Assembly: GCF_000613185.1 (NCBI RefSeq) | Contig: NZ_CCBB010000002.1 | Span: 186,001-250,000 of the forward strand | Reading direction: 5' to 3' | Source: Mycolicibacterium cosmeticum | GTDB taxonomy: Bacteria; Actinomycetota; Actinomycetes; Mycobacteriales; Mycobacteriaceae | DNA length: 64,000 bases | Shown: in pieces, positions 1 to 64,000 of the stretch | How positions within the stretch are numbered: the stretch's first letter is position 1 | Layout: every line of letters starts with the position of its first letter | Notes under the pieces: generated by a model | The model's database searches: none | Told to the model about the DNA's origin: nothing | What the model saw: the letters and a program-made list of their open reading frames with translations, nothing else | Made by a program: the position numbers and the translations under genes

Positions 1-103
1 CGTGTTCGTCTCCTACCTGCGGCGCAAGCTGGAGCGGGACGGCCATCCGCGGGTCATCCACACGGTGCGCGGTATCGGCTACGTCCTGCGGGAGGAGGCG
101 TAG
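1..103 (+). CDS. Response regulator, C-terminal end only (OmpR/PrrA-like)
   Basis: Only the last 33 codons lie inside the window (frame begins at base 2). They encode the end of an OmpR-type winged-helix DNA-binding domain: the recognition-helix segment [11 protein letters not shown], then [13 protein letters not shown], the usual wing and last strand. The stop is followed after three bases by the GTG of a sensor kinase, so the two form a two-component operon. The kinase resembles PrrB, which suggests a PrrA-like regulator, but the receiver domain is outside the window and this cannot be checked. Confidence 0.85.
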
Positions 104-106
104 CGC

Positions 107-1537
107 GTGCGGCTGTCCCGGTTCGGTCGGTCGGCATCGCTGCGCACCCGGGTGGCGGTGGCGTCGGCGGTCGCCGCGGCGGCCGTCGTCGCCGGATTCA
201 CCATCCTGACCTCGGTGGTGCTGGCCAGCAACGACGACGCGCAGCTGGACCGCCGGCTGGACTCGATCGTCGAGGCCAGCATGTTCCCCGAACAGCTCTC
301 CGACCCCAAACGCGGGGTGCTCACCACCGGCCGGTCGCTGTCCACCGGACAGGTGATCTTCCAGCGCGGCTTCCAGCTGCCGTCGTTGCCGCCCGGCACC
401 GACACCGTCACCGTCAACGGCGTGGACTACCGGGTGCGCACCATCAAGATGACCCAACAGGCCGGAAATGTCTTGGTGTCCATCGGGATCCGGGCCGACA
501 GCATCTTGCTGAACCGGGCCAGGATCCCGGTCTACACCGCCGTCGGGGTGTTCACCGTGATCGTCGCCGGCGGGCTGGGCTGGTTGTTGGCCGGGCCCGC
601 GGTGCGGCCGCTGCGCAAGCTCACCGAGCAGACCAGCCGGCTGAGCGGGGGGACCGAGCAGATGCCCGCGGTGACCGGCGCGCGGGAGGCCGAGGAACTC
701 TCCGAAGCGATGGCGGGCATGCTGCACCGGCTGGCCGCCGCGCAACAGGCCACCTCGAATTCCCTTCAGGCGGCCCAGGATTTCGCGGCCAACGCCGCCC
801 ACGAGCTGCGCACCCCGCTGACCGCCATGCGGGCCGATCTGGACACCCTGCGCATCCACAACCTGCCCGACGAGGAACGCGACGAGGTGATCGCCGACCT
901 GCTGCGGGCCCAGTTGCGGGTCGAGGCCACCATCACCGCGCTGGGCCAGCTGGCCTCGGGGCAGCTGGCGCAGGCCGAGGACCGCGAGCCCATCGACGTC
1001 ACCGATCTGCTGGACCGGGTGGCGCGGGAGAACCTGCGGGCCGGGCGCGCGGTCGACATCAGCGTGGAGGCCGACGACGACCTGGGCACCGTGTGGGGCT
1101 GGCCGGGCGGCCTGCGGCTGGCGGTGGACAACCTGGTGCGCAACGCCGCGACGCACGGCGGCGCCGAACGCGTTGTGCTGACCGGGCATCGGCGTCCCCA
1201 CACCATCGACATCGTCGTCGACGACGACGGGGTGGGGCTGCCCGTGGCGGAGCGCGACATCGTGCTGGGCCGGTTCGCGCGCGGCAGCACCGCCGCGCCG
1301 GGCGGTTCCGGGCTGGGGCTGGCGTTGGTCACCCAGCAGGCCGAACTGCACGGCGGTGAACTGGTGCTGTCCGACAGCCCGCTGGGCGGCCTGCGCGCCA
1401 CGCTGACGATCGCGATCTCCGCACCGGTGGATCCCGACGCCACCGTCCCGGTCAAGACCGGGATGCAACCTTGGCTGCGGCGCGCCAACCGAGTAGCAGG
1501 ATGGCGGTCGTCAGGGTTGCAACCACCACAAAGCTGA
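107..1537 (+). CDS. PrrB-like sensor histidine kinase
   Basis: Membrane sensor kinase of 476 residues. A transmembrane helix lies at about 16-40, then a roughly 100-residue extracytoplasmic part, a second helix at about 145-165, a HAMP linker, a HisKA domain with phospho-acceptor His232 in the H-box AHELRTPLTAM, and a HATPase domain with an N-box around NLVRNAATHGG, DDDGVGLP and GSGLGLALV. The SLRTRV start and the DVTDLLDR and SPLGGLR segments resemble mycobacterial PrrB as I remember it. It starts with GTG three bases after the regulator stop. The last 86 bases overlap the convergent DUF3054 gene, and the roughly 40-residue tail beyond the ATPase domain looks like non-conserved read-through. 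The signal sensed is unknown. Confidence 0.88.
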   Translation: MRLSRFGRSASLRTRVAVASAVAAAAVVAGFTILTSVVLASNDDAQLDRRLDSIVEASMFPEQLSDPKRGVLTTGRSLSTGQVIFQRGFQLPSLPPGTDTVTVNGVDYRVRTIKMTQQAGNVLVSIGIRADSILLNRARIPVYTAVGVFTVIVAGGLGWLLAGPAVRPLRKLTEQTSRLSGGTEQMPAVTGAREAEELSEAMAGMLHRLAAAQQATSNSLQAAQDFAANAAHELRTPLTAMRADLDTLRIHNLPDEERDEVIADLLRAQLRVEATITALGQLASGQLAQAEDREPIDVTDLLDRVARENLRAGRAVDISVEADDDLGTVWGWPGGLRLAVDNLVRNAATHGGAERVVLTGHRRPHTIDIVVDDDGVGLPVAERDIVLGRFARGSTAAPGGSGLGLALVTQQAELHGGELVLSDSPLGGLRATLTIAISAPVDPDATVPVKTGMQPWLRRANRVAGWRSSGLQPPQS

Positions 1538-1814
1538 ACGCGGTGCCCGCCGACGTCGCCTTGCGCAGCAGCATCCCGACCGCCACGGTGGACACCCAGA
1601 CGATCAGCCCGGTCGGTGTGATCGAGGTGGGCCGCCGCCAGCCCCGGGCGATCAGCCAGCCGACCAGCGTGCCGGTCAGGAACGGCCACGCCGTCTCGGC
1701 GACACCGGTCAGCGTCACCCCCTCGGCGTGGCTGCGCCGGCCGACGGAACAGAAGATGACGACGGCCACCGCATCGGCGACCGCGGCGGCCAGGACGGTA
1801 TTGCGCTTACTCAC
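1452..1814 (-). CDS. DUF3054 family membrane protein
   Basis: Protein of 120 residues with about four hydrophobic segments, starting [19 protein letters not shown]. This matches the DUF3054 family of small actinobacterial integral membrane proteins of unknown function. The GTG start overlaps the TAA stop of the M23 lipoprotein gene by 8 bases, so translational coupling is likely. It is the last gene of a three-gene operon (flippase-like protein, M23 lipoprotein, DUF3054). Its 3' end overlaps the convergent sensor kinase by 86 bases. No catalytic motif is visible. Confidence 0.75.
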   Translation of the reverse strand: MSKRNTVLAAAVADAVAVVIFCSVGRRSHAEGVTLTGVAETAWPFLTGTLVGWLIARGWRRPTSITPTGLIVWVSTVAVGMLLRKATSAGTAFSFVVVATLTTAILLLGWRAAAKVASRS

Positions 1815-3027
1815 CGGGATAGTCCATCACATCGGAAACCAATGGCGTGACCGCCGATTCGTCGCGGGCCTGGTTCCCCGGCCGCAGCGGCGCCGGTCGC
1901 CCGGCGATCAGGGTGTCGAAGACGTCGACGCTCGCGGTCTGGGCGTCCAACCGGAAGGACCGGAACACGAACGGCAACCCGTCCGAACGCAGCGGATCGG
2001 GGCCGTCCATCACGTGGAAGTGCAGGTGCGGTGCATCCGAATTGCCGGTGTTGCCCAGGCTGCCGAGCACCTCACCGGCCTTGAGCTGTTGTCCCGGTTG
2101 GACTTTCACGCTTCCGGTCTTCAGGTGGGCGTACAGCGCATAGTTGCCGTCGCCGAGGTCTTGCACGACACGGTTGCCCGCGTACTGATCCAGCGCCAAT
2201 CCGGTGGGGGTCTGGCCGGGCACCTGCTCGGGCAGGCCGTCGAGCACCGCCACCACCGGTCCGGCGGCGACGGCGTGCACATCGGCGCCGAAGTACCGGT
2301 AGCTGGTCAGCTTGCCGGGGGCGCCCGCGAGCAGCCGGTAGCCCGCATCGAGCTGCACGTAGTCGATGGCGAACCGCTCCGCGGCCCACAGCTGACCGTC
2401 GAGCGGGTTGAGGGCCATCCGGTGCGGGGTCATCTCACAGCACCCGTTGGCGTCCAACCATTTCGGCCCGCGCAGCGGTGGATCGATCGAGACGGGCTTG
2501 CGGGTCTGTACCGGCACCGGGGCCACCGTCTCGGTCATGATCGCGGGCAGCAGCGGGGGAGCGGGCCGGCTGATCGCCACCGTGACGGCGTGATCCAGCC
2601 GGTCGGGCACGTTGCCGGGAGCCACCGTGGCGTCCAGCCACACCGCGGCGGTCTGGGCGGGACCGATGGTGGTGGTCGGTTTCCCGGACTCACCCAGCAC
2701 CCGGGTCCAATGGGCAAGCGCGGCACCGGATATCGACAGTAGCGAGGCATCGCCGCCGCGCACGGTCACCGTCTGCAGCGTCACCTCCTGGTTGAGCGCG
2801 TTGGTCAACAGCAGTTCGTAGGCCAGATGGGTGCGCCCGTCGGTGGCCGGGACGGGGACGGGGGCGGCCACCACCCTGGCCAACAACGGTGTGGCGGCGG
2901 GTTTCCCGGCCGGACCGGGCGACGTGGACGTGGTGGCCGGAGCGGGGGCGTTGTCCGGTGCGCCCGCGCACCCGGCCGTCAGCGCGATGGTGCTGAAAAG
3001 CGCTGCTGCCCATCGCGTACGGCGCAT
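1807..3027 (-). CDS. M23/LytM-type lipoprotein, probably degenerate peptidase
   Basis: A 406-residue exported lipoprotein. It has an Arg-rich start (MRRTRW), a hydrophobic core and the lipobox LTAGC, then a Pro/Ala/Thr-rich linker. The C-terminal half is LytM-like, with [11 protein letters not shown] and the HLHFH zinc motif. The first zinc-binding His of the family's HxGxD motif appears replaced by Tyr (YRYFGAD), so it may bind or regulate peptidoglycan hydrolysis rather than cut. The ATG chosen shares one base with the TGA of the upstream membrane protein (TGATG). In-frame sequence further upstream is antisense-like read-through and lacks a signal peptide. Envelope function is inferred. Confidence 0.78.
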
Positions 3028-4142
3028 CAGGACTCCGATCGCCGTGGGTTCTCGGGTTCGGGTGTGACGGTCAGCGCTTCGACGTCGGGGTCGAGGTCCA
3101 CCTCGGTGCGGAACATGAAGAAGAACACCACCCAGCCGATCGCCGAGATGAAGATCCAGCTGACCAGGCGATAGATCAGCATGGCCGAAATCGCCTGGGC
3201 CAGAGTCATTCCACTCGACACCAGGCCGGGAACCAGGACCGCCTCCACCACCAGCAGGCCACCCGGCATCAGCGGGATGGAGCCGACGGCGCGGGCCGCC
3301 GCGTAGGCCACCGTCAGGCCGGCCAGCGACGGGTGGCCGCCGGCGGCGTAGGCGGCGAAGGCCAGGCACGCGACATCGGCGATCCAGTTGAACATCGACC
3401 AGCTGAACGCGTTGCTCAGCGCCCGCCGGCTCAGACTCACCGATTCCAGCTGGGCGAGCATTTTGCGCCACTTCGTCAGCCCGGTATCGGCCGGGCGGCC
3501 GCGCACCGAATTGACCCAGGACAGCAACCGCACCCCGATCCCGTCGATCTGCTGTGGGTTGGCCGCGACCGTCTGCGCCAGCAGCAGCAGCGCGACGAAA
3601 CCGCCCAGGGTGAAGATCAACGACAGCGGGTTCTTGCTGGCGCCCAGCAGGAACGCCCCGCCCAGGCCGAGCAGGGCCAGGCCGACCACTTGCAGTACCC
3701 CGGACATCACCAGCTGCCAGGACGCCACCACCGGCGACGCGCCCCAGATGCGCTGCTGGCGGTAGACGAACGTGGCCGAGAGCACCGGGCCGCCGGGCAG
3801 CGTCGTCGACAACGCGTTGCCGGCGTAGAACGCCGCCTCGGAGCGCCACTGCCGCACCTGCACCCCGGCCGAGCGCAACAGCGTGCGCTGGATCTGGGCG
3901 AAACTGTGCATCGAGGCCATCGCGGCGACCACCGCCGCCAGCACCCACCACCAGTTCGCCGACAGCAGGCTCTTCCACGCCTTGGCCAGCTGATCCCAGA
4001 CCAGGACCAGTTCGACGGTGAGCACCACGACGGCGATCGCGATGACGACCCAGCGCACCCACCAGTACTTGCCGCGGGGGCGGCCGTCCTGTGGGCGGGC
4101 CTCGTCGTGGTCGCGGCTCGTCGGCGCGTCGTCGTGCGACAC
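3027..4142 (-). CDS. YbhN/UPF0104 family membrane protein (Rv0204c-like)
   Basis: A 371-residue polytopic protein with about eight membrane segments and a charged cytoplasmic N-terminus. The pattern matches the lysylphosphatidylglycerol-synthetase transmembrane (flippase-like) family: [11 protein letters not shown], then [20 protein letters not shown]. In M. tuberculosis Rv0204c sits at the same place beside Rv0205 and mmpL3. The GTG start gives [14 protein letters not shown] longer reading frame upstream crosses the divergent permease promoter and is rejected. It heads an operon with the M23 lipoprotein. A substrate cannot be read from sequence. Confidence 0.82.
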
Positions 4143-4204
4143 GCCTTTCAGGGTAACGGCCGGTGTCGTGCGGAAACGTACGTTGGGCGGGCGCGCCGCG
4201 CCGT

Positions 4205-4210
4205 TACGCT
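4205..4210 (+). promoter_or_regulatory. Leaderless -10 element of the AI-2E permease gene
   Basis: TACGCT fits the mycobacterial TANNNT -10 and ends 7 nt before the ATG, so the transcript probably starts at the start codon. No Shine-Dalgarno sequence is present between them. Confidence 0.5.
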
Positions 4211-4217
4211 CAAACGC

Positions 4218-5372
4218 ATGACCCTGATACCCAGTGCCGACCCCGTGGCCGACGAATCGGTCAGCCCACTGGTCCGTAAGGCGGCCGCCTGGTCGTGGCG
4301 GCTGCTCGTCATCGGCGCTGCGGTGGTTGCGCTGCTGTGGGTGATCACCCACCTGGAACTGATCTTCGTGCCGGTGGCGCTGGCCGCCATGATGGCCGCG
4401 TTGCTGCTGCCCGCGGTGGACCTGCTGCACGCACGCCGGGTGCCGCGCGGCGCCGCGGTGGCCACCGTGATCCTCGGTGCGATCGCCGTGGTGGGCGGCA
4501 TCATGACCTTCGTCGTGAGCCAATTCATCAGTGGCGCACCGGATCTCGTCGAGCAGGTGACGCGCAGCATCGACGGGTTGCGGGTCTGGCTGATCGAGGG
4601 TCCCGCCCACCTGAGCAAGGACCAGATCGACCACGCCGGCGACTCGGTCATCACCGCGCTGCGGGAGAACCAGGCCAAACTGACCAGCGGTGCGCTGTCC
4701 ACCGCGGGCACCATCACCGAGATCGTCACCGGCGCCCTGCTGGTGCTGTTCACGCTGATCTTCCTGCTCAACGGCGGCCGCGACATCTTCGCCTTCGTCA
4801 CCAAGATCTTCCCGGTGACGGTGCGCGACCGGGTCCGCGACGCCGGGCGGGCGGGGTTCCGCTCCCTGATCGGCTACGTGCGGGCCACCTGCCTGGTGGC
4901 ACTGGTGGACGCCGTCGGCATCGGCACCGGCCTGGCCATCATGGGGGTGCCGCTGGCGTTACCCCTGGCGTCGCTGGTGTTCCTCGGCGCGTTCGTGCCC
5001 CTGGTGGGTGCGGTGCTGACCGGCGGCATCGCGGTGATCGTCGCGTTGATCGCCAAGGGCTGGGTGTACGCCCTGATCACCCTGGGCCTCATCATCGCGG
5101 TGCAACAGCTGGAAGCGCATGTGCTGCAACCGATCGTGATGGGCCGCGCGGTCTCGGTGCACCCGCTGGCGGTGGTGCTGGCCATCGCCGGCGGCGGTGT
5201 GCTGGCCGGCATCGTCGGTGCGCTGCTGGCCGTGCCGATCGTCGCGGTGCTCAACAGCGCCGTGCGGGTGCTGCTGGCGCCCGACCCGGCCACCGAGGAA
5301 GCCCTGCTCGCGGCGGAAACTCCGGCCGTGCGGTCCGATCCGGACCTCGACCCCGATACCGACTCCGGTTAG
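4218..5372 (+). CDS. AI-2E/PerM family transporter (Rv0205-like)
   Basis: A 384-residue membrane protein with about eight hydrophobic helices and the family's central soluble segment (about 90-165). C-terminal hallmarks are [22 protein letters not shown] and [17 protein letters not shown] glycine-rich helices. The family includes putative AI-2 exporters and PerM-type proteins, so substrate is not predictable. It is divergent from the Rv0204c-like gene, and its last 4 bases overlap the mmpL3 stop on the other strand, an order shared with M. tuberculosis Rv0204c-Rv0206c. Confidence 0.85.
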
Positions 5373-8260
5373 AGCCGGCCCTCGCGGCGCAGCAGATCGG
5401 CGGCGCTGAGCCCACCGCTGCGGCGAGTCGGTGCGTCGTCACCGGCCTCGGTGTCGCGGATCTTGGAGGTGTCCAGCTTCTCGGTGGCATCCGCATCCCG
5501 CTGCGTCGGGATGGCAGTGGTCGGGGCGTTGCCGGCCGGGTCGCCCATCGCGACCGTGGGCTGCGCCGACGGCCGCGGCGGCGGCGCGCTGCTGCCGCCG
5601 CTGCGCAGGTCACCGAGCCACGACTCGATCTCGCGCTTGTCCCGGCTGGGCTCACCACGGCGGGTCCGCTCGGTACCGGCGGCGTTGACCGCGTTGCGGG
5701 CCGCGTCGATGGCCACGGTCGCCGGCGAGTCCGGCTGTGCGGCGAACCGCGTGGTGGGCGGCTCGGGCGCGGGGGCACCGGTGGTGGGGATCCGCGTCGT
5801 GCCCGCGGCCGACGGTCCGGCCGGGCGCACCGGCGGGACCGGGGGCCGGCCACCGGCGGGCGCGGCCGGCGCCGGGTGGGTGGGATCGTGGGCGGGCAGT
5901 GCCTGCATCGGGGCGCCGGCGCCGACCAGCGCGGCCGGGTCCGGGGCCGGCTCGTTCGGGTCGCGCACGGTGGGCCGTTTGCGCTCGTCGGGCAGCTCCA
6001 CCTCGCCCAGCCCGATGCGCTGCTGCACCCGCTTCATCCACTGCGGTGCCCACCAGCAGTCGTCGCCCAGCAGCTTCATGATCGCGGGCACCAGGAACAT
6101 CCGGATGACGGTGGCGTCCAGCAACAGCGCGATGAGCAGGCCGAAGGCCAGGTACTTCATCACCACCAGGTCGGAGAACGCGAATGCCGCGACCACCACG
6201 GCCAACACCAGCGCGGCGCCGGTGATGAGCCGGCCGGTGGTGGCGGTGCCGATGCGGATGGCCTCCGCGGTGGACAGGCCGCGCTCGCGGGCCTCCACCA
6301 TCCGGGACACCAGGAACACCTCGTAGTCGGTCGACAGACCCCAGATGACGGCGATGATCAGGCCGATCATCGGAGCCAGTAGGGGCTGCGGGGTGTAGTT
6401 GAACAGCCCGGAGCCGTGCCCGCCCTCGACGAACATCCACGTCAGGATGCCCATCGTCGATCCGAGCGTCAGGGCGCTCATCAACGCGGCCTTGATCGGG
6501 AGCACCAGCGATCCGAACGCCAGGAACATCAGGATGGTCGTGGTGATCACCAGGATCACCGCGATCAGCGGCAGTTTGTCGAACAGCGTCAGGATGCTGT
6601 CCTGGGCCAGTGCCTGGGTGCCGCCGACGAGGATCGTGGTGCCCCGCGGAGGCGTCAGCGCCCGCAGTTCCTCGATCTTCTTGGGCGCGGTGCTGTTGTC
6701 GACCAGACCGTTCTGGATCACCCGGACCGACGGGTCCTTGGATCCGCTCTCCTGCGCCGAGCGTTCCTGCCACATCTTCGACGGGTTGTCGGTGCCGGCG
6801 AACCCGGAGACGGTCTGCGCCTCGGCGCGCACGGTGGCCAGCTGCTGATCGGTGACCGGGTCGCCGTTGTCGGACTTGATCACCAAGGTCAGCGGTTCGG
6901 TACGGAAGCTGGAGAATTCCTCGTCGAACTGTTGCTGGGCCATCCGCACCGGGTTGTCGGGCGGCAGGTACTTCTCGCTCAGACCGCCGAGGGCCAGTTG
7001 GCCGATCGGGATCACCAGCAGGGTCATGATGATCAGGATCGGGGCGGCGAACGCGATGGGCCGCTTCATCACGACATTGACCAACTTGCCCCAGAAGCCC
7101 TTCTCGACCTCTTCCCGGGTCTTGGTCTTCTGGGTCTTCTCGATGAACCAGTCGATGATCTTGCGGGAGAACGGCCAGTTGGCCAGGAACGGCACCCGCA
7201 GCAGGGTGCGCACCCCGAGCGCGTCGACATTGGTGCCCAGGATGCCGAGGACGGCGGGCAGCACGGTGTTCGACAGCAAAGCGGCCAGCAGCACCGAGGC
7301 GATCACGGCGTAGGTGATGGATTTCAGGAAGCCGAGCGGGATCAGCAGCAGCGGCAGGATCGACGCCACGATGATGACCGCGGAGAACGCCACCGTGCGC
7401 CCCGACGTCATGATCGATCTGCGGACCGCGGCTTCGACGTCGTAGCCCTCGGCGAGTTCCTCCCGGAACCGGCTCACGATGAACAGGCCGTAGTCGATGG
7501 CGATACCGAAGCCCATCATCGTCACGACGGGCTGGGCGAAGTAATGCACCGGGCCGAATTCCGCGGTCAGCCGCAGGATGCCCAGCGCACCGCCGATGGT
7601 CAGGCCACCGATGATGGCGGGCAGCGCGGCCGCCACGGCGCCGCCGAACACGAAGAACAGCACCACCGCCACCAACGGGATGATGACCACCTCGGCGCGG
7701 GCCTGGTCGGTGCCGATGGTCCCGGTCAGCTCGCTGGCCAGCGGGTTCAGGCCGGCGAGTTTGATATCGCCGCCATTGATCTTCTCCAGGTCGGGCTGCA
7801 CCGTCTGGTAGTTCTTCAGGATGGTGTCGTCGTCGTCGCCCTTGAGCGGAATGCTGACGAAGGTGTGCCGAAGATCCTGCGTCTTCATCTGGTTGACGGT
7901 CGGATCGGTGGTGTCGGGGGCCTTGAGCCAGCCGACCCAGCCGACGATCTGATCGGGGTGGTCCTTGACCACCTGGTCCAGTTCCCCGACGACCTTCTTC
8001 TGCCAGTCCTTGTCGGTGACCTTCTTGTCATCCGGCGGCGTCAGGATCGCGACGACGTGGCTGGTCCGGTCACGGCCGTACACCTCGTCGCTGAGCAGCG
8101 AGGCCTGCACCGATTCGCTGCCCTCGTTGTAGAAACCGCTCTGGGTGACATGCTGACCGAGGCTCGCCCCGAACACGCCGCCACCAAGGCACAGTGCGAC
8201 CATGACACCGATCACTATGTATCGGAATCGGTACACCGTTCGACCCCACCAGGCGAACAC
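5369..8260 (-). CDS. mmpL3: Trehalose monomycolate exporter MmpL3
   Basis: RND-superfamily lipid flippase/exporter in the inner membrane that moves trehalose monomycolate to the periplasm for cell-wall assembly; essential in mycobacteria. The 963-residue protein has two six-helix bundles with two periplasmic domains. The proton-relay pairs fall at Asp256-Tyr257 ([11 protein letters not shown]) and Asp645-Tyr646 (GLSTDYEVF), the same numbers used for M. smegmatis MmpL3. A roughly 200-residue Pro/Ala-rich disordered tail follows. The GTG start has an AAGGAG ribosome site 5 nt upstream (complement of 8266-8271). It lies downstream of trmB and the NYN gene on the same strand. Confidence 0.98.
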
Positions 8261-8314
8261 GTCAACTCCTTAATATGCTCTGGTCACGCTGCGCGCGCAT
8301 ATCACTTCTGTTGT

Positions 8315-9040
8315 CTATAAGCGCGAGGTCAAAAGCGCGGACAGCGGCCGGAAGGGCTGCAGCCAAGCGCCCTGCTCGGGCAGCGAATCAAGGCCGATTC
8401 GCGGTAGCGGCTCCCGGAAGACACCTGCGATGTCCTCCAGGTCGACAAACTCCAAGGTATCCGACGCTAACGCCCAACTGGCATGTTCGCGAAATCCGAG
8501 CACCTGCACCGGAACGCCGTCGTGAGCTATCTCTTCCAGCGGCGCCCGGAACGCCTGACCGTCGGCCGATGCCACCACCAGCCCGGCCAGGCCCTCGCTC
8601 CGGCGGAGCGCGATGTGGCTGAGCATGTCGCTGTCGACGTCGCTGTCTTCATCGATCTTGGGTTTGGCGAAAACCGCGAAGCCCACGTTACGCAGTGCCT
8701 CCACCCAGGGGCGGACGACATCGGCGCTACCAGGGGCGATGTTGGTGAAGACGGTGGCTTCCGGCTCCACCAGAACTTCGGGCTGGGCGTCGGTCCCGGT
8801 GTCCGGCGCGGGCGCCGCGGTGGCGGAGATGTCGGCGGTGCGCTGCAGCAACCAGCGGCCCAGGGCGTCGAACCGCGGGCGGTGCGCGGCCGTCGGCCGG
8901 CCCCCGAGGATGGAACCCAGCCCCATGTCCAGGTTGGGCGCATCCCAGACCAGCAGCACCTTCCGGATCTCCGGAGCGTGCACCTCCTCGGCCGGTGCCG
9001 AGATCTCGGGTACCGCCGGAATGTCGGTTGCGATGCTCAT
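8315..9040 (-). CDS. NYN-domain (PIN-like) protein, Rv0207c-like
   Basis: A 241-residue protein, about the length of Rv0207c. The NYN/PIN-like fold is suggested by the early Asp motif VLLVWDAPNLDM (about 27-38), DSDMLSHIALRR and GLVVASADGQAF, which together supply the acidic residues expected of a metal-dependent ribonuclease. Activity is inferred from the family, not shown here. A longer frame upstream is antisense to trmB and is excluded. It sits between trmB and mmpL3 with 17- and 54-base gaps, so co-transcription is likely; no direct tie to mycolate export is visible. Confidence 0.85.
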   Translation of the reverse strand: MSIATDIPAVPEISAPAEEVHAPEIRKVLLVWDAPNLDMGLGSILGGRPTAAHRPRFDALGRWLLQRTADISATAAPAPDTGTDAQPEVLVEPEATVFTNIAPGSADVVRPWVEALRNVGFAVFAKPKIDEDSDVDSDMLSHIALRRSEGLAGLVVASADGQAFRAPLEEIAHDGVPVQVLGFREHASWALASDTLEFVDLEDIAGVFREPLPRIGLDSLPEQGAWLQPFRPLSALLTSRL

Positions 9041-9057
9041 CGGCCAGTCACCTCTGC

Positions 9058-9882
9058 TCACTCCGTCATTCCATGGGTACGTACCCACACCAGCTCGGCG
9101 ATATCGCGGCCGGCCTGCAAACCCTTGCCTTCGTACTTGGTCTCGGGTCGCCGGACCGAGATCGGCAACGCGCCGGCGGCGGTGTCGGCGACGCGGCGCA
9201 GCCTCGGCTCGGCGTCGCCCACCTCGGCGATGTGTTCGGCGTACTCGGCGTGATCGGTGGCGGCGTGCAGCACGCCGCCTGGCACCAACCGGTCGGCGAT
9301 CAGCGCCACCGTCTCGGGTTGCAGCAACCGGCGCTTGTGATGGCGGGCCTTGGGCCACGGGTCCGGGAAGAAGATCCGCACGCCGGTCAACGACGCCGTA
9401 CCGAAGATGTGCTCCAGCACGTCGACACCGTCGCCGCGGATCAGCCGGATGTTGGTGACGTCGTTGCGGTCGATGGCACCCAGCAGCTGGGCCAGCCCCC
9501 GCCGGTAGACCTCCACGGCCACCACGTCCAGATGCGGCTCCTCCACGGCCATGGCCAGCGTCGAGACGCCGGTACCGCAGCCGATCTCCAGCACCACCGG
9601 GGCCCGGCGCCCGAACCACTGCGCGATATCGCGGGTCAGCGGCCGGCCGGCGGCGTCGCGGGCCTCGGCCCCGATCTCGGGCCAGCGCCGCTCCCACAAC
9701 TCCTGCTGGGTGCCGCTGAGGGTCGAGCGCCGGTTGCGGAAGCTGCTGACCCGCCGGTGATGGTGTTTCTGCTCGGGGGCGTCCTGCGGACCGTCCGTTG
9801 TGCTCCGGCCCGAGATGCCTGAATCCGACAGCTCGTGGCCGGCTTCCTGGCTCTGGGCATGCATCGGTCCATCGTCGCTCAT
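9058..9882 (-). CDS. trmB: tRNA (guanine-N7-)-methyltransferase
   Basis: SAM-dependent enzyme that makes m7G46 in tRNA. The SAM site is VLEIGCGTGVSTLAMA, followed by VVAVEVYRRG; the substrate and catalytic region contains FPDPWPKARHHKRRL, the TrmB signature. The start MSDDGPMHAQ gives 274 residues, close to the mycobacterial protein. The extra 25 codons possible upstream are Arg-rich and look non-coding. It is the first gene of the trmB - NYN - mmpL3 operon and is divergent from the G-protein pair. Confidence 0.93.
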   Translation of the reverse strand: MSDDGPMHAQSQEAGHELSDSGISGRSTTDGPQDAPEQKHHHRRVSSFRNRRSTLSGTQQELWERRWPEIGAEARDAAGRPLTRDIAQWFGRRAPVVLEIGCGTGVSTLAMAVEEPHLDVVAVEVYRRGLAQLLGAIDRNDVTNIRLIRGDGVDVLEHIFGTASLTGVRIFFPDPWPKARHHKRRLLQPETVALIADRLVPGGVLHAATDHAEYAEHIAEVGDAEPRLRRVADTAAGALPISVRRPETKYEGKGLQAGRDIAELVWVRTHGMTE

Positions 9883-10053
9883 CGAGGCCGATCTACCTGC
9901 ATCGTGGTGCAGATTGATACCCAACAGTTGCCGAGCGCGGCGTGTGCGGAAAAACACCGTTCACGAGTACGTCGGCGCGGTGCCACCATTTGAGGTGGGA
10001 AATGGTGTCAGTGCGACTCGTGAGGTAAGGAGCCGGTCATTCTCGCCGACGTC

Positions 10054-10959
10054 TTGGCGGCCTTCGCCGCGGAAACCGGCGAGTCCCGGCTGGCCCCGAT
10101 CGTGGGTCGGTTGAACCGCCCGATCCGGGTCGAGGTGACCGGCCGGCCCGGGACCGGGCGCGCCACGGTGACCGCCGCGCTGCGCCACGCGGGCCGCGCC
10201 GTCGTTCGGGGCCCGGCCGACGCCGCGGTATTGGTGGTCGCCGAGACCGTCAAACCCGAGGATCTGGCCGGTTGCGGCCCCAACTCCCTCGTCGTGCTCA
10301 ACAAACAGGACCTGCTCGGCTCGGCGCTGGCGCGCCAGGTCGCCGAGGTGCGGGCGCGCACCGGACGGCCGACGGTGCCGATGAATGCCCTGCTGGCGGT
10401 CGCCTCGACGGCCGCGCCGGACGAGGCGCTGCTCGGTGCGCTGCAAGCGATGGCCGTCGACCCGCCGGACCTGTCCACGACCGACGCGGTGACCGCCGGG
10501 CCGCACCCCGTCGACGCCGCGACCCGCGGGCGGCTGCTGGCCGTGCTGGACCGGTTCGGCATCGCCGCGCTCACCGCCGCGCTGCGGGCCGGCACGGATC
10601 CGGAGTCGCTGCCGGCCCTGATGCGCGAGCTCAGCGGCCTCGACGGGGTGCTCGACGCGCTCGATGCCGTGACGGCGCCGCAGCGCTACCGGCGCCTGCA
10701 GGCCGCGCTCACCGAGGTGCGGGCGCTGGCGGTGCGGTCCGGGAACGCCGAGTTGTGGGAAGTGCTGGCCTCCGACCGGGTGGTGCTGGCGGAGATGACG
10801 GCGGCGGCCGAGGTGCTGCGCGCCGACGGGTTGCCGGTCGGTGCGAACGCCGACGCCGGGCGCTGGAGCCGCTACGGCCGGGGGCCGCTGAACTCGCTGC
10901 ACCGCAGTTGCGCGAGCGCGCTGACCAGGGGATCGCTGCGGCTGGCGGCGCGCGGATGA
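10054..10959 (+). CDS. Degenerate P-loop G-protein, Rv0209-like (start uncertain)
   Basis: About 301 residues from the first conventional start (TTG). A Walker A-like loop, GRPGTGRATV, has Arg where the conserved Lys should be, and LNKQD matches the G4 motif NKxD, so it looks like a GTPase-fold protein with impaired nucleotide binding. The stop overlaps the ATG of a related second protein (ATGA). A good ribosome site, AAGGAG at 10027-10032, is 6 nt before an in-frame ATT at 10039, whereas the TTG is 21 nt away, so ATT may be the real start. Synteny (trmB, this pair, pckA) matches Rv0208c-Rv0211. Confidence 0.72.
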   Translation: MAAFAAETGESRLAPIVGRLNRPIRVEVTGRPGTGRATVTAALRHAGRAVVRGPADAAVLVVAETVKPEDLAGCGPNSLVVLNKQDLLGSALARQVAEVRARTGRPTVPMNALLAVASTAAPDEALLGALQAMAVDPPDLSTTDAVTAGPHPVDAATRGRLLAVLDRFGIAALTAALRAGTDPESLPALMRELSGLDGVLDALDAVTAPQRYRRLQAALTEVRALAVRSGNAELWEVLASDRVVLAEMTAAAEVLRADGLPVGANADAGRWSRYGRGPLNSLHRSCASALTRGSLRLAARG

Positions 10960-12377
10960 CCGCCCCGGAGGCCACGCGGGATCCCGAGCCGGACCTGACC
11001 GGCATTCCGGACGGCGTCGATCCCCCGGAGGTGGTGCACCGCGACGTCGTGCTGGTCGCCGGGCCGTGGCTGGCCGGGGCGTCGGCATTGGCCGCGGCGC
11101 TGCGGGCCCGGATGCCGGACCGGACCTTCGTCGAAACCGGTGACCTGGCGCCCGACCAGGCGCCCTCGGCCGTCGTCTTCGCGGTGTCGGCGGTGGCGCC
11201 GCTGACCGAGTCCGACGCGGTGTTGCTGGACGCCGCGGCCCGGCACACCGATCTGGTGGTCGGGGCGGTGACCAAGACCGACGTGCATCGGGGCTGGCGT
11301 GCGGTGCTGGCCGCGGACCGCGACGCGGTGGCCGCCCGGTCGCGGCGTTACGCCGGCATGCCGTGGGTGGGCGTCGCCGCGGCACCCGAGGCGGGCGAAC
11401 CGTCGCTCGACGAGCTGGTCGATGTGCTGTCCGAGCGTCTCGCCGACGCCGCCGCCCTTCACCGAAACACCTTGCGGGCGTGGGAAACTCACCTCACGGC
11501 GCGGATCGGCGAGCTGTCCGGCGCGCACCGGCCGGACGGCCGGGCGGTGCAGCTGCGGGCCGAGCGGGACGAGCTGCTGCGGGCCGGCCGGCTGCAGCGG
11601 TCGCAGCGCAACATCGCCCTGCGCAGCCAGGTGCAGCAGGCCCGGGTCCAATTGGGCTACTTCGCCAGGAACCGGTGTGCGTCGGTGCGCACCGAGCTGT
11701 CCGAGGACGTGGCCGACTGGAACGGCCGGCGAGCCGAGCGGCTGGTGTCCTACGTGCACCGGCGCTGCGCCGAGGTGGTCGGGGAGGTCGACGACGGCAT
11801 CACCGAGCACCTGACCGATGTCGCCACCGAACTCGGCCTGCCCGCACCGGAGGTGCCGCCGGCCGCGCCGGTACCGGACGCCGGTGCGCCGGGATTGCGG
11901 TCCAGGACGCTGGAGACCCGGCTGATGATGGTGCTCGGCGCGGGCTTCGGCCTCGGTGCCGCGTTCGCGGTGAGCAGGCTGTTCGCCGGCCTGGCGCCCG
12001 GGCTCACCGCGCTGGGGGTGGCGGTCGGCGCGGTCGCGGGCCTGCTGCTGACGGTCTGGGTGATCGGGATCCGCAGTGTGCTGCACGACCGGGCCGTGGT
12101 GGACCGCTGGGTCGGCGAGGTCACCGCGCGCCTGCGGGAAGCCACCGAGCAGCGTGTCGCGCACCGGGTGCTGATGGCGGAGGTTCGGTTCACCGGGGAG
12201 GCCGCCGCTCAGGACGAACGTGCGGCGGCGGCGCTGGCGCGGCGTATCCAGGAGATCGATGCCGAACTGGCCGATATCGCGGCGCTCACCGCGCGGTCGG
12301 CGGCCGCAGGTCAGCGCGAACTGCCGCGGCTGCGCACCGCATTGGCCAGGGTTTGTGCCGGGTTGGAAAGTGGGTAA
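10956..12377 (+). CDS. Degenerate G-protein with two membrane helices, Rv0210-like
   Basis: A 473-residue partner of the preceding gene. The N-terminal G-domain-like part keeps a G4-like TKTD (about residue 109) but the would-be P-loop, GPWLAGASAL, has no Lys. Next come coiled-coil regions rich in Leu/Arg/Glu, two adjacent transmembrane helices at about 325-370, and a final coiled coil. This layout recalls bacterial dynamin-like proteins, which often occur as tandem pairs in actinobacteria, but no GTPase activity is expected from the visible motifs. Start ATG overlaps the upstream stop. Function is unknown. Confidence 0.75.
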   Translation: MTAPEATRDPEPDLTGIPDGVDPPEVVHRDVVLVAGPWLAGASALAAALRARMPDRTFVETGDLAPDQAPSAVVFAVSAVAPLTESDAVLLDAAARHTDLVVGAVTKTDVHRGWRAVLAADRDAVAARSRRYAGMPWVGVAAAPEAGEPSLDELVDVLSERLADAAALHRNTLRAWETHLTARIGELSGAHRPDGRAVQLRAERDELLRAGRLQRSQRNIALRSQVQQARVQLGYFARNRCASVRTELSEDVADWNGRRAERLVSYVHRRCAEVVGEVDDGITEHLTDVATELGLPAPEVPPAAPVPDAGAPGLRSRTLETRLMMVLGAGFGLGAAFAVSRLFAGLAPGLTALGVAVGAVAGLLLTVWVIGIRSVLHDRAVVDRWVGEVTARLREATEQRVAHRVLMAEVRFTGEAAAQDERAAAALARRIQEIDAELADIAALTARSAAAGQRELPRLRTALARVCAGLESG

Positions 12378-12423
12378 TAAGAGGAAGCGGCCAACTGGAG
12401 TATCTGAATCGTTCTTGTGAGTG

Positions 12424-12441
12424 ATCGGACATTGTTCCGAT
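12424..12441. promoter_or_regulatory. Inverted repeat upstream of pckA
   Basis: ATCGGA - 6 nt - TCCGAT, with GTGA and TCAC flanks that extend the symmetry (one base out of step). It sits 104 bp before the pckA start, in the only intergenic space upstream of that gene, and is a candidate operator. The regulator is unknown. Confidence 0.35.
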
Positions 12442-12544
12442 TCACCACGGGTATGTCACGGGCGTTAACCTCTCCATAGGGACGACCGTGACCTACCAGT
12501 TATCGCCGATGCTACCGGCGCGTAACCTACGCAGGAGATATTAG

Positions 12545-14371
12545 ATGACCTCAGCGACCATTCCCGGTCTCGACAGTGCACCGACCAAACATCAGGGGCT
12601 GTTGGCCTGGGTCCAGGAGGTTGCGGAGCTGACGCAGCCGGACCGGGTGGTGTTCGCCGATGGCTCCGAAGAGGAATACGAGCGCCTGGCGGCGCAGCTG
12701 GTCGAGGTCGGCACCTTCCAGAAGCTGAACCCGGAAAAGCAGCCGAACTCCTACCTGGCGTTGTCCGATCCGTCCGATGTCGCCCGGGTGGAGTCGCGCA
12801 CGTTCATCTGTTCCGAGCGTGAGGTCGACGCCGGCCCCACCAACAACTGGATGGCGCCCGCCGAGATGCGCGGCATCATGACCGAGCTGTACCGCGGCAG
12901 CATGCGCGGCCGCACCATGTGGGTCGTGCCGTTCTGCATGGGCCCGCTGGATGCCGAGGACCCCAAGCTCGGCGTCGAGATCACCGACTCCGAGTACGTC
13001 GTGGTCTCGATGCGCACCATGACCCGGATGGGCGCGGCGGCGCTGGCGAAGATCGGTGACGACGGTTTCTTCGTCAAGGCGCTGCACTCGATCGGCGCCC
13101 CGCTGGAGCCGGGCCAGCAGGACGTGCCCTGGCCGTGCAACGACACCAAGTACATCAGCCACTTCCCGGAGACCCGGGAGATCTGGAGCTTCGGGTCCGG
13201 CTACGGCGGTAACGCCCTGCTCGGCAAGAAGTGCTACTCGCTGCGGATCGCGTCGGCCATGGCCCACGACGAGGGCTGGCTCGCCGAGCACATGCTGATC
13301 CTCAAGCTGATCTCGCCGGAGAACAAGGCGTACTACATCGCCGCGGCGTTCCCGTCGGCATGCGGTAAGACCAACCTGGCCATGCTGCAGCCCACCATCC
13401 CCGGCTGGCGCGCCGAGACCGTCGGCGACGACATCGCCTGGATGCGGTTCGGCAAGGACGGCCGGCTGTACGCCGTCAACCCCGAGTTCGGCTTCTTCGG
13501 CGTCGCGCCGGGCACCAACTGGTCGTCCAACCCGAACGCCATGAAGACCATCGCCGCCGGCAACACCGTCTTCACCAACGTCGCCAAGACCGACGACGGT
13601 GACGTCTGGTGGGAGGGCCTGGAGGGCGACCCCGACCACCTCATCGACTGGAAGGGCCAGGACTGGTACCGCGAGTCGGAAGACAAGGCGGCGCACCCGA
13701 ACTCGCGCTACTGCACCCCGATCTCGCAGTGCCCGTCGGTGGCCCCGGAGTGGGACGACCCGCAGGGTGTGCCGATCTCGGCGATCCTGTTCGGCGGCCG
13801 CCGCAAGACCACGGTGCCGCTGATCACCCAGGCCCGCGACTGGCAGCACGGCGTGTTCATCGGCGCCACCCTGGGCTCCGAGCAGACCGCCGCCGCCGAG
13901 GGCAAGGTCGGCACCGTGCGGCGTGACCCGATGGCCATGCTGCCGTTCCTCGGCTACAACGTCGGCGACTACTTCCAGCACTGGATCAACATCGGCAAGA
14001 ACGCCGACGAGTCCAAGATGCCGAAGATCTTCTTCGTGAACTGGTTCCGCCGCGGCGACGACGGCCGCTTCCTGTGGCCGGGCTTCGGGGAGAACAGCCG
14101 CGTGCTCAAGTGGGCCGTGGAGCGCATCGAGCACAAGGCCGACGGCAAGTCGACCCCGATCGGCATCGTGCCCACCGCGGCCGACCTCGACCTGGCCGGC
14201 CTGGACGTCGATGCCGCCGACGTCGATGAGGCGCTGGCCGTCAACGCCGAGGAATGGCGGGCCGAACTGCCGCTCATCGAGGAGTGGTTCGAGTTCGTCG
14301 GCGAGAAGCTCCCGACGGGCATCAAGGACGAGTTCGACGCGCTCAAGACCCGGTTGGCCGAGTCCGACTGA
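12545..14371 (+). CDS. pckA: Phosphoenolpyruvate carboxykinase (GTP)
   Basis: Converts oxaloacetate and GTP to PEP, GDP and CO2: the gluconeogenic step needed for growth on lipids. The 608-residue length fits the GTP family. The P-loop-like kinase motif [12 protein letters not shown] is near residue 270, and the metal/substrate region [20 protein letters not shown] lies near 500. GDDIAW and [13 protein letters not shown] are typical. The ATG is preceded by AGGAGA, 5 bases upstream. A rho-independent-like hairpin follows the stop. Confidence 0.98.
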
Positions 14372-14388
14372 CGCCGATCTTCTGCACC

Positions 14389-14422
14389 GACACCGCCTCC
14401 GGCTCCGGCCGGGGGCGGTGTC
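14389..14422. terminator. Hairpin between convergent pckA and DUF2867 gene
   Basis: GACACCGCC pairs perfectly with GGCGGTGTC across a 16-nt GC-rich loop, 18 bases after the pckA stop, followed by GCCGTTTC. There is no U-tract, which is normal for mycobacteria. It can serve both converging genes. Confidence 0.6.
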
Positions 14423-14434
14423 GCCGTTTCGGGG

Positions 14435-15835
14435 TCAGTGCGCGCGTCGGCTGACGCGGCGCAGCGCACCGGCCAGGATGACCCGGTGTAGCGGATACAA
14501 CACATGCCAATAAGCCTGTCCGGCAAGGCCTCTCGGTGTGAACACGGCCCGCAGGTGTAGCCGGGTGCGGTGCTCGCCGAGGGGTTCGAGCCGCCATTCC
14601 AGCCACCCGCCACCGGGTGCCCGGGTTCGGGTCCGCAGCCGGACGAACCGCTGATCGGTCTGCTGCTCGACCAGCGGGCGGCGGCCGGTTCCGAAAGGAT
14701 AAGAGCGCCACGACTTCCCGGTGTCTGCCCGGTCGTCTTCTTCCAAGTCTTCCTGGAGGGCCCGCCACACCTGGTCGGCGGGGGCGGCGCAGTCGGTGTG
14801 GCGTTCGGCGGTGTAGACCGCCTGCCCGGCCCAGCCGGGGTCCGACGGCAGCGGGTCCGACGGCGCGCCCGTCGGGGACGTGGTGGCCCAGGTCGGGTGC
14901 CCTTCGCCGGTGGCGGCGTATCGCAGGGCCAATGCCACGGCCTGCCGGTAAGCCGTCGGCCCGCCGGGCGGCGGTGCGATGACGGCGTCGATATCATGTT
15001 CGGTGGCAACGGCATTGGTGCTCAAGGACTCGATCAGGGCGCGCCCGATGCTGCGCGGCACCGGTGTCACCAGGTCGATCCACAACCCGGCCAATCGCGG
15101 GGTGAGGACGGGCAGCACCAGGATCCGGCGCCGCGCCAGGCCGGCCACCTCGGCATAGATCTGCATCATCTCGCCGTAGCGCAGCACGTCGGGTCCGCCG
15201 ATGTCGTAGGTGCGGCTGCGGGGCAGGTCCGCAGTCGCCGCCTCGATCAGGTAGTGCAGGACATCGCGGACCGCGATGGGCTGGATGTGGTTGTTCACCC
15301 AGCGCGGTGTGGTCATCACCGGCAGCCGGTCCGTCAGGTGCCGGATCATCTCGAACGACGCCGAACCGGACCCGATGACCACACCGGCTTGCAGCACGAT
15401 GGTCGGGACACCGGAGTCGATCAGGATCTGCCCCACCTCGGTGCGTGAGCGCAGGTGCGTCGACAGCGGACCGGAGTCGGCGTGCAGGCCACCCAGATAC
15501 ACGATGCGGCCCACCCCTGCCCGGCGCGCCGCCTCGGCGACATTCTGGGCGCTGCGCCGCTCCTGCTGGATGAACTCGCCGGCGCTGTTCATCGAGTGCA
15601 CCAGGTAGTAGACGACGTCGACGTCGCGCAACGGCGCCTCGAGGGTGTCCGGATCCATCAGGTCACCGCGGAAGACCTGCACGTCGCGGGCCCACGGCAC
15701 CGCCCGGATCTTGTCCGGGTCGCGGACCAGCACCCGCACCTGATGGCCGGCGTCCACCAGTCGCGGTGTGAGGCGAGCGCCGATATATCCGGTGGCCCCG
15801 GTGACCAGCACCCGAAGTGGTCCGTCGTCCGTCAC
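14435..15835 (-). CDS. NAD(P)-binding protein with C-terminal DUF2867
   Basis: A 466-residue two-part protein. The N-terminal atypical SDR/NmrA-like Rossmann domain has VTGATGYIG at about residues 10-18. The C-terminal third from about residue 330 (DCAAPADQVWRALQEDLEEDD to the end) matches the DUF2867/SRPBCC-like domain that often follows such reductases in actinobacteria. The GTG start (MTDDGPLRV) is chosen because the fold begins at once; the upstream in-frame extension is Arg-rich. It is divergent from the fadD4-like gene. Substrate and reaction are unknown. Confidence 0.8.
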   Translation of the reverse strand: MTDDGPLRVLVTGATGYIGARLTPRLVDAGHQVRVLVRDPDKIRAVPWARDVQVFRGDLMDPDTLEAPLRDVDVVYYLVHSMNSAGEFIQQERRSAQNVAEAARRAGVGRIVYLGGLHADSGPLSTHLRSRTEVGQILIDSGVPTIVLQAGVVIGSGSASFEMIRHLTDRLPVMTTPRWVNNHIQPIAVRDVLHYLIEAATADLPRSRTYDIGGPDVLRYGEMMQIYAEVAGLARRRILVLPVLTPRLAGLWIDLVTPVPRSIGRALIESLSTNAVATEHDIDAVIAPPPGGPTAYRQAVALALRYAATGEGHPTWATTSPTGAPSDPLPSDPGWAGQAVYTAERHTDCAAPADQVWRALQEDLEEDDRADTGKSWRSYPFGTGRRPLVEQQTDQRFVRLRTRTRAPGGGWLEWRLEPLGEHRTRLHLRAVFTPRGLAGQAYWHVLYPLHRVILAGALRRVSRRAH

Positions 15836-15945
15836 TGGTCTCCTTGCGGGCCTCGAATCGAGCGAGCAAACCGGTATTCCACCGTAGCGCCGAACCGAAA
15901 CCGGCACGTGGTCCCGGCCGAAGAAGGTGTGGCGGAGGCCACCAC

Positions 15946-15976
15946 TTGACAGGTGTCAAACGCGGCATCGTAGAGT
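15946..15976 (+). promoter_or_regulatory. fadD4-like promoter with embedded operator
   Basis: TTGACA-GG-TGTCAA (15946-15959) is a perfect 6-2-6 inverted repeat whose left arm is itself a consensus -35. The -10 TAGAGT (15971-15976) ends 6 nt before the ATG, so the mRNA is probably leaderless. A repressor bound at the repeat would cover the -35. The -35/-10 spacing of 19 bp is long. Confidence 0.5.
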
Positions 15977-15982
15977 CAGCCC

Positions 15983-17503
15983 ATGCAGATCCGTGAAACC
16001 GCGCTCGCGACGCCCGACAAGCCGGCTGTCGTCCTCTACCCGGCAGGCACCGTGGTCACGTTCGGTCAGATGGAGGCCCGGGCGAACCAGCTCGCGCACT
16101 ACTTCCGCAGCCGCGGCCTGCGGGAGGGCGACGCGGTCGCCATCCTGATGGAGAACACCGAACACATGCACACGATCATGTGGGCGGCGCGCCGGAGCGG
16201 TCTGTATTACGTACCGCTGAACACGCATCTGACCGCCGCCGAGGCCGCCTACATCATCGACAACAGTGCGGCCAAGGCGATCGTCGCGTCGGCCGCGCTC
16301 CGGGACACCTGTGCCGCCCTGGCCGAGCACCTGCCGGGCGGGTTGCCCGAGATCCTGTTGACCACCGCCGACGATCTGGACGGCTGGGCGCGCTATCCGC
16401 AGGCCGTGCAGGATCTGCCCGAGACCCCGATCGCCGACGAGATCGAGGGTGATCTGCTGCAGTACTCCTCGGGCACCACCGGCCGCCCGAAGGGCATCAA
16501 GCGCGCGTTGCCGCACCTGCCGCCGTCGGAGGTGCCGGGCATGATGGCGATGCTGGTCGAGTACTGGATGGGGCCCGACGCCGTGTACCTCAGTCCGGCG
16601 CCGCTGTACCACACCGCCCCGTCGGTGTGGTCGCTCAACGCCCTCGCCGGTGGGTTGACCGTGGTGGTCATGGAGAAGTTCGACCCGGAGGGCACTCTCG
16701 AGGCCATCGCGAAACACGGTGTCACACATGGGCAATTCGTGCCGGTGATGTTCACCAGGATGCTCAAGTTACCGGCATCGGTGCGTGAGTCCTATGACAT
16801 CTCGTCGCTCAAGCGGGTCATGCACGCCGCGGCCCCGTGCCCGGTGGAGATCAAGAAGCAGATGATCGACTGGTGGGGGCCGATCGTCGACGAGTACTAC
16901 GCCTCCTCGGAAGCCATCGGCTCGACGCTGATCAGCGCCGAGGAGTGGCTGGCCCACCCGGGTTCGGTCGGCAAGCCGATGGTCGGTGCCATCCACATCC
17001 TGGACGAGGACGGCAACGAGCTGCCGCCGGGACAGCCCGGCGAGATCTACTTCGAGGGCGGCAACGACTTCGAGTACCTCAACGATCCGGACAAGACGGC
17101 GTCCTCGCGCAACACACACGGCTGGCTCACCGTCGGCGATATCGGCTACGTCGACGACGACGGGTACCTCTACCTGACCGACCGGCGGCACCACATGATC
17201 ATCTCCGGCGGGGTGAACATCTACCCGCAGGAGGCCGAGAACATGCTCGTCACCCACCCCAAGGTGATGGACGCCGCGGTGTTCGGCATCCCCGACGACG
17301 ACATGGGCCAGGCCGTCAAGGGTGTGGTGCAGACCGTCGACCCGGCCGACGCCACCGAGGAATTCGGCCAGGAGCTGCTCGGCTGGCTGCGCGACAAGCT
17401 GGCGCACTACAAGTGCCCGCGGTCCATCTCGTTCGAGGCGCAGCTGCCGCGCACCGATACCGGCAAGCTCTACAAGCAGGAGCTGATAAACAAGTACTCG
17501 TGA
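15983..17503 (+). CDS. fadD4: Acyl-CoA synthetase, FadD4-like
   Basis: ANL-superfamily ligase that activates a carboxylic acid as the acyl-AMP and then the CoA thioester. The 506-residue protein has the P-loop YSSGTTGRPKGIKR (about 164-177), the A5 motif YYASSEAIGSTLI, the A7 region TVGDIGYVDDDGYLYLTDR and the A10 lysine in TDTGKLYKQ. Position downstream of pckA matches FadD4 (Rv0214). It overlaps an enoyl-CoA hydratase gene by 4 bases, suggesting paired activation and beta-oxidation. Chain length is not predictable. Confidence 0.85.
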   Translation: MQIRETALATPDKPAVVLYPAGTVVTFGQMEARANQLAHYFRSRGLREGDAVAILMENTEHMHTIMWAARRSGLYYVPLNTHLTAAEAAYIIDNSAAKAIVASAALRDTCAALAEHLPGGLPEILLTTADDLDGWARYPQAVQDLPETPIADEIEGDLLQYSSGTTGRPKGIKRALPHLPPSEVPGMMAMLVEYWMGPDAVYLSPAPLYHTAPSVWSLNALAGGLTVVVMEKFDPEGTLEAIAKHGVTHGQFVPVMFTRMLKLPASVRESYDISSLKRVMHAAAPCPVEIKKQMIDWWGPIVDEYYASSEAIGSTLISAEEWLAHPGSVGKPMVGAIHILDEDGNELPPGQPGEIYFEGGNDFEYLNDPDKTASSRNTHGWLTVGDIGYVDDDGYLYLTDRRHHMIISGGVNIYPQEAENMLVTHPKVMDAAVFGIPDDDMGQAVKGVVQTVDPADATEEFGQELLGWLRDKLAHYKCPRSISFEAQLPRTDTGKLYKQELINKYS

Positions 17504-18384
17504 CCGAAGTGGCGCTGCCCCCAGGCATTCTGGTGGGCATCGGCACGCCCGCGGATCACCTGACCTTCACGCTCACCGAGCGGCCCTCCGCCGACCCGCG
17601 GATGGTCACCGTCGCATCCGTCGAGCAGACCGTTGCCGAATTGCGGCAGCGGTGCGCCCGCTGGCCGCACGCGGCGGCGGTGTGCGACGACGTGCTGCGG
17701 GCCCTGGATCCGGCGGCGCCGGCCTTCGGCGGGGTGATCACCGAATCGCTGGCGTACTCGACCCTGCAGGCCGGGCCCGAGTTCGCCCGCTGGCTGGCCG
17801 AACGCGGCCCGGTGGCGCTGCCCGTGCTGCCGGACCCGGTTCAGGCCGACCGTGACGGCGGCACCTTGTACGTGCGGTTCAACCGGGCGCGGCGGCACAA
17901 CGCCTTCACCACCGACGCCCGCGCTGCCTTGCTGGAGGCACTCGAGGTGGCGCGCGTCGACGACAGCGTCACCGAGGTGGTGCTCTCCGGCAACGGCCGG
18001 TCCTTCTGCAGCGGAGGCGATCTGGCCGAGTTCGGCACCTTCGCCGACCCCGCGGCCGCGCACCTGGCCCGCACCCGGCACAGTCCCGCGCTGGTGCTCG
18101 ACGAGCTCACCGCCCGGCTCGGGGTGCGGTGCCGCGCGGTGGTGCACGGCCAGGTGCTCGGCAGCGGACTGGAAATGGCCGCCTACTGCGGTCGGGTGCG
18201 CTGCCACCCCGATGCGGTCCTGGGGCTGCCCGAACTCGCGCTCGGGCTGATCCCCGGCGCCGGGGGGACCGTGAGCATCACCCGCCGGATCGGCCGCTGG
18301 CGCACCGCCTACCTCGTGCTGTCAGGCCGGACCATCGATGCGGGCACGGCGCTGGCGTGGGGTCTGGTCGACGAGATCGGATGA
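17500..18384 (+). CDS. Enoyl-CoA hydratase/isomerase family protein
   Basis: A crotonase-fold protein of 294 residues. The N-terminal ~110 residues are divergent; the core contains the oxyanion segment SFCSGGDLAEF and PELALGLIPGAGG, with Glu in the hydratase catalytic position. The GTG start overlaps the FadD TGA (GTGA), so the two are translationally coupled and probably act in sequence on one acyl chain. The extra N-terminal part is not typical of EchA hydratases and may form part of an acyl pocket. The gene ends 2 bases before a large palindrome. Confidence 0.82.
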   Translation: MTEVALPPGILVGIGTPADHLTFTLTERPSADPRMVTVASVEQTVAELRQRCARWPHAAAVCDDVLRALDPAAPAFGGVITESLAYSTLQAGPEFARWLAERGPVALPVLPDPVQADRDGGTLYVRFNRARRHNAFTTDARAALLEALEVARVDDSVTEVVLSGNGRSFCSGGDLAEFGTFADPAAAHLARTRHSPALVLDELTARLGVRCRAVVHGQVLGSGLEMAAYCGRVRCHPDAVLGLPELALGLIPGAGGTVSITRRIGRWRTAYLVLSGRTIDAGTALAWGLVDEIG

Positions 18385-18385
18385 A

Positions 18386-18415
18386 CCTATATGTGCGCAA
18401 TTGCGCACATATAGG
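18386..18415. promoter_or_regulatory. 30-bp perfect palindrome, ArsR-type operator
   Basis: Two 15-base arms, CCTATATGTGCGCAA and its exact complement, abut at 18400/18401. The AT-rich ends and dyad symmetry suit an ArsR/SmtB winged-helix dimer. A CATACT -10 (18417-18422) follows at once and ends 6 nt before the MFS start, so the palindrome covers the -35 zone. The likely binder is the ArsR protein encoded downstream in the same operon. Confidence 0.75.
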
Positions 18416-18428
18416 GCATACTGGGCAC

Positions 18429-19682
18429 ATGATCCTGCGCCACCCTGTCTTCCGGCGGCTCTACACCGCCCAGGTGACGGCCCTGGCCGGAACCGGGTTG
18501 CTGACCGTCGCGCTCGGTCTGCTCGCCTTCGACCTCGCCGGTGGGGCGGCCGGCGCGGTCCTGAGCACCGCGCTGGCCATCAAGATGGTCGCGTACGTGT
18601 TCGCCGCCCCCGTCATGTCCGGTCTGACGGCGAGACTGCCCCGCAAGGCCGTGCTGGCCGGGGCCGATATCGTGCGCGCGGTGGTGGCCTTGGCGCTGCC
18701 GTGGGTGGATCAGGTGTGGCAGATCTATCTGCTGGTCTTCGTCCTGCAGGCCGCGTCGGCGACGTTCACCCCGACGTTCCAGTCCGTGATCGCCGATGTG
18801 CTGCCCGACGAACGCCAGTACACCCGCGCCCTGGCGTTGTCCCGGCTGGCCTATGACCTGGAAGCGCTGCTCAGCCCGCTGCTGGCCGCGGCGCTGCTCA
18901 CCGTCATCACCTACCACGGGTTGTTCGCGGGTACCGGTGCCGGATTCCTGGTGTCGCTGGCGCTGGTGCTGGGCACCGCGATCCCGCGCCAGCCGGCCAC
19001 CGGCGCCTCCGCACCGCTGCTGTCGCGGATCTCGATGGGTACCCGAATCATGCTGCGCAGCAGCGAATTACGGTCACTGCTGGCGATGAACGTGGTGGTG
19101 GCGTCGGCCACCGGGTTGGTGGTCGTGAACACCGTGGTGTACGTACGCGGCCGGCTCGGCGGCGGAAACGCCGACGTGGCACTGCTGCTGGCCTGCTACG
19201 GCGCCGGATCGATGGCGCTGGCCCTGCTGATTCCGGTCGTGCTGGGCCGGGTGGCCGATCGCACCGTGATGCTCGGCGGCGCGGTGCTGGCGGCGGCCGG
19301 GTTGGTCGCGACGGCCATCCTGCTGGCGACCGGGTCGGTGGGCTGGCCCGCGTTGACGGTGTTGTGGATCGTCCTGGGCGCGGCAACGTCGATGATCAAC
19401 ACGCCGGCCGGGCGGCTGCTGCGCCGCAATGCCGGCGAGCACCGCACGGCGGTGTTCACCGCGCAGTTCTCGCTGTCGCATGCCGGGTTCCTGATCACCT
19501 ATCCGGTGGCCGGGTGGGTCGGCGCGGCGGTGGATCAGGCGGCGACGGCCGGGATTCTCGCTATTCTCGCTACATTCGCGGCGATCGCCGCGGTGCGGAT
19601 GGCAGGGACGGCACGGAGGGGCGGGACGGCCGATGAGCAGGGATCCACTCCCGCGCGGACCGAAGCCCTCGCTGGTCCATGA
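18429..19682 (+). CDS. MFS exporter, probably Ni/Co or other metal efflux
   Basis: A 417-residue major-facilitator protein with about 12 membrane helices, starting MILRHPVFRRLYTAQV. The start is set by a leaderless -10 just upstream; longer frames run back into the hydratase gene and the palindrome. The last 50 bases overlap an ArsR gene whose product keeps the NmtR-type metal ligands, which points to metal efflux (NreB-like MFS pumps are the known analogue). There is no His-rich tail, and other cargo cannot be excluded. Confidence 0.8.
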   Translation: MILRHPVFRRLYTAQVTALAGTGLLTVALGLLAFDLAGGAAGAVLSTALAIKMVAYVFAAPVMSGLTARLPRKAVLAGADIVRAVVALALPWVDQVWQIYLLVFVLQAASATFTPTFQSVIADVLPDERQYTRALALSRLAYDLEALLSPLLAAALLTVITYHGLFAGTGAGFLVSLALVLGTAIPRQPATGASAPLLSRISMGTRIMLRSSELRSLLAMNVVVASATGLVVVNTVVYVRGRLGGGNADVALLLACYGAGSMALALLIPVVLGRVADRTVMLGGAVLAAAGLVATAILLATGSVGWPALTVLWIVLGAATSMINTPAGRLLRRNAGEHRTAVFTAQFSLSHAGFLITYPVAGWVGAAVDQAATAGILAILATFAAIAAVRMAGTARRGGTADEQGSTPARTEALAGP

Positions 19683-19998
19683 GGGTGCCCCGGACGGGCA
19701 GCGGCTCGATATCGCCAGCGAGACCTTCCGCATGCTGGCCGACCGGACCCGGCTGCACCTGTTGTGGCTGCTGGCCCAGGGCGAAGCCGATGTCACCGCG
19801 CTCGCCGAGGCGACCGGCGCATCGCGCACGTCGATCAGTCAGCACCTGGCCAAGCTGCGGTTCGCCCGGTTGGTCGAGACACGCAAGGACGGCAGGCGGG
19901 TGTTCTACCGGCTGCGGGACGGGCATCTGAGCCGGCTGGTGCAGGAGGGCCTCAACCATGCCGATCACCAGGTGACCGGGGAGCCCGTACATCCCTGA
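19633..19998 (+). CDS. ArsR/SmtB repressor with NmtR-like alpha-5 metal site
   Basis: A 121-residue winged-helix repressor. The recognition helix is in GASRTSISQHLAKLR and the wing is RKDGRRVFYRL. It lacks the ELCVC cysteine site. The C-terminal helix instead carries Asp96-x-His98, then His109-x2-His112 and a terminal His120. As I remember NmtR of M. tuberculosis, the spacing equals its Asp91/His93/His104/His107 nickel-cobalt site. It is encoded inside the 3' end of the MFS gene, so it is probably autoregulated from the 30-bp palindrome and induced by metal. Confidence 0.85.
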   Translation: MSRDPLPRGPKPSLVHEGAPDGQRLDIASETFRMLADRTRLHLLWLLAQGEADVTALAEATGASRTSISQHLAKLRFARLVETRKDGRRVFYRLRDGHLSRLVQEGLNHADHQVTGEPVHP

Positions 19999-20012
19999 CC
20001 TACAGTGCGAAC

Positions 20013-20996
20013 GTGAACGCCAACACGCCGGGCGGCCCCTACTTCGACGACCTGCACGTGGGCCAGGTCTTCGACACCGCGCCGTCGATGACGCTCACCT
20101 CGGGCGCCGCGGCAGCGCACCAGGCCATTCTGGGTGACCGGCTGCGGCTGTCCCTGGACGCCGAGCTCGCCGGCGCCGTCACCGGCCGGAGCGGCCCGCT
20201 GGCGCATCCCGCGCTGGTGTGCGATATCGCCATCGGGCAGTCCACCCTGGTCACCCAGCGGGTCAAGGCCAACCTGTTCTACCGCGGGTTGACCTTCCAC
20301 CGGTTTCCCGTCATCGGGGACACCCTGACCACCCGCACCGAAGTGGTCGGCCTGCGGCAGAACTCCGCCAAACCTGGCCGTGCCCCCACCGGGCTGGCCG
20401 CCCTGCGCATGACCACCGTGGACCAGGCCGGCCACTCGGTGCTGGACTTCTACCGGTGTGCCATGCTGCCGCTGTCCCCGGACGCCGCCGATACCGGGCA
20501 TGGCGACGACCTGGCCGCGATCGGCGCCGACCAGCCGGTCCCGCCGGACCCCACCGCGGGCTGGGACCTGGGCGCCCTGGGCGGCCCCGCGTTCGACCCG
20601 GCCCTGGTGGGCACCGTCCTGGCGAGTACCGCGGACGTGGTGTCCAGCGCTCCCGAGCTGGCCCGGTTGTCCTTGAACATTGCTGCCACACATCATGATC
20701 GGCGCCCCGGCGGGCAACGGCTGGTGTACGGCGGGCACACCATCGGCCTGGCCCTGGCGCAGACCACCCGGCTGCTGCCGGATCTGGTCACCGTGCTCGG
20801 CTGGGAGTCCTGCGACCACACCGGGCCGGTGCACGAGAACGACACCGTCTACAGCGAGTTGCACATCGAGGCCGCCGAACCGGACGGGACGGGCGTGCGG
20901 CTGCGGCTGCGTTCGGTCGTGTTCGCCGCCGCGACGGAGCCCGGTGCGCCGGATCGTCAGGTGCTCGACTGGCGTTTCACCGCTCTGCACCCCTGA
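20013..20996 (+). CDS. Double-hotdog (MaoC-like) protein, Rv0216-like
   Basis: A 327-residue protein with two hotdog halves, beginning GGPYFDDLHVGQVFDTAPSMTLT. The first half resembles a MaoC-type (R)-hydratase domain (AHPALVCDIAIGQST) and the second contains YGGHTIGLALAQTTR and GWESCDHTGPVHENDTV, the usual second-half pattern. Rv0216 has the same size and chromosomal place and is structurally a double hotdog, but its substrate is unsettled. A GTG is used as start. It may act on an acyl-CoA in concert with the CoA-transferase that follows, which is inference from position only. Confidence 0.82.
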   Translation: MNANTPGGPYFDDLHVGQVFDTAPSMTLTSGAAAAHQAILGDRLRLSLDAELAGAVTGRSGPLAHPALVCDIAIGQSTLVTQRVKANLFYRGLTFHRFPVIGDTLTTRTEVVGLRQNSAKPGRAPTGLAALRMTTVDQAGHSVLDFYRCAMLPLSPDAADTGHGDDLAAIGADQPVPPDPTAGWDLGALGGPAFDPALVGTVLASTADVVSSAPELARLSLNIAATHHDRRPGGQRLVYGGHTIGLALAQTTRLLPDLVTVLGWESCDHTGPVHENDTVYSELHIEAAEPDGTGVRLRLRSVVFAAATEPGAPDRQVLDWRFTALHP

Positions 20997-21023
20997 ACCG
21001 GCCCGCCGGGGCAAGATGGCGGG

Positions 21024-22127
21024 ATGGTTCCGGTCGGTGCACCGCAGCAGGTCTGCGCGCGCGCCCAGGAACAGGCCGACCGCTTCGCGGCGCGCACCGG
21101 TGTCGCCGTCGACGCCACCGCGCTGATCACCGGACGTGCGGCGCAGCTCGGTGCGGTGTCGCGGGGGCGCATCTCGGTCGGCGGCGCCACCCGGCTGCTG
21201 GGCGGCGCGGACGGATGGTGCGCGGTGACCCTGGCCCGCGCCGACGATGTCGACGCGGTACCCGCACTGGTCGGTGCCGATCGCGTCGGCGACCCGTGGC
21301 AGGCACTGGCCGCGTGGGTGCACCGGCACGGCGCCGGCGCGGCGGTCGAACGGGCGCGGCTGTTGGGCCTGCCCGCCGGGTTGCTCGGCGAAACCGCCGC
21401 GGCGGCACCGCGAATCCGGGTGACGGGTGCCGGGGCGGCCCGGCCGGTTGCCGATCTGCTGGTCGCCGACCTGTCCTCGATGTGGGCCGGCCCGCTGTGC
21501 GGGCGGCTGTTGGCCTGCGCCGGTGCCACCGTGGTCAAGGTGGAGAGCCCGCGGCGCCCCGACGGCACCCGAGCGGGACACCAGGGCTTCTACGACTGGA
21601 TGAACGGTGGAAAGCTCTCGTATGCGGTCGATTTCGACGACATCCGGGCGCTGCACCGACTGCTGTCGGTCGCCGACGTGGTGATCGAGGCGTCCCGGCC
21701 GGCCGCGCTGCGCCGGCGCGGCCTGGGCCCGGAGACGGTTGCGCCGCGGGCCGGTCGGGTGTGGCTGCACATCACCGGGCACGGCACCGACGAGCCCGGG
21801 GCGGACTGGGTGGCCTTCGGTGACGACGCGGCGGTGTCCGGCGGCCTGGTCGAATACCACGGCACCGGACCGATGTTCGCCGGGGACGCCATCGCCGATC
21901 CACTCACCGGCCTGTGCGCGGCGGACGTGGTCACCGAATCGCTGGGCCGGGGCGGCGGCGAACTGATCGAGGTGTCGATGGCGGCGACGGCGGCCCGCTA
22001 CGCCGGGCTGGCCGGCGAACCCAGCCACGCGCCGGCGCCGCGCCCGGCCGCCCGCGCACCTGACCTCGGTGCCGACAATGCCCGGGTGCAGACGATGATC
22101 GAGGAAAGGTGGTCCGTGTCATGCTGA
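21024..22127 (+). CDS. CaiB/BaiF (family III) CoA-transferase-like protein
   Basis: A 367-residue protein. The family III core begins late: DLLVADLSSMWAGPLCGRLLACAGATVVKVESP at about 147-180, then GRAGHQGFYDWMNGGKLS-like and AGDAIADPLTGL segments. The candidate catalytic Asp is one of those in the last segment. The first ~140 residues are not a standard CaiB N-terminus, and the protein is shorter than usual, so activity is uncertain. The stop overlaps the next ATG by 7 bases. Confidence 0.72.
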   Translation: MVPVGAPQQVCARAQEQADRFAARTGVAVDATALITGRAAQLGAVSRGRISVGGATRLLGGADGWCAVTLARADDVDAVPALVGADRVGDPWQALAAWVHRHGAGAAVERARLLGLPAGLLGETAAAAPRIRVTGAGAARPVADLLVADLSSMWAGPLCGRLLACAGATVVKVESPRRPDGTRAGHQGFYDWMNGGKLSYAVDFDDIRALHRLLSVADVVIEASRPAALRRRGLGPETVAPRAGRVWLHITGHGTDEPGADWVAFGDDAAVSGGLVEYHGTGPMFAGDAIADPLTGLCAADVVTESLGRGGGELIEVSMAATAARYAGLAGEPSHAPAPRPAARAPDLGADNARVQTMIEERWSVSC

Positions 22128-23434
22128 TTCGGCGTGCAGCCCTGCTGGACGGCAGTGTGGTCGACATCCGGGTCGGCACCCGGATCGACGAGGTGGGCCC
22201 CGCGCTGGCGCCCGTCGCGGGGGAACGGGTGCTCGACGCGGCGCTGGGACTGGTGCTCCCCGGCCTGCACGATCACCACGTGCACGTGCATTCGGCCGCG
22301 GCCGCGGCGGACTCGGTGCGGGTCGGTGTCGGCGAGGTGCACGACCGTGACGACCTGGCACACGTGCTGGCCGGTGCCGCCGTCGGCGACGACGGGTGGA
22401 TCAGGGCGGTCGGGTATCACGAGGCGGTGGCCGGCGCGCTGGACCGGCGCGTGCTCGACACGCTGGCGCCGCCGGTGCCGGTGCGCATCCAGCATCGCAG
22501 CGGCGTGCTGTGGACGCTCAACTCGGCCGGCCTGGCGGCCGTCGGCCTGGCCGATCACCCCGACGGCCGGCTGCGCAGCGCCGACCGGTCCTGGTCGGAC
22601 ACCCTCAAGCGGCGCGACACGTCCGTCGCCGCCCTCAGCGCCCGGCTGAGCGGTTACGGTGTCACCGGAATCACCGATGCCACACCGGATCTCGACGTCA
22701 CCGACATGGTTCTGCTGGCCGAGGTGCACCGCCGCGGCGGGCTGCGCCAGCACGTGCACCATCTCGCGCCCGGTAAGCGCATCCTGCATGACGACGATCT
22801 GGATTTGGGCGCGCTGACCGCCTGGATCGGGCGCAGGCACGACGAAGGCGCGCCGGTGGCGCTGCACTGTGTGACCGCGGCGCAGTTGGTGGTCAGCCTT
22901 GCTGCCCTCGGCGACGCGGGTGTGCACCCCGGCGATCGCATCGAGCATGCCGCCGTGGTGCCCGACGATCAGCTCGAGGTGCTGGCCGCCCTGGGCGTGA
23001 CCGTGGTGACCCAGCCCAACTTCGTCGCCGAGCGTGGTGACCAGTACCTGGCCGATGTGCCTGCCGACGAGCACCACCAGCTGTGGCGGCTGGCCTCACT
23101 GCTGGAAGCCGGTGTCCCGGTGGCGCTTTCCACCGACGTGCCGTTCGGGGACGGCGACCCGTGGGCGGCCCTGCGGGCGGCCGTACACCGCACCACCGCA
23201 TCGGGCGCGGTGCTGGGGCCCGACGAACGCATCGACGCGCGCACGGCGCTGCGGCTGTTGCTGGGCACAGCGACGGCGCCCACCTCGGTCCGCACGGTTG
23301 CTGCCGGTCAGCCCGCCGACCTGTGCGTGCTGAGCGCCGCGCCGGAGGATGTGCTGCGCGACCTGGATGCGAAACTGGTGGCCGCCACCGTCATCGACGG
23401 TGAGGTGATCAGCCCGTCTGGCGCTGCAGCGTGA
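22121..23434 (+). CDS. Amidohydrolase family protein (YtcJ-like)
   Basis: A 437-residue metal-dependent hydrolase of the amidohydrolase_3/imidazolonepropionase-like group. The metal HxH motif is in GLHDHHVHVHS (about 52-62), HCVTAAQLV near 250 is the next ligand region, and STDVPFGDGDPWAALRAAVHR holds the late Asp. ADLCVL near the end is the C-terminal beta-sandwich. It is translationally coupled to the CoA-transferase. Its 3' end overlaps the convergent GntR gene by 26 bases. The substrate (cyclic amide, formamide or similar) is unknown. Confidence 0.8.
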   Translation: MLIRRAALLDGSVVDIRVGTRIDEVGPALAPVAGERVLDAALGLVLPGLHDHHVHVHSAAAAADSVRVGVGEVHDRDDLAHVLAGAAVGDDGWIRAVGYHEAVAGALDRRVLDTLAPPVPVRIQHRSGVLWTLNSAGLAAVGLADHPDGRLRSADRSWSDTLKRRDTSVAALSARLSGYGVTGITDATPDLDVTDMVLLAEVHRRGGLRQHVHHLAPGKRILHDDDLDLGALTAWIGRRHDEGAPVALHCVTAAQLVVSLAALGDAGVHPGDRIEHAAVVPDDQLEVLAALGVTVVTQPNFVAERGDQYLADVPADEHHQLWRLASLLEAGVPVALSTDVPFGDGDPWAALRAAVHRTTASGAVLGPDERIDARTALRLLLGTATAPTSVRTVAAGQPADLCVLSAAPEDVLRDLDAKLVAATVIDGEVISPSGAAA

Positions 23435-24173
23435 TGGAGGCCGGCTCGGCGTCGGCTCCGGTCAGGCCGCGGCCCTGCGCGGTGACCGACAGCGCGGTGC
23501 GGTCCCCGCGGAACAGGTCACGGGAGTACTCGTACGGCGTGCCGTTCTGGTCGTGCGTCACGCGGGTGATGAGCAGCAGTGCCGCCTTGGGTTTGATACC
23601 CAGCAGCGCCGCCTCGTCGTTGGTGGCGCTCACCGCCTCGATGCGTTCGACGGCCCGGCCGGCGGTCAGGCCGTACTCGGACTCCAGGATCTCGTACAAG
23701 GAGCCGCGCAGCGGTTGCTCGAGCAGGCCGGGGACGGTGTCGGCGGGAAACTGGGCGTGCTCCAACGAGATCGGTGAGCCGTCGGCCAGCCGGACCCGCT
23801 GCACCTCGACGACGTAATCGGCGGGCCCGAGCTTGAGGGCGTGCTGGGTGGCGTGGTCGGGGATGCCGATCTTGGTGGACAGTACCCGGGTACCGGCGAC
23901 ATAACCCTGATGGGCGAGGAATGCCGGCACGCCCACCACGTCGGCCAGGTTGCGCTCCACCTGCCCGTGGCTGATGAAGATGCCGCCGGCCCGCCCGATC
24001 ACCCGGTGCACCAGGCCGGCCTCCTCCAGCGCGGCGAGCACCTGGCGCAGGCTGGACCGGCTGGTGCCGTAGCGCTCGGCCAGATCGCGTTCGCTGCCCA
24101 GTTTGGAGCCGGGGGTGCCGGCGTTGACGTCTCCCACGATCCGGCGCCGCAACTCTTCGCTGTGAGTTGCCAC
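23409..24173 (-). CDS. GntR-family regulator (HutC/UTRA type) of the microcompartment locus
   Basis: A 254-residue regulator with an N-terminal winged helix (SERDLAERYGTSRSSLRQVLAALEEAGLV) and a C-terminal UTRA ligand domain (about 95-235, with VQRVRLADGSPISLEHAQFP). It lies last in the direction of the microcompartment operon, separated from the SDR by 69 bases holding an ATTGG-TATAC-CCAAT inverted repeat. A related site lies in the APC/aminotransferase divergent region. It probably represses the operon until an amino alcohol or phosphorylated product binds. GTG start. Confidence 0.88.
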   Translation of the reverse strand: MATHSEELRRRIVGDVNAGTPGSKLGSERDLAERYGTSRSSLRQVLAALEEAGLVHRVIGRAGGIFISHGQVERNLADVVGVPAFLAHQGYVAGTRVLSTKIGIPDHATQHALKLGPADYVVEVQRVRLADGSPISLEHAQFPADTVPGLLEQPLRGSLYEILESEYGLTAGRAVERIEAVSATNDEAALLGIKPKAALLLITRVTHDQNGTPYEYSRDLFRGDRTALSVTAQGRGLTGADAEPASITLQRQTG

Positions 24174-24211
24174 CGCGCCCCCTTGCTCAGCCGTGATATC
24201 CCGACGGTCTT

Positions 24212-24226
24212 ATTGGTATACCCAAT
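24212..24226. promoter_or_regulatory. GntR/UTRA operator, ATTGG-N5-CCAAT
   Basis: ATTGG TATAC CCAAT, a perfect 5-5-5 inverted repeat resembling HutC-type sites. It is 39 bp before the GntR start and just after the SDR stop, so autoregulation is likely. Confidence 0.6.
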
Positions 24227-24242
24227 TCTAACCGTACGCGTA

Positions 24243-25022
24243 TCAGAGTTCGGCGATAGCCAGGTGCGATTCGGGCAAGATCTGGCCACCATCGACCACC
24301 AGCGACTGGCCGGTGATGTAGGCGGCCTCGTCGGTGGCGAAGAACAGTGCTGCGTTGCCGATGTCGGCCACCGAGCCCAGCCGGCCCGCCGGCACCGCGG
24401 AAGCCATTTGGTCGAGGTATTCCTGGCCCATTTCGCCGAGTCCCTCGGTGGCGATGTTGCCGGGCAGCACCGCGTTGACGGTGATGCGCTTCGGTGCCAA
24501 CTCCATGGCCGCGGTGCGCAGGAACCCCAGCTGTGCGGCCTTGCTGGCGCCGTAATGCGACCAGCCGGGGTAACCGGTGATCGGTCCGGTGATCGACGAC
24601 GTGATGATCACCCGGCCGTGCCCACTGGCGGCCAGGGCGGCCAGGGCGGCCTGCACGATGTACACGGTGCCCTTGAAATTCACCGCGAGCACGGCCTCGA
24701 TATCGTCGGGGGTGAGATCCTCCAGCCGGCCCGACGGGAAGATGCCCGCGTTGGCGCACACGATATCGACGCCGCCGTGCCGCTGCGCCGCCTCGGTCAC
24801 CACCCGGCGGCAGTCGGCGGGATCGGACACGTCGGCGCTGATGGCACTGACCTTGCCCGGCGCGCCGGCCAGGGCCGCGACGGTGCGGTCCAGATCGTCG
24901 GAATTGCGGCCGGTGATGACGACGTCGACCCCGGCGTTGGCGAAGGTCTCGGCGATGCCGCGGCCGATGCCCTTACTGGCGCCGGTGACGATGGCGGTGC
25001 GGCCCTGCAGTGACGTGAACAT
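24243..25022 (-). CDS. SDR oxidoreductase of the microcompartment operon (amino alcohol dehydrogenase-like)
   Basis: A classical SDR of 259 residues: NAD(P) motif TGASKGIG (about 14-21), NAG (NANAGIF region), catalytic Ser in ITSSITG and YGASK as the YxxxK dyad. RMM loci of Rhodococcus and Mycobacterium carry an SDR at this place, and the Rhodococcus one was described as an amino alcohol dehydrogenase. It could interconvert 1-amino-2-propanol and aminoacetone. No encapsulation peptide is visible, so it may work outside the shell. It lies 42 bases after the kinase gene. Confidence 0.85.
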
Positions 25023-25064
25023 GGTTGGTGCCCTTCAGATGTGATGCCGAGAACCGGCAGTCGG

Positions 25065-26093
25065 TCAGAACAGCGTGTGGCCGGCGGAGCTCAGGTACCG
25101 TTCGGCCAGCGCGCAGCTGCCCGCGGCATAACTGATCGCCTTGGTGGCCGATTCCCTGGAGTGGCTGTGGCTGCCCATCCAGGCCAGCAGCAGCAGCCGG
25201 CGCAGCAGTACGAACGAGGCCAGCATGTCCTCGTCGCCGGCCGACAGCTCCCGCCGGGTACCGGGGCGAGCGGAGCGACGGGAGAAGTCGCGGTATCCAC
25301 TCACCCAGGCCGCCTGCCATTCCGGCAGCGCCGGATCATCCTCGATGAACGACACCGCGGTGCCGAAATCATAGAAATACCAGCCGAATCCGCAGTCGTC
25401 GAAGTCGATGACGGTGATCTGGTTGCCGGCGGCGGCATCGACCAGCAGGTTGGCCAGCCGCAGGTCGGCGTGGATCAGCCCGTACACCTCGGGTCCGGTG
25501 CCGTAGCCGGTCAGCCGTTCCCGCAGCAGCGCCTGGGCGCGCTCGAGCACGGCCCGTTCGGCCGGGCCCACGCCCTGGGCGTCCTGCCAGCGGCCCCACC
25601 GGGGTGTGCCGCCGAGACTGTGTTCCCAGTCCCAGGCGAAGCGGCCGAAGCCGGCCGGCCGCTGCCAGCTCCTGGCGTGGTCGTGCAGCGCCGCGGTGAT
25701 CCGGCCCAAGGTGTGGAAGTCCTGCGTCGTCAACGCGGTCTCGTCCGGTTCGACGCCGCCGACCATGCCGAAATGCACGACGTGACGCGGTGTTCCGGCG
25801 GCGCCGGGGTCGTCCACGGTGACCACCCGGCGACCGTCGCGGGCCGCGAGCACGGTGGGGACCGTGACATCGCTGTCCGCCCGCAGCGCGGCCAGCCAGT
25901 CCAGCTCGGATTCGATCTCGTGCGGCAGATGGTAGTTCTGCCGGTGCACCCGCAGGATCGACCGTGCGTCACCGTCGGTGACCAGATAGGTGGCGTTCTC
26001 GGACAGGTTGAGCAATCGCAGGTCGGCGTCGGCGGAGATGTCGTACTGCGCCAGCGCCTGTTCGGCCACCGCCCGGTCGTCGGTGATGCTCAC
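25065..26093 (-). CDS. Aminoglycoside-phosphotransferase-fold kinase (putative amino alcohol kinase)
   Basis: A 342-residue APH/choline-kinase-fold enzyme. The catalytic loop is HADLRLANLL with Asp210 and Asn215, and the metal Asp230 is in VIDFDDCGFG. In RMM loci this enzyme is proposed to phosphorylate 1-amino-2-propanol so that the class-III aminotransferase-like lyase can eliminate phosphate and ammonia to give propanal. The GTG start (MSITDD) overlaps the BMC stop (GTGA). The longer frame upstream runs antisense into BMC coding. A 20-bp repeat lies inside it at 25263-25282. Confidence 0.88.
   Translation of the reverse strand: MSITDDRAVAEQALAQYDISADADLRLLNLSENATYLVTDGDARSILRVHRQNYHLPHEIESELDWLAALRADSDVTVPTVLAARDGRRVVTVDDPGAAGTPRHVVHFGMVGGVEPDETALTTQDFHTLGRITAALHDHARSWQRPAGFGRFAWDWEHSLGGTPRWGRWQDAQGVGPAERAVLERAQALLRERLTGYGTGPEVYGLIHADLRLANLLVDAAAGNQITVIDFDDCGFGWYFYDFGTAVSFIEDDPALPEWQAAWVSGYRDFSRRSARPGTRRELSAGDEDMLASFVLLRRLLLLAWMGSHSHSRESATKAISYAAGSCALAERYLSSAGHTLF
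25263..25282. repeat. Short dispersed repeat, copy 1
   Basis: GGGGCGAGCGGAGCGACGGG occurs here inside the kinase gene and again at 39251-39270 between two ABC-importer genes. The 20 bases are identical in unrelated contexts. It is not palindromic. Confidence 0.5.
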
Positions 26094-26755
26094 GACTGAT
26101 CCTGCCCGTCGATGCCGGCCAGCACCTCGGTGATGTGATCGCGGGCCACCGTCACGTCGGCGGTGCTGCCGCCGATGTAGAGCCGCCCGGCCGCCCCGAT
26201 CATCTGCACATCGACCACGGTAAGTCCGGGGGCCACCCGTTCGGCCTCGTTCGCCGCGACGGCCGCGAACAGCGCCGGGGTCATCTCGTACACCAGCAGC
26301 GACTGGCCGGGCAGGATCATCGACGCCTGCCGGTTGCGGTTCAGGATCACCGCGTGCTGGTCGGTGATATCGGTGATGATGTCGTGATAGAGCACCCGGG
26401 GGCGGAGCTGGTCGGAGGCCTTGTTGCCGGTACCGGCCAGGATCGCCTCGCCGGCCCGGCGCACCTCGTCGAGATCGGCCGAGTGGATCTCCAGCACGCC
26501 GAACTGCCGCTCCACGTAGAGGATTCCCGGCTGGATGCCGGGCACCTCGCGCAGCGCCAGGTCGATCACCCGCTCGATCGCCAGAGCCGGCGACACCTCC
26601 ACGATGAGGGCGTGCTCGCCCGCGTAGGGCGGATACCCCCTGGCCCGGGTGGGGGTGCCGAGGTAGGCGGCGAACTGCCGCTGCAGATCCTGCACCAGCA
26701 GGTAGACGCGGATCTGGGTGCGAATCCGCGCGCTCGCCTGTGCTTCCGTCGGCAT
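26090..26755 (-). CDS. Microcompartment shell protein, tandem BMC domains (BMC-T, MSM0271-like)
   Basis: A 221-residue shell protein with two BMC domains: about 17-115 (HALIVEVSPALAIERVIDLAL, GILYVERQFGVLEIH) and about 130-215 (QSLLVYEMTPALFAAVAANEAE, RLYIGGS). Such proteins form pseudo-hexameric trimers. Gene order matches M. smegmatis MSM0271, reported as a double-ringed trimer with closed pores thought to surround the pentameric vertex. A gap of two bases separates it from the BMC-H gene, and the kinase start overlaps its stop. Confidence 0.92.
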   Translation of the reverse strand: MPTEAQASARIRTQIRVYLLVQDLQRQFAAYLGTPTRARGYPPYAGEHALIVEVSPALAIERVIDLALREVPGIQPGILYVERQFGVLEIHSADLDEVRRAGEAILAGTGNKASDQLRPRVLYHDIITDITDQHAVILNRNRQASMILPGQSLLVYEMTPALFAAVAANEAERVAPGLTVVDVQMIGAAGRLYIGGSTADVTVARDHITEVLAGIDGQDQS

Positions 26756-26757
26756 GG

Positions 26758-27039
26758 CTACTTGCTGGTGACCGAGAAGTGCGCCCCGAGTTCACCGTGC
26801 GGGCGCGGGATGACGTGCACGCTGACCAGTTCGCCCACCTGCGAGGCGGTTTCGGCGCCGGCCTCGGTGGCGGCCTTGACCGCACCCACCTCACCGGTGA
26901 CGATCACGGCGACCAGGCCGTCGCCCACCTGCTGACGATCGGTGATGGTCACGTTGGCGGCCTTGACCATGGCGTCGGCTGCGGCGAGCGCGGCCACGAA
27001 GCCCTTGGTTTCGATGAGGCCGATTGCATTGCTGGACAT
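26758..27039 (-). CDS. Microcompartment hexameric shell protein (BMC-H, MSM0272-like)
   Basis: A 93-residue single-domain BMC protein, starting MSSNAIGLIETKGFVAALAAADAM, which is the canonical BMC-H opening. GDGLVAVIVTGEVGAVKAATEAG forms the second helix region. This is expected to be the bulk facet tile of the shell. It is the smallest and most canonical of the four shell genes here and lies between the pentamer and tandem-domain genes, as in the M. smegmatis RMM. Confidence 0.96.
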   Translation of the reverse strand: MSSNAIGLIETKGFVAALAAADAMVKAANVTITDRQQVGDGLVAVIVTGEVGAVKAATEAGAETASQVGELVSVHVIPRPHGELGAHFSVTSK

Positions 27040-27051
27040 GAACTTTTCTCC

Positions 27052-27300
27052 TTATTTGTTGGGATTGGTGTCGATGGATCCGATGATGAGGGCGTCGACC
27101 GGGGGTGGGGTGCCGGTGAACCAGCTCGACGCCACCGAGCCCTGGGCGATCAGCACCCGCTCGCCGACGCCGGTGCCCAGCACGTCGAAGGCGATCAGGG
27201 TGGCGCCGCCGTCGACCTGGACCTCCAGGAACGCGCCGGCCGGGATACCGTCGACGCGGCGAGTGGACCAGACGTTGCCGGTCACGGTCGCTGATATCAT
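27052..27300 (-). CDS. Microcompartment vertex pentamer (BMC-P, EutN/CcmL; MSM0273-like)
   Basis: An 82-residue EutN/CcmL-family protein. It starts MISATVTGNVWSTRRVDGIP, followed by LIAFDVLGTGVGERVLIAQGS and IIGSIDT, the usual beta-barrel pattern. Five copies cap the icosahedral vertices. Its ATG overlaps the stop of the PduM-like gene (ATGA). It fits the M. smegmatis MSM0273 slot. Longer reading frames upstream are shadows of neighbouring genes. Confidence 0.95.
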   Translation of the reverse strand: MISATVTGNVWSTRRVDGIPAGAFLEVQVDGGATLIAFDVLGTGVGERVLIAQGSVASSWFTGTPPPVDALIIGSIDTNPNK

Positions 27301-27812
27301 TTTCGCTCCTCCGTCGCTGGGGCGATCTTTTGCGCACTCTTCGTGATGGTGATGCCGAGCGTTCTGGCCTTCTCCCGCGCCAGGGGCGTGAGCACCGCAC
27401 GCGGTCCGAGCACCAGCGTGCCGCCGGCCAAGTCGGCGATCTGTCGTTCGGTTACCGCACCGCTGTCGAACCGGTGCACCGTCCCGCCCGGCGCGGACCG
27501 GCCGGTGCCGCCGAGGCGGAAGCGCAGCCGGCCGGCCTTGATATCGGCCCGGTTCTTCGGATTCTCGAACAGCCGCAGCAGTTTCCGGACGAAGCCGTCC
27601 AGGTCGGCGTCGGTGGCCAGCCGCACCTCCTCGGTGCGCACGCGACCGTCCGCCGCGCGCGGGCCGGTGGGCTGCAGGCCCATCTGCTCGGCGACGCCGG
27701 CGGGCTGAACCGGTGGGGCGGGCGGCTGCGGTGCCGGCGCCTTGAGCCCGGTGACGGCTTCGCGCACCACCTCCCGCACCAGCGCACGCAGCTCCTCGGA
27801 CGAGATGCTCAT
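27297..27812 (-). CDS. PduM-like microcompartment protein with N-terminal targeting helix (MSM0274-like)
   Basis: A 171-residue protein of no named domain. Residues 4-20 form an amphipathic helix (SSEELRALVREVVREAV) followed by a Pro/Ala linker at about 24-40, the usual layout of an encapsulation peptide. The body is mixed alpha/beta and ends LVLGPRAVLTPLAREKAR then GITI, which recalls the C-terminal T-x-LARDxAR-x-x-x-I segment of PduM as I remember it. PduM is a Pdu assembly factor of similar length. It sits among shell genes with 4-base overlaps on both sides. Function is inferred. Confidence 0.78.
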   Translation of the reverse strand: MSISSEELRALVREVVREAVTGLKAPAPQPPAPPVQPAGVAEQMGLQPTGPRAADGRVRTEEVRLATDADLDGFVRKLLRLFENPKNRADIKAGRLRFRLGGTGRSAPGGTVHRFDSGAVTERQIADLAGGTLVLGPRAVLTPLAREKARTLGITITKSAQKIAPATEERK

Positions 27813-28408
27813 GTCCGTGCCAGCGCATCCCGCGCCGCGTCGGCGGCCTGGCGCACGTCGGCCTCGGTGCCGGACAGGTACACCCGGCCGGTGGCACCGA
27901 TCATCCGGAAGTCGACGACCTTGATATCGGCGGCCTTTTCGGCCTCGTTGGTCGCCAGGATGGCATAGGACGCCGGCTGCACCTCGAGCACGAACAGCGA
28001 TTCCCCGGCCAGCACCATCGAACCGATCTTGTTGCGGTTGATCAGGAAAGCGTGTTGATGGTCGACGCTGGAGATGATCCGCGAGGCCAGGATGGTCGGG
28101 CGCACCGCCGCGTGCGAATCACCGCCGAGCGAGTCCAGCGCCGCATCGGCGGCGGCCTTCACCGCGCCGGTCTCACCGTGGAACTCCAGGTAGCCGAACT
28201 GCCGTTCCACCACCAGGATTCCGGCCTTCACCTCGGCATGCTTGAGCGCGACATCGGTCACGCCCTCGATGTCCAGGCCCGGGGCCACCTCGATGATCTG
28301 GGCGGCCTGGTTCGCCCGCGGTAACGCACCCTTGATCCAGGTGCCCAGGTACGACATCGTCTGCGGCTGCAGCCGATCGATGAAGATGAAGGAACGCAGT
28401 TCAGCCAC
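27809..28408 (-). CDS. Microcompartment shell protein, tandem BMC domains (BMC-T, MSM0275-like)
   Basis: A 199-residue shell protein with two BMC domains: about 1-100 (SFIFIDRLQPQTMSYLGTW, GILVVERQFGYLEFHGE) and about 115-195 (ESLFVLEVQPASYAILATNEAEKA, RVYLSG). It resembles the other tandem protein here. The gene position matches MSM0275, which in M. smegmatis assembled as strips and was proposed to line facet edges. GTG start (MAELRSF) four bases after the aldehyde dehydrogenase stop. Confidence 0.92.
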   Translation of the reverse strand: MAELRSFIFIDRLQPQTMSYLGTWIKGALPRANQAAQIIEVAPGLDIEGVTDVALKHAEVKAGILVVERQFGYLEFHGETGAVKAAADAALDSLGGDSHAAVRPTILASRIISSVDHQHAFLINRNKIGSMVLAGESLFVLEVQPASYAILATNEAEKAADIKVVDFRMIGATGRVYLSGTEADVRQAADAARDALART

Positions 28409-28412
28409 GGAT

Positions 28413-29960
28413 CTACCTCTTGATCAGTTGAGCGAGTTCTTCGACGACAAGGGCGCGCAGCTCGGCGCGCAGGGCGTCGAGATTCGGATCGGCAGACCGG
28501 GGCGGGGCCTGATATGCGCGCCGGGCGGGGGCCGCGGCACCGCCGGGGTCGTTGGATGCCCGCGGATAGGCAGGTACCGCACCGGCCGGTGCCTGCCATG
28601 GGCTGATCGCGCTGAAATCACCCATCGGCACTCCGGATTCGGCGTTGTACGCGATGCGCGCCCAGTTGACCAGGTGCTGCGGTGCCAGGTTCTCCCCGAT
28701 GGAGCTGCGGCCCACGAATCCGGTGCCGATGGTCATCGACGGTGCCAGGTTGGTGTCCAGGCCGGAGCTGCCGGTGCTGTTGCCGACATTCACCGAGACC
28801 CGCAAGACCGGCACCTGCGCCGCGAAATCGGCGATCACCGAGGGGTTTTCACTGTGGATGGCGGCCGAGTGCCCGGCGCCGCCGATCCGCACCACCGCCC
28901 GGGCGGCCCGGATACCGCGCGCCGCGTCGGCGGCGGTGGTCATGCCGAGCACCGGGGAGAGCTTCTCGTGGGCCAGCATCTCCTCGGCGACCACGTCACC
29001 GAACGGGGCGATCAGCACCCTGGTCTTGGGGGTGACGCGCAGGCCGGCCTGCCCGGCGATCCACGCGGCGTCCCGGCCGACCACCTCGGTGTTGAGGTGG
29101 CCGTCGGCGAACATGTAGGCCCGCAGCCGGCGGGCCCCGTCCTCGTCGAGGATGTGCGCACCGGCCCGGGTGAGCGCGCCACGCAGCTTGTCGGCGATCG
29201 TCTCCTCGGCGATCAGCACCGATTCGTTGGTGCACAGCACCGAATTGTCGAAGGCCTTGCTGTCGACGATGCGCTTGGCCGCGGCGGTGATATCGGCGCT
29301 GGCGTCGACGAACACCGGCACATTGCCGGGACCGACACCCAGGGCCGGATTGCCCGACGAGTAGGCCGCACGCACCACGCCGGTGCCGCCGGTCGCGACG
29401 ATGACGTCGGTGCGCTCGTCGGCCATCAGCGCCTGCACCAACGGGATGGACGGCTCGTCGACCACAGCCACGATGCCGTCCGGAGCGCCCGCGGCGACCG
29501 CGGCCTCGGCCAGCACCCGGGCCGCGTCGGCCGAGCAGCGCTTGGCCCGCGGATGCGGGGCGATGACGACGGCATTGCGGGTCATCAGCGCCAGGATGGT
29601 CTTGAAGTACACCGTGGCAACGGGATTGGTGGTCGGCGTCAGCGCCAGCACCACCCCGGCGGGGCGCGGCAACTCGACGATCTTGCGGGCGTGGTCGACG
29701 CGCGGGGACACGAAGTCCTGGCCGGTGTAGTAGTCGACGATGCCGCGCGAGCAGGCCCGGTTCTTGGTCACCTTGTCGGCCACCACGCCCATGCCGGTCT
29801 CGGCCACCGCGTCGGCGGCGAACCGTTCGGCCGCGGCGTAGCCGGCCTCGGCCACCGCGGACACGATCGCCGACACGGTGCCCGCATCGTATTCGGCGTA
29901 GGCGGCGGCGGCCCAGCGGGCGCGTTCCAGCATGTGACCGGCCTGTGCGGTCGTTGTCAT
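28413..29960 (-). CDS. CoA-acylating aldehyde dehydrogenase, microcompartment lumen enzyme
   Basis: A 515-residue PduP/EutE-type enzyme that converts an aldehyde (propanal expected) plus CoA and NAD+ to acyl-CoA. The catalytic Cys243 is in AFDNSVLCTNE, and the cofactor loop is GGTGVVRAAYSSG. A Pro/Ala-rich linker after about residue 455 leads to an amphipathic C-terminal helix at 494-515 (LDALRAELRALVVEELAQL), a predicted encapsulation peptide that shares ELRALV with the N-terminus of the PduM-like protein. Start and stop overlap or abut the neighbours, consistent with one operon. Confidence 0.93.
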   Translation of the reverse strand: MTTTAQAGHMLERARWAAAAYAEYDAGTVSAIVSAVAEAGYAAAERFAADAVAETGMGVVADKVTKNRACSRGIVDYYTGQDFVSPRVDHARKIVELPRPAGVVLALTPTTNPVATVYFKTILALMTRNAVVIAPHPRAKRCSADAARVLAEAAVAAGAPDGIVAVVDEPSIPLVQALMADERTDVIVATGGTGVVRAAYSSGNPALGVGPGNVPVFVDASADITAAAKRIVDSKAFDNSVLCTNESVLIAEETIADKLRGALTRAGAHILDEDGARRLRAYMFADGHLNTEVVGRDAAWIAGQAGLRVTPKTRVLIAPFGDVVAEEMLAHEKLSPVLGMTTAADAARGIRAARAVVRIGGAGHSAAIHSENPSVIADFAAQVPVLRVSVNVGNSTGSSGLDTNLAPSMTIGTGFVGRSSIGENLAPQHLVNWARIAYNAESGVPMGDFSAISPWQAPAGAVPAYPRASNDPGGAAAPARRAYQAPPRSADPNLDALRAELRALVVEELAQLIKR

Positions 29961-31234
29961 GATTTCCTTCCCCGCGCAGCGTTTTTGGCTCGGCCGACCG
30001 CGACGGACAGGCGGTCCAGCACGTCCTCACAGATGTCGCGCGACAGCAGCACACCGGGTTTGAACTGCAGAACCCGTGGATCCAGGGTGGAGAAGATGGC
30101 CCACACCCCGTTCTCGTACAGTTCGCGCATCACGAATTTGGCGCCCTCGGGGTGGTCGAACTCGAGTCCGATCACCACGCCGTTCTGCCGGATCCCGACG
30201 AACCAGTCCGGGTGATCGGCCTGGATGCGGTGCAGCCCGTGGTCGAAAAGGTCGGCGATGTAGTGCACCATCGAGCGCACCTCCGGCCGGGTACAGATCT
30301 CCAGCGTCTTGATCGCGGCGACGCAACCGAGCTCGGCACCACCGAAGGTGGAGATGTGGCCGAAGCCGTCCTGGTCCAGCCACTGGGCGGCCCGGTCACC
30401 CAGCAGTGCGGCGGTGATCGGGTACATGCCGCCGGACAGGCCTTTTCCGGTGACCAGGATGTCGGGTTCGATCCGGTGCTTGGTGATGCCCCACAGTTCG
30501 CCGGTGCGCATCAGACCGGTTTGTACCTCGTCGGCGATGTACAGCGTGCCGTGTTTTTCGGTGGCCGCCTTGACCGCCTCCAGGTAACCCGGTGCCGGCA
30601 GCGGGAATCCGTACGTCGCCGGGATGGTCTCCATGATCACCGCGGCGATGTCACCGGCGGCCAGCACCCGTTCCATGGCGTCGATGTCGTTGAAGGGCAC
30701 CTGGAGGAACTCGTCGGGGTTGTCGGACAGGAACAATTTGGCGAAACGGTCATCGCCGGTGGCCACGGCCAGGCCGGTGTGGCCGTGATAGGCCTTGACG
30801 ATCGAGACGATCTTGCGGCGCTGGGTGGCATGCCGGGCGCTCTTGAGCGCGATGTCGATGGCCTCACCGCCACCCGAACCGAAGGCGACCTTCGTGATGG
30901 ACGCCGGCGCGGTCTCGACCAGACGCTGCGCCAGTGCGGTGCGGGCCACCGAGGGGAAGTGGTGGTTACCGACGTCGAAATGCGCCATGCCCTCGGAAAG
31001 AGCTTGCATCACTTCGGGATTACGGTGGCCGATGTTGTAGGTCCCACCGTTGAGGTGCATGTCGATGAGCCGGCGCCCACTCATGTCCCACAGGAAGTAC
31101 CCCTCGCGGCGGTCGATCACCAGATCGACACCGGAGTCGGTCCAGAACTGGGTCTTGTCCGGATTCCAGAACGTCTTCGCGCGCTCCAGCACCTCGGTCT
31201 TCGATTCGAACGAGAACGTGCCGTAGTCGTACAT
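29957..31234 (-). CDS. Class-III aminotransferase-fold PLP enzyme (putative aminopropanol-phosphate lyase)
   Basis: A 425-residue fold-type I PLP enzyme: Asp235 in YIADEVQTG contacts the pyridine nitrogen and Lys264 in VTGKGLSGGMYP should bind PLP. Members of this class also act as O-phospho-amine phospholyases, which would turn 1-amino-2-propanol phosphate into propanal, ammonia and phosphate. The kinase and aldehyde dehydrogenase in this operon make that more likely than transamination. It is the first gene of the microcompartment operon, divergent from an APC permease. No encapsulation peptide is evident. Confidence 0.88.
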   Translation of the reverse strand: MYDYGTFSFESKTEVLERAKTFWNPDKTQFWTDSGVDLVIDRREGYFLWDMSGRRLIDMHLNGGTYNIGHRNPEVMQALSEGMAHFDVGNHHFPSVARTALAQRLVETAPASITKVAFGSGGGEAIDIALKSARHATQRRKIVSIVKAYHGHTGLAVATGDDRFAKLFLSDNPDEFLQVPFNDIDAMERVLAAGDIAAVIMETIPATYGFPLPAPGYLEAVKAATEKHGTLYIADEVQTGLMRTGELWGITKHRIEPDILVTGKGLSGGMYPITAALLGDRAAQWLDQDGFGHISTFGGAELGCVAAIKTLEICTRPEVRSMVHYIADLFDHGLHRIQADHPDWFVGIRQNGVVIGLEFDHPEGAKFVMRELYENGVWAIFSTLDPRVLQFKPGVLLSRDICEDVLDRLSVAVGRAKNAARGRKS

Positions 31235-31274
31235 GCGGCTCCTCTACCGTCACTGGGAAGCTGTGACGGCGCCC

Positions 31275-31287
31275 ACCGTAAAACGGT
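31275..31287. promoter_or_regulatory. Inverted repeat ACCGT-AAA-ACGGT
   Basis: A perfect 5-3-5 repeat 41 bp upstream of the aminotransferase start in the divergent promoter region; a candidate control or promoter-proximal site for the microcompartment operon. Confidence 0.35.
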
Positions 31288-31333
31288 AGGACCAAATATG
31301 TCAATGGCCGCGATTGGGTCTTGCGTCGGGCTT

Positions 31334-31346
31334 TTGGTAGTGCCAA
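31334..31346. promoter_or_regulatory. GntR/UTRA operator-like site, TTGG-N5-CCAA
   Basis: TTGG TAGTG CCAA lies between the divergent microcompartment operon and APC permease. Its half sites and spacing equal those of the repeat next to the GntR gene (TTGG TATAC CCAA), so one regulator may control the whole locus. Confidence 0.5.
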
Positions 31347-31364
31347 TATACGAGGGGTTCGGGC

Positions 31365-31380
31365 TGTGGCGTGCGCCACA
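31365..31380. promoter_or_regulatory. Palindrome TGTGGCG-TG-CGCCACA
   Basis: A perfect 7-2-7 inverted repeat 38 bp before the APC permease ATG. It could be a second operator or a hairpin in the permease leader. Confidence 0.4.
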
Positions 31381-31418
31381 CCGTCCCTCATTTCCAGCGT
31401 GGAAGGTATGTCCCACCG

Positions 31419-32960
31419 ATGACCGACAACATCGCACCACCCACCAAAGCCGCAGGTGACGGCGCCAGCGACGTCCAACGATTGAAACGCAACGCCGTCG
31501 GCACCATCGGTGTCATCTTCATGGCGGTGGCCACCGCCGCGCCGATCACCGCGATGGTCGGCAATGTTCCGATCGCCGTCGGATTCGGAAACGGTTCACA
31601 CGCTCCGGCGGGTTACATCGTGGCGACCGTGGTGCTGGGCCTGTTCGCCATCGGGTACGCCACCATGGCCAAGCACATCACCGCCACCGGTGCGTTCTAC
31701 GGCTACATCTCGCACGGTCTGGGTCGCGTCGTCGGCATGGCGAGCGGATTGCTGATCACCATGGCCTACATCGTGTTCGAGGCCTCCTTGATCGGCATCT
31801 TCGCGTTCTTCTTCCAGAACCTGTTCGCCTCGCAGCTGGGGCTGCACGTGCACTGGCTGATCCCGGCGTTGCTGATGCTGACGCTGAACTGCATCCTGAC
31901 CTACTTCGACGTGAACCTGACGGCGAAGGTGCTGGGAGTGTTCCTGGTGACCGAGATCGTCATGTTGGCCCTCGGGGCGCTGGCGGTGTTGTTCTCCGGC
32001 GGGGGCCCGGACGGTTTCGCGGTGGCCGAGACGCTCAACCCGATCGGTGCTTTCACCCCGGCGGCGGTCGCCGGCGCGAGCGCCGGGCTGGGATTGTTCT
32101 TCGCCTTCTGGTCCTGGGTCGGGTTCGAGTCGACGGCCATGTACGGCGAGGAATCCAAGGATCCCAAGCGGATCATCCCGCGCGCCACCATGATCAGCGT
32201 CATCGGCGTCGGGCTGTTCTACGTGTTCGTGTCGTGGATGGCCATCGCGGGTACGGGCCCGCAGAAGTCCGTCGAGTTGGCGCAGAGCGCGGACACCTCG
32301 TCGGAGATCTTCTTCGGCCCGGTGCGCGGCACGTACGGCGAGTGGGCCATCACGGTGTTCAACATCCTGCTGGTGACCGGATCGTTCGCCTGTGGCATGG
32401 CCTTCCACAACTGCGCGTCGCGCTACATCTACGCGCTCGGTCGGGAGGGGCTGTCCAAGGGCCTGCAGAAGACCATCGGTGCCACGCATCCGACGCACGG
32501 GTCACCGCACATCGCGTCCTTCGTGCAGACCGGGATCTCCCTGGTGCTCATCCTCGCGTTCTTCGTCGCGGGCATGGATCCCTATGTGCACATGTACACG
32601 CTGCTGGCCATCCTGGGCACCATGGCCATCATGATCGTGCAATCGCTGTGCGCCTTCTCGGTGATCGCCTACTTCCACTTCCACAAAAACCACCCGTCCA
32701 GCGCGCACTGGTTCAAGACGTTCACCGCACCGCTGCTCGGCGGTATCGGGATGCTGTACGTGGTGTATCTGCTCTGGGAGCACAAAGACGCCGCTGCGGG
32801 GGCCGCATCGGGCACCCTGCTGTTCAAGCTGACACCGTGGATCGTGGTCGCGCTGTTCGTGATCGGCGCGGCGATCGCACTGTACTTCAAGTTCCGCGAC
32901 CAGCGCCGCTATGAGTTGATCGGCCGGATTGTGTTCGAGGACAGCGAAATCAGGGAGTAG
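31419..32960 (+). CDS. APC-family amino acid/amine permease
   Basis: A 513-residue transporter with about 12-14 helices and the APC opening KRNAVGTIGVIFMAVATAAPITAM. It has WVGFESTAMYGEESKDPKRIIPRA in the middle and a soluble C-terminal tail. RMM loci carry such a permease, and amino alcohol uptake is the natural role. The start MTDNIAPPTK is chosen over an upstream in-frame GTG because the first charged, non-membrane stretch is typical. It is divergent from the microcompartment operon. Its 3' end overlaps the convergent LipW-like gene by 11 bases. Confidence 0.88.
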   Translation: MTDNIAPPTKAAGDGASDVQRLKRNAVGTIGVIFMAVATAAPITAMVGNVPIAVGFGNGSHAPAGYIVATVVLGLFAIGYATMAKHITATGAFYGYISHGLGRVVGMASGLLITMAYIVFEASLIGIFAFFFQNLFASQLGLHVHWLIPALLMLTLNCILTYFDVNLTAKVLGVFLVTEIVMLALGALAVLFSGGGPDGFAVAETLNPIGAFTPAAVAGASAGLGLFFAFWSWVGFESTAMYGEESKDPKRIIPRATMISVIGVGLFYVFVSWMAIAGTGPQKSVELAQSADTSSEIFFGPVRGTYGEWAITVFNILLVTGSFACGMAFHNCASRYIYALGREGLSKGLQKTIGATHPTHGSPHIASFVQTGISLVLILAFFVAGMDPYVHMYTLLAILGTMAIMIVQSLCAFSVIAYFHFHKNHPSSAHWFKTFTAPLLGGIGMLYVVYLLWEHKDAAAGAASGTLLFKLTPWIVVALFVIGAAIALYFKFRDQRRYELIGRIVFEDSEIRE

Positions 32961-33870
32961 TCCGAGACCAACCGGTGAACGCCCGCCGCAGTGTCGCCAC
33001 CTGGCTTTCGAAGAAGGATTGCGACACTGCGGTTTTGGGCGCTATGGCGTCGAAACCGTGGAAGGCCCCGTCCACCACCTGCACCTCGACCGGCACCCCG
33101 GCCTCGCGCAGTCGCCGGGCGTACGCGAGATCCTCGTCGTGGAACAGGTCCAGGGAGCCGACACCGATCCAGGCCGGCGGCAGCCCGGACAGATCGCGGT
33201 GCCGGGCCGGGACCGCCCGATCGGGGTCGGCATCACCCAGATACGCCCGCCAGCCGAATCGATTGCTGCCCTGTGTCCACAGCCGGTGTCCGGGATCGTC
33301 GAACTCCGGGCCGACGGTGCGGTCGTCGAGCATGGGGTACACCAGCAGCTGCGCCGCGAGTGCCACCTCGGCGCGGTCGCGGGCCAACAGCGCCAGCGCC
33401 GCCGACATGCCGCCACCGGCGCTGGCACCGCCGACGGCCAGCCGGGCCGGATCCACCGCGGGCAGCCGGGCCAGCCATGTCAGGGCGGCATAGCAGTCGT
33501 GCAGGCCGGCCGGGTAGGGGTGTTTCGGGGCCAGGCGGTATTCCACCGCCGCCACCGTCGCACCCAGTTCGTCGGCGAACCGCCGGCACAGCCGATCGTC
33601 CTGAGCCGGATTGCCCAGCACGTAGCCACCGCCGTGGATCCACAGCAAGGCGGGGCCGGGGGAGGGTGCCTGCTGCGGGCGGTGCAGCCGCACCCGCACG
33701 CCCGAACTCAGCGTCAACACCTCCACCCCGTCGGGCGCGGTGCGCCCCATCCGGCGGGACAGGTATTGCATCACCGGGGCGGTGCGGGCGGTGACCAGTT
33801 GGCGCGGCATGAAGCGGGCGATACTGGCCAGATCGGGGTGGTACACGGCAGCGGGTACGGGGCTGGGCAC
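32950..33870 (-). CDS. lipW: Alpha/beta hydrolase, LipW-like (HSL family)
   Basis: A 306-residue esterase of the hormone-sensitive-lipase family. The oxyanion motif is HGGGY (about 79-83), the nucleophile Ser150 is in GGASAGGG, and late Asp and His are in DLFHDEDLAYA and GAFHGFD. Mycobacterial LipW (Rv0217c) has this size and lies near the Rv0216-like gene. Here the two are separated by the microcompartment island. Substrate is probably a short-chain ester. GTG start. Confidence 0.83.
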   Translation of the reverse strand: MPSPVPAAVYHPDLASIARFMPRQLVTARTAPVMQYLSRRMGRTAPDGVEVLTLSSGVRVRLHRPQQAPSPGPALLWIHGGGYVLGNPAQDDRLCRRFADELGATVAAVEYRLAPKHPYPAGLHDCYAALTWLARLPAVDPARLAVGGASAGGGMSAALALLARDRAEVALAAQLLVYPMLDDRTVGPEFDDPGHRLWTQGSNRFGWRAYLGDADPDRAVPARHRDLSGLPPAWIGVGSLDLFHDEDLAYARRLREAGVPVEVQVVDGAFHGFDAIAPKTAVSQSFFESQVATLRRAFTGWSRTTP

Positions 33871-33880
33871 CCGCTCAGTA

Positions 33881-34600
33881 TTACGACAGGGTGGTCTCGA
33901 AAGCTATCCGGTCGCCGCGGTAGAGCGCACGGACCGTCTCGATCGGCACCCCGTCGGTGTCCAGTGAGCGCCGGTTCAGCAACAACATCGGCATGGCCGT
34001 GGTGGTGTCCAGCAGCTCGGCCTCGCGGGGTGAGGCCAGTGCGGTCTCGATGCGTTCGGTGGCCGTGCCGAACACCACGCCGGCGGCCCGGATCGCGGCA
34101 TACAGCGAGGTGGTCGGGTCGAAGGTGGAGCGCAGTGACCGGAACCGCTTGGCGGCCAGGTAGGTGCTCTCCAACCCGATCCGGCGACCGTCGGCCAACA
34201 GGACGCGCTCCAGCCGCATGACGGTCGCGCCGGGACGGATCGCCAGCGCCGCGGCCAGTTCGGCGTCGGCCTCGATATCGGTCCAGTCCACCAGGAGGCG
34301 CCCGGGCACGCGGCCGCGTTCGGCGGCGCCCTCGGTGTAGGACCGCAACGACAGCGGCTGCACCAGTTTGGGGGCGGCCACGACGGTGCCCCGGCCCCGT
34401 CGTTCGATGCGGCCCTCCACCAGCAGTTCGTGGAGGGCCTGCCGGACGGTTTCCCGGGCCACCCCGAAGCGCAGGGCCAGCTCGCGTTCCGGGGGGACCG
34501 CGTCACCCTCGTGCAGGGCGGCCAGGATCCGGTCGAGACCGGTGCGCACCATGTGTGGTTTGGGCACCGGCCTGGATGCCGGCCTCGATACGGGGGTCAT
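33881..34600 (-). CDS. GntR-family regulator (UTRA type) of the phosphonate island
   Basis: A 239-residue regulator: winged helix at about 20-80 (PPERELALRFGVARETVRQALHELLVEGRI) and a UTRA domain at about 95-235 (RLERVLLADGRRIGLESTYL). It follows the HD-domain gene with an ATGA overlap and faces the phosphonate operon. A TTGGT-CTAT-ACCAA site lies in the divergent promoter. UTRA regulators near aminoethylphosphonate genes usually respond to the substrate, which is the likely role here. Confidence 0.85.
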   Translation of the reverse strand: MTPVSRPASRPVPKPHMVRTGLDRILAALHEGDAVPPERELALRFGVARETVRQALHELLVEGRIERRGRGTVVAAPKLVQPLSLRSYTEGAAERGRVPGRLLVDWTDIEADAELAAALAIRPGATVMRLERVLLADGRRIGLESTYLAAKRFRSLRSTFDPTTSLYAAIRAAGVVFGTATERIETALASPREAELLDTTTAMPMLLLNRRSLDTDGVPIETVRALYRGDRIAFETTLS

Positions 34601-35100
34601 CGCTGCAGCACCCGCCGGGCCACGGCCAGCACGTCGTCGACGGATGCGCCCCGGCCGGCCGGATCCTTGGCGGCGTCGTCATAACGGCGCAGCCGCAAGG
34701 CGTCCGGCCACCACGGATGCGTGGTGAAGGCGGGGTCGACGCCCGGGCCGCCCTGTTCCTGCAGCGACAGCGCCGACACTGCCGACAGTGCGTAGGACGG
34801 ATCGGTGGCGGCCAGATAGCGCTTGGCTGCCACGTGCGCGCCGGCCAGCCAGCCCACCCGCGCACCGAATCGTGGGGTGAGCCAGTCTCTGGCCACCCGA
34901 TCGTGCTCGGAGCCGGCCGCGACGAGGGGACTGTGTGCCAGGTCGTGCAGGGCGGCGGCGAGGACCAGCTCGTCGTCCGCGCCGTCGTCGAGCGCCCGGG
35001 CGGCGGCCTGTAATGCGTGGTCGAACTCGTCGACCGACTCCTCGTCCCACACCCCGCGCATCGAATGCAACACGGCGGTGACCTCATCGAGAATCCGCAT
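34597..35100 (-). CDS. HD-domain protein of phosphonate loci (PhnZ-like)
   Basis: A 167-residue HD-fold protein of the kind found in phosphonate operons. Likely diiron ligands are His28 (FDHALQAA), His52-Asp53 (LHDLAHS), His66, His89 (GAHVAAKRYL, with Lys93) and an Asp near 141-142. This matches PhnZ, the mixed-valence diiron oxygenase that cleaves 1-hydroxy-2-aminoethylphosphonate. The PhnZ gating Tyr is replaced by Trp18, while Glu21 is kept. No PhnY hydroxylase is nearby, so it may use another phosphonate or be a non-oxygenase. The start MRILDEV is preferred to a GTG 18 bases upstream. Confidence 0.75.
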   Translation of the reverse strand: MRILDEVTAVLHSMRGVWDEESVDEFDHALQAAARALDDGADDELVLAAALHDLAHSPLVAAGSEHDRVARDWLTPRFGARVGWLAGAHVAAKRYLAATDPSYALSAVSALSLQEQGGPGVDPAFTTHPWWPDALRLRRYDDAAKDPAGRGASVDDVLAVARRVLQR

Positions 35101-35119
35101 GGCGCAACGATACCCCACT

Positions 35120-35133
35120 TTGGTCTATACCAA
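35120..35133. promoter_or_regulatory. GntR/UTRA operator, TTGGT-CTAT-ACCAA
   Basis: A perfect 5-4-5 inverted repeat in the 109-bp region between the HD gene and the FAD oxidoreductase gene. It is 20 bp before the HD start and can control both directions. Its half-site equals that of the microcompartment operators. Confidence 0.6.
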
Positions 35134-35209
35134 TTGTTCACTCAGTATTCGCGCCGCCAACATGATCAGGTCGGGCACAGGTCGCGCGCGCAGGTCAGGG
35201 TCGACCACC

Positions 35210-36325
35210 ATGCGCGTGACGATCATCGGCGGCGGCATCCTGGGCACCGCCCACGCCCTGGAAGCGGTGCAGCGCGGCCACACGGTGCTGCAGTTGGAGC
35301 GGGAGGTGCAGGCGCGCGGCGCGACCGTCCGCAATTTCGGCCTGGTGTGGGTGTCCGGGCGTTCGACCGCCGAGCTGGACGCGGCGCTGCGCTCGCGTGA
35401 ACTGTGGGAGAAGCTCGGTGCCGAGATCCCCGGAATCGGTTTCCGGCCCACGGGTTCCATGACGTTGCTGCGTACCGAGGCGGAGCTGGCGGTGGCTCGG
35501 GCGGCCGCCGACCGGGGCGACGCCGAATATCGCGGGTTCACCCTGCTGGACCCGGACCGGGTCCGGGCGCTGAACCCGGCCCTGCGCGGCACCTTCCTGG
35601 GCGCGCTGCACTGCGCGCTCGATGCTGCCGTCGAATCGCGGCAGGCACTGCCGGCCATCCGCGAATACCTCTCCCGCACCGGGCGATACACCTTTGTACC
35701 CGGTGTGGAAGCGCGTTCGGTGGACAACCTGACGGTGCGTGACGACCGCGGCGAGCGGCACGGCGCCGACTTGGTGATGGTGTGTGCCGGTGCGGCACAT
35801 GCCGGCCTGGTCCGCGAGCTCGCCGGCGACCTTCCCGTCCGCCGGGTGCGGCTGCAGATGATGCAGACCGAGCCGCTGGGGGAGCCCCTGACCACCGCGA
35901 TCGCCGACGCCGACAGCTTCCGTTACTACCCCGGATTTGCCGGTCCGGCGCTGGATACGCTGCGGCGCAGCGAACCTCAGCTTCCGGTGGCGGCCGCCGA
36001 GCACATGCAACTGCTGTGCGTGCAGCGCCAGCACGGGGGCCTGACCATCGGCGACACCCACGAATACGACGAACCATTCGCCTTCGACGTCACCGAGGCG
36101 CCGTACGCCTACCTGGCCGCGCGGGTCGAGGAGTTCCTCGGCCGGCCGCTGCCGGCCGTCCGGCAGCGCTGGGCCGGCGTCTACAGCCAGTGCGTCGACC
36201 CGCACCAACTGGTGTGCCGGACATCGCCCGAGGACAACGTGTGGGTGGTGACCGGGCCCGGCGGCCGGGGCATGACGCTGGGCCCCGCCATCGCCGAACA
36301 AACCGCCGATCTCATCGGACTGTAG
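35210..36325 (+). CDS. FAD-dependent oxidoreductase of phosphonate loci
   Basis: A 371-residue DAO-fold enzyme. The FAD motif is MRVTIIGGGILGTAHALEA at the N-terminus, GATVRNFGLVWVSGR follows, and the C-terminal FAD loop is GPGGRGMTLGPAIAEQ. It belongs to the recurrent FAD enzymes of phosphonate clusters, reported to oxidise aminoethylphosphonate or its N-methyl form to phosphonoacetaldehyde. No PhnW transaminase is present, so this is the likely first step. It is 8 bases before the phosphonatase-like gene. The upstream in-frame extension runs antisense through the HD gene. Confidence 0.82.
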   Translation: MRVTIIGGGILGTAHALEAVQRGHTVLQLEREVQARGATVRNFGLVWVSGRSTAELDAALRSRELWEKLGAEIPGIGFRPTGSMTLLRTEAELAVARAAADRGDAEYRGFTLLDPDRVRALNPALRGTFLGALHCALDAAVESRQALPAIREYLSRTGRYTFVPGVEARSVDNLTVRDDRGERHGADLVMVCAGAAHAGLVRELAGDLPVRRVRLQMMQTEPLGEPLTTAIADADSFRYYPGFAGPALDTLRRSEPQLPVAAAEHMQLLCVQRQHGGLTIGDTHEYDEPFAFDVTEAPYAYLAARVEEFLGRPLPAVRQRWAGVYSQCVDPHQLVCRTSPEDNVWVVTGPGGRGMTLGPAIAEQTADLIGL

Positions 36326-36333
36326 GAGAACGT

Positions 36334-37035
36334 ATGTCGGACAACCCGATCCAGGTCGCCGTGCTCGACATGGCCGGCACCACCGTGGCCGACGACGGCC
36401 TGGTGGTCCGGGCCTTCGAGGCGGCCGCCTCTGCGGCAGGCCTGCCCGCCGAGGGGCCCGAACGCGAACAGGCCCGCCGCTACGTGCTGGATACCATGGG
36501 GCAGTCCAAGATTGTGGTGTTCCGCGCGCTGTTCGGCACCGAGGAACGAGCGCAACGTGCCAACGCCGAATTCGAGCGCGCCTACGCCGAACTGATCGAC
36601 AACGGCCACGCCACGCCGATCGACGGCGCCGCCGACGCCATCACCGACCTCCGCGCGGCCGGCATCAAGGTCGCGCTCACCACCGGCTTCTCCGGCACCA
36701 CCCAGGACAAGCTGTTGGCGGCGCTGGGCTGGCAGCACCTGGCCGACCTCGCCCTGGCGCCGGGCGGCGGCATCCGCAGCCGCCCGTACCCGGACCTGGT
36801 CCTCACCGCCTTGATGCGACTCGGTGCCGACGGCGTCGGCAACGTCGCCGTGCTCGGGGACACCAGCACCGATGTCGACAGCGCACTGCGGGCCGGCGCC
36901 GCCATCGCCGCCGGCACCCTCACCGGTGCCCACAGCGAGGAAGAACTGCGCGCCGCCGGCGCCACCCATGTGGTCGGCTCCGTCGTCGACTTCGCCGATC
37001 TGCTCCTGGCCACCCACCAATCGGAAGACCAATGA
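36334..37035 (+). CDS. Phosphonatase-like HAD hydrolase (PhnX-like)
   Basis: A 233-residue HAD-superfamily enzyme expected to split phosphonoacetaldehyde into acetaldehyde and phosphate. The nucleophile Asp12 is in VLDMAGTT, and its second position is Ala14, as in phosphonatases rather than phosphatases. Lys59 in TMGQSK is placed like the Schiff-base Lys of PhnX. LTTGFSG and VLGDTSTDVDSA are motifs II and IV. It has an AGGAGA ribosome site and overlaps the binding-protein start (ATGA). Confidence 0.85.
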   Translation: MSDNPIQVAVLDMAGTTVADDGLVVRAFEAAASAAGLPAEGPEREQARRYVLDTMGQSKIVVFRALFGTEERAQRANAEFERAYAELIDNGHATPIDGAADAITDLRAAGIKVALTTGFSGTTQDKLLAALGWQHLADLALAPGGGIRSRPYPDLVLTALMRLGADGVGNVAVLGDTSTDVDSALRAGAAIAAGTLTGAHSEEELRAAGATHVVGSVVDFADLLLATHQSEDQ

Positions 37036-38087
37036 TGAAACTGCGCAGTATCTTTCGCACCGCTGCGGTCACGATGACCGTCGCCGCCACCACCCTGACC
37101 ACCGCGTGCGGCGGCACCGGATCCAGCGGCTCGGCCGGCGGCACCACCCTGACCGTGTACAGCGCCGACGGGTTGGCCACCTGGTACAAGGGCCAGTTCG
37201 ACAAGTTCACCAAGGACACCGGCATCGCGGTCAACCTGGTCGAGGCCGGATCCGGCGAAGTGGTCTCCCGGGTGGAGAAGGAACAGTCCAACCCGCAAGC
37301 CGACCTGCTGGTGACCCTGCCGCCGTTCATCCAGAAGGCCGACAAGTCGGGCCTGCTGGTGCAGAGCGGTGCCGACACCGCGGGAATCGCCGCGGATCAG
37401 GTGGGACCGGACGCCCGGTACGTGCCGATCGTCGACAACGCGTTGAGCTTCATCGCCAACCCGGCCGCCGATCCCGCCCCGGTCACCTGGGACGACCTGC
37501 TCAAGCCGGAGTTCAAGGGCAAGCTGCAGTACTCGACGCCGGGCCAGGCCGGTGACGGCACCGCCGTGCTGGTGTTGTTGCAGCACCTGCTGGGCAAGCC
37601 GGGAGCCCTGGACTACCTGAGCAAGTTGCAGGTCAACAACGTCGGCCCGTCGTCGTCCACCGGCAAGCTGCAGCCCAAGGTCAGCAACGGAGAACTGTTG
37701 GTGGCCAACGGCGATGTGCAGATGAATCTCGGATCGATCAAGGATGACGGGTCGAAATTCACCATCTTCATCCCGGCGCACAACGGCACCCGCACCACCG
37801 TCTCGCTGCCGTATGTGGCGGGCGTGACGAAGGGTGCACCGCACGCCGCGGACGCCAAGAAACTGCTCGGCTACCTGCTGTCCGACGAGGTGCAGAAGAC
37901 CGTCGAACCCGACGCGTTGGGCATCCCGGTGCGCGACACCATCCGCACCGTCGCCGGCCAGACACCCGCACCGAACACCCCGGCCGCCGTGCTCAAGGAC
38001 GTGCAGATCTGGGTGCCCGACTGGGACAGTGTGCTGGCCGACCTGGACGCCGACGTCGCGGCTTACCAGAAGGCGACCGGCAACTGA
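37032..38087 (+). CDS. ABC importer substrate-binding lipoprotein (2-aminoethylphosphonate type)
   Basis: A 351-residue periplasmic-binding protein anchored by a lipobox (LTTACGG). The mature part begins TTLTVYSADGLATWYKGQFD, the iron/aminophosphonate-type fold (YSA/G... then DLLKPEFKGKLQYS). It resembles the binding protein of aminoethylphosphonate ABC importers (PhnS-like). The start is overlapped by the hydrolase stop. It supplies substrate to the two permeases and ATPase downstream. Substrate is inferred from neighbours. Confidence 0.82.
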   Translation: MMKLRSIFRTAAVTMTVAATTLTTACGGTGSSGSAGGTTLTVYSADGLATWYKGQFDKFTKDTGIAVNLVEAGSGEVVSRVEKEQSNPQADLLVTLPPFIQKADKSGLLVQSGADTAGIAADQVGPDARYVPIVDNALSFIANPAADPAPVTWDDLLKPEFKGKLQYSTPGQAGDGTAVLVLLQHLLGKPGALDYLSKLQVNNVGPSSSTGKLQPKVSNGELLVANGDVQMNLGSIKDDGSKFTIFIPAHNGTRTTVSLPYVAGVTKGAPHAADAKKLLGYLLSDEVQKTVEPDALGIPVRDTIRTVAGQTPAPNTPAAVLKDVQIWVPDWDSVLADLDADVAAYQKATGN

Positions 38088-38088
38088 T

Positions 38089-39243
38089 ATGGCGCAGATC
38101 AAGGCGGCGGGGCGGCACACCACCCGCGCCTCCGAGACCGCCGTCCCGGCGATCGTGTTCGACCGGGTCGGCGTGCGGTACGGCCGCGGTTCCGATGCCG
38201 CCCATGCGCTGATCGACTTCAACCTGCGGGTGGCTCCCGGTGAGACGGTGGCGCTGCTGGGACCCAGCGGGTCCGGGAAGTCGACCGCCCTGGGCGCGCT
38301 GGCCGGATTCGTCCGGCCGTCCTCCGGCGCCGTGCGCCTCGACGGGCGCGACATCACCGACCTGCCACCGGCCAAGCGCGGCATCGGGGTGGTGCTGCAG
38401 TCCTATGCCCTGTTCCCGCACATGCGCGTCGCCGACAACGTCGCGTTCGGGCTGCGGGCACAGCGCGTGCCGCGCGCCCAGATTGCCGACCGGGTCACCG
38501 AGGTGCTCGAGATGGTCGGCATGGCGGCGTACGGAAAGCGGCTGCCGCGTGAGCTTTCCGGCGGCCAACAGCAACGGGTCGCGATCGCCAGGGCGCTGGC
38601 CATCCGGCCCAGGGTGCTGCTGCTCGACGAACCACTGGCCGCCCTGGACGCGCAACTGCGCCAGTCGATGCTGGCCGAGCTGCAGCAGCTCAAGGAGTCG
38701 CTGCCCGACACCGCCATGCTGTATGTCACCCACGACCAGTCCGAGGCGCTGGCCCTGGCCGACCGCATCGTGGTGATGAACAACGCCCGGCTGATGGACG
38801 TGGACACCGCCGAGAACCTGTGGAGGCGGCCGCCCACCAGCTTCACCGCGGCCTTCCTCGGTGGGGCCAACCTGATTCCGTGCACCGTCGGCCGCGTCAT
38901 CGGGACGTCGGCGTTGGTGACGGTGTCGCACAAGACGGTCAGCGCCGAAGCGCCGCAACCCGCCGCCGGCAGGATCGACTGGGCGCCGGGCACCAAGGCA
39001 CTGTTGTGCATCCGGCCGCACGCGCTGCGCGTGGTCTCACTCGGTGAGCGGGATGCGTTGCGCGCCACGGTGAACGCGGTGGTGTGGCGGGGTGCGGTCA
39101 CCCGGCTGGTGCTGGCCATCACCAGCATGCCCGATCAGCTCATCGAGATCGACCTGCCGGGGCATGCCCGGTTCCAGGTGGGCTCCGAAGTGGGCGTGCG
39201 GATTCCGGAGCCGGCCGGGGTGCTGGTGCAGGCCGGTTCTTGA
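38089..39243 (+). CDS. ABC importer ATPase (2-aminoethylphosphonate type)
   Basis: A 384-residue ATPase. Walker A is GPSGSGKSTALGAL (about 59-72), signature LSGGQQQRVAIARAL, Walker B VLLLDEPLAALD, with H-loop VTHDQSEA. A C-terminal TOBE-type domain follows after about residue 245. This is the PhnT-like/spermidine-type length. It begins one base after the binding-protein stop and precedes two permeases, so a full importer is encoded. Confidence 0.88.
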   Translation: MAQIKAAGRHTTRASETAVPAIVFDRVGVRYGRGSDAAHALIDFNLRVAPGETVALLGPSGSGKSTALGALAGFVRPSSGAVRLDGRDITDLPPAKRGIGVVLQSYALFPHMRVADNVAFGLRAQRVPRAQIADRVTEVLEMVGMAAYGKRLPRELSGGQQQRVAIARALAIRPRVLLLDEPLAALDAQLRQSMLAELQQLKESLPDTAMLYVTHDQSEALALADRIVVMNNARLMDVDTAENLWRRPPTSFTAAFLGGANLIPCTVGRVIGTSALVTVSHKTVSAEAPQPAAGRIDWAPGTKALLCIRPHALRVVSLGERDALRATVNAVVWRGAVTRLVLAITSMPDQLIEIDLPGHARFQVGSEVGVRIPEPAGVLVQAGS

Positions 39244-39250
39244 TGATCCT

Positions 39251-39270
39251 GGGGCGAGCGGAGCGACGGG
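39251..39270. repeat. Short dispersed repeat, copy 2
   Basis: Same 20 bases as at 25263-25282. Here they fill most of the 31-base gap between the ATPase stop and the first permease start, and end 4 bases before the ATG, so the trailing GGGGAG may also serve as the ribosome site. Confidence 0.5.
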
Positions 39271-39274
39271 GAGT

Positions 39275-40135
39275 ATGACGCTCGTGGAAGAGCCGGTCCG
39301 GACACCGGTACCGGCAAAGCGCGCCCGCGCGCACTGGTGGGTGCTGCCGCCACTGCTGCTGGTGGTGCTGGTGGCGGTGTACCCACTGCTGCGGGTGCTG
39401 GGCGAGTCGGCTCGGCCCGGCATCTGGGCGCAGGTGCTGGGCTCGGCGCAGTTCCGTGATGCGTTGTGGCGCACGGTCGCGATCGCGGTCACCTCGACGC
39501 TGGGCTGCCTGCTCCTGGGGGCCTTCCTGGCCGTCGTACTGGCGTTCGTGCCGTTTCCCGGCTCGCGGTTGGTCGGCCGGCTCATCGACACCGTGCTGGC
39601 GCTGCCGTCCTTCCTCATCACGTTGGCCTTCACCTTCCTCTACGGCACCGCGGGCGTACTCAATTCCGCGCTGGGCCTCGAGCTGGACTTCCTGTACACC
39701 CCGGCCGGGGTGATCGCCGCGGAGATCACCTTCTTCACCCCGTTCGTGGTGCGGCCGCTGCTGGCGGCGTTCGCCTTGATCCCGCCGGCACAGCTGAACA
39801 TCGCGGCCAGCCTCGGGGCGTCACCGTGGCGGGTGCTGCGGGCGGTGGTGCTACCGGAAGCCTGGCCCGCGCTGATGGCCGGGGGTGCCCTGGTGCTGTT
39901 GTTGACCCTCAACGAGTTCGGCATCGTGCTGTTCACCGGCGCCAAGGGTGTGCTCACGCTGCCCGTGCTCATCTACACGCGGGGCATCGTGACCTTCGAC
40001 CTGCCCGGCGCCGCGGTGATCGCGACCGTGCAGGTGGTGCTGTCGCTGGCGCTCTACCTCGCCTACCGAAAGATCTTCGCGCGCATGATGTCCGGAAGGG
40101 GCGGTCCCGATGCTGCTGTGGAACCGGCGAAGTAG
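39275..40135 (+). CDS. ABC importer permease 1 (2-aminoethylphosphonate type)
   Basis: A 286-residue permease with six membrane helices. The cytoplasmic loop to the ATPase (EAA motif) is the segment AASLGASPWRVLRAVVLPEAWP. The ATG follows the short repeat; an in-frame upstream extension overlaps the ATPase in another frame and is rejected. Its last 26 bases overlap the second permease. Confidence 0.86.
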   Translation: MTLVEEPVRTPVPAKRARAHWWVLPPLLLVVLVAVYPLLRVLGESARPGIWAQVLGSAQFRDALWRTVAIAVTSTLGCLLLGAFLAVVLAFVPFPGSRLVGRLIDTVLALPSFLITLAFTFLYGTAGVLNSALGLELDFLYTPAGVIAAEITFFTPFVVRPLLAAFALIPPAQLNIAASLGASPWRVLRAVVLPEAWPALMAGGALVLLLTLNEFGIVLFTGAKGVLTLPVLIYTRGIVTFDLPGAAVIATVQVVLSLALYLAYRKIFARMMSGRGGPDAAVEPAK

Positions 40136-40907
40136 GACGGTGGCGCTGGCCGTCTTCGGTGCGGTGGTGCTGGTGGTGTTCATCGCCCCGCTGGGCACCG
40201 TGCTGGTGGCCGGGTTGGCCGGTTCGTGGACCGGTGCGCTGCCGTCGGACCTGGGCATCACCCGGTTCGGCACCGCGCTCAGCGGTGACAACCTGGCCAG
40301 CTTGTCGGTCAGCCTGCAGACCGCGTTCGTCGCCGGTGCTGTTGCGCTGCTGGTCGGCACCTGGGCCGCGCTGGCCGCCCGGGACTGCCCGATGTGGTTG
40401 CGCCGCTGCACCGATGCGGTGTTCCACCTGCCGATCGCGGTACCGTCGGTGGCCATCGGTCTGGGCCTGCTGATCGCGTTCAACTCGCGGCCATTGCTGT
40501 TGGGTGGTACCCGGTGGATCGTCATCGTGGCGCACGCGGTGCTGGTGCTGGCCTTCGCGTTCAGCTCGGTGTCGGCGGCACTGCAGCGGCTGGACCCGTG
40601 CTACCGGCAGGCCGCCGAATCGCTGGGTGCCGGGCCGGTGCGGGTGCTGGTGCAGGTGACGCTGCCGCTGTTGTTGCCGGCCCTCGGTGCCGCCGCCGGT
40701 CTGGCGGTGGCCTTGTCGATGGGCGAACTCGGGGCCACCATCATGGTGTACCCCGCGACGTGGAAGACGTTGCCGGTGACCATCTTCGGGCTGACCGACC
40801 GCGGTCAGGCGCTGCAGGCCGCCGCGTCGACCACCATCCTGCTGTCGGTGACGCTGCTGGCGCTGGTGCTGCTCGGCCGGATCCGCGGCCGCGCCGCACT
40901 GCGGTGA
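40110..40907 (+). CDS. ABC importer permease 2 (2-aminoethylphosphonate type)
   Basis: A 265-residue permease with six membrane helices and EAA-type motif QAAESLGAGPVRVLVQVTLP. It completes the importer and is the last gene of the phosphonate operon, which ends at a bidirectional hairpin. The start lies inside the first permease, as often for coupled ABC subunits. Overall gene content (binding protein, ATPase, two permeases) is the usual importer set. Confidence 0.86.
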   Translation: MLLWNRRSRTVALAVFGAVVLVVFIAPLGTVLVAGLAGSWTGALPSDLGITRFGTALSGDNLASLSVSLQTAFVAGAVALLVGTWAALAARDCPMWLRRCTDAVFHLPIAVPSVAIGLGLLIAFNSRPLLLGGTRWIVIVAHAVLVLAFAFSSVSAALQRLDPCYRQAAESLGAGPVRVLVQVTLPLLLPALGAAAGLAVALSMGELGATIMVYPATWKTLPVTIFGLTDRGQALQAAASTTILLSVTLLALVLLGRIRGRAALR

Positions 40908-40912
40908 TCGGC

Positions 40913-40961
40913 GATTTGTGGAGCCGCAGCCGTAATGGTTACGGGTGCGGCGCCACAAATC
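40913..40961. terminator. Bidirectional hairpin between permease 2 and FadE
   Basis: Two 23-base arms pair with only two mismatches around a TGG loop; the outer ends are GATTTGTGG and CCACAAATC. It starts 5 bases after the permease stop and reaches the FadE stop on the other strand, which fits a shared terminator. Confidence 0.7.
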
Positions 40962-43128
40962 ACTTCAGCAGCGGATCGCGGGGCAGGCCGAGGATGCGTT
41001 CGGCGATGGTGTTGCGGGTGATCTCCGAGGTGCCACCGGCGATCGTCATGGCCCGATTACCGAGATAGGTCCGGGCCAGCGTCGCCTCGGAACCCACCAC
41101 CGCGGCCGGTCCGGCCAGTGCCATGCCCAGTTCGGTGAGCCGCTGGGTGTGCTCGGCCAGCAGCAGTTTGGTGACATTACCCTCGGGCCCCGGGTCGGCG
41201 CCGACGATGGCGCGGCTCACCCGGCGCAGATTCAGCAGCGGCAGGGTGTGCGCCTCGGCGATCACCGCACCGGCCTGGCGCACGTATTCGGCGGTGGTCA
41301 ACGGCGGTGCGGCGTCCAGCAATCGGATCAGGTCATCGGGGGTGAAACCGGTCGGTGCGGACGAGCCGCCGCCGATCGAGATGCGCTCGTTGCCCAGCGT
41401 CGCCCGTGCCACCAGCCAGCCCTTGTTGACGTCACCGACCACATCGGCGTCCGGGACGAACACGTCGTCGAAGAAGACCTCGTTGAAATGCGCGTCGCCG
41501 GTCAGCCCGCGCAGCGGATTGACCGTCACCCCAGGGGCTTTCATGTCGATCGCCATCATGGTGACACCGGCGTGCTTGGGTGCGGCCGGATCCGTGCGCA
41601 CCGTGGCCAGGCCCCACTGGCAGTGCTGGGCCAGGCTGGTCCACACTTTCTGGCCGGTGACCCGCCAGCCGCCGTCCACCCTCTTGGCGGCCGTGCGCAC
41701 GGCGGCAGCATCGGAGCCGGCTTCCGGCTCGGAGAACAGCTGGCACCACATCACCTCGCCGCGCAGCACCGGTTCCACCCAACGCTGCCGCTGGTCGTCG
41801 GTGCCGGCCTGGGCGATGGTCAGCGTCACCCAGCCGGTGATGCCCATGTCCGGGATGTCGACATCCCGGAACTCTTCCTCGATCACGAGCTGTTCCAGCA
41901 CGTCGGCCGCCCGGCCCCAGGGTTTCGGCCAGTGCGCCACCAGGTATCCGGAGTCGACGAGGAAATCCCGCTGCCGTTCGGCGGGCAGCCCCCGCACCGT
42001 GGCGGCGGCTTCGGCCGCGGCCGGGCGGAACCGTTCGGCCTCGGGCGGCACACGCAACGACGCGGCGCGGGCGGCCCCGCTGCGCTGGGCGTCGACGATG
42101 TCGAGTAGTGGATCGGCGCCGTCACCGAGCAGTGTCGCCAGCGTGCGGGCCCGCCGTAGGTACAGATGCGCGTCGTGTTCCCAGGTGAAGCCGATACCGC
42201 CGTGCAACTGGATATTGTTCTGCGCGTTGAACACCTGGGCCCGGATGGCATGGGCGGCCGCGATGGCCGCCGGGAACCAGGCGGCGTCCAGGTCACCGGC
42301 GCCCGCTGCCGCCCAGGTGGCCGAGGTGGCCTGCTCCGCCTCGACGAGCATGTTCGCCGCGTGGTGCTTCACGGCTTGGAAGGTGCCGATGGTCCGGCCG
42401 AATTGTTCGCGAACCTTCGCGTACTCGACCGCCATGTCCAGCGTCGCCCAGCTGAGCCCGACCGCCTCGGCCGAGGCCAGGATCCGGAACACCGTGCGGG
42501 CCCGCCGGCCGGCCCCGCGCAGCACCCGGTCGGCGGGAATCTCGGCCCCGCGCATCGACACCGCCCCCACCGAGCGGGTGGTGTCCATCGGGTCGAGCGG
42601 GGTGACGGTGACACCGGCGGCGTCGGCCCGCACGATGACCAGGTCCGCGCCGGCCGCCAGCACCAGGATGTCGGCGTCGGGGGCGCCCAGCACGGCGGGC
42701 CATTGCGCGGTCGCGGTGTGGTCGCCGCCCATCGACACCTTGATGTTCAGCCCGAGCGCGGCCTTCAGGCTACCGTCGGCGAGTCCTGGAAGCAGTTGCG
42801 CGCGAACGGAATCCGGTGCGCACCGGTCGATGACGACGGCCGCGGCGACGGTGGGCAGGAACGGCCCGGGCATCAGCGCGCGGCCGGCCACCTCGGCGAC
42901 CACCACCAGTTCGGCCAGCCCGTAACCCGAACCGCCGAACTCCTCGGACAGCGCCAGCCCGTTCCATCCGAGACCGGCCCCGGCCGACCAGATGTCGGCG
43001 GCGTGCGTGCCGGGGGCGTCCAGGGTCGCGCGGGCCGCCGCGAGACTGCGCGAGCGCGCCAGTTGCCCCGCAGTCGCATCGGCCAGCTCGCGGTGCTCCC
43101 CGGTGATGGCCAGCGCAGATCTGCTCAT
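40960..43128 (-). CDS. Acyl-CoA dehydrogenase, fused two-domain FadE
   Basis: A 722-residue protein with two acyl-CoA dehydrogenase units in tandem. The first covers about 1-355 and ends with QLHGGIGFTWEHDAHLYLRRA. The second, about 370-722, has CQLFSEPEAGSDAA, VTGQKVWTS and IAGGTSEITRNTIAERILGLPRDP. In actinobacteria such fused enzymes act on bulky CoA esters, including sterol side chains, by using one half as the active site and the other for FAD contacts. The start MSRSALAITG is chosen at a leaderless promoter. Confidence 0.88.
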   Translation of the reverse strand: MSRSALAITGEHRELADATAGQLARSRSLAAARATLDAPGTHAADIWSAGAGLGWNGLALSEEFGGSGYGLAELVVVAEVAGRALMPGPFLPTVAAAVVIDRCAPDSVRAQLLPGLADGSLKAALGLNIKVSMGGDHTATAQWPAVLGAPDADILVLAAGADLVIVRADAAGVTVTPLDPMDTTRSVGAVSMRGAEIPADRVLRGAGRRARTVFRILASAEAVGLSWATLDMAVEYAKVREQFGRTIGTFQAVKHHAANMLVEAEQATSATWAAAGAGDLDAAWFPAAIAAAHAIRAQVFNAQNNIQLHGGIGFTWEHDAHLYLRRARTLATLLGDGADPLLDIVDAQRSGAARAASLRVPPEAERFRPAAAEAAATVRGLPAERQRDFLVDSGYLVAHWPKPWGRAADVLEQLVIEEEFRDVDIPDMGITGWVTLTIAQAGTDDQRQRWVEPVLRGEVMWCQLFSEPEAGSDAAAVRTAAKRVDGGWRVTGQKVWTSLAQHCQWGLATVRTDPAAPKHAGVTMMAIDMKAPGVTVNPLRGLTGDAHFNEVFFDDVFVPDADVVGDVNKGWLVARATLGNERISIGGGSSAPTGFTPDDLIRLLDAAPPLTTAEYVRQAGAVIAEAHTLPLLNLRRVSRAIVGADPGPEGNVTKLLLAEHTQRLTELGMALAGPAAVVGSEATLARTYLGNRAMTIAGGTSEITRNTIAERILGLPRDPLLK

Positions 43129-43136
43129 GATCAGCG

Positions 43137-43164
43137 AAGTTACTCCGGCCACCGAACGCGTCAA
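43137..43164 (-). promoter_or_regulatory. Sigma-A promoter of the two-domain FadE gene
   Basis: On the minus strand TTGACG (43164-43159), 16 bp spacer, then TAACTT (43142-43137), ending 8 nt before the ATG. It supports the chosen start and a leaderless transcript. Confidence 0.55.
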
Positions 43165-43252
43165 AAGTGACACAACTCACAATCGGGTAACGCGGTATAC
43201 AAGTCTGGCAAGTTGTCGCTTGGCTCCGGCGGTGCGGGGGTACTCTCGCGCC

Positions 43253-44479
43253 ATGACGGCACCCTCCGGTCCCCAGCGCCCCGCCCCCAGCGTGTGGAGG
43301 CGCGCCCGGTGGATGATGACCGCCAGCCCCGCCGACCACGTGCTGGCGCTCACCGTCGCGTCGGCCTCGCTGCCGCTGGTCGGCAAGCGTCTGGAGCCGC
43401 TCGGCGCGGTCGCCGCGATGGGCGTGTGGGGTTTCCGGCACATGCCGGATTACTTCGCTTCGTCGGCCAGGGCCTGGATGGCCCCCGGCGGCGCCGCGGT
43501 TCGCAAAGCGCAGCGCGACCAGACCAATGCCGTCGTCCGCGACGGGCTGCGCGAGGTGGTGCCCGCAGCCGACCTGGCGGCCGTCCACTTTCCCGCGCCC
43601 GAACAGCTGCCGCCGCTGTGGAACACCGTCGCCTACCGGCGCAGCGTGTACCGCACGTCGGTGCGCTACGGCGACAGCCCGACCCAGCTGATGGACGTGT
43701 GGCGGCCCAAGGATCTGCCGTCCGAGCCGGCGCCGGTGTTGTTGTTCGTGCCCGGCGGGGCGTGGGTGCACGGCAGCCGGACGCTGCAGGGCTACGCGCT
43801 GATGGCGCATCTGGCGGCACAGGGCTGGGTGTGCCTGTCCATCGACTACCGGGTGGCCCCGCACCACCGCTGGCCCCGGCACATCCACGACGTCAAGGCG
43901 GCCATCGCCTGGGCCCGCGCCAATGTCGACAAATTCGGTGGGGATCGCGACTTCGTGGCCATCGCGGGCTGCTCGGCGGGCGGGCATCTGGCCGCACTGG
44001 CCGGGCTGACCGCCGGAGATCCCGAGTTGCAGGGCGACCTACCCGAAGGGTCGGACACCTCGGTCGACGCGGTGATCGGGATCTACGGACGCTACGACTG
44101 GGAGGACCGCTCCACCGTGGAACGGATGCGCTTCGTCGACTTCCTGGAGCGCGTGGTGGTCAAGAGCAAGATCGATCGGCACCCGGAGATCTTCCGCAAG
44201 GCCTCGCCGATCGCCCAGATCCACCGTGATGCACCGCCGTTCCTGGTGATCCACGGCAGCGGCGACACGGTCATCCCCGTCGAGCAGGCCCGCAGCTTCG
44301 TGGAACGGCTGCGCGGGGCCTCCCGCGCCGCGGTCGGTTACATCGAGTTGCCCGGGGCCGGTCATGCCTTCGACATGACCGACGGCGCCCGGACCGGGCC
44401 GATCGCCACGGCAATCGGCGTCTTCCTCGACCAGATACACCGAAACTCCCCGGCAAGACAGGCCAAAGCGGTTATATAG
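43253..44479 (+). CDS. lipC: Alpha/beta hydrolase, LipC-like (Rv0220)
   Basis: A 408-residue esterase. The first ~140 residues form a mycobacterial N-terminal extension with a hydrophobic stretch. The hydrolase core has VPGGAWVHG, nucleophile Ser241 in GCSAGGHLA, and GSGDTVIPVEQA and GAGHAFD for Asp and His. LipC (Rv0220) has this size and is followed by Rv0221, as here. The ATG gives MTAPSGPQRP. The upstream extension runs antisense to FadE. Confidence 0.87.
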   Translation: MTAPSGPQRPAPSVWRRARWMMTASPADHVLALTVASASLPLVGKRLEPLGAVAAMGVWGFRHMPDYFASSARAWMAPGGAAVRKAQRDQTNAVVRDGLREVVPAADLAAVHFPAPEQLPPLWNTVAYRRSVYRTSVRYGDSPTQLMDVWRPKDLPSEPAPVLLFVPGGAWVHGSRTLQGYALMAHLAAQGWVCLSIDYRVAPHHRWPRHIHDVKAAIAWARANVDKFGGDRDFVAIAGCSAGGHLAALAGLTAGDPELQGDLPEGSDTSVDAVIGIYGRYDWEDRSTVERMRFVDFLERVVVKSKIDRHPEIFRKASPIAQIHRDAPPFLVIHGSGDTVIPVEQARSFVERLRGASRAAVGYIELPGAGHAFDMTDGARTGPIATAIGVFLDQIHRNSPARQAKAVI

Positions 44480-44503
44480 ACGCCTCACGCGGGGAGGACG
44501 CCG

Positions 44504-45919
44504 GTGAAGAGGCTCAGCGGGTGGGACGCGTTCCTGCTCTACACAGAAGCGCCGAACGTGCACATGCACACCCTGAAGATCGCGGTGATCGCGCTCGACG
44601 ACATCGGCGACCGCACGTTCGGCGTGCAGGAGTTCCGCCAGGTGCTGCACGGCAGGCTCTACAAGCTGGACCCGTTCCGGTACCAGCTGGTCGACATCCC
44701 GTTCAAGTTCCACCACCCGATGTGGCGGGAGCACTGTGATGTCGACCTCGAGTACCACGTTCGGCCCTGGCGGGTGGCCGCTCCCGGTGGGCGGCGCGAA
44801 CTCGACGAGGCCATCGGGCAGATCGCGAGCACCCCGCTGGACCGCAGCCGCCCGCTGTGGGAGATGTACTTCGTCGAGGGGCTCGCCAACGGACGTATCG
44901 CGGTCGTGGGCAAGATCCATCACGCGCTGGCCGACGGCGTCGCCTCGGCGAATCTGCTGGCCCGCGGCATGGACCTGCAGGACGGGCCGCAGCGCGACCG
45001 CGATTCCTACGCCACCGACCCCGCCCCGTCCCGATCGGAGTTGGTGCGCTCGGCGTTCACCGACCACCTCCGCCAGATCGGCCGGCTGCCCGGGCTGATC
45101 AAGTACACCGCCGACGGCGTGGGCCGGGTTCGCCGCAGCAACCGCAAGTTCGGGCCGAAGCTGACCCGCCCGTTCACGCCGCCGCCGAGTTTCATGAACC
45201 ACGTCCTGACCCCGGAGCGTCGCTTCGCCACCGCGACGCTGGCCCTCGCCGACGTCAAGTCGACCGGAAAGATGTTGGGCGCCACCATCAACGACATGGT
45301 GCTGGCCATGTCGTCGGGAGCGCTGCGGGCCTTGCAACTGCGCTACGAGGGCAAGGCCGACCATCCGCTGCTGGCCTCGGTGCCGATGAGTTTCGACTTC
45401 TCGCCGGAGCGGATCTCGGGCAACCGGTTCACCGGCGTGTTGATGGCGCTGCCGGTGGACGTCGACGACCCGCTGGAGCGGGTGCGGCGCGCCAGCGCGG
45501 ACGCCGCGCTGGCGAAGGAGAGCAATCAGCTCATCGGCCCCGAACTGGTGGCGCGGTGGGCGTCGTACGTGCCCCCGGCTGCGGTCGAGGCGCTTTTCCG
45601 GCGACTGTCGGACAAGGACGGCCAGAACAAGGTGCTCAACCTGAACATCTCGAACGTGCCGGGACCGCGGCAGCAGGGCAAGGTGGGGGGCGCGACCGTC
45701 ACCGAGATCTATTCGGTCGGGCCGCTGACGGCGGCCAGCGGGCTGAACATCACGGTGTGGAGTTACGTGGACCAGCTCAACATCTCGGTGTTGACGGACA
45801 CCGCGACGGTGGACGATCCGCATGAGGTCACCGAGGCGATGGTGCAGGAATTCCGCGAGATACGGCGTGCGGCAGGGATTTCCGATGACCTGACGGTCAT
45901 CGAGACCGCCATGGCGTGA
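44504..45919 (+). CDS. Wax ester synthase/diacylglycerol acyltransferase (Rv0221-like)
   Basis: A 471-residue WS/DGAT enzyme that makes triacylglycerol or wax esters from acyl-CoA. The catalytic HHxxxDG motif is HHALADG (His139-His140, Asp144), and NLNISNVPGPR near the C-terminus (SNVPGP) is the second family signature. A GGGGAGG ribosome site precedes the GTG start. It lies 24 bases after LipC, the same order as Rv0220-Rv0221. Confidence 0.92.
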   Translation: MKRLSGWDAFLLYTEAPNVHMHTLKIAVIALDDIGDRTFGVQEFRQVLHGRLYKLDPFRYQLVDIPFKFHHPMWREHCDVDLEYHVRPWRVAAPGGRRELDEAIGQIASTPLDRSRPLWEMYFVEGLANGRIAVVGKIHHALADGVASANLLARGMDLQDGPQRDRDSYATDPAPSRSELVRSAFTDHLRQIGRLPGLIKYTADGVGRVRRSNRKFGPKLTRPFTPPPSFMNHVLTPERRFATATLALADVKSTGKMLGATINDMVLAMSSGALRALQLRYEGKADHPLLASVPMSFDFSPERISGNRFTGVLMALPVDVDDPLERVRRASADAALAKESNQLIGPELVARWASYVPPAAVEALFRRLSDKDGQNKVLNLNISNVPGPRQQGKVGGATVTEIYSVGPLTAASGLNITVWSYVDQLNISVLTDTATVDDPHEVTEAMVQEFREIRRAAGISDDLTVIETAMA

Positions 45920-45942
45920 GCCGGCACCGCGCATACGCCAGA

Positions 45943-46716
45943 ATGACTGCCATGGAACGGCTGAGAATGCTGCGCGCCGGCGCCGCGACCGCGGTCATCA
46001 CGGCGTCGATGGTGGCCGGCTGTTCGTACGGGCCGGCCAGTCCGCCGATGGCCGAGAGCAGGCCGGCCAACACCAGCACCGGACCGGCGGTGGTCTCCAT
46101 CTTCCCGGGCACCGCCGCGCTGGGCACCCCGCTCACGGCGAAAGGGGCCACCGTCACGCCGCACGCCGACAACCTCGCGGTGATGCGCCTGGACGGCGGT
46201 GACGATCTGGAGCTCGGCATCCAGGTGTCGATCACCGGTGTCACCGCGCCGATCGACGTCACCGGGCCCGACGGCGGGTTCCGGCTGTACGTCAGCAGCG
46301 GTGAGCAGATTCCGGCCACGCCGGCCGCTGTCCTCAAACAACCGCCGCTGGCTTCGCCGGTCACCGCCGACGCGGACGGATGGGTGTTCTTCCGGATCAC
46401 GCCCGGCACGCACGCGACCCAGCTGCAACTGCAGGCAGCGCCTGCCGGATACGGGCTGGCGCCGCAGTCGATCGCGGTGTGGCTCATGCCCGACACGTTG
46501 CCCGGCGTCGCGGCGCCCGCCCCACCGCCCCCGCCGCCGGGGGCACCGGCGCCTGCCCCGCCGCCGCCCGTGGCCGCCCCGGGCGGTGGTGGAGGCGGAT
46601 TCCAGCCACCCCGGCTGCCCCCGCCGCCGCGACTACCACCCCCACCGCGGCTGCCCGCGCCGCCGCCGGTGCCGGCGCCGCCGGCCGTGGTCTGCCAACA
46701 CACGTCGCTGTGCTGA
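45943..46716 (+). CDS. Proline-rich lipoprotein of unknown function
   Basis: A 257-residue predicted lipoprotein: hydrophobic signal and lipobox SMVAGC at about 29-34. The central part has a beta-sandwich-like pattern. The last ~70 residues are a Pro-rich tail with repeated PPPP and RLPPPP units ending in a short Cys-containing tip. Two ATGs (45943 and 45952) could start it; both precede the signal peptide. No known domain is recognised. The long opposing reading frame is a GC-rich shadow. Confidence 0.72.
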   Translation: MTAMERLRMLRAGAATAVITASMVAGCSYGPASPPMAESRPANTSTGPAVVSIFPGTAALGTPLTAKGATVTPHADNLAVMRLDGGDDLELGIQVSITGVTAPIDVTGPDGGFRLYVSSGEQIPATPAAVLKQPPLASPVTADADGWVFFRITPGTHATQLQLQAAPAGYGLAPQSIAVWLMPDTLPGVAAPAPPPPPPGAPAPAPPPPVAAPGGGGGGFQPPRLPPPPRLPPPPRLPAPPPVPAPPAVVCQHTSLC

Positions 46717-46787
46717 AAGCCGGCCGGTCGAGCACGTCGTCGTAGAACTCGCGGGATGGGCCGCGGTGGCCTCGGTGTTGGTGCTGT

Positions 46788-46813
46788 CGGTGGTCGGGTG
46801 CACCCGACCACCG
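46788..46813. promoter_or_regulatory. 26-bp perfect palindrome upstream of NmrA-like gene
   Basis: Arms CGGTGGTCGGGTG and its complement abut at 46800/46801, 17 bp before the GTG start. Such a perfect, gap-free dyad fits a homodimeric repressor site. As RNA it would be a hairpin that could mask the start region. Confidence 0.55.
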
Positions 46814-46830
46814 CCACCCCGAGAGAAACA

Positions 46831-47754
46831 GTGACGACCATGCCGAACGCGAATCGCCCGGACATCCTCATCATCGGCACCGGAGAGCTCGGCGCCAGCG
46901 TGCTCGCCGCGCTCAACCGTCGTGTCACCGACAACCCCGGTGTCGCATCGATCGCTGTGCTGCTGCGCCCGTCGACGGCGACGCCGGACCCGCGCGTCGA
47001 GGAGATGACCAGGCAGGGCATCACCGTCGAGCACGCGGACGTCGCCACCGCATCCGCGGCCGAACTGGCCGCGGTCATGTCGCGCTATCACACCGTGATC
47101 AGCTGCGTGGGTTTCGCGGCCGGCCCTGGCACGCAGCGCAAACTCGCCCAAGCCGCGCTCGCCGCGGGCGTAACACGCTATTTCCCATGGCAATTCGGCG
47201 TCGATTACGACGAGATCGGCCGCGGCAGTGCCCAGCCCCTGTTCGACGAACAGCTCGACGTCCGCGACTTGTTGCGCGGTCAGAGCGCCACCGAATGGGT
47301 CATCGTGTCGACCGGCATGTTCACCAGTTTCCTGTTCGAGCCGGCGTTCGGCGTTGTCGACCTGGCGACGAATACCGTGCACGCGCTGGGCAGTTGGGAC
47401 AACGAGGTCACCCTCACCACGCCGGAGGACATCGGCGTGCTCACCGCCGATATCGTGTTCGCCGAACCCCGCATCCGGAATTCGGTGGTTTACCTGGCCG
47501 GCGACACGATCAGTTACCGGGAACTGGCCGACATCGTCGAGCGGGTCACCGGAACCGCCGTCACCCGCGAGGTGTGGACGACGGCGTTCCTTGCCGAGCA
47601 GTTGCGCAGGCAGCCCGAGGACACCATGCGCAAATACCGCGCGGTGTTCGCCAGGAGCACCGGCGTCGCCTGGCCGAAAGCCCAGTCCTACAACGCTGCC
47701 CGGGGTATCGACACCATCACAGCCGAGGAATGGGCGAAGGTCAACCTGACGTGA
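46831..47754 (+). CDS. NmrA-like/isoflavone reductase-like protein
   Basis: About 307 residues with a Rossmann motif IIGTGELGASVLAAL near the N-terminus. It has YHTVISCVGFAAGPG, then FPWQFGVDYDEIGRGS and EWVIVSTGMFTSFLFEP. These match the NmrA/isoflavone-reductase-like group, which binds NAD(P) and often acts as a sensor or reductase of aromatic compounds. Start is GTG 46831 or ATG 46840. A strong palindrome lies directly upstream, so it is probably tightly regulated. Substrate unknown. Confidence 0.8.
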   Translation: MTTMPNANRPDILIIGTGELGASVLAALNRRVTDNPGVASIAVLLRPSTATPDPRVEEMTRQGITVEHADVATASAAELAAVMSRYHTVISCVGFAAGPGTQRKLAQAALAAGVTRYFPWQFGVDYDEIGRGSAQPLFDEQLDVRDLLRGQSATEWVIVSTGMFTSFLFEPAFGVVDLATNTVHALGSWDNEVTLTTPEDIGVLTADIVFAEPRIRNSVVYLAGDTISYRELADIVERVTGTAVTREVWTTAFLAEQLRRQPEDTMRKYRAVFARSTGVAWPKAQSYNAARGIDTITAEEWAKVNLT

Positions 47755-47775
47755 TGGGCGGGGCCGGCGGTATCT

Positions 47776-49044
47776 CTACCGTGCCGTCGCCGGACTCAGG
47801 TGCTTGGACCAGCCCGACGCACACGCCAGGGTGCACACCGCCGCCAAGATGCCGACGGCGGTCAGCATGACCGGGTAGCTGAAGTAGTGCGCCAGCATCG
47901 CCAGCGCCGCGGGCAGCAGGAACCCGACGTAGGCCAGCGAGTAGTACACCCCGGAGATGCCGGCCAGCTCGTCGGGTTCGGCGATGCGCTGGATCTCCAA
48001 CAGACCCGACACGATGGCGATGCCGTAGGCGCTGCCCAGCAGCATCGCCACCACCAGCGCGATGATCGGGGAGCGGGTGATCGCGGTGGCCACGGCCGCG
48101 AAGACGCCCGCGGCCATCAGCACCATGGACACCACCACCGCGCGGGCACTGGATCGGTCGTCCAGCCGGCGCGCGATCGGTTGCACCAGCACACCGCACA
48201 GCAGCGTCAGGGTGGTCAGTGCCGAGGTGTACAGCAGCGCCCACTGCCCGAGCCGCTCGCTGACCAGTGCCGGCACGATGGCGTAGGCGATGGCGGCCGA
48301 CCCGAAGATCCATGGCGCCATGGGCACGACGACGCGCAGGAATCGGCGATGGCCGGCGGCCGGCACCCGCAATCGGCTGACCAGCGACGCGCCGTCACCG
48401 CTGGGCTCGTGCCGGGTCTCCACCGCGTACCGGATCACCACGACGAGCCCGCCGAGGCAGAGCACCGCCTGCGCGATGTACGTCAGCACCAGCGGCAGCG
48501 GGGCGAACGCGGTGAGTACCCCGGCGAACAGCGGCCCGACGCCCAGGCCCAGGGACAGCCAGATCGACGCCCGGCGGGCACCGGTTCCGGCGGAGGCCGA
48601 ATCATAAGGCGCACGGGATAATTCGGTGATCCATGCCGACCCCACCGCCATCGCGATGCCCACCGCCAGGCCGCTGAGCAGCCGGCCACCGAACAGCGCC
48701 GCGAAACCCGCGTAGTCGCCGACGGCCAGGATGACACTGCCCAGCGCCGAACTGATCAAACCGGCCAGCATCACCGGGCGGCGCCCGTGCCGGTCCGACA
48801 GGGCCGAAGCGATCAGCAGCCCGGGCACCAGGCCCAACACGTAGGCGCCGAGCAGGATGTCCACGTCCACCCTGGTGTAGCCCGAGTGCTGCGCGTAGGC
48901 GATCAGCAGCGGCGTGAACTGGTTGCCACCCCAGCCGATGCAGAAGACGGCCAGCGCGACGGCCCGCCAGGCTTTCATGTCGGCGCCGGAGCGCCTCGGG
49001 GGTTTCATGTCGGCGCCGGAGCGCCTGAGAGGCTGCACGTTCAC
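47776..49044 (-). CDS. MFS transporter
   Basis: A 422-residue, roughly 12-helix MFS protein. The motif between helices 2 and 3 is ALSDRHGRRPVMLAG. It is translated from a GTG overlapping the FCD-GntR stop. The first ~24 residues contain a duplicated RRSGADMK segment encoded by a 24-bp direct repeat, so internal ATGs near residues 13 and 23 are possible alternative starts. Cargo is unknown; pairing with an FCD-type regulator suggests a carboxylate or drug. Confidence 0.84.
   Translation of the reverse strand: MNVQPLRRSGADMKPPRRSGADMKAWRAVALAVFCIGWGGNQFTPLLIAYAQHSGYTRVDVDILLGAYVLGLVPGLLIASALSDRHGRRPVMLAGLISSALGSVILAVGDYAGFAALFGGRLLSGLAVGIAMAVGSAWITELSRAPYDSASAGTGARRASIWLSLGLGVGPLFAGVLTAFAPLPLVLTYIAQAVLCLGGLVVVIRYAVETRHEPSGDGASLVSRLRVPAAGHRRFLRVVVPMAPWIFGSAAIAYAIVPALVSERLGQWALLYTSALTTLTLLCGVLVQPIARRLDDRSSARAVVVSMVLMAAGVFAAVATAITRSPIIALVVAMLLGSAYGIAIVSGLLEIQRIAEPDELAGISGVYYSLAYVGFLLPAALAMLAHYFSYPVMLTAVGILAAVCTLACASGWSKHLSPATAR
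48973..49026. repeat. Direct repeat (24 bp, period 30) at MFS start
   Basis: Copies at 48973-48996 and 49003-49026 are identical; on the coding strand each ends GGCGCCGACATGAAA, so each carries an ATG. The 10-codon period keeps the frame and duplicates RRSGADMK. Confidence 0.75.
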
Positions 49045-49679
49045 AGCACCACCCCGTACGTCGTCTGCAGGTGGGCCAGCAGCAGCATCTCGAACTCGGC
49101 CAGGTCGCGCCGCTGGATCGCGTCGGCCAAGCGGCCGTGCTCGTCGATCAACCGGGCCGCGCGTGCGGTGTCGGAGCGCACCACCGACGCCATCATCCGG
49201 CGCTGCCGATCGCGCAGTGACCCGTAGAAGCGCTGCCCGATCGCATTGCCGGCCGCCTCGACGATGCGGTGATGGAAGGCGTCGTCGGCGGCGGCGAACC
49301 GGTGTTCATCCCCGGCCGCGGCACCCTCGCGCTGGGCGCTGATCAGGTCGGTCAGCTCGGCGAACAACGCCTCGAGGGTGTCGGATGTCCGGCACAGGCG
49401 GCGCACCGCCGACGATTCCAGCGCCAGACGCATCTCCAACAGATCGGTGGCTTCGCGCGGCGGCACCGGCACCACCACCGCACCGCGGCGCGGGAGCAGT
49501 TCCAGCAGGTCCTCGGCGGCCAGGCGGAGGAACGCCTCGTGCACGGGCGTCCGGCTCACCCCGAGCGCAGCGGCGACCTCGACCTCGCTGAGCAGCTGTC
49601 CACCGCGTACCGCACCGGACAGGATCTGGTCCTTGGTGGCCTGGTAGGCGCGCTGCCCGCTGGAGTCTCCGTCGCTCAT
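49041..49679 (-). CDS. GntR-family regulator, FCD type
   Basis: A 212-residue regulator: winged helix at about 10-75 (SEVEVAAALGVSRTPVHEAFLRLAAEDLLELLPRRG) and an all-helical FCD domain from about 80. Likely metal/ligand residues are His in FHHRIVEAAG and DEHGRLADAI. The ATG start (MSDGDSS) is preferred to a TTG 42 bases upstream that falls inside an operator-like repeat. Its stop overlaps the MFS start (GTGA), so both are one autoregulated operon. Confidence 0.86.
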   Translation of the reverse strand: MSDGDSSGQRAYQATKDQILSGAVRGGQLLSEVEVAAALGVSRTPVHEAFLRLAAEDLLELLPRRGAVVVPVPPREATDLLEMRLALESSAVRRLCRTSDTLEALFAELTDLISAQREGAAAGDEHRFAAADDAFHHRIVEAAGNAIGQRFYGSLRDRQRRMMASVVRSDTARAARLIDEHGRLADAIQRRDLAEFEMLLLAHLQTTYGVVL

Positions 49680-49699
49680 GGAGACCAACCCTACGCCGC

Positions 49700-49721
49700 T
49701 TGCATGCAACCTTGCATGCAA
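49700..49721. promoter_or_regulatory. Tandem TTGCATGCAA palindromes, FCD-GntR operator
   Basis: Two identical perfect palindromic decamers TTGCATGCAA (49700-49709 and 49712-49721) are separated by CC, 20 bp upstream of the GntR start. The 12-bp period places both dimers near one helical face, suggesting cooperative autoregulation. Confidence 0.65.
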
Positions 49722-49777
49722 GCTGCGTCACACCTCTCTTGCGATTTCGGCGCGCATGACGGCGGTGGCCCTCTTTG

Positions 49778-49814
49778 CCAGGCTGGTTGTGAGTCAGTTT
49801 CGCAACCAGCCTGG
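49778..49814. promoter_or_regulatory. Hairpin just before the IS orfA ribosome site
   Basis: CCAGGCTGGTTG and CAACCAGCCTGG form a perfect 12-bp stem with a 13-nt loop. The right arm touches the GGAGG of orfA. In IS elements such structures commonly lower expression from read-through transcripts. Confidence 0.65.
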
Positions 49815-49822
49815 AGGGGTGT

Positions 49823-50254
49823 GTGTCGATTAGTCCGGGGTTCACGACTGAGGAGATCGTGGAGTTTGTCGCCGAGTATCACCGGCAGCCGTGGGGGCAG
49901 AAGGGCTCTTGGCTTGCCGAGAAGGGCTTTTCCAGTGACCGGATGAGGCGGTGGCAGTCGGCTCTTTTTGATGGTGATCTCGACCGGGGCTTGATTCCGC
50001 GAGAGGGTGGTCCCAGGACTGCTCAAGGGAAACGGATCTCGATGGCCAAACAGCGTGACGCGCGGATCGCCCGCGACGAAGCCGAGATCGCACGCCTGCA
50101 CGCTCGGGTGCGCGAACTCGAAGCGAGCAACGACGCGTTGGGAAAAGCTATCGGGCTCTTGCACGAGATGAACGTGCCCGAGCCCGACGCTACCCCGACG
50201 ATCACCGATCTCGACGATTCCTCGACCTGGAGAACCGACTCGTCGTCGAGCTGA
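49823..50254 (+). CDS. IS3-family OrfA (DNA-binding, frameshift donor)
   Basis: A 143-residue OrfA. An N-terminal helix-turn-helix region (about 5-60, with GSWLAEKGFSSDRMRRWQ) is followed by a leucine-zipper-like coiled coil (about 85-110, IARLHARVRELEASNDALGKAI). The GTG start has GGAGG 5 bases upstream. A GGGAAAA slippery heptamer in the correct phase lies near codon 106, so a fraction of ribosomes should continue into OrfB as OrfAB transposase; the in-frame remainder gives OrfA, a likely regulator. Confidence 0.85.
   Translation: MSISPGFTTEEIVEFVAEYHRQPWGQKGSWLAEKGFSSDRMRRWQSALFDGDLDRGLIPREGGPRTAQGKRISMAKQRDARIARDEAEIARLHARVRELEASNDALGKAIGLLHEMNVPEPDATPTITDLDDSSTWRTDSSSS
50140..50187 (+). 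promoter_or_regulatory. Programmed -1 frameshift signal (slippery heptamer and stem-loop)
   Basis: G GGA AAA (50140-50146) is in the X XXY YYZ phase of orfA. Four bases later TCGGGCTC (50151-50158) pairs with GAGCCCGA (50180-50187), with an inner GCAC/GTGC stem. After a -1 slip the frame stays open through to orfB. Confidence 0.8.
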
Positions 50255-50262
50255 CCGCGGCG

Positions 50263-51255
50263 TTGGGGTCCCAGCGTCAGGCGTTGACGATGATCGAGTT
50301 GTCCCGGTCTAGCTGGTACTACCGATCGCACCCGCGCAGCAGGGTCTGCGATCCGGTGCCGCAGAAGGATCGGGGGTACCCCTCACGCATCGGTTCCGCT
50401 GAGCGCGCGAGGATCGAAAGCGAGATCCTGGCTGGCTGGATGGCTGGGGTCTCGGTCGATCACGCCTTCGCCACGGCGTGGGATGCCGGGGTGCTACTGG
50501 CCTCGCGGCGATCGTGGTGGCGCATTGCGGCGGCGATCAACGATCAAAGTGCACGTCCGCTCGCGCCGACCCGCAGGAAGAACACCACACCCCGTCCGGT
50601 GCCGGTGCTCAAAGCAACTGGTCCCCAACAGGTTTGGAGTTGGGACATCACCGACCTGCGTACCCCGTGGCGAGGTGTGGCGTTCAAGGCGTACTCGATC
50701 ATCGACATCTACTCCCGCAAGATCGTGGGCTGGCGGGTCGAGGAACGTGAATGCGATGACCTGGCCGTGGACATGTTCGAGGCGGCGTTCGCCGATCACG
50801 GACTGCCCGCTGTGGTGCACGCCGATTCCGGGCCGGCGATGCGTTCGAGCGCACTCAAGGACCTGCTGGCCGACCTCGGCGTCGGACAGACCCACAACCG
50901 GCCCCACGTGAGTAACGACAACCCGTTCTCCGAATCGGAGTTCCGGACCATGAAGTACCGGCCCAACTACCCCGGTGTCTTCGATCATCTCGATGCCGCC
51001 CGAGCCTGGGTGAGCGCCTATATCGGCTGGTACAACACCCACCACCGCCACAGTGGCATCGCGCTATTCACTCCCGACCAGGTGCACAGCGGAGCGTGGA
51101 CCCGGCAATGGGAACGCCGCGATCACGCTCTCCAGACCTACTACAACACCCATCCCGAACGGTTCCGAAACCGCCCGCACACCAAGACGCCCAACCTCGT
51201 CGTTGGGATCAACCTGCCCGCCGAAAACGAGCACAACCGACTCCACGCAGCTTGA
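50263..51255 (+). CDS. IS3-family OrfB (DDE transposase domain)
   Basis: A 330-residue catalytic part. The acidic triad is Asp in WSWDITDL, Asp in VHADSG 60 residues later, and Glu in NPFSESEF with the family's 35-residue spacing; HRHSGIALFTP is the usual C-terminal segment. The TTG start shown is only the first conventional codon. Coding continues upstream in the same frame to the slippery site, reading through FLDLENRLVVELTAALG, so the active protein is probably the OrfAB fusion. Confidence 0.88.
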   Translation: MGSQRQALTMIELSRSSWYYRSHPRSRVCDPVPQKDRGYPSRIGSAERARIESEILAGWMAGVSVDHAFATAWDAGVLLASRRSWWRIAAAINDQSARPLAPTRRKNTTPRPVPVLKATGPQQVWSWDITDLRTPWRGVAFKAYSIIDIYSRKIVGWRVEERECDDLAVDMFEAAFADHGLPAVVHADSGPAMRSSALKDLLADLGVGQTHNRPHVSNDNPFSESEFRTMKYRPNYPGVFDHLDAARAWVSAYIGWYNTHHRHSGIALFTPDQVHSGAWTRQWERRDHALQTYYNTHPERFRNRPHTKTPNLVVGINLPAENEHNRLHAA

Positions 51256-51299
51256 CAACGCCCGTGGACGCGGGTTTCCGCGCCGAAATCACCTCCGTG

Positions 51300-51305
51300 T
51301 AGGCT
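51300..51305 (+). promoter_or_regulatory. secG -10 element
   Basis: TAGGCT (TANNNT class, preceded by TG) ends 7 nt before the secG ATG, consistent with a leaderless transcript. The IS end lies about 9 bp upstream, so any -35 is inside the IS. Confidence 0.45.
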
Positions 51306-51312
51306 GACCGCC

Positions 51313-51549
51313 ATGGAACTCGCCCTGCAGATCACCCTCGTCGTCACCAGTGTCCTGGTGGTGCTGTTGGTGCTGCTGCATCGCGCCAAGGGTGGCGGCC
51401 TGTCCACCCTGTTCGGTGGTGGCGTCCAGTCCAGCCTGTCCGGCTCGACGGTGGTGGAGAAGAACCTGGACCGGCTGACCTACTTCGTGGTCGGCATCTG
51501 GGTGGTGTCCATCATCGGTATGGCGCTGCGCATCAAGTACAACGTCTGA
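51313..51549 (+). CDS. secG: Preprotein translocase subunit SecG
   Basis: A 78-residue subunit of the SecYEG channel with two membrane helices (about 5-25 and 54-73) around the conserved loop HRAKGGGLSTLFGGG. It is normally the last gene behind gap-pgk-tpiA in mycobacteria, but here an IS3-family element precedes it. Downstream is ppc, a usual neighbour. Confidence 0.95.
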   Translation: MELALQITLVVTSVLVVLLVLLHRAKGGGLSTLFGGGVQSSLSGSTVVEKNLDRLTYFVVGIWVVSIIGMALRIKYNV

Positions 51550-51605
51550 CGCCGGCGGCTTACCGAGTCCGCCGGTCTCGCCATGCGTGGCCGAAGCGGC
51601 CCGTC

Positions 51606-51611
51606 GATAAT
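51606..51611 (+). promoter_or_regulatory. ppc -10 element
   Basis: GATAAT ends 7 nt before the ATG at 51619, which supports that start over an in-frame GTG or ATG upstream and implies a leaderless mRNA. Confidence 0.5.
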
Positions 51612-51618
51612 TGTGGAC

Positions 51619-54420
51619 ATGGCTGAGAACGGACGCGTGGACACGGTGCTCGAACCGATCGGATCGGTGCGGCGTACCAGCGTCGGCCGGGAAGCCACCG
51701 AACCGATGCGCGAGGACATCCGGTTGCTGGGGGCCATCCTCGGCGACACCGTCCGCGAGCAGAACGGCGACGTGGTCTTCGATCTGGTGGAGCGGGCCCG
51801 GGTCGGTTCGTTCCAGGTGCGCCGCTCCGAGCTCGACCGCACCGACCTGGCGCGGCTCTTCACCGGTATCGACATCCATCTGGCCATCCCGGTGATCCGG
51901 GCGTTCACCCATTTCGCCCTGCTGGCCAACGTCGCCGAGGACATCCACCGCGAACGGCGCCGGGCCGTCCACGTCGCGTCCGGCGAACCGCCGCAGAACA
52001 GCAGCCTGGCCGCCACCTACGGCAAGCTGGCCGATGCCGACCTGGACGGGGACGCCGTCGGTCAGGCCTTGCGCGGTGCGCTGGTTTCTCCGGTGATCAC
52101 CGCCCATCCCACCGAAACCCGCCGCCGGACCGTCTTCGACACCCAGCACCGGATCACCGAGCTGATGCGGCTGCGGCTGCACGGCCAGACCAGCACCGCG
52201 GACGGCCGCGATATCGAGACCGAACTGCGCAGGCACATCCTCACGCTGTGGCAGACGGCCCTGGTGCGGTTGTCGCGGCTGAAGATCTCCGACGAGATCG
52301 AGACCGGCCTGCGCTACTACCAGGCGGCATTCCTCGAGGTGATCCCCGCGGTCAACGCCGAGGTACGGACCGCGCTGGAGACGCTGTTCCCCGGGGCGGG
52401 ACTGCTGGCCGAGCCGATCCTGCGGCCCGGGTCGTGGATCGGCGGCGACCGCGACGGTAACCCCAACGTGAACGCCGATATCGTCCGGCTCGCGACCGGG
52501 CGGGCCGCCCACACCGCGATCGCGCACTATTTCGGTGAGCTCACGGCGCTGGAACAGGAACTGTCCATGTCGGCGCGGCTGGTGCACGTGTCCGAGGAGC
52601 TGCTCGGCCTCACCGCGCTGTGTACCGAGCCGGCCCGAGCCGACGAACCCTACCGCCGCGCGCTGCGCGTCATCCACGCCCGGCTGACCGCGACCGCCGC
52701 GGCCATTCTCGACGAGCAGCCCGCGGATGCGCTGGACCTCGGCTTGGAACCGTACGTCACGCCCGCCGAGTTGCTGGCCGACCTGGATGTCGTGGACGCG
52801 TCGCTGCGGGCCAACGGCAGCGCCGTGCTGGCCGACGACCGGCTGAGCCGATTGCGAGAAGCGGTGCGGGTCTTCGGGTTCCACCTGTCCGGGTTGGACA
52901 TGCGGCAGAACTCCGAGGTGCACGAACAGGTGATCGCCGAGCTGCTGGCCTGGGCCGGGGTGCACCCGGACTACACCTCGCTGGCCGAGGACGAACGGGT
53001 GGCGCTGCTGGCCGCCGAGATCGCCACCCGCCGGCCGCTCATCGGCGAGGGCGCCGAACTGTCCGAGCTGGCCCGCAAGGAACTGGGCATCGTCGCGGCC
53101 GCGGCACGCGCGGTGAAGGTACTCGGACCGCAGGCGGTGCCCAACTACATCATCTCGATGTGCCAGTCGGTCTCCGACATGCTGGAAGCCGCCGTCCTGC
53201 TCAAAGAGGCTGGCCTGCTGGATGTTTCGGGTGAGCACCCGTACTCCCCGGTGGGTATCGTGCCGCTCTTCGAGACGATCGACGACCTGCAGCGCGGGTC
53301 CGGGATCCTGGAGGCGGTGCTCGACCTGCCGGTGTATCGGGCCATGGTCTCCGCCCGCGACGACCACCAGGAGGTGATGCTCGGGTACTCGGATTCCAAC
53401 AAGGACGGTGGGTACCTGGCGGCCAACTGGGCGCTGTACCGGGCCGAACTCGAACTCGTCGAATCGGCCCGCAAGACCGGGATCAGGTTGCGGCTGTTCC
53501 ACGGCCGCGGCGGCACCGTCGGCCGCGGCGGTGGCCCCAGCTACGACGCGATCCTGGCCCAGCCGCCGGGGGCGGTGAACGGCTCGCTGCGCATCACCGA
53601 ACAGGGCGAGGTGATCGCCGCGAAATACGCCGAACCGCGGATCGCCCACCGCAACCTGGAGACGCTGCTGGCGGCGACGCTGGAATCCACCCTGCTCGAC
53701 GTCGAGGGGCTGGGGGAGGCGGCCGAGCCGGCCTACCAGGTGCTCGACGACCTGGCCGCCCGGGCCCAGCGCGCGTACGCCGAATTGGTGCACGAGACAC
53801 CGGGTTTCGTCGACTACTTCAAGGCCTCCACCCCGGTCAGCGAGATCGGCGCGCTCAACATCGGCAGCCGGCCCACCTCACGCAAACCGACCACGGCCAT
53901 CTCGGACCTGCGGGCCATCCCGTGGGTGCTGGCCTGGAGCCAATCCCGGGTGATGCTGCCCGGCTGGTACGGCACCGGCACGGCGTTCGAGGAGTTCATC
54001 GCGGGCGGAGATGGCCGGCTTGAGGTGCTGCAGGACCTCTACGAGCGGTGGCCGTTCTTCCGCACCGTGCTGTCGAACATGGCGCAGGTGCTGGCGAAGT
54101 CCGACATGGGGTTGGCCGCCCGGTATTCGGAATTGGTGGAGGACGAGGCGCTGCGGGCGCGTGTCTTCGACAAGATCCTGGCCGAGCACGACCGGACCAT
54201 CCGGATGCATCGGCTGATCACCGGTCAGGACGACCTGCTGGCCGACAACCCCGCCCTGGCCCGGTCGGTGTTCAACCGCTTCCCGTACCTGGAACCGCTG
54301 AATCACCTGCAGGTGGAGTTGCTGCGGCGGCACCGGGCCGGGGACACCGACGAGCTGGTGCAGCGCGGCATCCTGCTGACCATGAGCGGGCTGGCCACCG
54401 CGCTGCGCAACTCCGGCTGA
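51619..54420 (+). CDS. ppc: Phosphoenolpyruvate carboxylase
   Basis: Anaplerotic enzyme that carboxylates PEP with bicarbonate to oxaloacetate. The 933-residue protein has the catalytic His163 in [10 protein letters not shown], the [15 protein letters not shown] loop near residue 628, GSRPTSRK, and the usual C-terminal ALRNSG ending in Gly. M. tuberculosis lacks this gene while rapid growers keep it next to secG. Together with pckA in this window it gives the cell both directions of the PEP-oxaloacetate node. Confidence 0.97.
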
Positions 54421-54426
54421 GATCTT

Positions 54427-54780
54427 CTAGGGCCGCAACCGCCCGAACACCCGGCGCACGGCGTTCTCCGTCGCGGCCACCGGAGCCAGCATCGTCTCTC
54501 CGACACCGACCATCACCTCGACCCGCTCGACGATGCGCTCCATCCGCTCCAGCACCCCGAACAACCGCGGGGCGAGCTCGTCGATGCGGGTGATCGTCTC
54601 GTTGAACCGCGCCATGGTGGTGTCCAGGCCGCCGATGGACTTGTTGAGGTCCACCACCGTCACCTCCAGGTCGGCCAGCAGCGCCTCGACCTGCCCGACG
54701 GTCATGTCTGCGTTCAGGGCGGCCTGGGTGAGCGTCTTGATGCGTTGCCGTCCGCCCTTGCCCGCCGTGGGGTCTGCCAT
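54427..54780 (-). CDS. Conserved mycobacterial coiled-coil protein (Rv1444c-like position)
   Basis: A 117-residue protein with no named domain. Residues 20-90 show heptad-like hydrophobic spacing (QVEALLADLEVTVVDLNKSIGG, RFNETITRIDELAPRLF), suggesting a long coiled coil. It ends with a basic RRVFGRLRP. It lies between ppc and pgl, where M. tuberculosis has hypothetical Rv1444c, which is probably the homologue. It may be transcribed separately from the pentose-phosphate operon. Confidence 0.65.
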   Translation of the reverse strand: MADPTAGKGGRQRIKTLTQAALNADMTVGQVEALLADLEVTVVDLNKSIGGLDTTMARFNETITRIDELAPRLFGVLERMERIVERVEVMVGVGETMLAPVAATENAVRRVFGRLRP

Positions 54781-54837
54781 GACAGTCAGTATGGCCGGAG
54801 CCGGAACCTGGGCGGGGGATGCTGCGTCTGAACGGAG

Positions 54838-54954
54838 ATGAGCACCTCATGCACGTTCCGCTGGCGCGACCCGATGCCGACGGCCGAAGCGGCAGCCGAA
54901 TACCTGGCCGGTTACCGCGACGCGCACACCGACGCGCCGCCGCGCGCCGAGTGA
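54838..54954 (+). CDS. Possible 38-residue small ORF
   Basis: ATG to TGA encodes a short acidic peptide starting MSTSCTFRWRDPMP and ending in a Pro/Ala-rich tail. Third codon positions are mostly G or C (32 of 37), as in real genes of this genome. However the CGGAG is directly against the ATG, no homologue is recognised, and it may be the remnant of a longer gene. Listed as a low-confidence candidate. Confidence 0.25.
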   Translation: MSTSCTFRWRDPMPTAEAAAEYLAGYRDAHTDAPPRAE

Positions 54955-54958
54955 GCCG

Positions 54959-55702
54959 TCACAGCTTGGCGGCGGCCGCCTCGTCGAGCAGCCACACCGT
55001 CTTCTGCTTGCCGACCGCACCCGCCGCCGGGACGTCGACCGGGGCGGCGCCGCCGAGCGCCGCGGCGACGGCTTCGGCCTTCTCCGAACCGGCGACCACC
55101 AGCCACACCTCGCGGGCCCGCGCCACGGCGGGCAACGTCAGGGTGATCCGCCGGGGCGGCGGCTTGGGCGAGTCGGTCACGGCGACGACGAGCCGGCTGG
55201 TTTCCCGAACCGCCGGCGTATCGGGGAACAACGAGTTGATGTGCCCCTCACCGCCCATGCCCAGCAGATGCACGTCGAATTCGGCGGGCAGCAGCTTTTC
55301 GTATGCGGCGGCGGCGGCGTCGATATCGTCGCCGAACTCGCCGTCGCTGGCCGCCATCGCGTGCACATTCGCCGCCGGGATGTCGATGCTCTCCAGCAGC
55401 GCCTCACGGGCCTGCTTGACGTTGCGGTCGTCGTCGGCGGCGGGCACGAAACGCTCGTCCCCCCAGAACAACTGCACCTTGGACCAGTCGATCTCGGTGC
55501 TGAATCCGGCCACGTGGCGCAGCAGCGCGATGCCGACCGTACCGCCGGTCAGCACGATCGCGGCCTCGCCGCGGTTGGCGATCGCCGACGTGATGGCGCC
55601 GACCAGCCGGGCACCGGCGGCCGCCGCCAATTCGGCTGCGTCGAGGTAGGTTTCGGTCACCTGCTCGGGCTGGTTCTGGTCAGACTGGTTCTGGTCAGAC
55701 AT
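54959..55702 (-). CDS. pgl: 6-phosphogluconolactonase
   Basis: Hydrolyses 6-phosphogluconolactone in the oxidative pentose-phosphate pathway. The 247-residue protein contains [24 protein letters not shown] and [17 protein letters not shown], the family's sugar-phosphate motifs; PRRITLTLP follows. The N-terminus has a duplicated SDQNQ segment from a 15-bp tandem repeat. Its start overlaps the OpcA stop by 8 bases. It is the last gene of the tkt-tal-zwf-opcA-pgl operon. Confidence 0.95.
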
Positions 55703-56606
55703 ATGTCACCTTGTCGATTCCCTGCAGTGCTTCCTGATAGATCTCGTCGGCGTCCAGGCGGCGCATGTCCTCGGCCAGACAGTCCCGGGTCTCCCTGCGG
55801 GCCAACGGGATCTGCGCGTCCGGCCGCCCGGTACGGGTCAGCGTCGCGGTCACGCCGGTCTGCGGGCGGCTCAGCACGATGGTCTCGCTCGCCCGGTTCA
55901 GTTCGACCTTGAGCTCACCGACCGCACGGGACACCGGGCATTCCAGCCGACCGGCCAGCCACCCGGCCAGGATGTCCAGGGCCGGTTCTTCTTTCAGCCC
56001 TGACACCAACACCGAGGTGATCGGCTCGTAGGGTGCCTGGTCCAGCGTGGCGGCCAGCAGCGCCCGCCAATAGGTGATGCGGCTCCATGCCAGGTCGGTG
56101 TCACCGGGGGTGTATCCCGCCAGCCGGCTCTTGATGCAGGCCAAGGGGTCCTCGCCGTTGGTGGCATCGGTGATGCGGCGGATCGCCAGCTTGCCCAGCG
56201 GATCCTGCGCGGGCACCCGCGGCGCCAGGTCCGGCCACCACGTCACCACCGGGGTGTCGGGCAGCAGGAACGGGATCACCACGCTGCTGGCATGGTTGGC
56301 CAGCGGTCCGGACAGCCGCAGCACCACCACCTCGTTGGCGCCGGCGTCGCGGCCCACCCGCAGCTGGGCGTCCAGCCGTGGTTCGGTGGTCAGCCGGTCA
56401 CCGGGGATGACGACGATGACGCGGCAGGGATGCTCGCGGCTGGCGGCGTTGGCGGCCTCGATCGACTCCTCCAGCAGCGACTCGCTGTCGGGGGCGACCA
56501 CCAGCGTCAGTACCCGGCCCAACGTGATCGCGCCGCCCTCTTCGCGCAGCGCGACGATCTTCTTGTTGATGGCACCGGTATTGGTGTCGGGCAGGTCGAC
56601 GATCAC
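55695..56606 (-). CDS. opcA: Glucose-6-phosphate dehydrogenase assembly protein OpcA
   Basis: A 303-residue protein of the OpcA family, which promotes oligomerisation or redox control of Zwf. It starts [23 protein letters not shown] with conserved [19 protein letters not shown] and the C-terminal [17 protein letters not shown]. The GTG start is preferred to a longer frame antisense to zwf; the length equals the mycobacterial norm. It lies between zwf and pgl on the same strand. Confidence 0.95.
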
Positions 56607-56628
56607 GGCTCGGCTCCTTCTCGGATCA

Positions 56629-58176
56629 TCACGGCCGCCGCCATTCACGGCCGGACCGGTGCAGCATCTCGAACGCCGAATCCGGCCCCCAGGTCCCGGA
56701 CTCGTACGGGTCCGGCTTTCCATGCGTCGCCCAGTACTCGAGCGCGGGATCGAGGATCTTCCAGGACAATTCGACCTCGGCGTTGACCGGGAACAGCGAC
56801 GGCTCGCCCAGCAGCACATCGAGGATCAGCCGTTCGTAGGCCTCCGGCGACTCCTCGGCGAACGCCGAACCATAGGAGAAGTCCATGCTGACATCGCGGA
56901 CCTCCATGATGTGTCCGGGCACCTTGGAGCCGAACCGCAGGGTGATGCCCTCGTCCGGCTGCACCCGGATCACCAGGGCGTTCTGGCCCAGCTCGTCGGT
57001 CATGGTGGCGTCGAACGGCAGGTGCGGTGCCCGCTTGAACAGCAGTGCGATCTCGGTCACCCTGCGGCCCAACCGTTTTCCGGTCCGCAGATAGAACGGC
57101 ACCCCGGCCCAGCGGCGGGTGTCCACCTCCAGGGTGATGGCCGCGAACGTCTCGGTGGTCGAGGTCTGCGAGAAGCCCTCCTCGTCCAACAACCCGACGA
57201 CCTTCTCGCCACCCTGCCAGCCGGCGACGTACTGCCCGCGTGAGGTGGTCTGGTCCAGCGGCTCGACCAGTTTGGTGGCCGAGAGCACCTTGATCTTCTC
57301 GGCCTGCAGTTCGGCGGGGGAGAAGCTCACCGGCTCCTCCAGCGCCGTCAGCGCCAGCAACTGCAACAGGTGGTTCTGGATGACGTCACGCGCCGCGCCC
57401 ACCCCGTCGTAGTAGCCGCCGCGGCCACCCAGGCCGATGTCCTCGGCCATGGTGATCTGCACGCTGTCGACGTAGTGCGAGTTCCACACCGGCTCGAACA
57501 ACTCGTTGGCGAACCGCAACGCCAGGATGTTCTGGACCGTCTCCTTACCCAGGTAGTGGTCGATGCGGAACACCGAGGACTCCGGGAACACGCTGTTGAC
57601 GACGGCGTTGAGTTCCTCGGCGCTCTTGAGGTCGTGCCCGAACGGTTTTTCGATGACCACCCGGCTCCAGCTACCTTCGGGCTTCTCGGCCAGCCCCGAC
57701 TTCGAAAGCTGTTCGCACACCTGGGGGAACGCCTTCGGCGGGATCGACAGGTAGAACGCGTGGTTGCCGCTGGTGCCGCGCTCGGCGTCCAGCTTGTGCA
57801 GGGTGTCCTTCAACCGCTCGAAGGACGCCTCGTCGTCGAATGTGCCCTGCACGAACCGGAATCCCTCGGCCAGCCTGTCCCACACCTCCTGGCGGAACGG
57901 GGTCCGGGCGTGCTGCTGCACCGCTTCGTAGACGATCTTGCCGAAATCTTCGTCCGCCCAGTCGCGCCGGGCGAACCCGACCAGCGCGAAACTGGGCGGC
58001 AGCAGGCCGCGGTTGGCCAGGTCGTAGATCGCGGGCATCAGCTTCTTGCGGGCCAGGTCGCCGGTGACCCCGAAGATCACCACCGCACATGGTCCCGCGA
58101 TGCGGGGCATCCGCTTGTCGCGCTTGTCCCGCAACGGGTTCTGCCATGCGGGACCTGTGCCGGTGGTCGCTGTCAT
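56629..58176 (-). CDS. zwf: Glucose-6-phosphate 1-dehydrogenase
   Basis: Oxidises glucose-6-phosphate with NADP+ (or NAD+) to the lactone. The 515-residue protein has the nucleotide motif [13 protein letters not shown] (about 35-47), the substrate/catalytic motif RIDHYLGKE near residue 205 and VEKPFG-like [10 protein letters not shown]. The ATG overlaps the transaldolase stop (ATGA). It is followed by OpcA, its assembly partner, as in other actinobacteria. Confidence 0.97.
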
Positions 58177-59288
58177 CGCTTTGCGGCGTCCAGCTGTCCC
58201 TGCGTGGCCTCGAGCAGTTCGCCCCAGGATTTCTCGAACTTGTCGACGCCCTCGTTCTCCAGCACCAGGAACACATCGGTGAGGTCGACGCCGATGGCCG
58301 ACAGCTTGTCGAAGACCTGCTGCGACGCCTCGGCGGTACCGCTGATGGTGTCCCCGGTGATCACGCCGTGGTCGGCGACGGCTTCCAGGGTCTTCTCCGG
58401 CATGGTGTTCACCGTGTCGGCCGCGACCAGTTCGGTGACGTACAGGGTGTCGGAGTAGTCCGGGTTCTTGACGCCGGTGGAGGCCCACAACGGGCGCTGC
58501 ACGCGGGCGCCGGACTCCTTGAGCTTGGCGAACCGCTCACCGCCGAACACCTCTTCGTAGGCGGCGTAGGCCAGCCGGGCGTTGGCCACACCGGCCTGCC
58601 CGCGCAACGCCAGGGCCTCCTCCGAACCCAGCTTGTCCAGCCGGGCGTCGATCTCGGTGTCCACCCGGGAGACGAAGAACGAAGCGACGGAATGGATCTT
58701 GGACAGGTCGTGGCCTGCCTCCTTCGCCTTCTCCAGCCCCTCCAGGTAGGCGTCCATCACCGCGCGATGCCGCTCCACCGAGAAGATCAGGGTGACGTTG
58801 ACCGAGATGCCCTCGGCGATCACCGCGGTGATGGCGGGCAGGCCGGCCAGCGTGGCCGGGATCTTGATGAGCAGGTTCGGCCGGTCGACGATCTTCCACA
58901 GCTCGATGGCCTGCAGGATCGTCTTGTCGGTGTCGTGCGCCAGCCGCGGATCGACCTCGATGGACACCCGGCCGTCCACGCCGCCGGAGGCCTCGTAGGT
59001 CTTGGCCAGCACGTCGCAGGCATTGCGGACGTCGTCGGTGGTGACGGTGCGGATGGTGGCATCCACGTCGGCGCCGCGCTCGGCCAGCTCCTTGACCTGC
59101 GCGTCGTAGGCGGTGCCCTTCGACAGCGCGGCCTGGAAGATGGACGGGTTGGTGGTGACGCCGACGACGCTGCGGGTGTCGATCAGCTGCTGCAGGTTGC
59201 CGGTCTGCAGCCGGTCACGGGACAGGTCGTCGAGCCATACGGATACGCCCGCGGCGCTCAGCGCCGCGAGGTTCGGGTTCTGGGTCAT
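58173..59288 (-). CDS. tal: Transaldolase
   Basis: Non-oxidative pentose-phosphate enzyme moving a dihydroxyacetone unit. The 371-residue length is typical of the actinobacterial subfamily. The Schiff-base Lys142 is in NLLIKIPAT, with GVTTNPSIF at about 43-51 and NVTLIFS as usual. ATG start; the upstream in-frame extension is antisense-like and basic. It lies 22 bases after transketolase and overlaps zwf by 4 bases. Confidence 0.97.
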
Positions 59289-59310
59289 GAGTTTTCTGCC
59301 TTTTCTTCGA

Positions 59311-61404
59311 TTAGTTGTCGAGCGAGCGTTCGGCGGCGGCGACGACGGCCTCAGCGGTGAAGCCGAACTCGCGGAACAGCGTCTTGTCATCGGCCGACTC
59401 GCCGTAGTGCTCGATCGAGATGATCTCGCCGGTGTCGCCGACCAGCTTGTGCCACGGCTGCGCGATCCCGGCCTCGACCGCGACACGTGCCGAGACGTCG
59501 GGCGGGAGCACCGAATCGCGGTACTCCTTGGGCTGGGACTCGAACCACTCCACACACGGCATCGACACCACGTAGGCGACGATGTCCTTCTCCGCCAACA
59601 GCTTCCGGGCCTCGACCGCCAGCTGCAGCTCGGAGCCGGTCGCGATGATGATCACGTCGGCGTCGTCGGCGGGATTGCCGCCGCCGAGCACGTAACCACC
59701 GCGGGCCACCCCGTCGGAGTCGGTGCCCTCCAGCACCGGGATGCCCTGCCGGGTCAGGATGAAACCGACCGGGCCGCTGCCGTTGCCGCGGGCGATGATG
59801 CTGCGCCAGGCGTAGGCGGTCTCGTTCGGGTCACCGGGGCGCACCACCGACAGATTCGGGATGGCGCGCAGCGCCGCCAGGTGCTCGATCGGCTGATGGG
59901 TGGGGCCGTCCTCGCCGAGGCCGATCGAATCGTGGGTCCAGATGTAGATGGTGTCGATGTCCATCAGGGACGCCAACCGGACCGCCGGGCGCATGTAATC
60001 GGAGAACTGCAGGAACGTTCCGCCGAACGCCCGCGTCGGGCCGTGCAACACGATGCCGGACAGGATCGAGCCCATCGCGTGCTCGCGGATACCGAAGTGC
60101 AACACGCGGCCGTACCAGTCGGCGGTGTAGTCCGACGTCGAGATCGACGGCGGGCCGAACGACTTCACGCCGTTGATCGTGGTGTTGTTGCTGCCGGCCA
60201 GATCGGCTGAGCCACCCCACAATTCGGGCAGTTTGGGGGCGACGTCGTTGAGCACCTTGCCGAATGCGGCGCGAGTGGCCAGCGGCTTGGAGCCCGGCTC
60301 CCAGTAGGTCAGGTCGGCATCCCAGCCCTCGGGCAGTTCCTGGGCCAGCAGCCGGTCGAGCAGCTTCTTGCGCTCGGGCTCCCGCTCGGCCCAGGCGTCG
60401 AAACCGGTCTGCCACTTCTGGTGGGCTTCCCGGCCCCGGTCGACCAGCTTGCGGGTGTGCTCGATGACCTCGGGGCGCACCTCGAACTTCTTGTCCGGGT
60501 CGAAGCCCAGCACCTTCTTGGTGGCGGCCACCTCGTCGTCGCCGAGGGCCGACCCGTGCACGCCGCCGGTGTTCATCTTGGTGGGCGCCGGGTAGCCGAT
60601 GATGGTCCGCAGCGCGATGAACGACGGCTTGTCGGTGACCTTCTTGGCCTCCTCGATGGCCGCCTCGATCCCGGCCACGTTCTCGCCGCCCTCGACCTCC
60701 TGGACGTGCCAGCCGTAGGCGCGGTAGCGCGCGGCCACGTCCTCGCTCAGCGCGATATCGGTGTCGTGCTCGATGGAGATGTGGTTCTTGTCGTAGAACA
60801 CGATGAGGTTGCCGAGCTGCTGGGTGCCCGCCAGCGAGGAGGCCTCGCTGGTGACGCCCTCTTCGATGTCACCGTCGGAGGCGATCACGTAGATGTGGTG
60901 GTCGAACGGGCTGGTGCCCGGCGCGGCGTCGGGGTCGAACAGGCCGCGCTCGTACCGGGCGGCCATCGCCATGCCGACGGCCGAAGCCAGGCCCTGGCCC
61001 AGCGGCCCGGTCGTGATCTCCACACCCTTGGTGTGCCGGAACTCCGGGTGCCCCGGCGTCTTGGACTTCCAGGTCCGCAGCGCCTCGATGTCGTCGAGCT
61101 CCAGGCCGAAACCGCCCAGGTACAGCTGCAGGTACAGCGTCAGGCTGGAGTGCCCGCAGGACAGCACGAACCGGTCGCGGCCCAGCCAGTGCACGTCGCT
61201 GGGGTCATGACGCAGCTGGCGCTGGAACAGCGTGTAGGCCAGCGGGGCCAGGCTCATGGCGGTGCCGGGGTGGCCGTTACCGACCTTCTGCACCGCGTCG
61301 GCCGCCAGAACGCGCACGGTGTCGACGGCCAGTGAGTCGAGGTCCGTCCAGTCGTCCGGGTGGTTGGGGCGGGTGAGGGCGGAAATCTCCTCGGTGGTGG
61401 TCAC
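59311..61404 (-). CDS. tkt: Transketolase
   Basis: TPP-dependent ketol transfer enzyme of 697 residues. The N-terminal TPP domain has [21 protein letters not shown], the TPP/Mg motif begins [10 protein letters not shown], and the pyrimidine-domain region contains [19 protein letters not shown]. It is the first gene of the pentose-phosphate operon and divergent from ctaB across a 204-base intergenic region. GTG start giving [10 protein letters not shown]. Confidence 0.97.
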
Positions 61405-61608
61405 TACGCGTGCTCCTAGCGTCTGCGAGATCAGCTGCTTGTTCCTCTAAAACACCCTAGTAGGAGCGACTCATCCGCGGCAGACCGGTTGGTGCACGTT
61501 TACTTCCCCGTTCACCGGAATTGACCCTGCGGTGTCGGGCTCACAGGCCCGCGGTCTACCATCGTCTGTAGTAGAAGCCCGCGTGACGCTGCCCGAGGAG
61601 TTATTTGC
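61405..61608. promoter_or_regulatory. Divergent promoter region of tkt and ctaB
   Basis: 204 non-coding bases separate two divergent genes. On the plus strand a CGAGGAG ribosome site (61592-61598) precedes the ctaB GTG, so ctaB has a leader, unlike most genes here. No clear operator repeat was found. Confidence 0.5.
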
Positions 61609-62541
61609 GTGAGCATTCGCGAGCGCCGGTCAGCTAGCGCAGCGCCCAGTCGGATCCGTTCGACGTTTCTGGCGTATCTGGCACTGACCAAGCCGCGCGT
61701 GATCGAGCTGTTGTTGGTGACGGCGATCCCGGCCATGTTGCTGGCCGACCGCGGCACGGTCGATCCGCTGTTGATCGTCAACACGTTGATCGGCGGCATG
61801 ATGGCCGCCGCCGGGGCCAACACCCTGAACTGCGTCGCCGACGCCGACATCGACAAGGTGATGAAGCGGACCGCACTGCGGCCGCTGGCCCGTGCCTCGG
61901 TGCCGACCCGGCACGCACTGATCTTCGGGTTGGTGCTCTCGGCCGGCTCGTTCGCCTGGCTGTGGTGGACCACCAACCTGCTCTCCGGGGTGCTGGGCCT
62001 GGTCACCATCGCGTTCTACGTCTTCGTCTACACACTGCTGCTCAAACGGCGCACCTCGCAGAACGTGGTGTGGGGCGGGGCCGCCGGCTGCATGCCGGTG
62101 ATGATCGGCTGGTCGGCGGTGACCGGGACCATCCAGTGGCCGGCCCTGGTGATGTTCGCGATCATCTTCTTCTGGACGCCGCCGCACACCTGGGCACTGG
62201 CCATGCGCTACAAGGACGACTACAAGGCGGCCGGGGTGCCGATGCTGCCTGCGGTGGCCACCGAGCGGCAGGTGACCCGCCAGATCCTGATCTACACCTG
62301 GCTCACGGTGCTCACCACGCTGGCGCTGACCCTGGCCACCGGCTGGCTGTACGCGTCGGTGGCGCTGCTGGCCGGGGCGTGGTTCCTGGTGATGGCGCAC
62401 CAGCTCTACGCCGGGGTGAAGCGCGGCGAGCCGGTTAAGCCGCTGCGGTTGTTCCTGCAGTCGAACAACTATCTGGCCGTGGTGTTCTGCGCGCTGGCCA
62501 TCGATTCCGCGCTGGCCCTGCCGACGTTGCTGGGACGCTAG
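61609..62541 (+). CDS. ctaB: Protoheme IX farnesyltransferase
   Basis: UbiA-family membrane enzyme that adds farnesyl to heme b to give heme O for cytochrome aa3 oxidase. The 310-residue protein has about nine helices. The first Asp-rich motif is [20 protein letters not shown] and the second is [19 protein letters not shown] start. In M. tuberculosis ctaB (Rv1451) is likewise close to and divergent from tkt. Confidence 0.96.
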
Positions 62542-62544
62542 ATT
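62539..62544 (+). promoter_or_regulatory. -10 element of the DUF1254/DUF1214 gene
   Basis: TAGATT overlaps the ctaB stop codon and ends 7 nt before the ATG, predicting a leaderless transcript within the short 10-base gap. Confidence 0.45.
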
Positions 62545-62551
62545 CGTCGGC

Positions 62552-63493
62552 ATGAGCCGACTGGTCAGCCCCGACAACTTCGCCCGCGCCGAATCGGACG
62601 TCTACTTCTCCCGCATCGCGGCCGACGGCGGCTTCGCGCAGTTCCTGCATTTTCGGGAACTCTCCCCGGTGGACGCGCAGGTGGTGATCCGGCAGAACCG
62701 CGACACCCTGTATTCGGCGGCCATCTTCGATCTGGACGCCGGCGACGTGACGATCACCCTGCCCGACAGCGCCGGCCGGTTCATGTCGGTGCAGATCATC
62801 AACGAGGACCACTACACCGTCGAGGTGGCCTACGCGCCGGCGGTGGTGATCCTGTCGCGCGATGTCGTGGGCACTCGCTACGTGCTGGCCGCCGTGCGCA
62901 CCCTCGTCGACCCGAACGACGCCGCGGACCTGCCCGCCGTGCACGCCCTGCAGGACGCCATCGAGGTGACTCAGCCGGAGCCGGGCCGTTTCGAGATCCC
63001 GGACTGGGATCCGGCGACGCAGCAGACGGTGCGCGACGCGCTGATCACGCTGTCGACCACACTGACCGACTCGACGAGGACCTTCGGCGCCCGGGACGAG
63101 GTGGACCCGGTTCATCACCTGATCGGCACGGCCTTCGCGTGGGGCGGTAACCCCGAACGCGATGCGCTGTACCTCACGGTGATCCCGCCGGCCGACGACG
63201 GTGTCACCGTGCACCGGCTGACGGTGAAAGACGTTCCGGTGGACGGTTTCTGGTCGATCACCGTGTACAACAAGGACGGCTACCTGGAGCCGAACCCGCA
63301 GAATGCGTATTCGGTGAACAATGTCACAGCCGTCGCGGACGCCGACGGTGCGGTCACCGTCCAATTCGGCGGGGAGGGCGCGCCCAACGTGCTGCCGATC
63401 AGCGCGGGCTGGAACTACCTGGTGCGGCTGTACCGCCCGCGACCGGAGATCCTGGACGGATCCTGGACGTTCCCGGCGGCTGAGCCGGTCTAG
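62552..63493 (+). CDS. DUF1254/DUF1214 domain protein
   Basis: A 313-residue cytoplasmic protein. The first part (VIRQNRDTLYSAAIFDLDAGDVTITLPDSAGRFMSVQI) is the DUF1254 pattern and the later WSITVYNKDGYLEPNPQNAYSVNN is DUF1214. No signal peptide is visible. Such proteins are frequent in mycobacteria, with no agreed function. It follows ctaB by 10 bases but seems to have its own promoter. A perfect hairpin follows its stop. Confidence 0.8.
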   Translation: MSRLVSPDNFARAESDVYFSRIAADGGFAQFLHFRELSPVDAQVVIRQNRDTLYSAAIFDLDAGDVTITLPDSAGRFMSVQIINEDHYTVEVAYAPAVVILSRDVVGTRYVLAAVRTLVDPNDAADLPAVHALQDAIEVTQPEPGRFEIPDWDPATQQTVRDALITLSTTLTDSTRTFGARDEVDPVHHLIGTAFAWGGNPERDALYLTVIPPADDGVTVHRLTVKDVPVDGFWSITVYNKDGYLEPNPQNAYSVNNVTAVADADGAVTVQFGGEGAPNVLPISAGWNYLVRLYRPRPEILDGSWTFPAAEPV

Positions 63494-63500
63494 CGACGCC

Positions 63501-63554
63501 GAGACTGAAGCCAGGGACGAAATCCGGTCCGGTCGTGTCCCTGGCTTCAGTCTC
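63501..63554. terminator. Perfect 18-bp hairpin downstream of the DUF1254 gene
   Basis: GAGACTGAAGCCAGGGAC (63501-63518) is the exact complement of 63537-63554, with an 18-nt loop. It starts 7 bases after the stop codon and lies 36 bases before the next ATG, so it is a likely terminator. Confidence 0.65.
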
Positions 63555-63590
63555 GACGGGCCTGTCGGTGTGTCGTGTCAGCATCCGCGG

Positions 63591-64000
63591 ATGGGGGTTT
63601 TCATCGGAAGTGAGGCGCTGGCCGCGGGTCAGGTGACCCGCAGCGAGCTGCGCCGGCACCACCGCAGACTGTTTCCCGACGTGTACGGGCCCGACAACCC
63701 GACGCTGCTCGACCGGGCCAGGGCCGCGTGGTTGTGGTCGGGCCGGCGCGGCGTCATAGCGGGGGTGGCGGCGTCCGGTCTGCTCGGTGCGCGATGGGTG
63801 CCCGAGGACAGCGCGATCGAAATGCTCTGGCGCAACACCCATCCGCCGACGGGAGTCATCGTGCGCAACGAGACATACGCGCGCGACGAAATCACCACGT
63901 TCGGCGGGGTGCCCGTCACGACGCGGGCCCGGACCCTGTTCGACCTCGGTCGGCACCTGAGGCGCGACGACGCGGTGGCGCGGATGGACGCCTTGTTGTG
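63591..64000 (+). CDS. AbiEi/DUF559-type mycobacterial protein, N-terminal part
   Basis: An ATG frame with no stop runs to the window end (at least 136 codons). It begins MGVFIGSEALAAGQVTRSEL, then HRRLFPDVYGP, AAWLWSGRRGVIAGVAASG and VTTRARTLFDLGR. I recognise this as the common actinobacterial family with an AbiEi-like N-terminus and, usually, a DUF559 endonuclease-like C-terminus. The C-terminal part is outside the window. Such proteins are numerous in mycobacteria and often unlinked to an antitoxin. Confidence 0.7.
   Translation, partial: MGVFIGSEALAAGQVTRSELRRHHRRLFPDVYGPDNPTLLDRARAAWLWSGRRGVIAGVAASGLLGARWVPEDSAIEMLWRNTHPPTGVIVRNETYARDEITTFGGVPVTTRARTLFDLGRHLRRDDAVARMDALL

Follow-up and report, generated by a model that had tools for sequence, protein, structure and literature searches.

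Gene X of the RMM-type locus of Mycolicibacterium cosmeticum, which occupies positions 27297..27812 on the minus strand of the window (the whole stretch of 64,000 nucleotides analysed), probably encodes a core-to-shell linker. The probability of this reading is put at about 0.7, and it rests on analogy with EutQ and PduM: the N-terminal helix of the 171-residue protein would lie in the core, a Pro/Ala tether would follow it, and a C-terminal module would dock on the shell. An assembly or linker role of this kind had been proposed in the original prediction, which placed X beside PduM, and the same analogy lends it support.

Gene X and its place among the shell genes

The ORF has an ATG start on the minus strand, and a sequence search returned 2256 homologues of its product at E ≤ 1e-3. 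Because of this number of homologues, X is a real, conserved gene and not a chance ORF, in agreement with the gene originally called. All organism names present among the best 120 of the 2256 homologues are Mycobacterium or Mycolicibacterium. In M. smegmatis the gene is presumably MSMEG_0274.

In order, the locus comprises a permease gene; a class-III aminotransferase (29957..31234, minus strand; PF00202, E 1.6e-69); an aldehyde dehydrogenase, AldDH (28413..29960, minus; PF00171, E 7e-23); a BMC-T shell gene (27809..28408, minus; PF00936, E 4.5e-12 over two stretches); X; a BMC-P pentamer gene of the EutN/CcmL/PduN type (27052..27300, minus; PF03319, E 5.5e-18, tested as 27052-27306); a BMC-H shell gene (26758..27039, minus; PF00936, E 3.2e-27); a second BMC-T-like shell gene (26090..26755, minus); an APH-type kinase (25065-26093, minus; PF01636); an SDR (24243-25022, minus; PF13561); and a GntR/UTRA regulator. 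The second BMC-T-like gene gives no Pfam match at E ≤ 10 and was recognised by its 44% identity to the first BMC-T over 188 columns (E 2e-45). The locus is of the RMM type, a name taken from PMC4207490. The four-base overlaps noted earlier between X and the adjoining shell genes are read in the sequence at both junctions: on the upstream side the ATG of X shares four bases with the BMC-T stop codon, and its TGA shares four (27300-27297) with the ATG of the downstream BMC-P gene.

The slot of X is conserved. The BMC-T, X, BMC-P and BMC-H genes are all present in 40 of 42 related mycobacterial loci, the other two lacking one or two of the four and being excluded from the slot count. The order BMC-T, X, BMC-P, BMC-H is kept in 38 of the 40 complete loci, with tight adjacency, as judged from approximate starts, in 37. 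The 3' end of X reads ATGA in 32 of the 40, overlaps in other species being judged solely from the four bases with which the genes end. X also lies directly upstream of BMC-P in loci L063, L064 (twice), L070-L072 and L103; in L064 (7974-13475) the whole BMC-T, X, BMC-P, BMC-H block is present as a tandem duplicate with equal match scores.

Genes carrying a C-terminal module like that of X hold the position directly upstream of the BMC-P gene in other loci too, as pduM before pduN in E. coli, as a flavoprotein gene before pduN in an actinobacterial pdu locus (L069), and as a TIGR02536-type gene in the eut loci of C. difficile, Cetobacterium, Fusobacterium and Listeria. Since the pre-BMC-P gene carries the module in pdu, eut and RMM-type loci, X occupies the pduM slot. 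Carriers of the EutQ, EutT, PduL and LDH types do not use the slot, and eutQ and eutT of E. coli do not adjoin eutN. Exceptions to the pattern are Enterococcus raffinosus, with a BMC-P gene upstream of EutQ, and Acetoanaerobium, in which the module genes do not adjoin BMC-P.

Anatomy of X and homology of its end to PduM

In the AlphaFold2 model of X (mean pLDDT 61, pTM 0.31) residues 5-21 form a helix, the linker is disordered and there are two small parts with a fold; confidence is low overall and highest around residues 111-160, and the block means for residues 21-60 are 42-49. Conservation among 55 X sequences, expressed as the majority-residue fraction, divides the protein in a similar manner. 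The predicted N-terminal helix, a putative encapsulation-peptide-type segment (residues 5-22; 27747..27800, minus strand), has a fraction of 0.86. The Pro/Ala-rich flexible linker (residues 23-56; 27645..27746, minus), assigned from composition and low pLDDT, has 0.65. A conserved alpha/beta middle segment (residues 57-101; 27510..27644, minus), beta-alpha-alpha-beta in the low-confidence model, has 0.84, and the hinge at 102-112 has 0.47. The C-terminal module, proposed to dock on the shell and delimited by conservation and hhalign (residues 113-158; 27339..27476, minus), is the most conserved region of X at 0.89. Beyond residue 158 the tail is missing in most relatives, which stop soon after the module; X of the window carries about ten additional C-terminal residues (27297-27338).

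Of the features first ascribed to X, the Pro/Ala linker is plainly present, since 13 of the 26 residues at 23-48 are P or A; it is absent from two short forms found among the relatives in the X search (L002 and L012). The N-terminal amphipathic helix stands as a predicted helix, and its amphipathicity is mild: the hydrophobic moment of 0.53 is reached by 4.2% of 2000 shuffles. The moment is not above shuffles in the helices of PduM, PduP, PduL and EutE, four known or presumed signals, nor in the AldDH C-terminal segment chosen (0.06, reached by 95.7% of shuffles). As the X helix lies mildly above its shuffles and these other segments do not, its moment is no proof that this end of X faces the core. 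The motif ELRALVxE is common to the X helix and the AldDH C-terminus, with 31 of 2000 shuffles equally good, and the AldDH C-terminal end may be a candidate encapsulation peptide. In profile comparison with hhalign, the X N-terminus matches the N-terminal helix of the BMC flavoprotein with a score of 34.3 and that of PduM with 18.7, the latter over just 12 columns; neither score was reached by any of 200 permutations.

The resemblance of the X C-terminus to the end of PduM, which the original prediction had put forward, is borne out by profile-profile comparison. A set of 55 X sequences aligned with 24 PduM sequences over 40 columns, end to end, at 38% identity and a probability of 92.4%, and 61 X sequences gave a score of 47.9 (93.0%), as against a maximum of 19.6 for column-permuted X (0/200 reach the score). 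Probabilities for the C-terminal segment thus range over 92-95%, against 84.2% with query and template swapped and 64.6% for 12 X sequences against one PduM. Scored against single proteins, the X C-terminus gave 33.6 with E. coli PduM, 31.3 with E. coli EutQ and 20.7 with EutT, and 28 other proteins of RMM, pdu and eut loci, taken as a control, gave at most 17.7. When 18,950 NCBIfam models were ranked by the number of the 55 X sequences that match them, the leaders were two PduM models (46 and 44), TIGR02536 (17) and EutQ (6), all of them BMC families; in Pfam, PF15953 was matched by 40 of the 55. Judged from these profiles, the C-terminal 40-46 residues of X are homologous to the PduM C-terminus.

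As a single sequence, X matches the PduM models only below threshold (E 0.0072, 0.0082 and 0.074), and the scores fall below the curated cut-offs of PF15953 (13.4 against 27 bits), TIGR04493 (16.0 against 50) and NF011957 (16.3 against 179); the listed matches to EutQ library models are also below theirs. Because the PduM cut-offs are missed, X is by sequence a counterpart of PduM and not a member of its family. The weakness of single matches to library models (E 0.007-0.2), together with the lack of a PDB sequence match and of a significant Foldseek match for X, would suit a reading of X as a common encapsulated enzyme or accessory protein, with a C-terminal motif that arose by convergence as a short helix cap. 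That explanation is highly improbable: 0 of 200 permutations reached the score in every whole-X or X C-terminus comparison with PduM, flavoprotein, LDH-like and EutQ sequences, BMC families lead among the 18,950 models, and the gene slot is conserved.

Homology of the C-terminus also raises the question of whether X is a true PduM orthologue that shares its whole ancestry and has diverged strongly in the middle. The two proteins have in common a predicted N-terminal helix (residues 5-21 in X, 3-21 in PduM), the homologous 40-46 residues at the protein end and a gene directly upstream of BMC-P, and full-length X aligns with BMC flavoproteins over 88-90 columns, the middle included. They differ in that PduM lacks a Pro/Ala linker and its middle is flavoprotein-like, whereas X has a tether and a short middle that is unmatched: the score of the X middle alone is reached by 68 of 200 permutations against PduM and by 26 of 200 against the flavoprotein. 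Orthology in this full sense is unlikely. The description of X as the RMM counterpart of PduM holds for slot, predicted helix and C-terminal homology; one-to-one equivalence is not supported, given the unmatched middle, the widely missed cut-offs and the occurrence of the module on other families. The middle of PduM itself (E. coli L061:5625-6116 and the Salmonella PduM model) looks like a decayed flavoprotein.

A mobile module, nearly confined to BMC loci in an actinobacterial sample

PduM had been described at the outset as known only from Pdu organelles. This agrees with PMC12108088, according to which (2025) no sequence homology of PduM is known beyond Pdu organelles and further study of its functions and mechanism is required, but the segment that it shares with X occurs outside Pdu as well. 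As sequence comparison indicates, the shared C-terminal segment is a mobile module and no hallmark of PduM. BMC flavoprotein/TIGR02536 proteins and some PduL enzymes carry it at the C-terminus, whereas EutQ, EutT and an LDH/MDH-like enzyme of other BMC loci (L013-L016; PF00056 for L013) carry it at the N-terminus. A search of 296 actinobacterial genomes with PF15953 found one protein, the pdu-locus flavoprotein with the segment at its C-terminus.

A module model built from 25 segments was searched in 396 actinobacterial genomes and gave 35 places in 31 of them at E ≤ 0.01. BMC shell genes flank 25 of the 27 places with E < 1e-3, a raw count over fetched flanks, some of them short; three of the 27 (G000, G039 and G288) contributed rows to the model itself, and leaving them out gives 22 of 24. 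The exceptions are L119, on a contig of 6.6 kb, and L131, on one of 16.8 kb. Among the weaker places (E 0.002-0.01), 2 of 8 have BMC genes in the flank. In this sample of one phylum the module is nearly confined to BMC loci. Its carriers are X-like proteins, PduL-type proteins (PF06130, C-terminal, one family), EutQ, EutT-like and LDH-like proteins, and mini-proteins, four of 86-107 residues and one of 132. The mini-proteins of 86-107 residues are read as module, linker and a helix-like C-terminal stretch. Within the E. coli pdu and eut stretches examined, only PduM, EutQ and EutT carry the module. The L131 protein (8520-9368) is a class II aldolase (PF00596, E 1e-17) with a C-terminal module, on a contig without BMC genes. 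In Acetoanaerobium (L165:598-1805) a PduL-type protein (PF06130) ends in the module, and the ORF after it, of 89 residues, starts with one.

The relationships among these segments were compared with hhalign, and 0 of 200 permutations reached the score in each of the following cases. The X C-terminus scores 49.7 against the flavoprotein and 60.0 against the LDH-like N-terminus, and X against EutQ N-termini scores 38.8 with a probability of 90.8% (95.0% for the C-terminal part alone). X scores 26.5 with EutT, 43.4 with the mini-proteins and 28.2 with TIGR02536; EutQ scores 75.2 with the mini-proteins and 54.7 with TIGR02536; PduM scores 35.8 with the mini-proteins and 21.6 with EutQ, where the permutation maximum is 20.7. 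Despite the permutation result, probabilities are low for X with EutT (38.9%), X with TIGR02536 (18.5%) and PduM with EutQ (10.4%). The score of PduM with EutT was reached by 2 of 200 permutations, and that match lies outside the module. Single Cetobacterium and C. difficile proteins have low module scores of 11-12 bits, and for TIGR02536 the Cetobacterium protein reaches 86.2 bits, short of the cut-off of 152.6.

The TIGR02536 proteins and BMC flavoproteins (PF02441, e.g. L003) resemble X in the C-terminal module, the N-terminal helix and the pre-BMC-P slot, and they differ from it in having a flavoprotein or related body (PF02441 in L003), none being detectable in X. The C. difficile TIGR02536 protein has no flavoprotein body by Pfam, and its profile matches the flavoprotein profile over 141 columns. 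The EutT N-terminus, the PduL-type PF06130 enzymes and the LDH-like BMC enzyme likewise have the module at one end, but these carriers have catalytic bodies and X has no recognised one.

Proposed docking of the module and linkage of core and shell

EutQ, for whose homologous segment deletion data exist, guides the reading of the function of X no less well than PduM does. In Salmonella, residues 1-99 of EutQ are reported to link shell and cargo; EutQ lacking residues 9-41 (H1/H2) is found with cargo and away from the shell, and EutQ lacking residues 62-99 (H3/H4) is found with the shell (PMC12487888). The flexible part is required for linkage and may also contact the shell (PMC12487888). Residues 9-41 lie inside the module as aligned here (about residues 5-47 of EutQ). 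X and EutQ 1-99 share a homologous module, a flexible linker and a location of the cargo-side helices elsewhere in the protein. The differences are the reversed order in EutQ, in which the module comes first, the four helices of its published prediction and the cupin domain that follows; this cupin (PF06249) is not found in X, for which the only Pfam match listed at E ≤ 10 is PF15953. H1 and H2 are described as two helices, whereas the low-confidence X model (mean pLDDT 61) has strands around one main helix. PduM is not mentioned in the main text of PMC12487888.

For PduM, loss of the protein partly separates core from shell (PMC9132943, PMC12108088), and residues 1-23 are an encapsulation signal (PMC12108088). 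In Salmonella lacking residues 1-37 of PduB, PduM is reported with cargo and without significant association with shell assemblies (PMC9132943). It follows that the PduM module alone is insufficient there and that docking may need a BMC-T partner, so the published result is only partly in line with the linker reading. The retention of PduM with cargo would also fit a module used for docking inside the core or between enzymes, in the manner of the peripheral subunit-binding domain (PSBD) of 2-oxoacid dehydrogenases, with X organising the core and not the shell; the module is also fused to enzymes, so that its role may differ from shell docking. Sequence matches point the same way: Pfam E3_binding is matched by 6 of the 55 X sequences (best E 0.0059); EutQ N-termini against four PSBD segments of the X genome, two of which are the same segment, score 30.5 (90.2%, 0/200); and the PSBD comparison gives 22.1 for the X C-terminus (0/200) and 21.6 for whole X (1/200). 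The PSBD match nevertheless covers just 17-29 columns, essentially one helix (of the two helices and connecting glycine loop of PF02817, X matches the first helix over 18 columns, and EutQ has a match of 29), and loss of residues 9-41 parts EutQ from the shell and leaves it with cargo (PMC12487888). A core-internal role accordingly carries a small probability. The TPLAR helix of the module (window 27339-27476) resembles the first PSBD helix, and chance convergence may account for this.

X probably ties core to shell, since its module is related both to the EutQ region reported to bind the shell and to the PduM C-terminus. In the linker mechanism proposed here, the encapsulation-peptide-like N-terminal helix would lie within the enzyme core, where the AldDH C-terminal end may accompany it; the Pro/Ala-rich tether would join this helix to the C-terminal module; and the 45-residue module would dock on the shell's inner face, the likeliest site being the BMC-T/BMC-H tiles or their vicinity. 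Linkers between core and shell are already known as a kind in BMCs, and X would add the RMM version. CcmN, CsoS2 and PduB 1-37 have been likened as core-shell linkers (PMC12487888, PMC9132943), a likeness to X in proposed role.

The module is apparently unnamed so far. No paper joining PduM to EutQ or RMM was found in the open-access literature searched, and prior notice is possible. It is reasonably probable that core-to-shell linkage in many metabolosomes relies on a mobile shell-docking module of 45 residues, such that X, PduM, TIGR02536 proteins, EutQ and the mini-proteins would be one linker design, the modules of EutT, PduL and LDH-like enzymes would pin these enzymes to the shell, and PduM would be a decayed BMC flavoprotein that has kept its two anchors. 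With the end of PduM related to the EutQ region reported to bind the shell, and the same piece present in RMM and further BMC loci, several separate puzzles become a single rule that can be tested. The module is a small piece that can be deleted or transplanted for testing core-shell linkage, it helps to annotate unnamed proteins in BMC loci, and it is a candidate tag with which enzymes could be anchored to shells.
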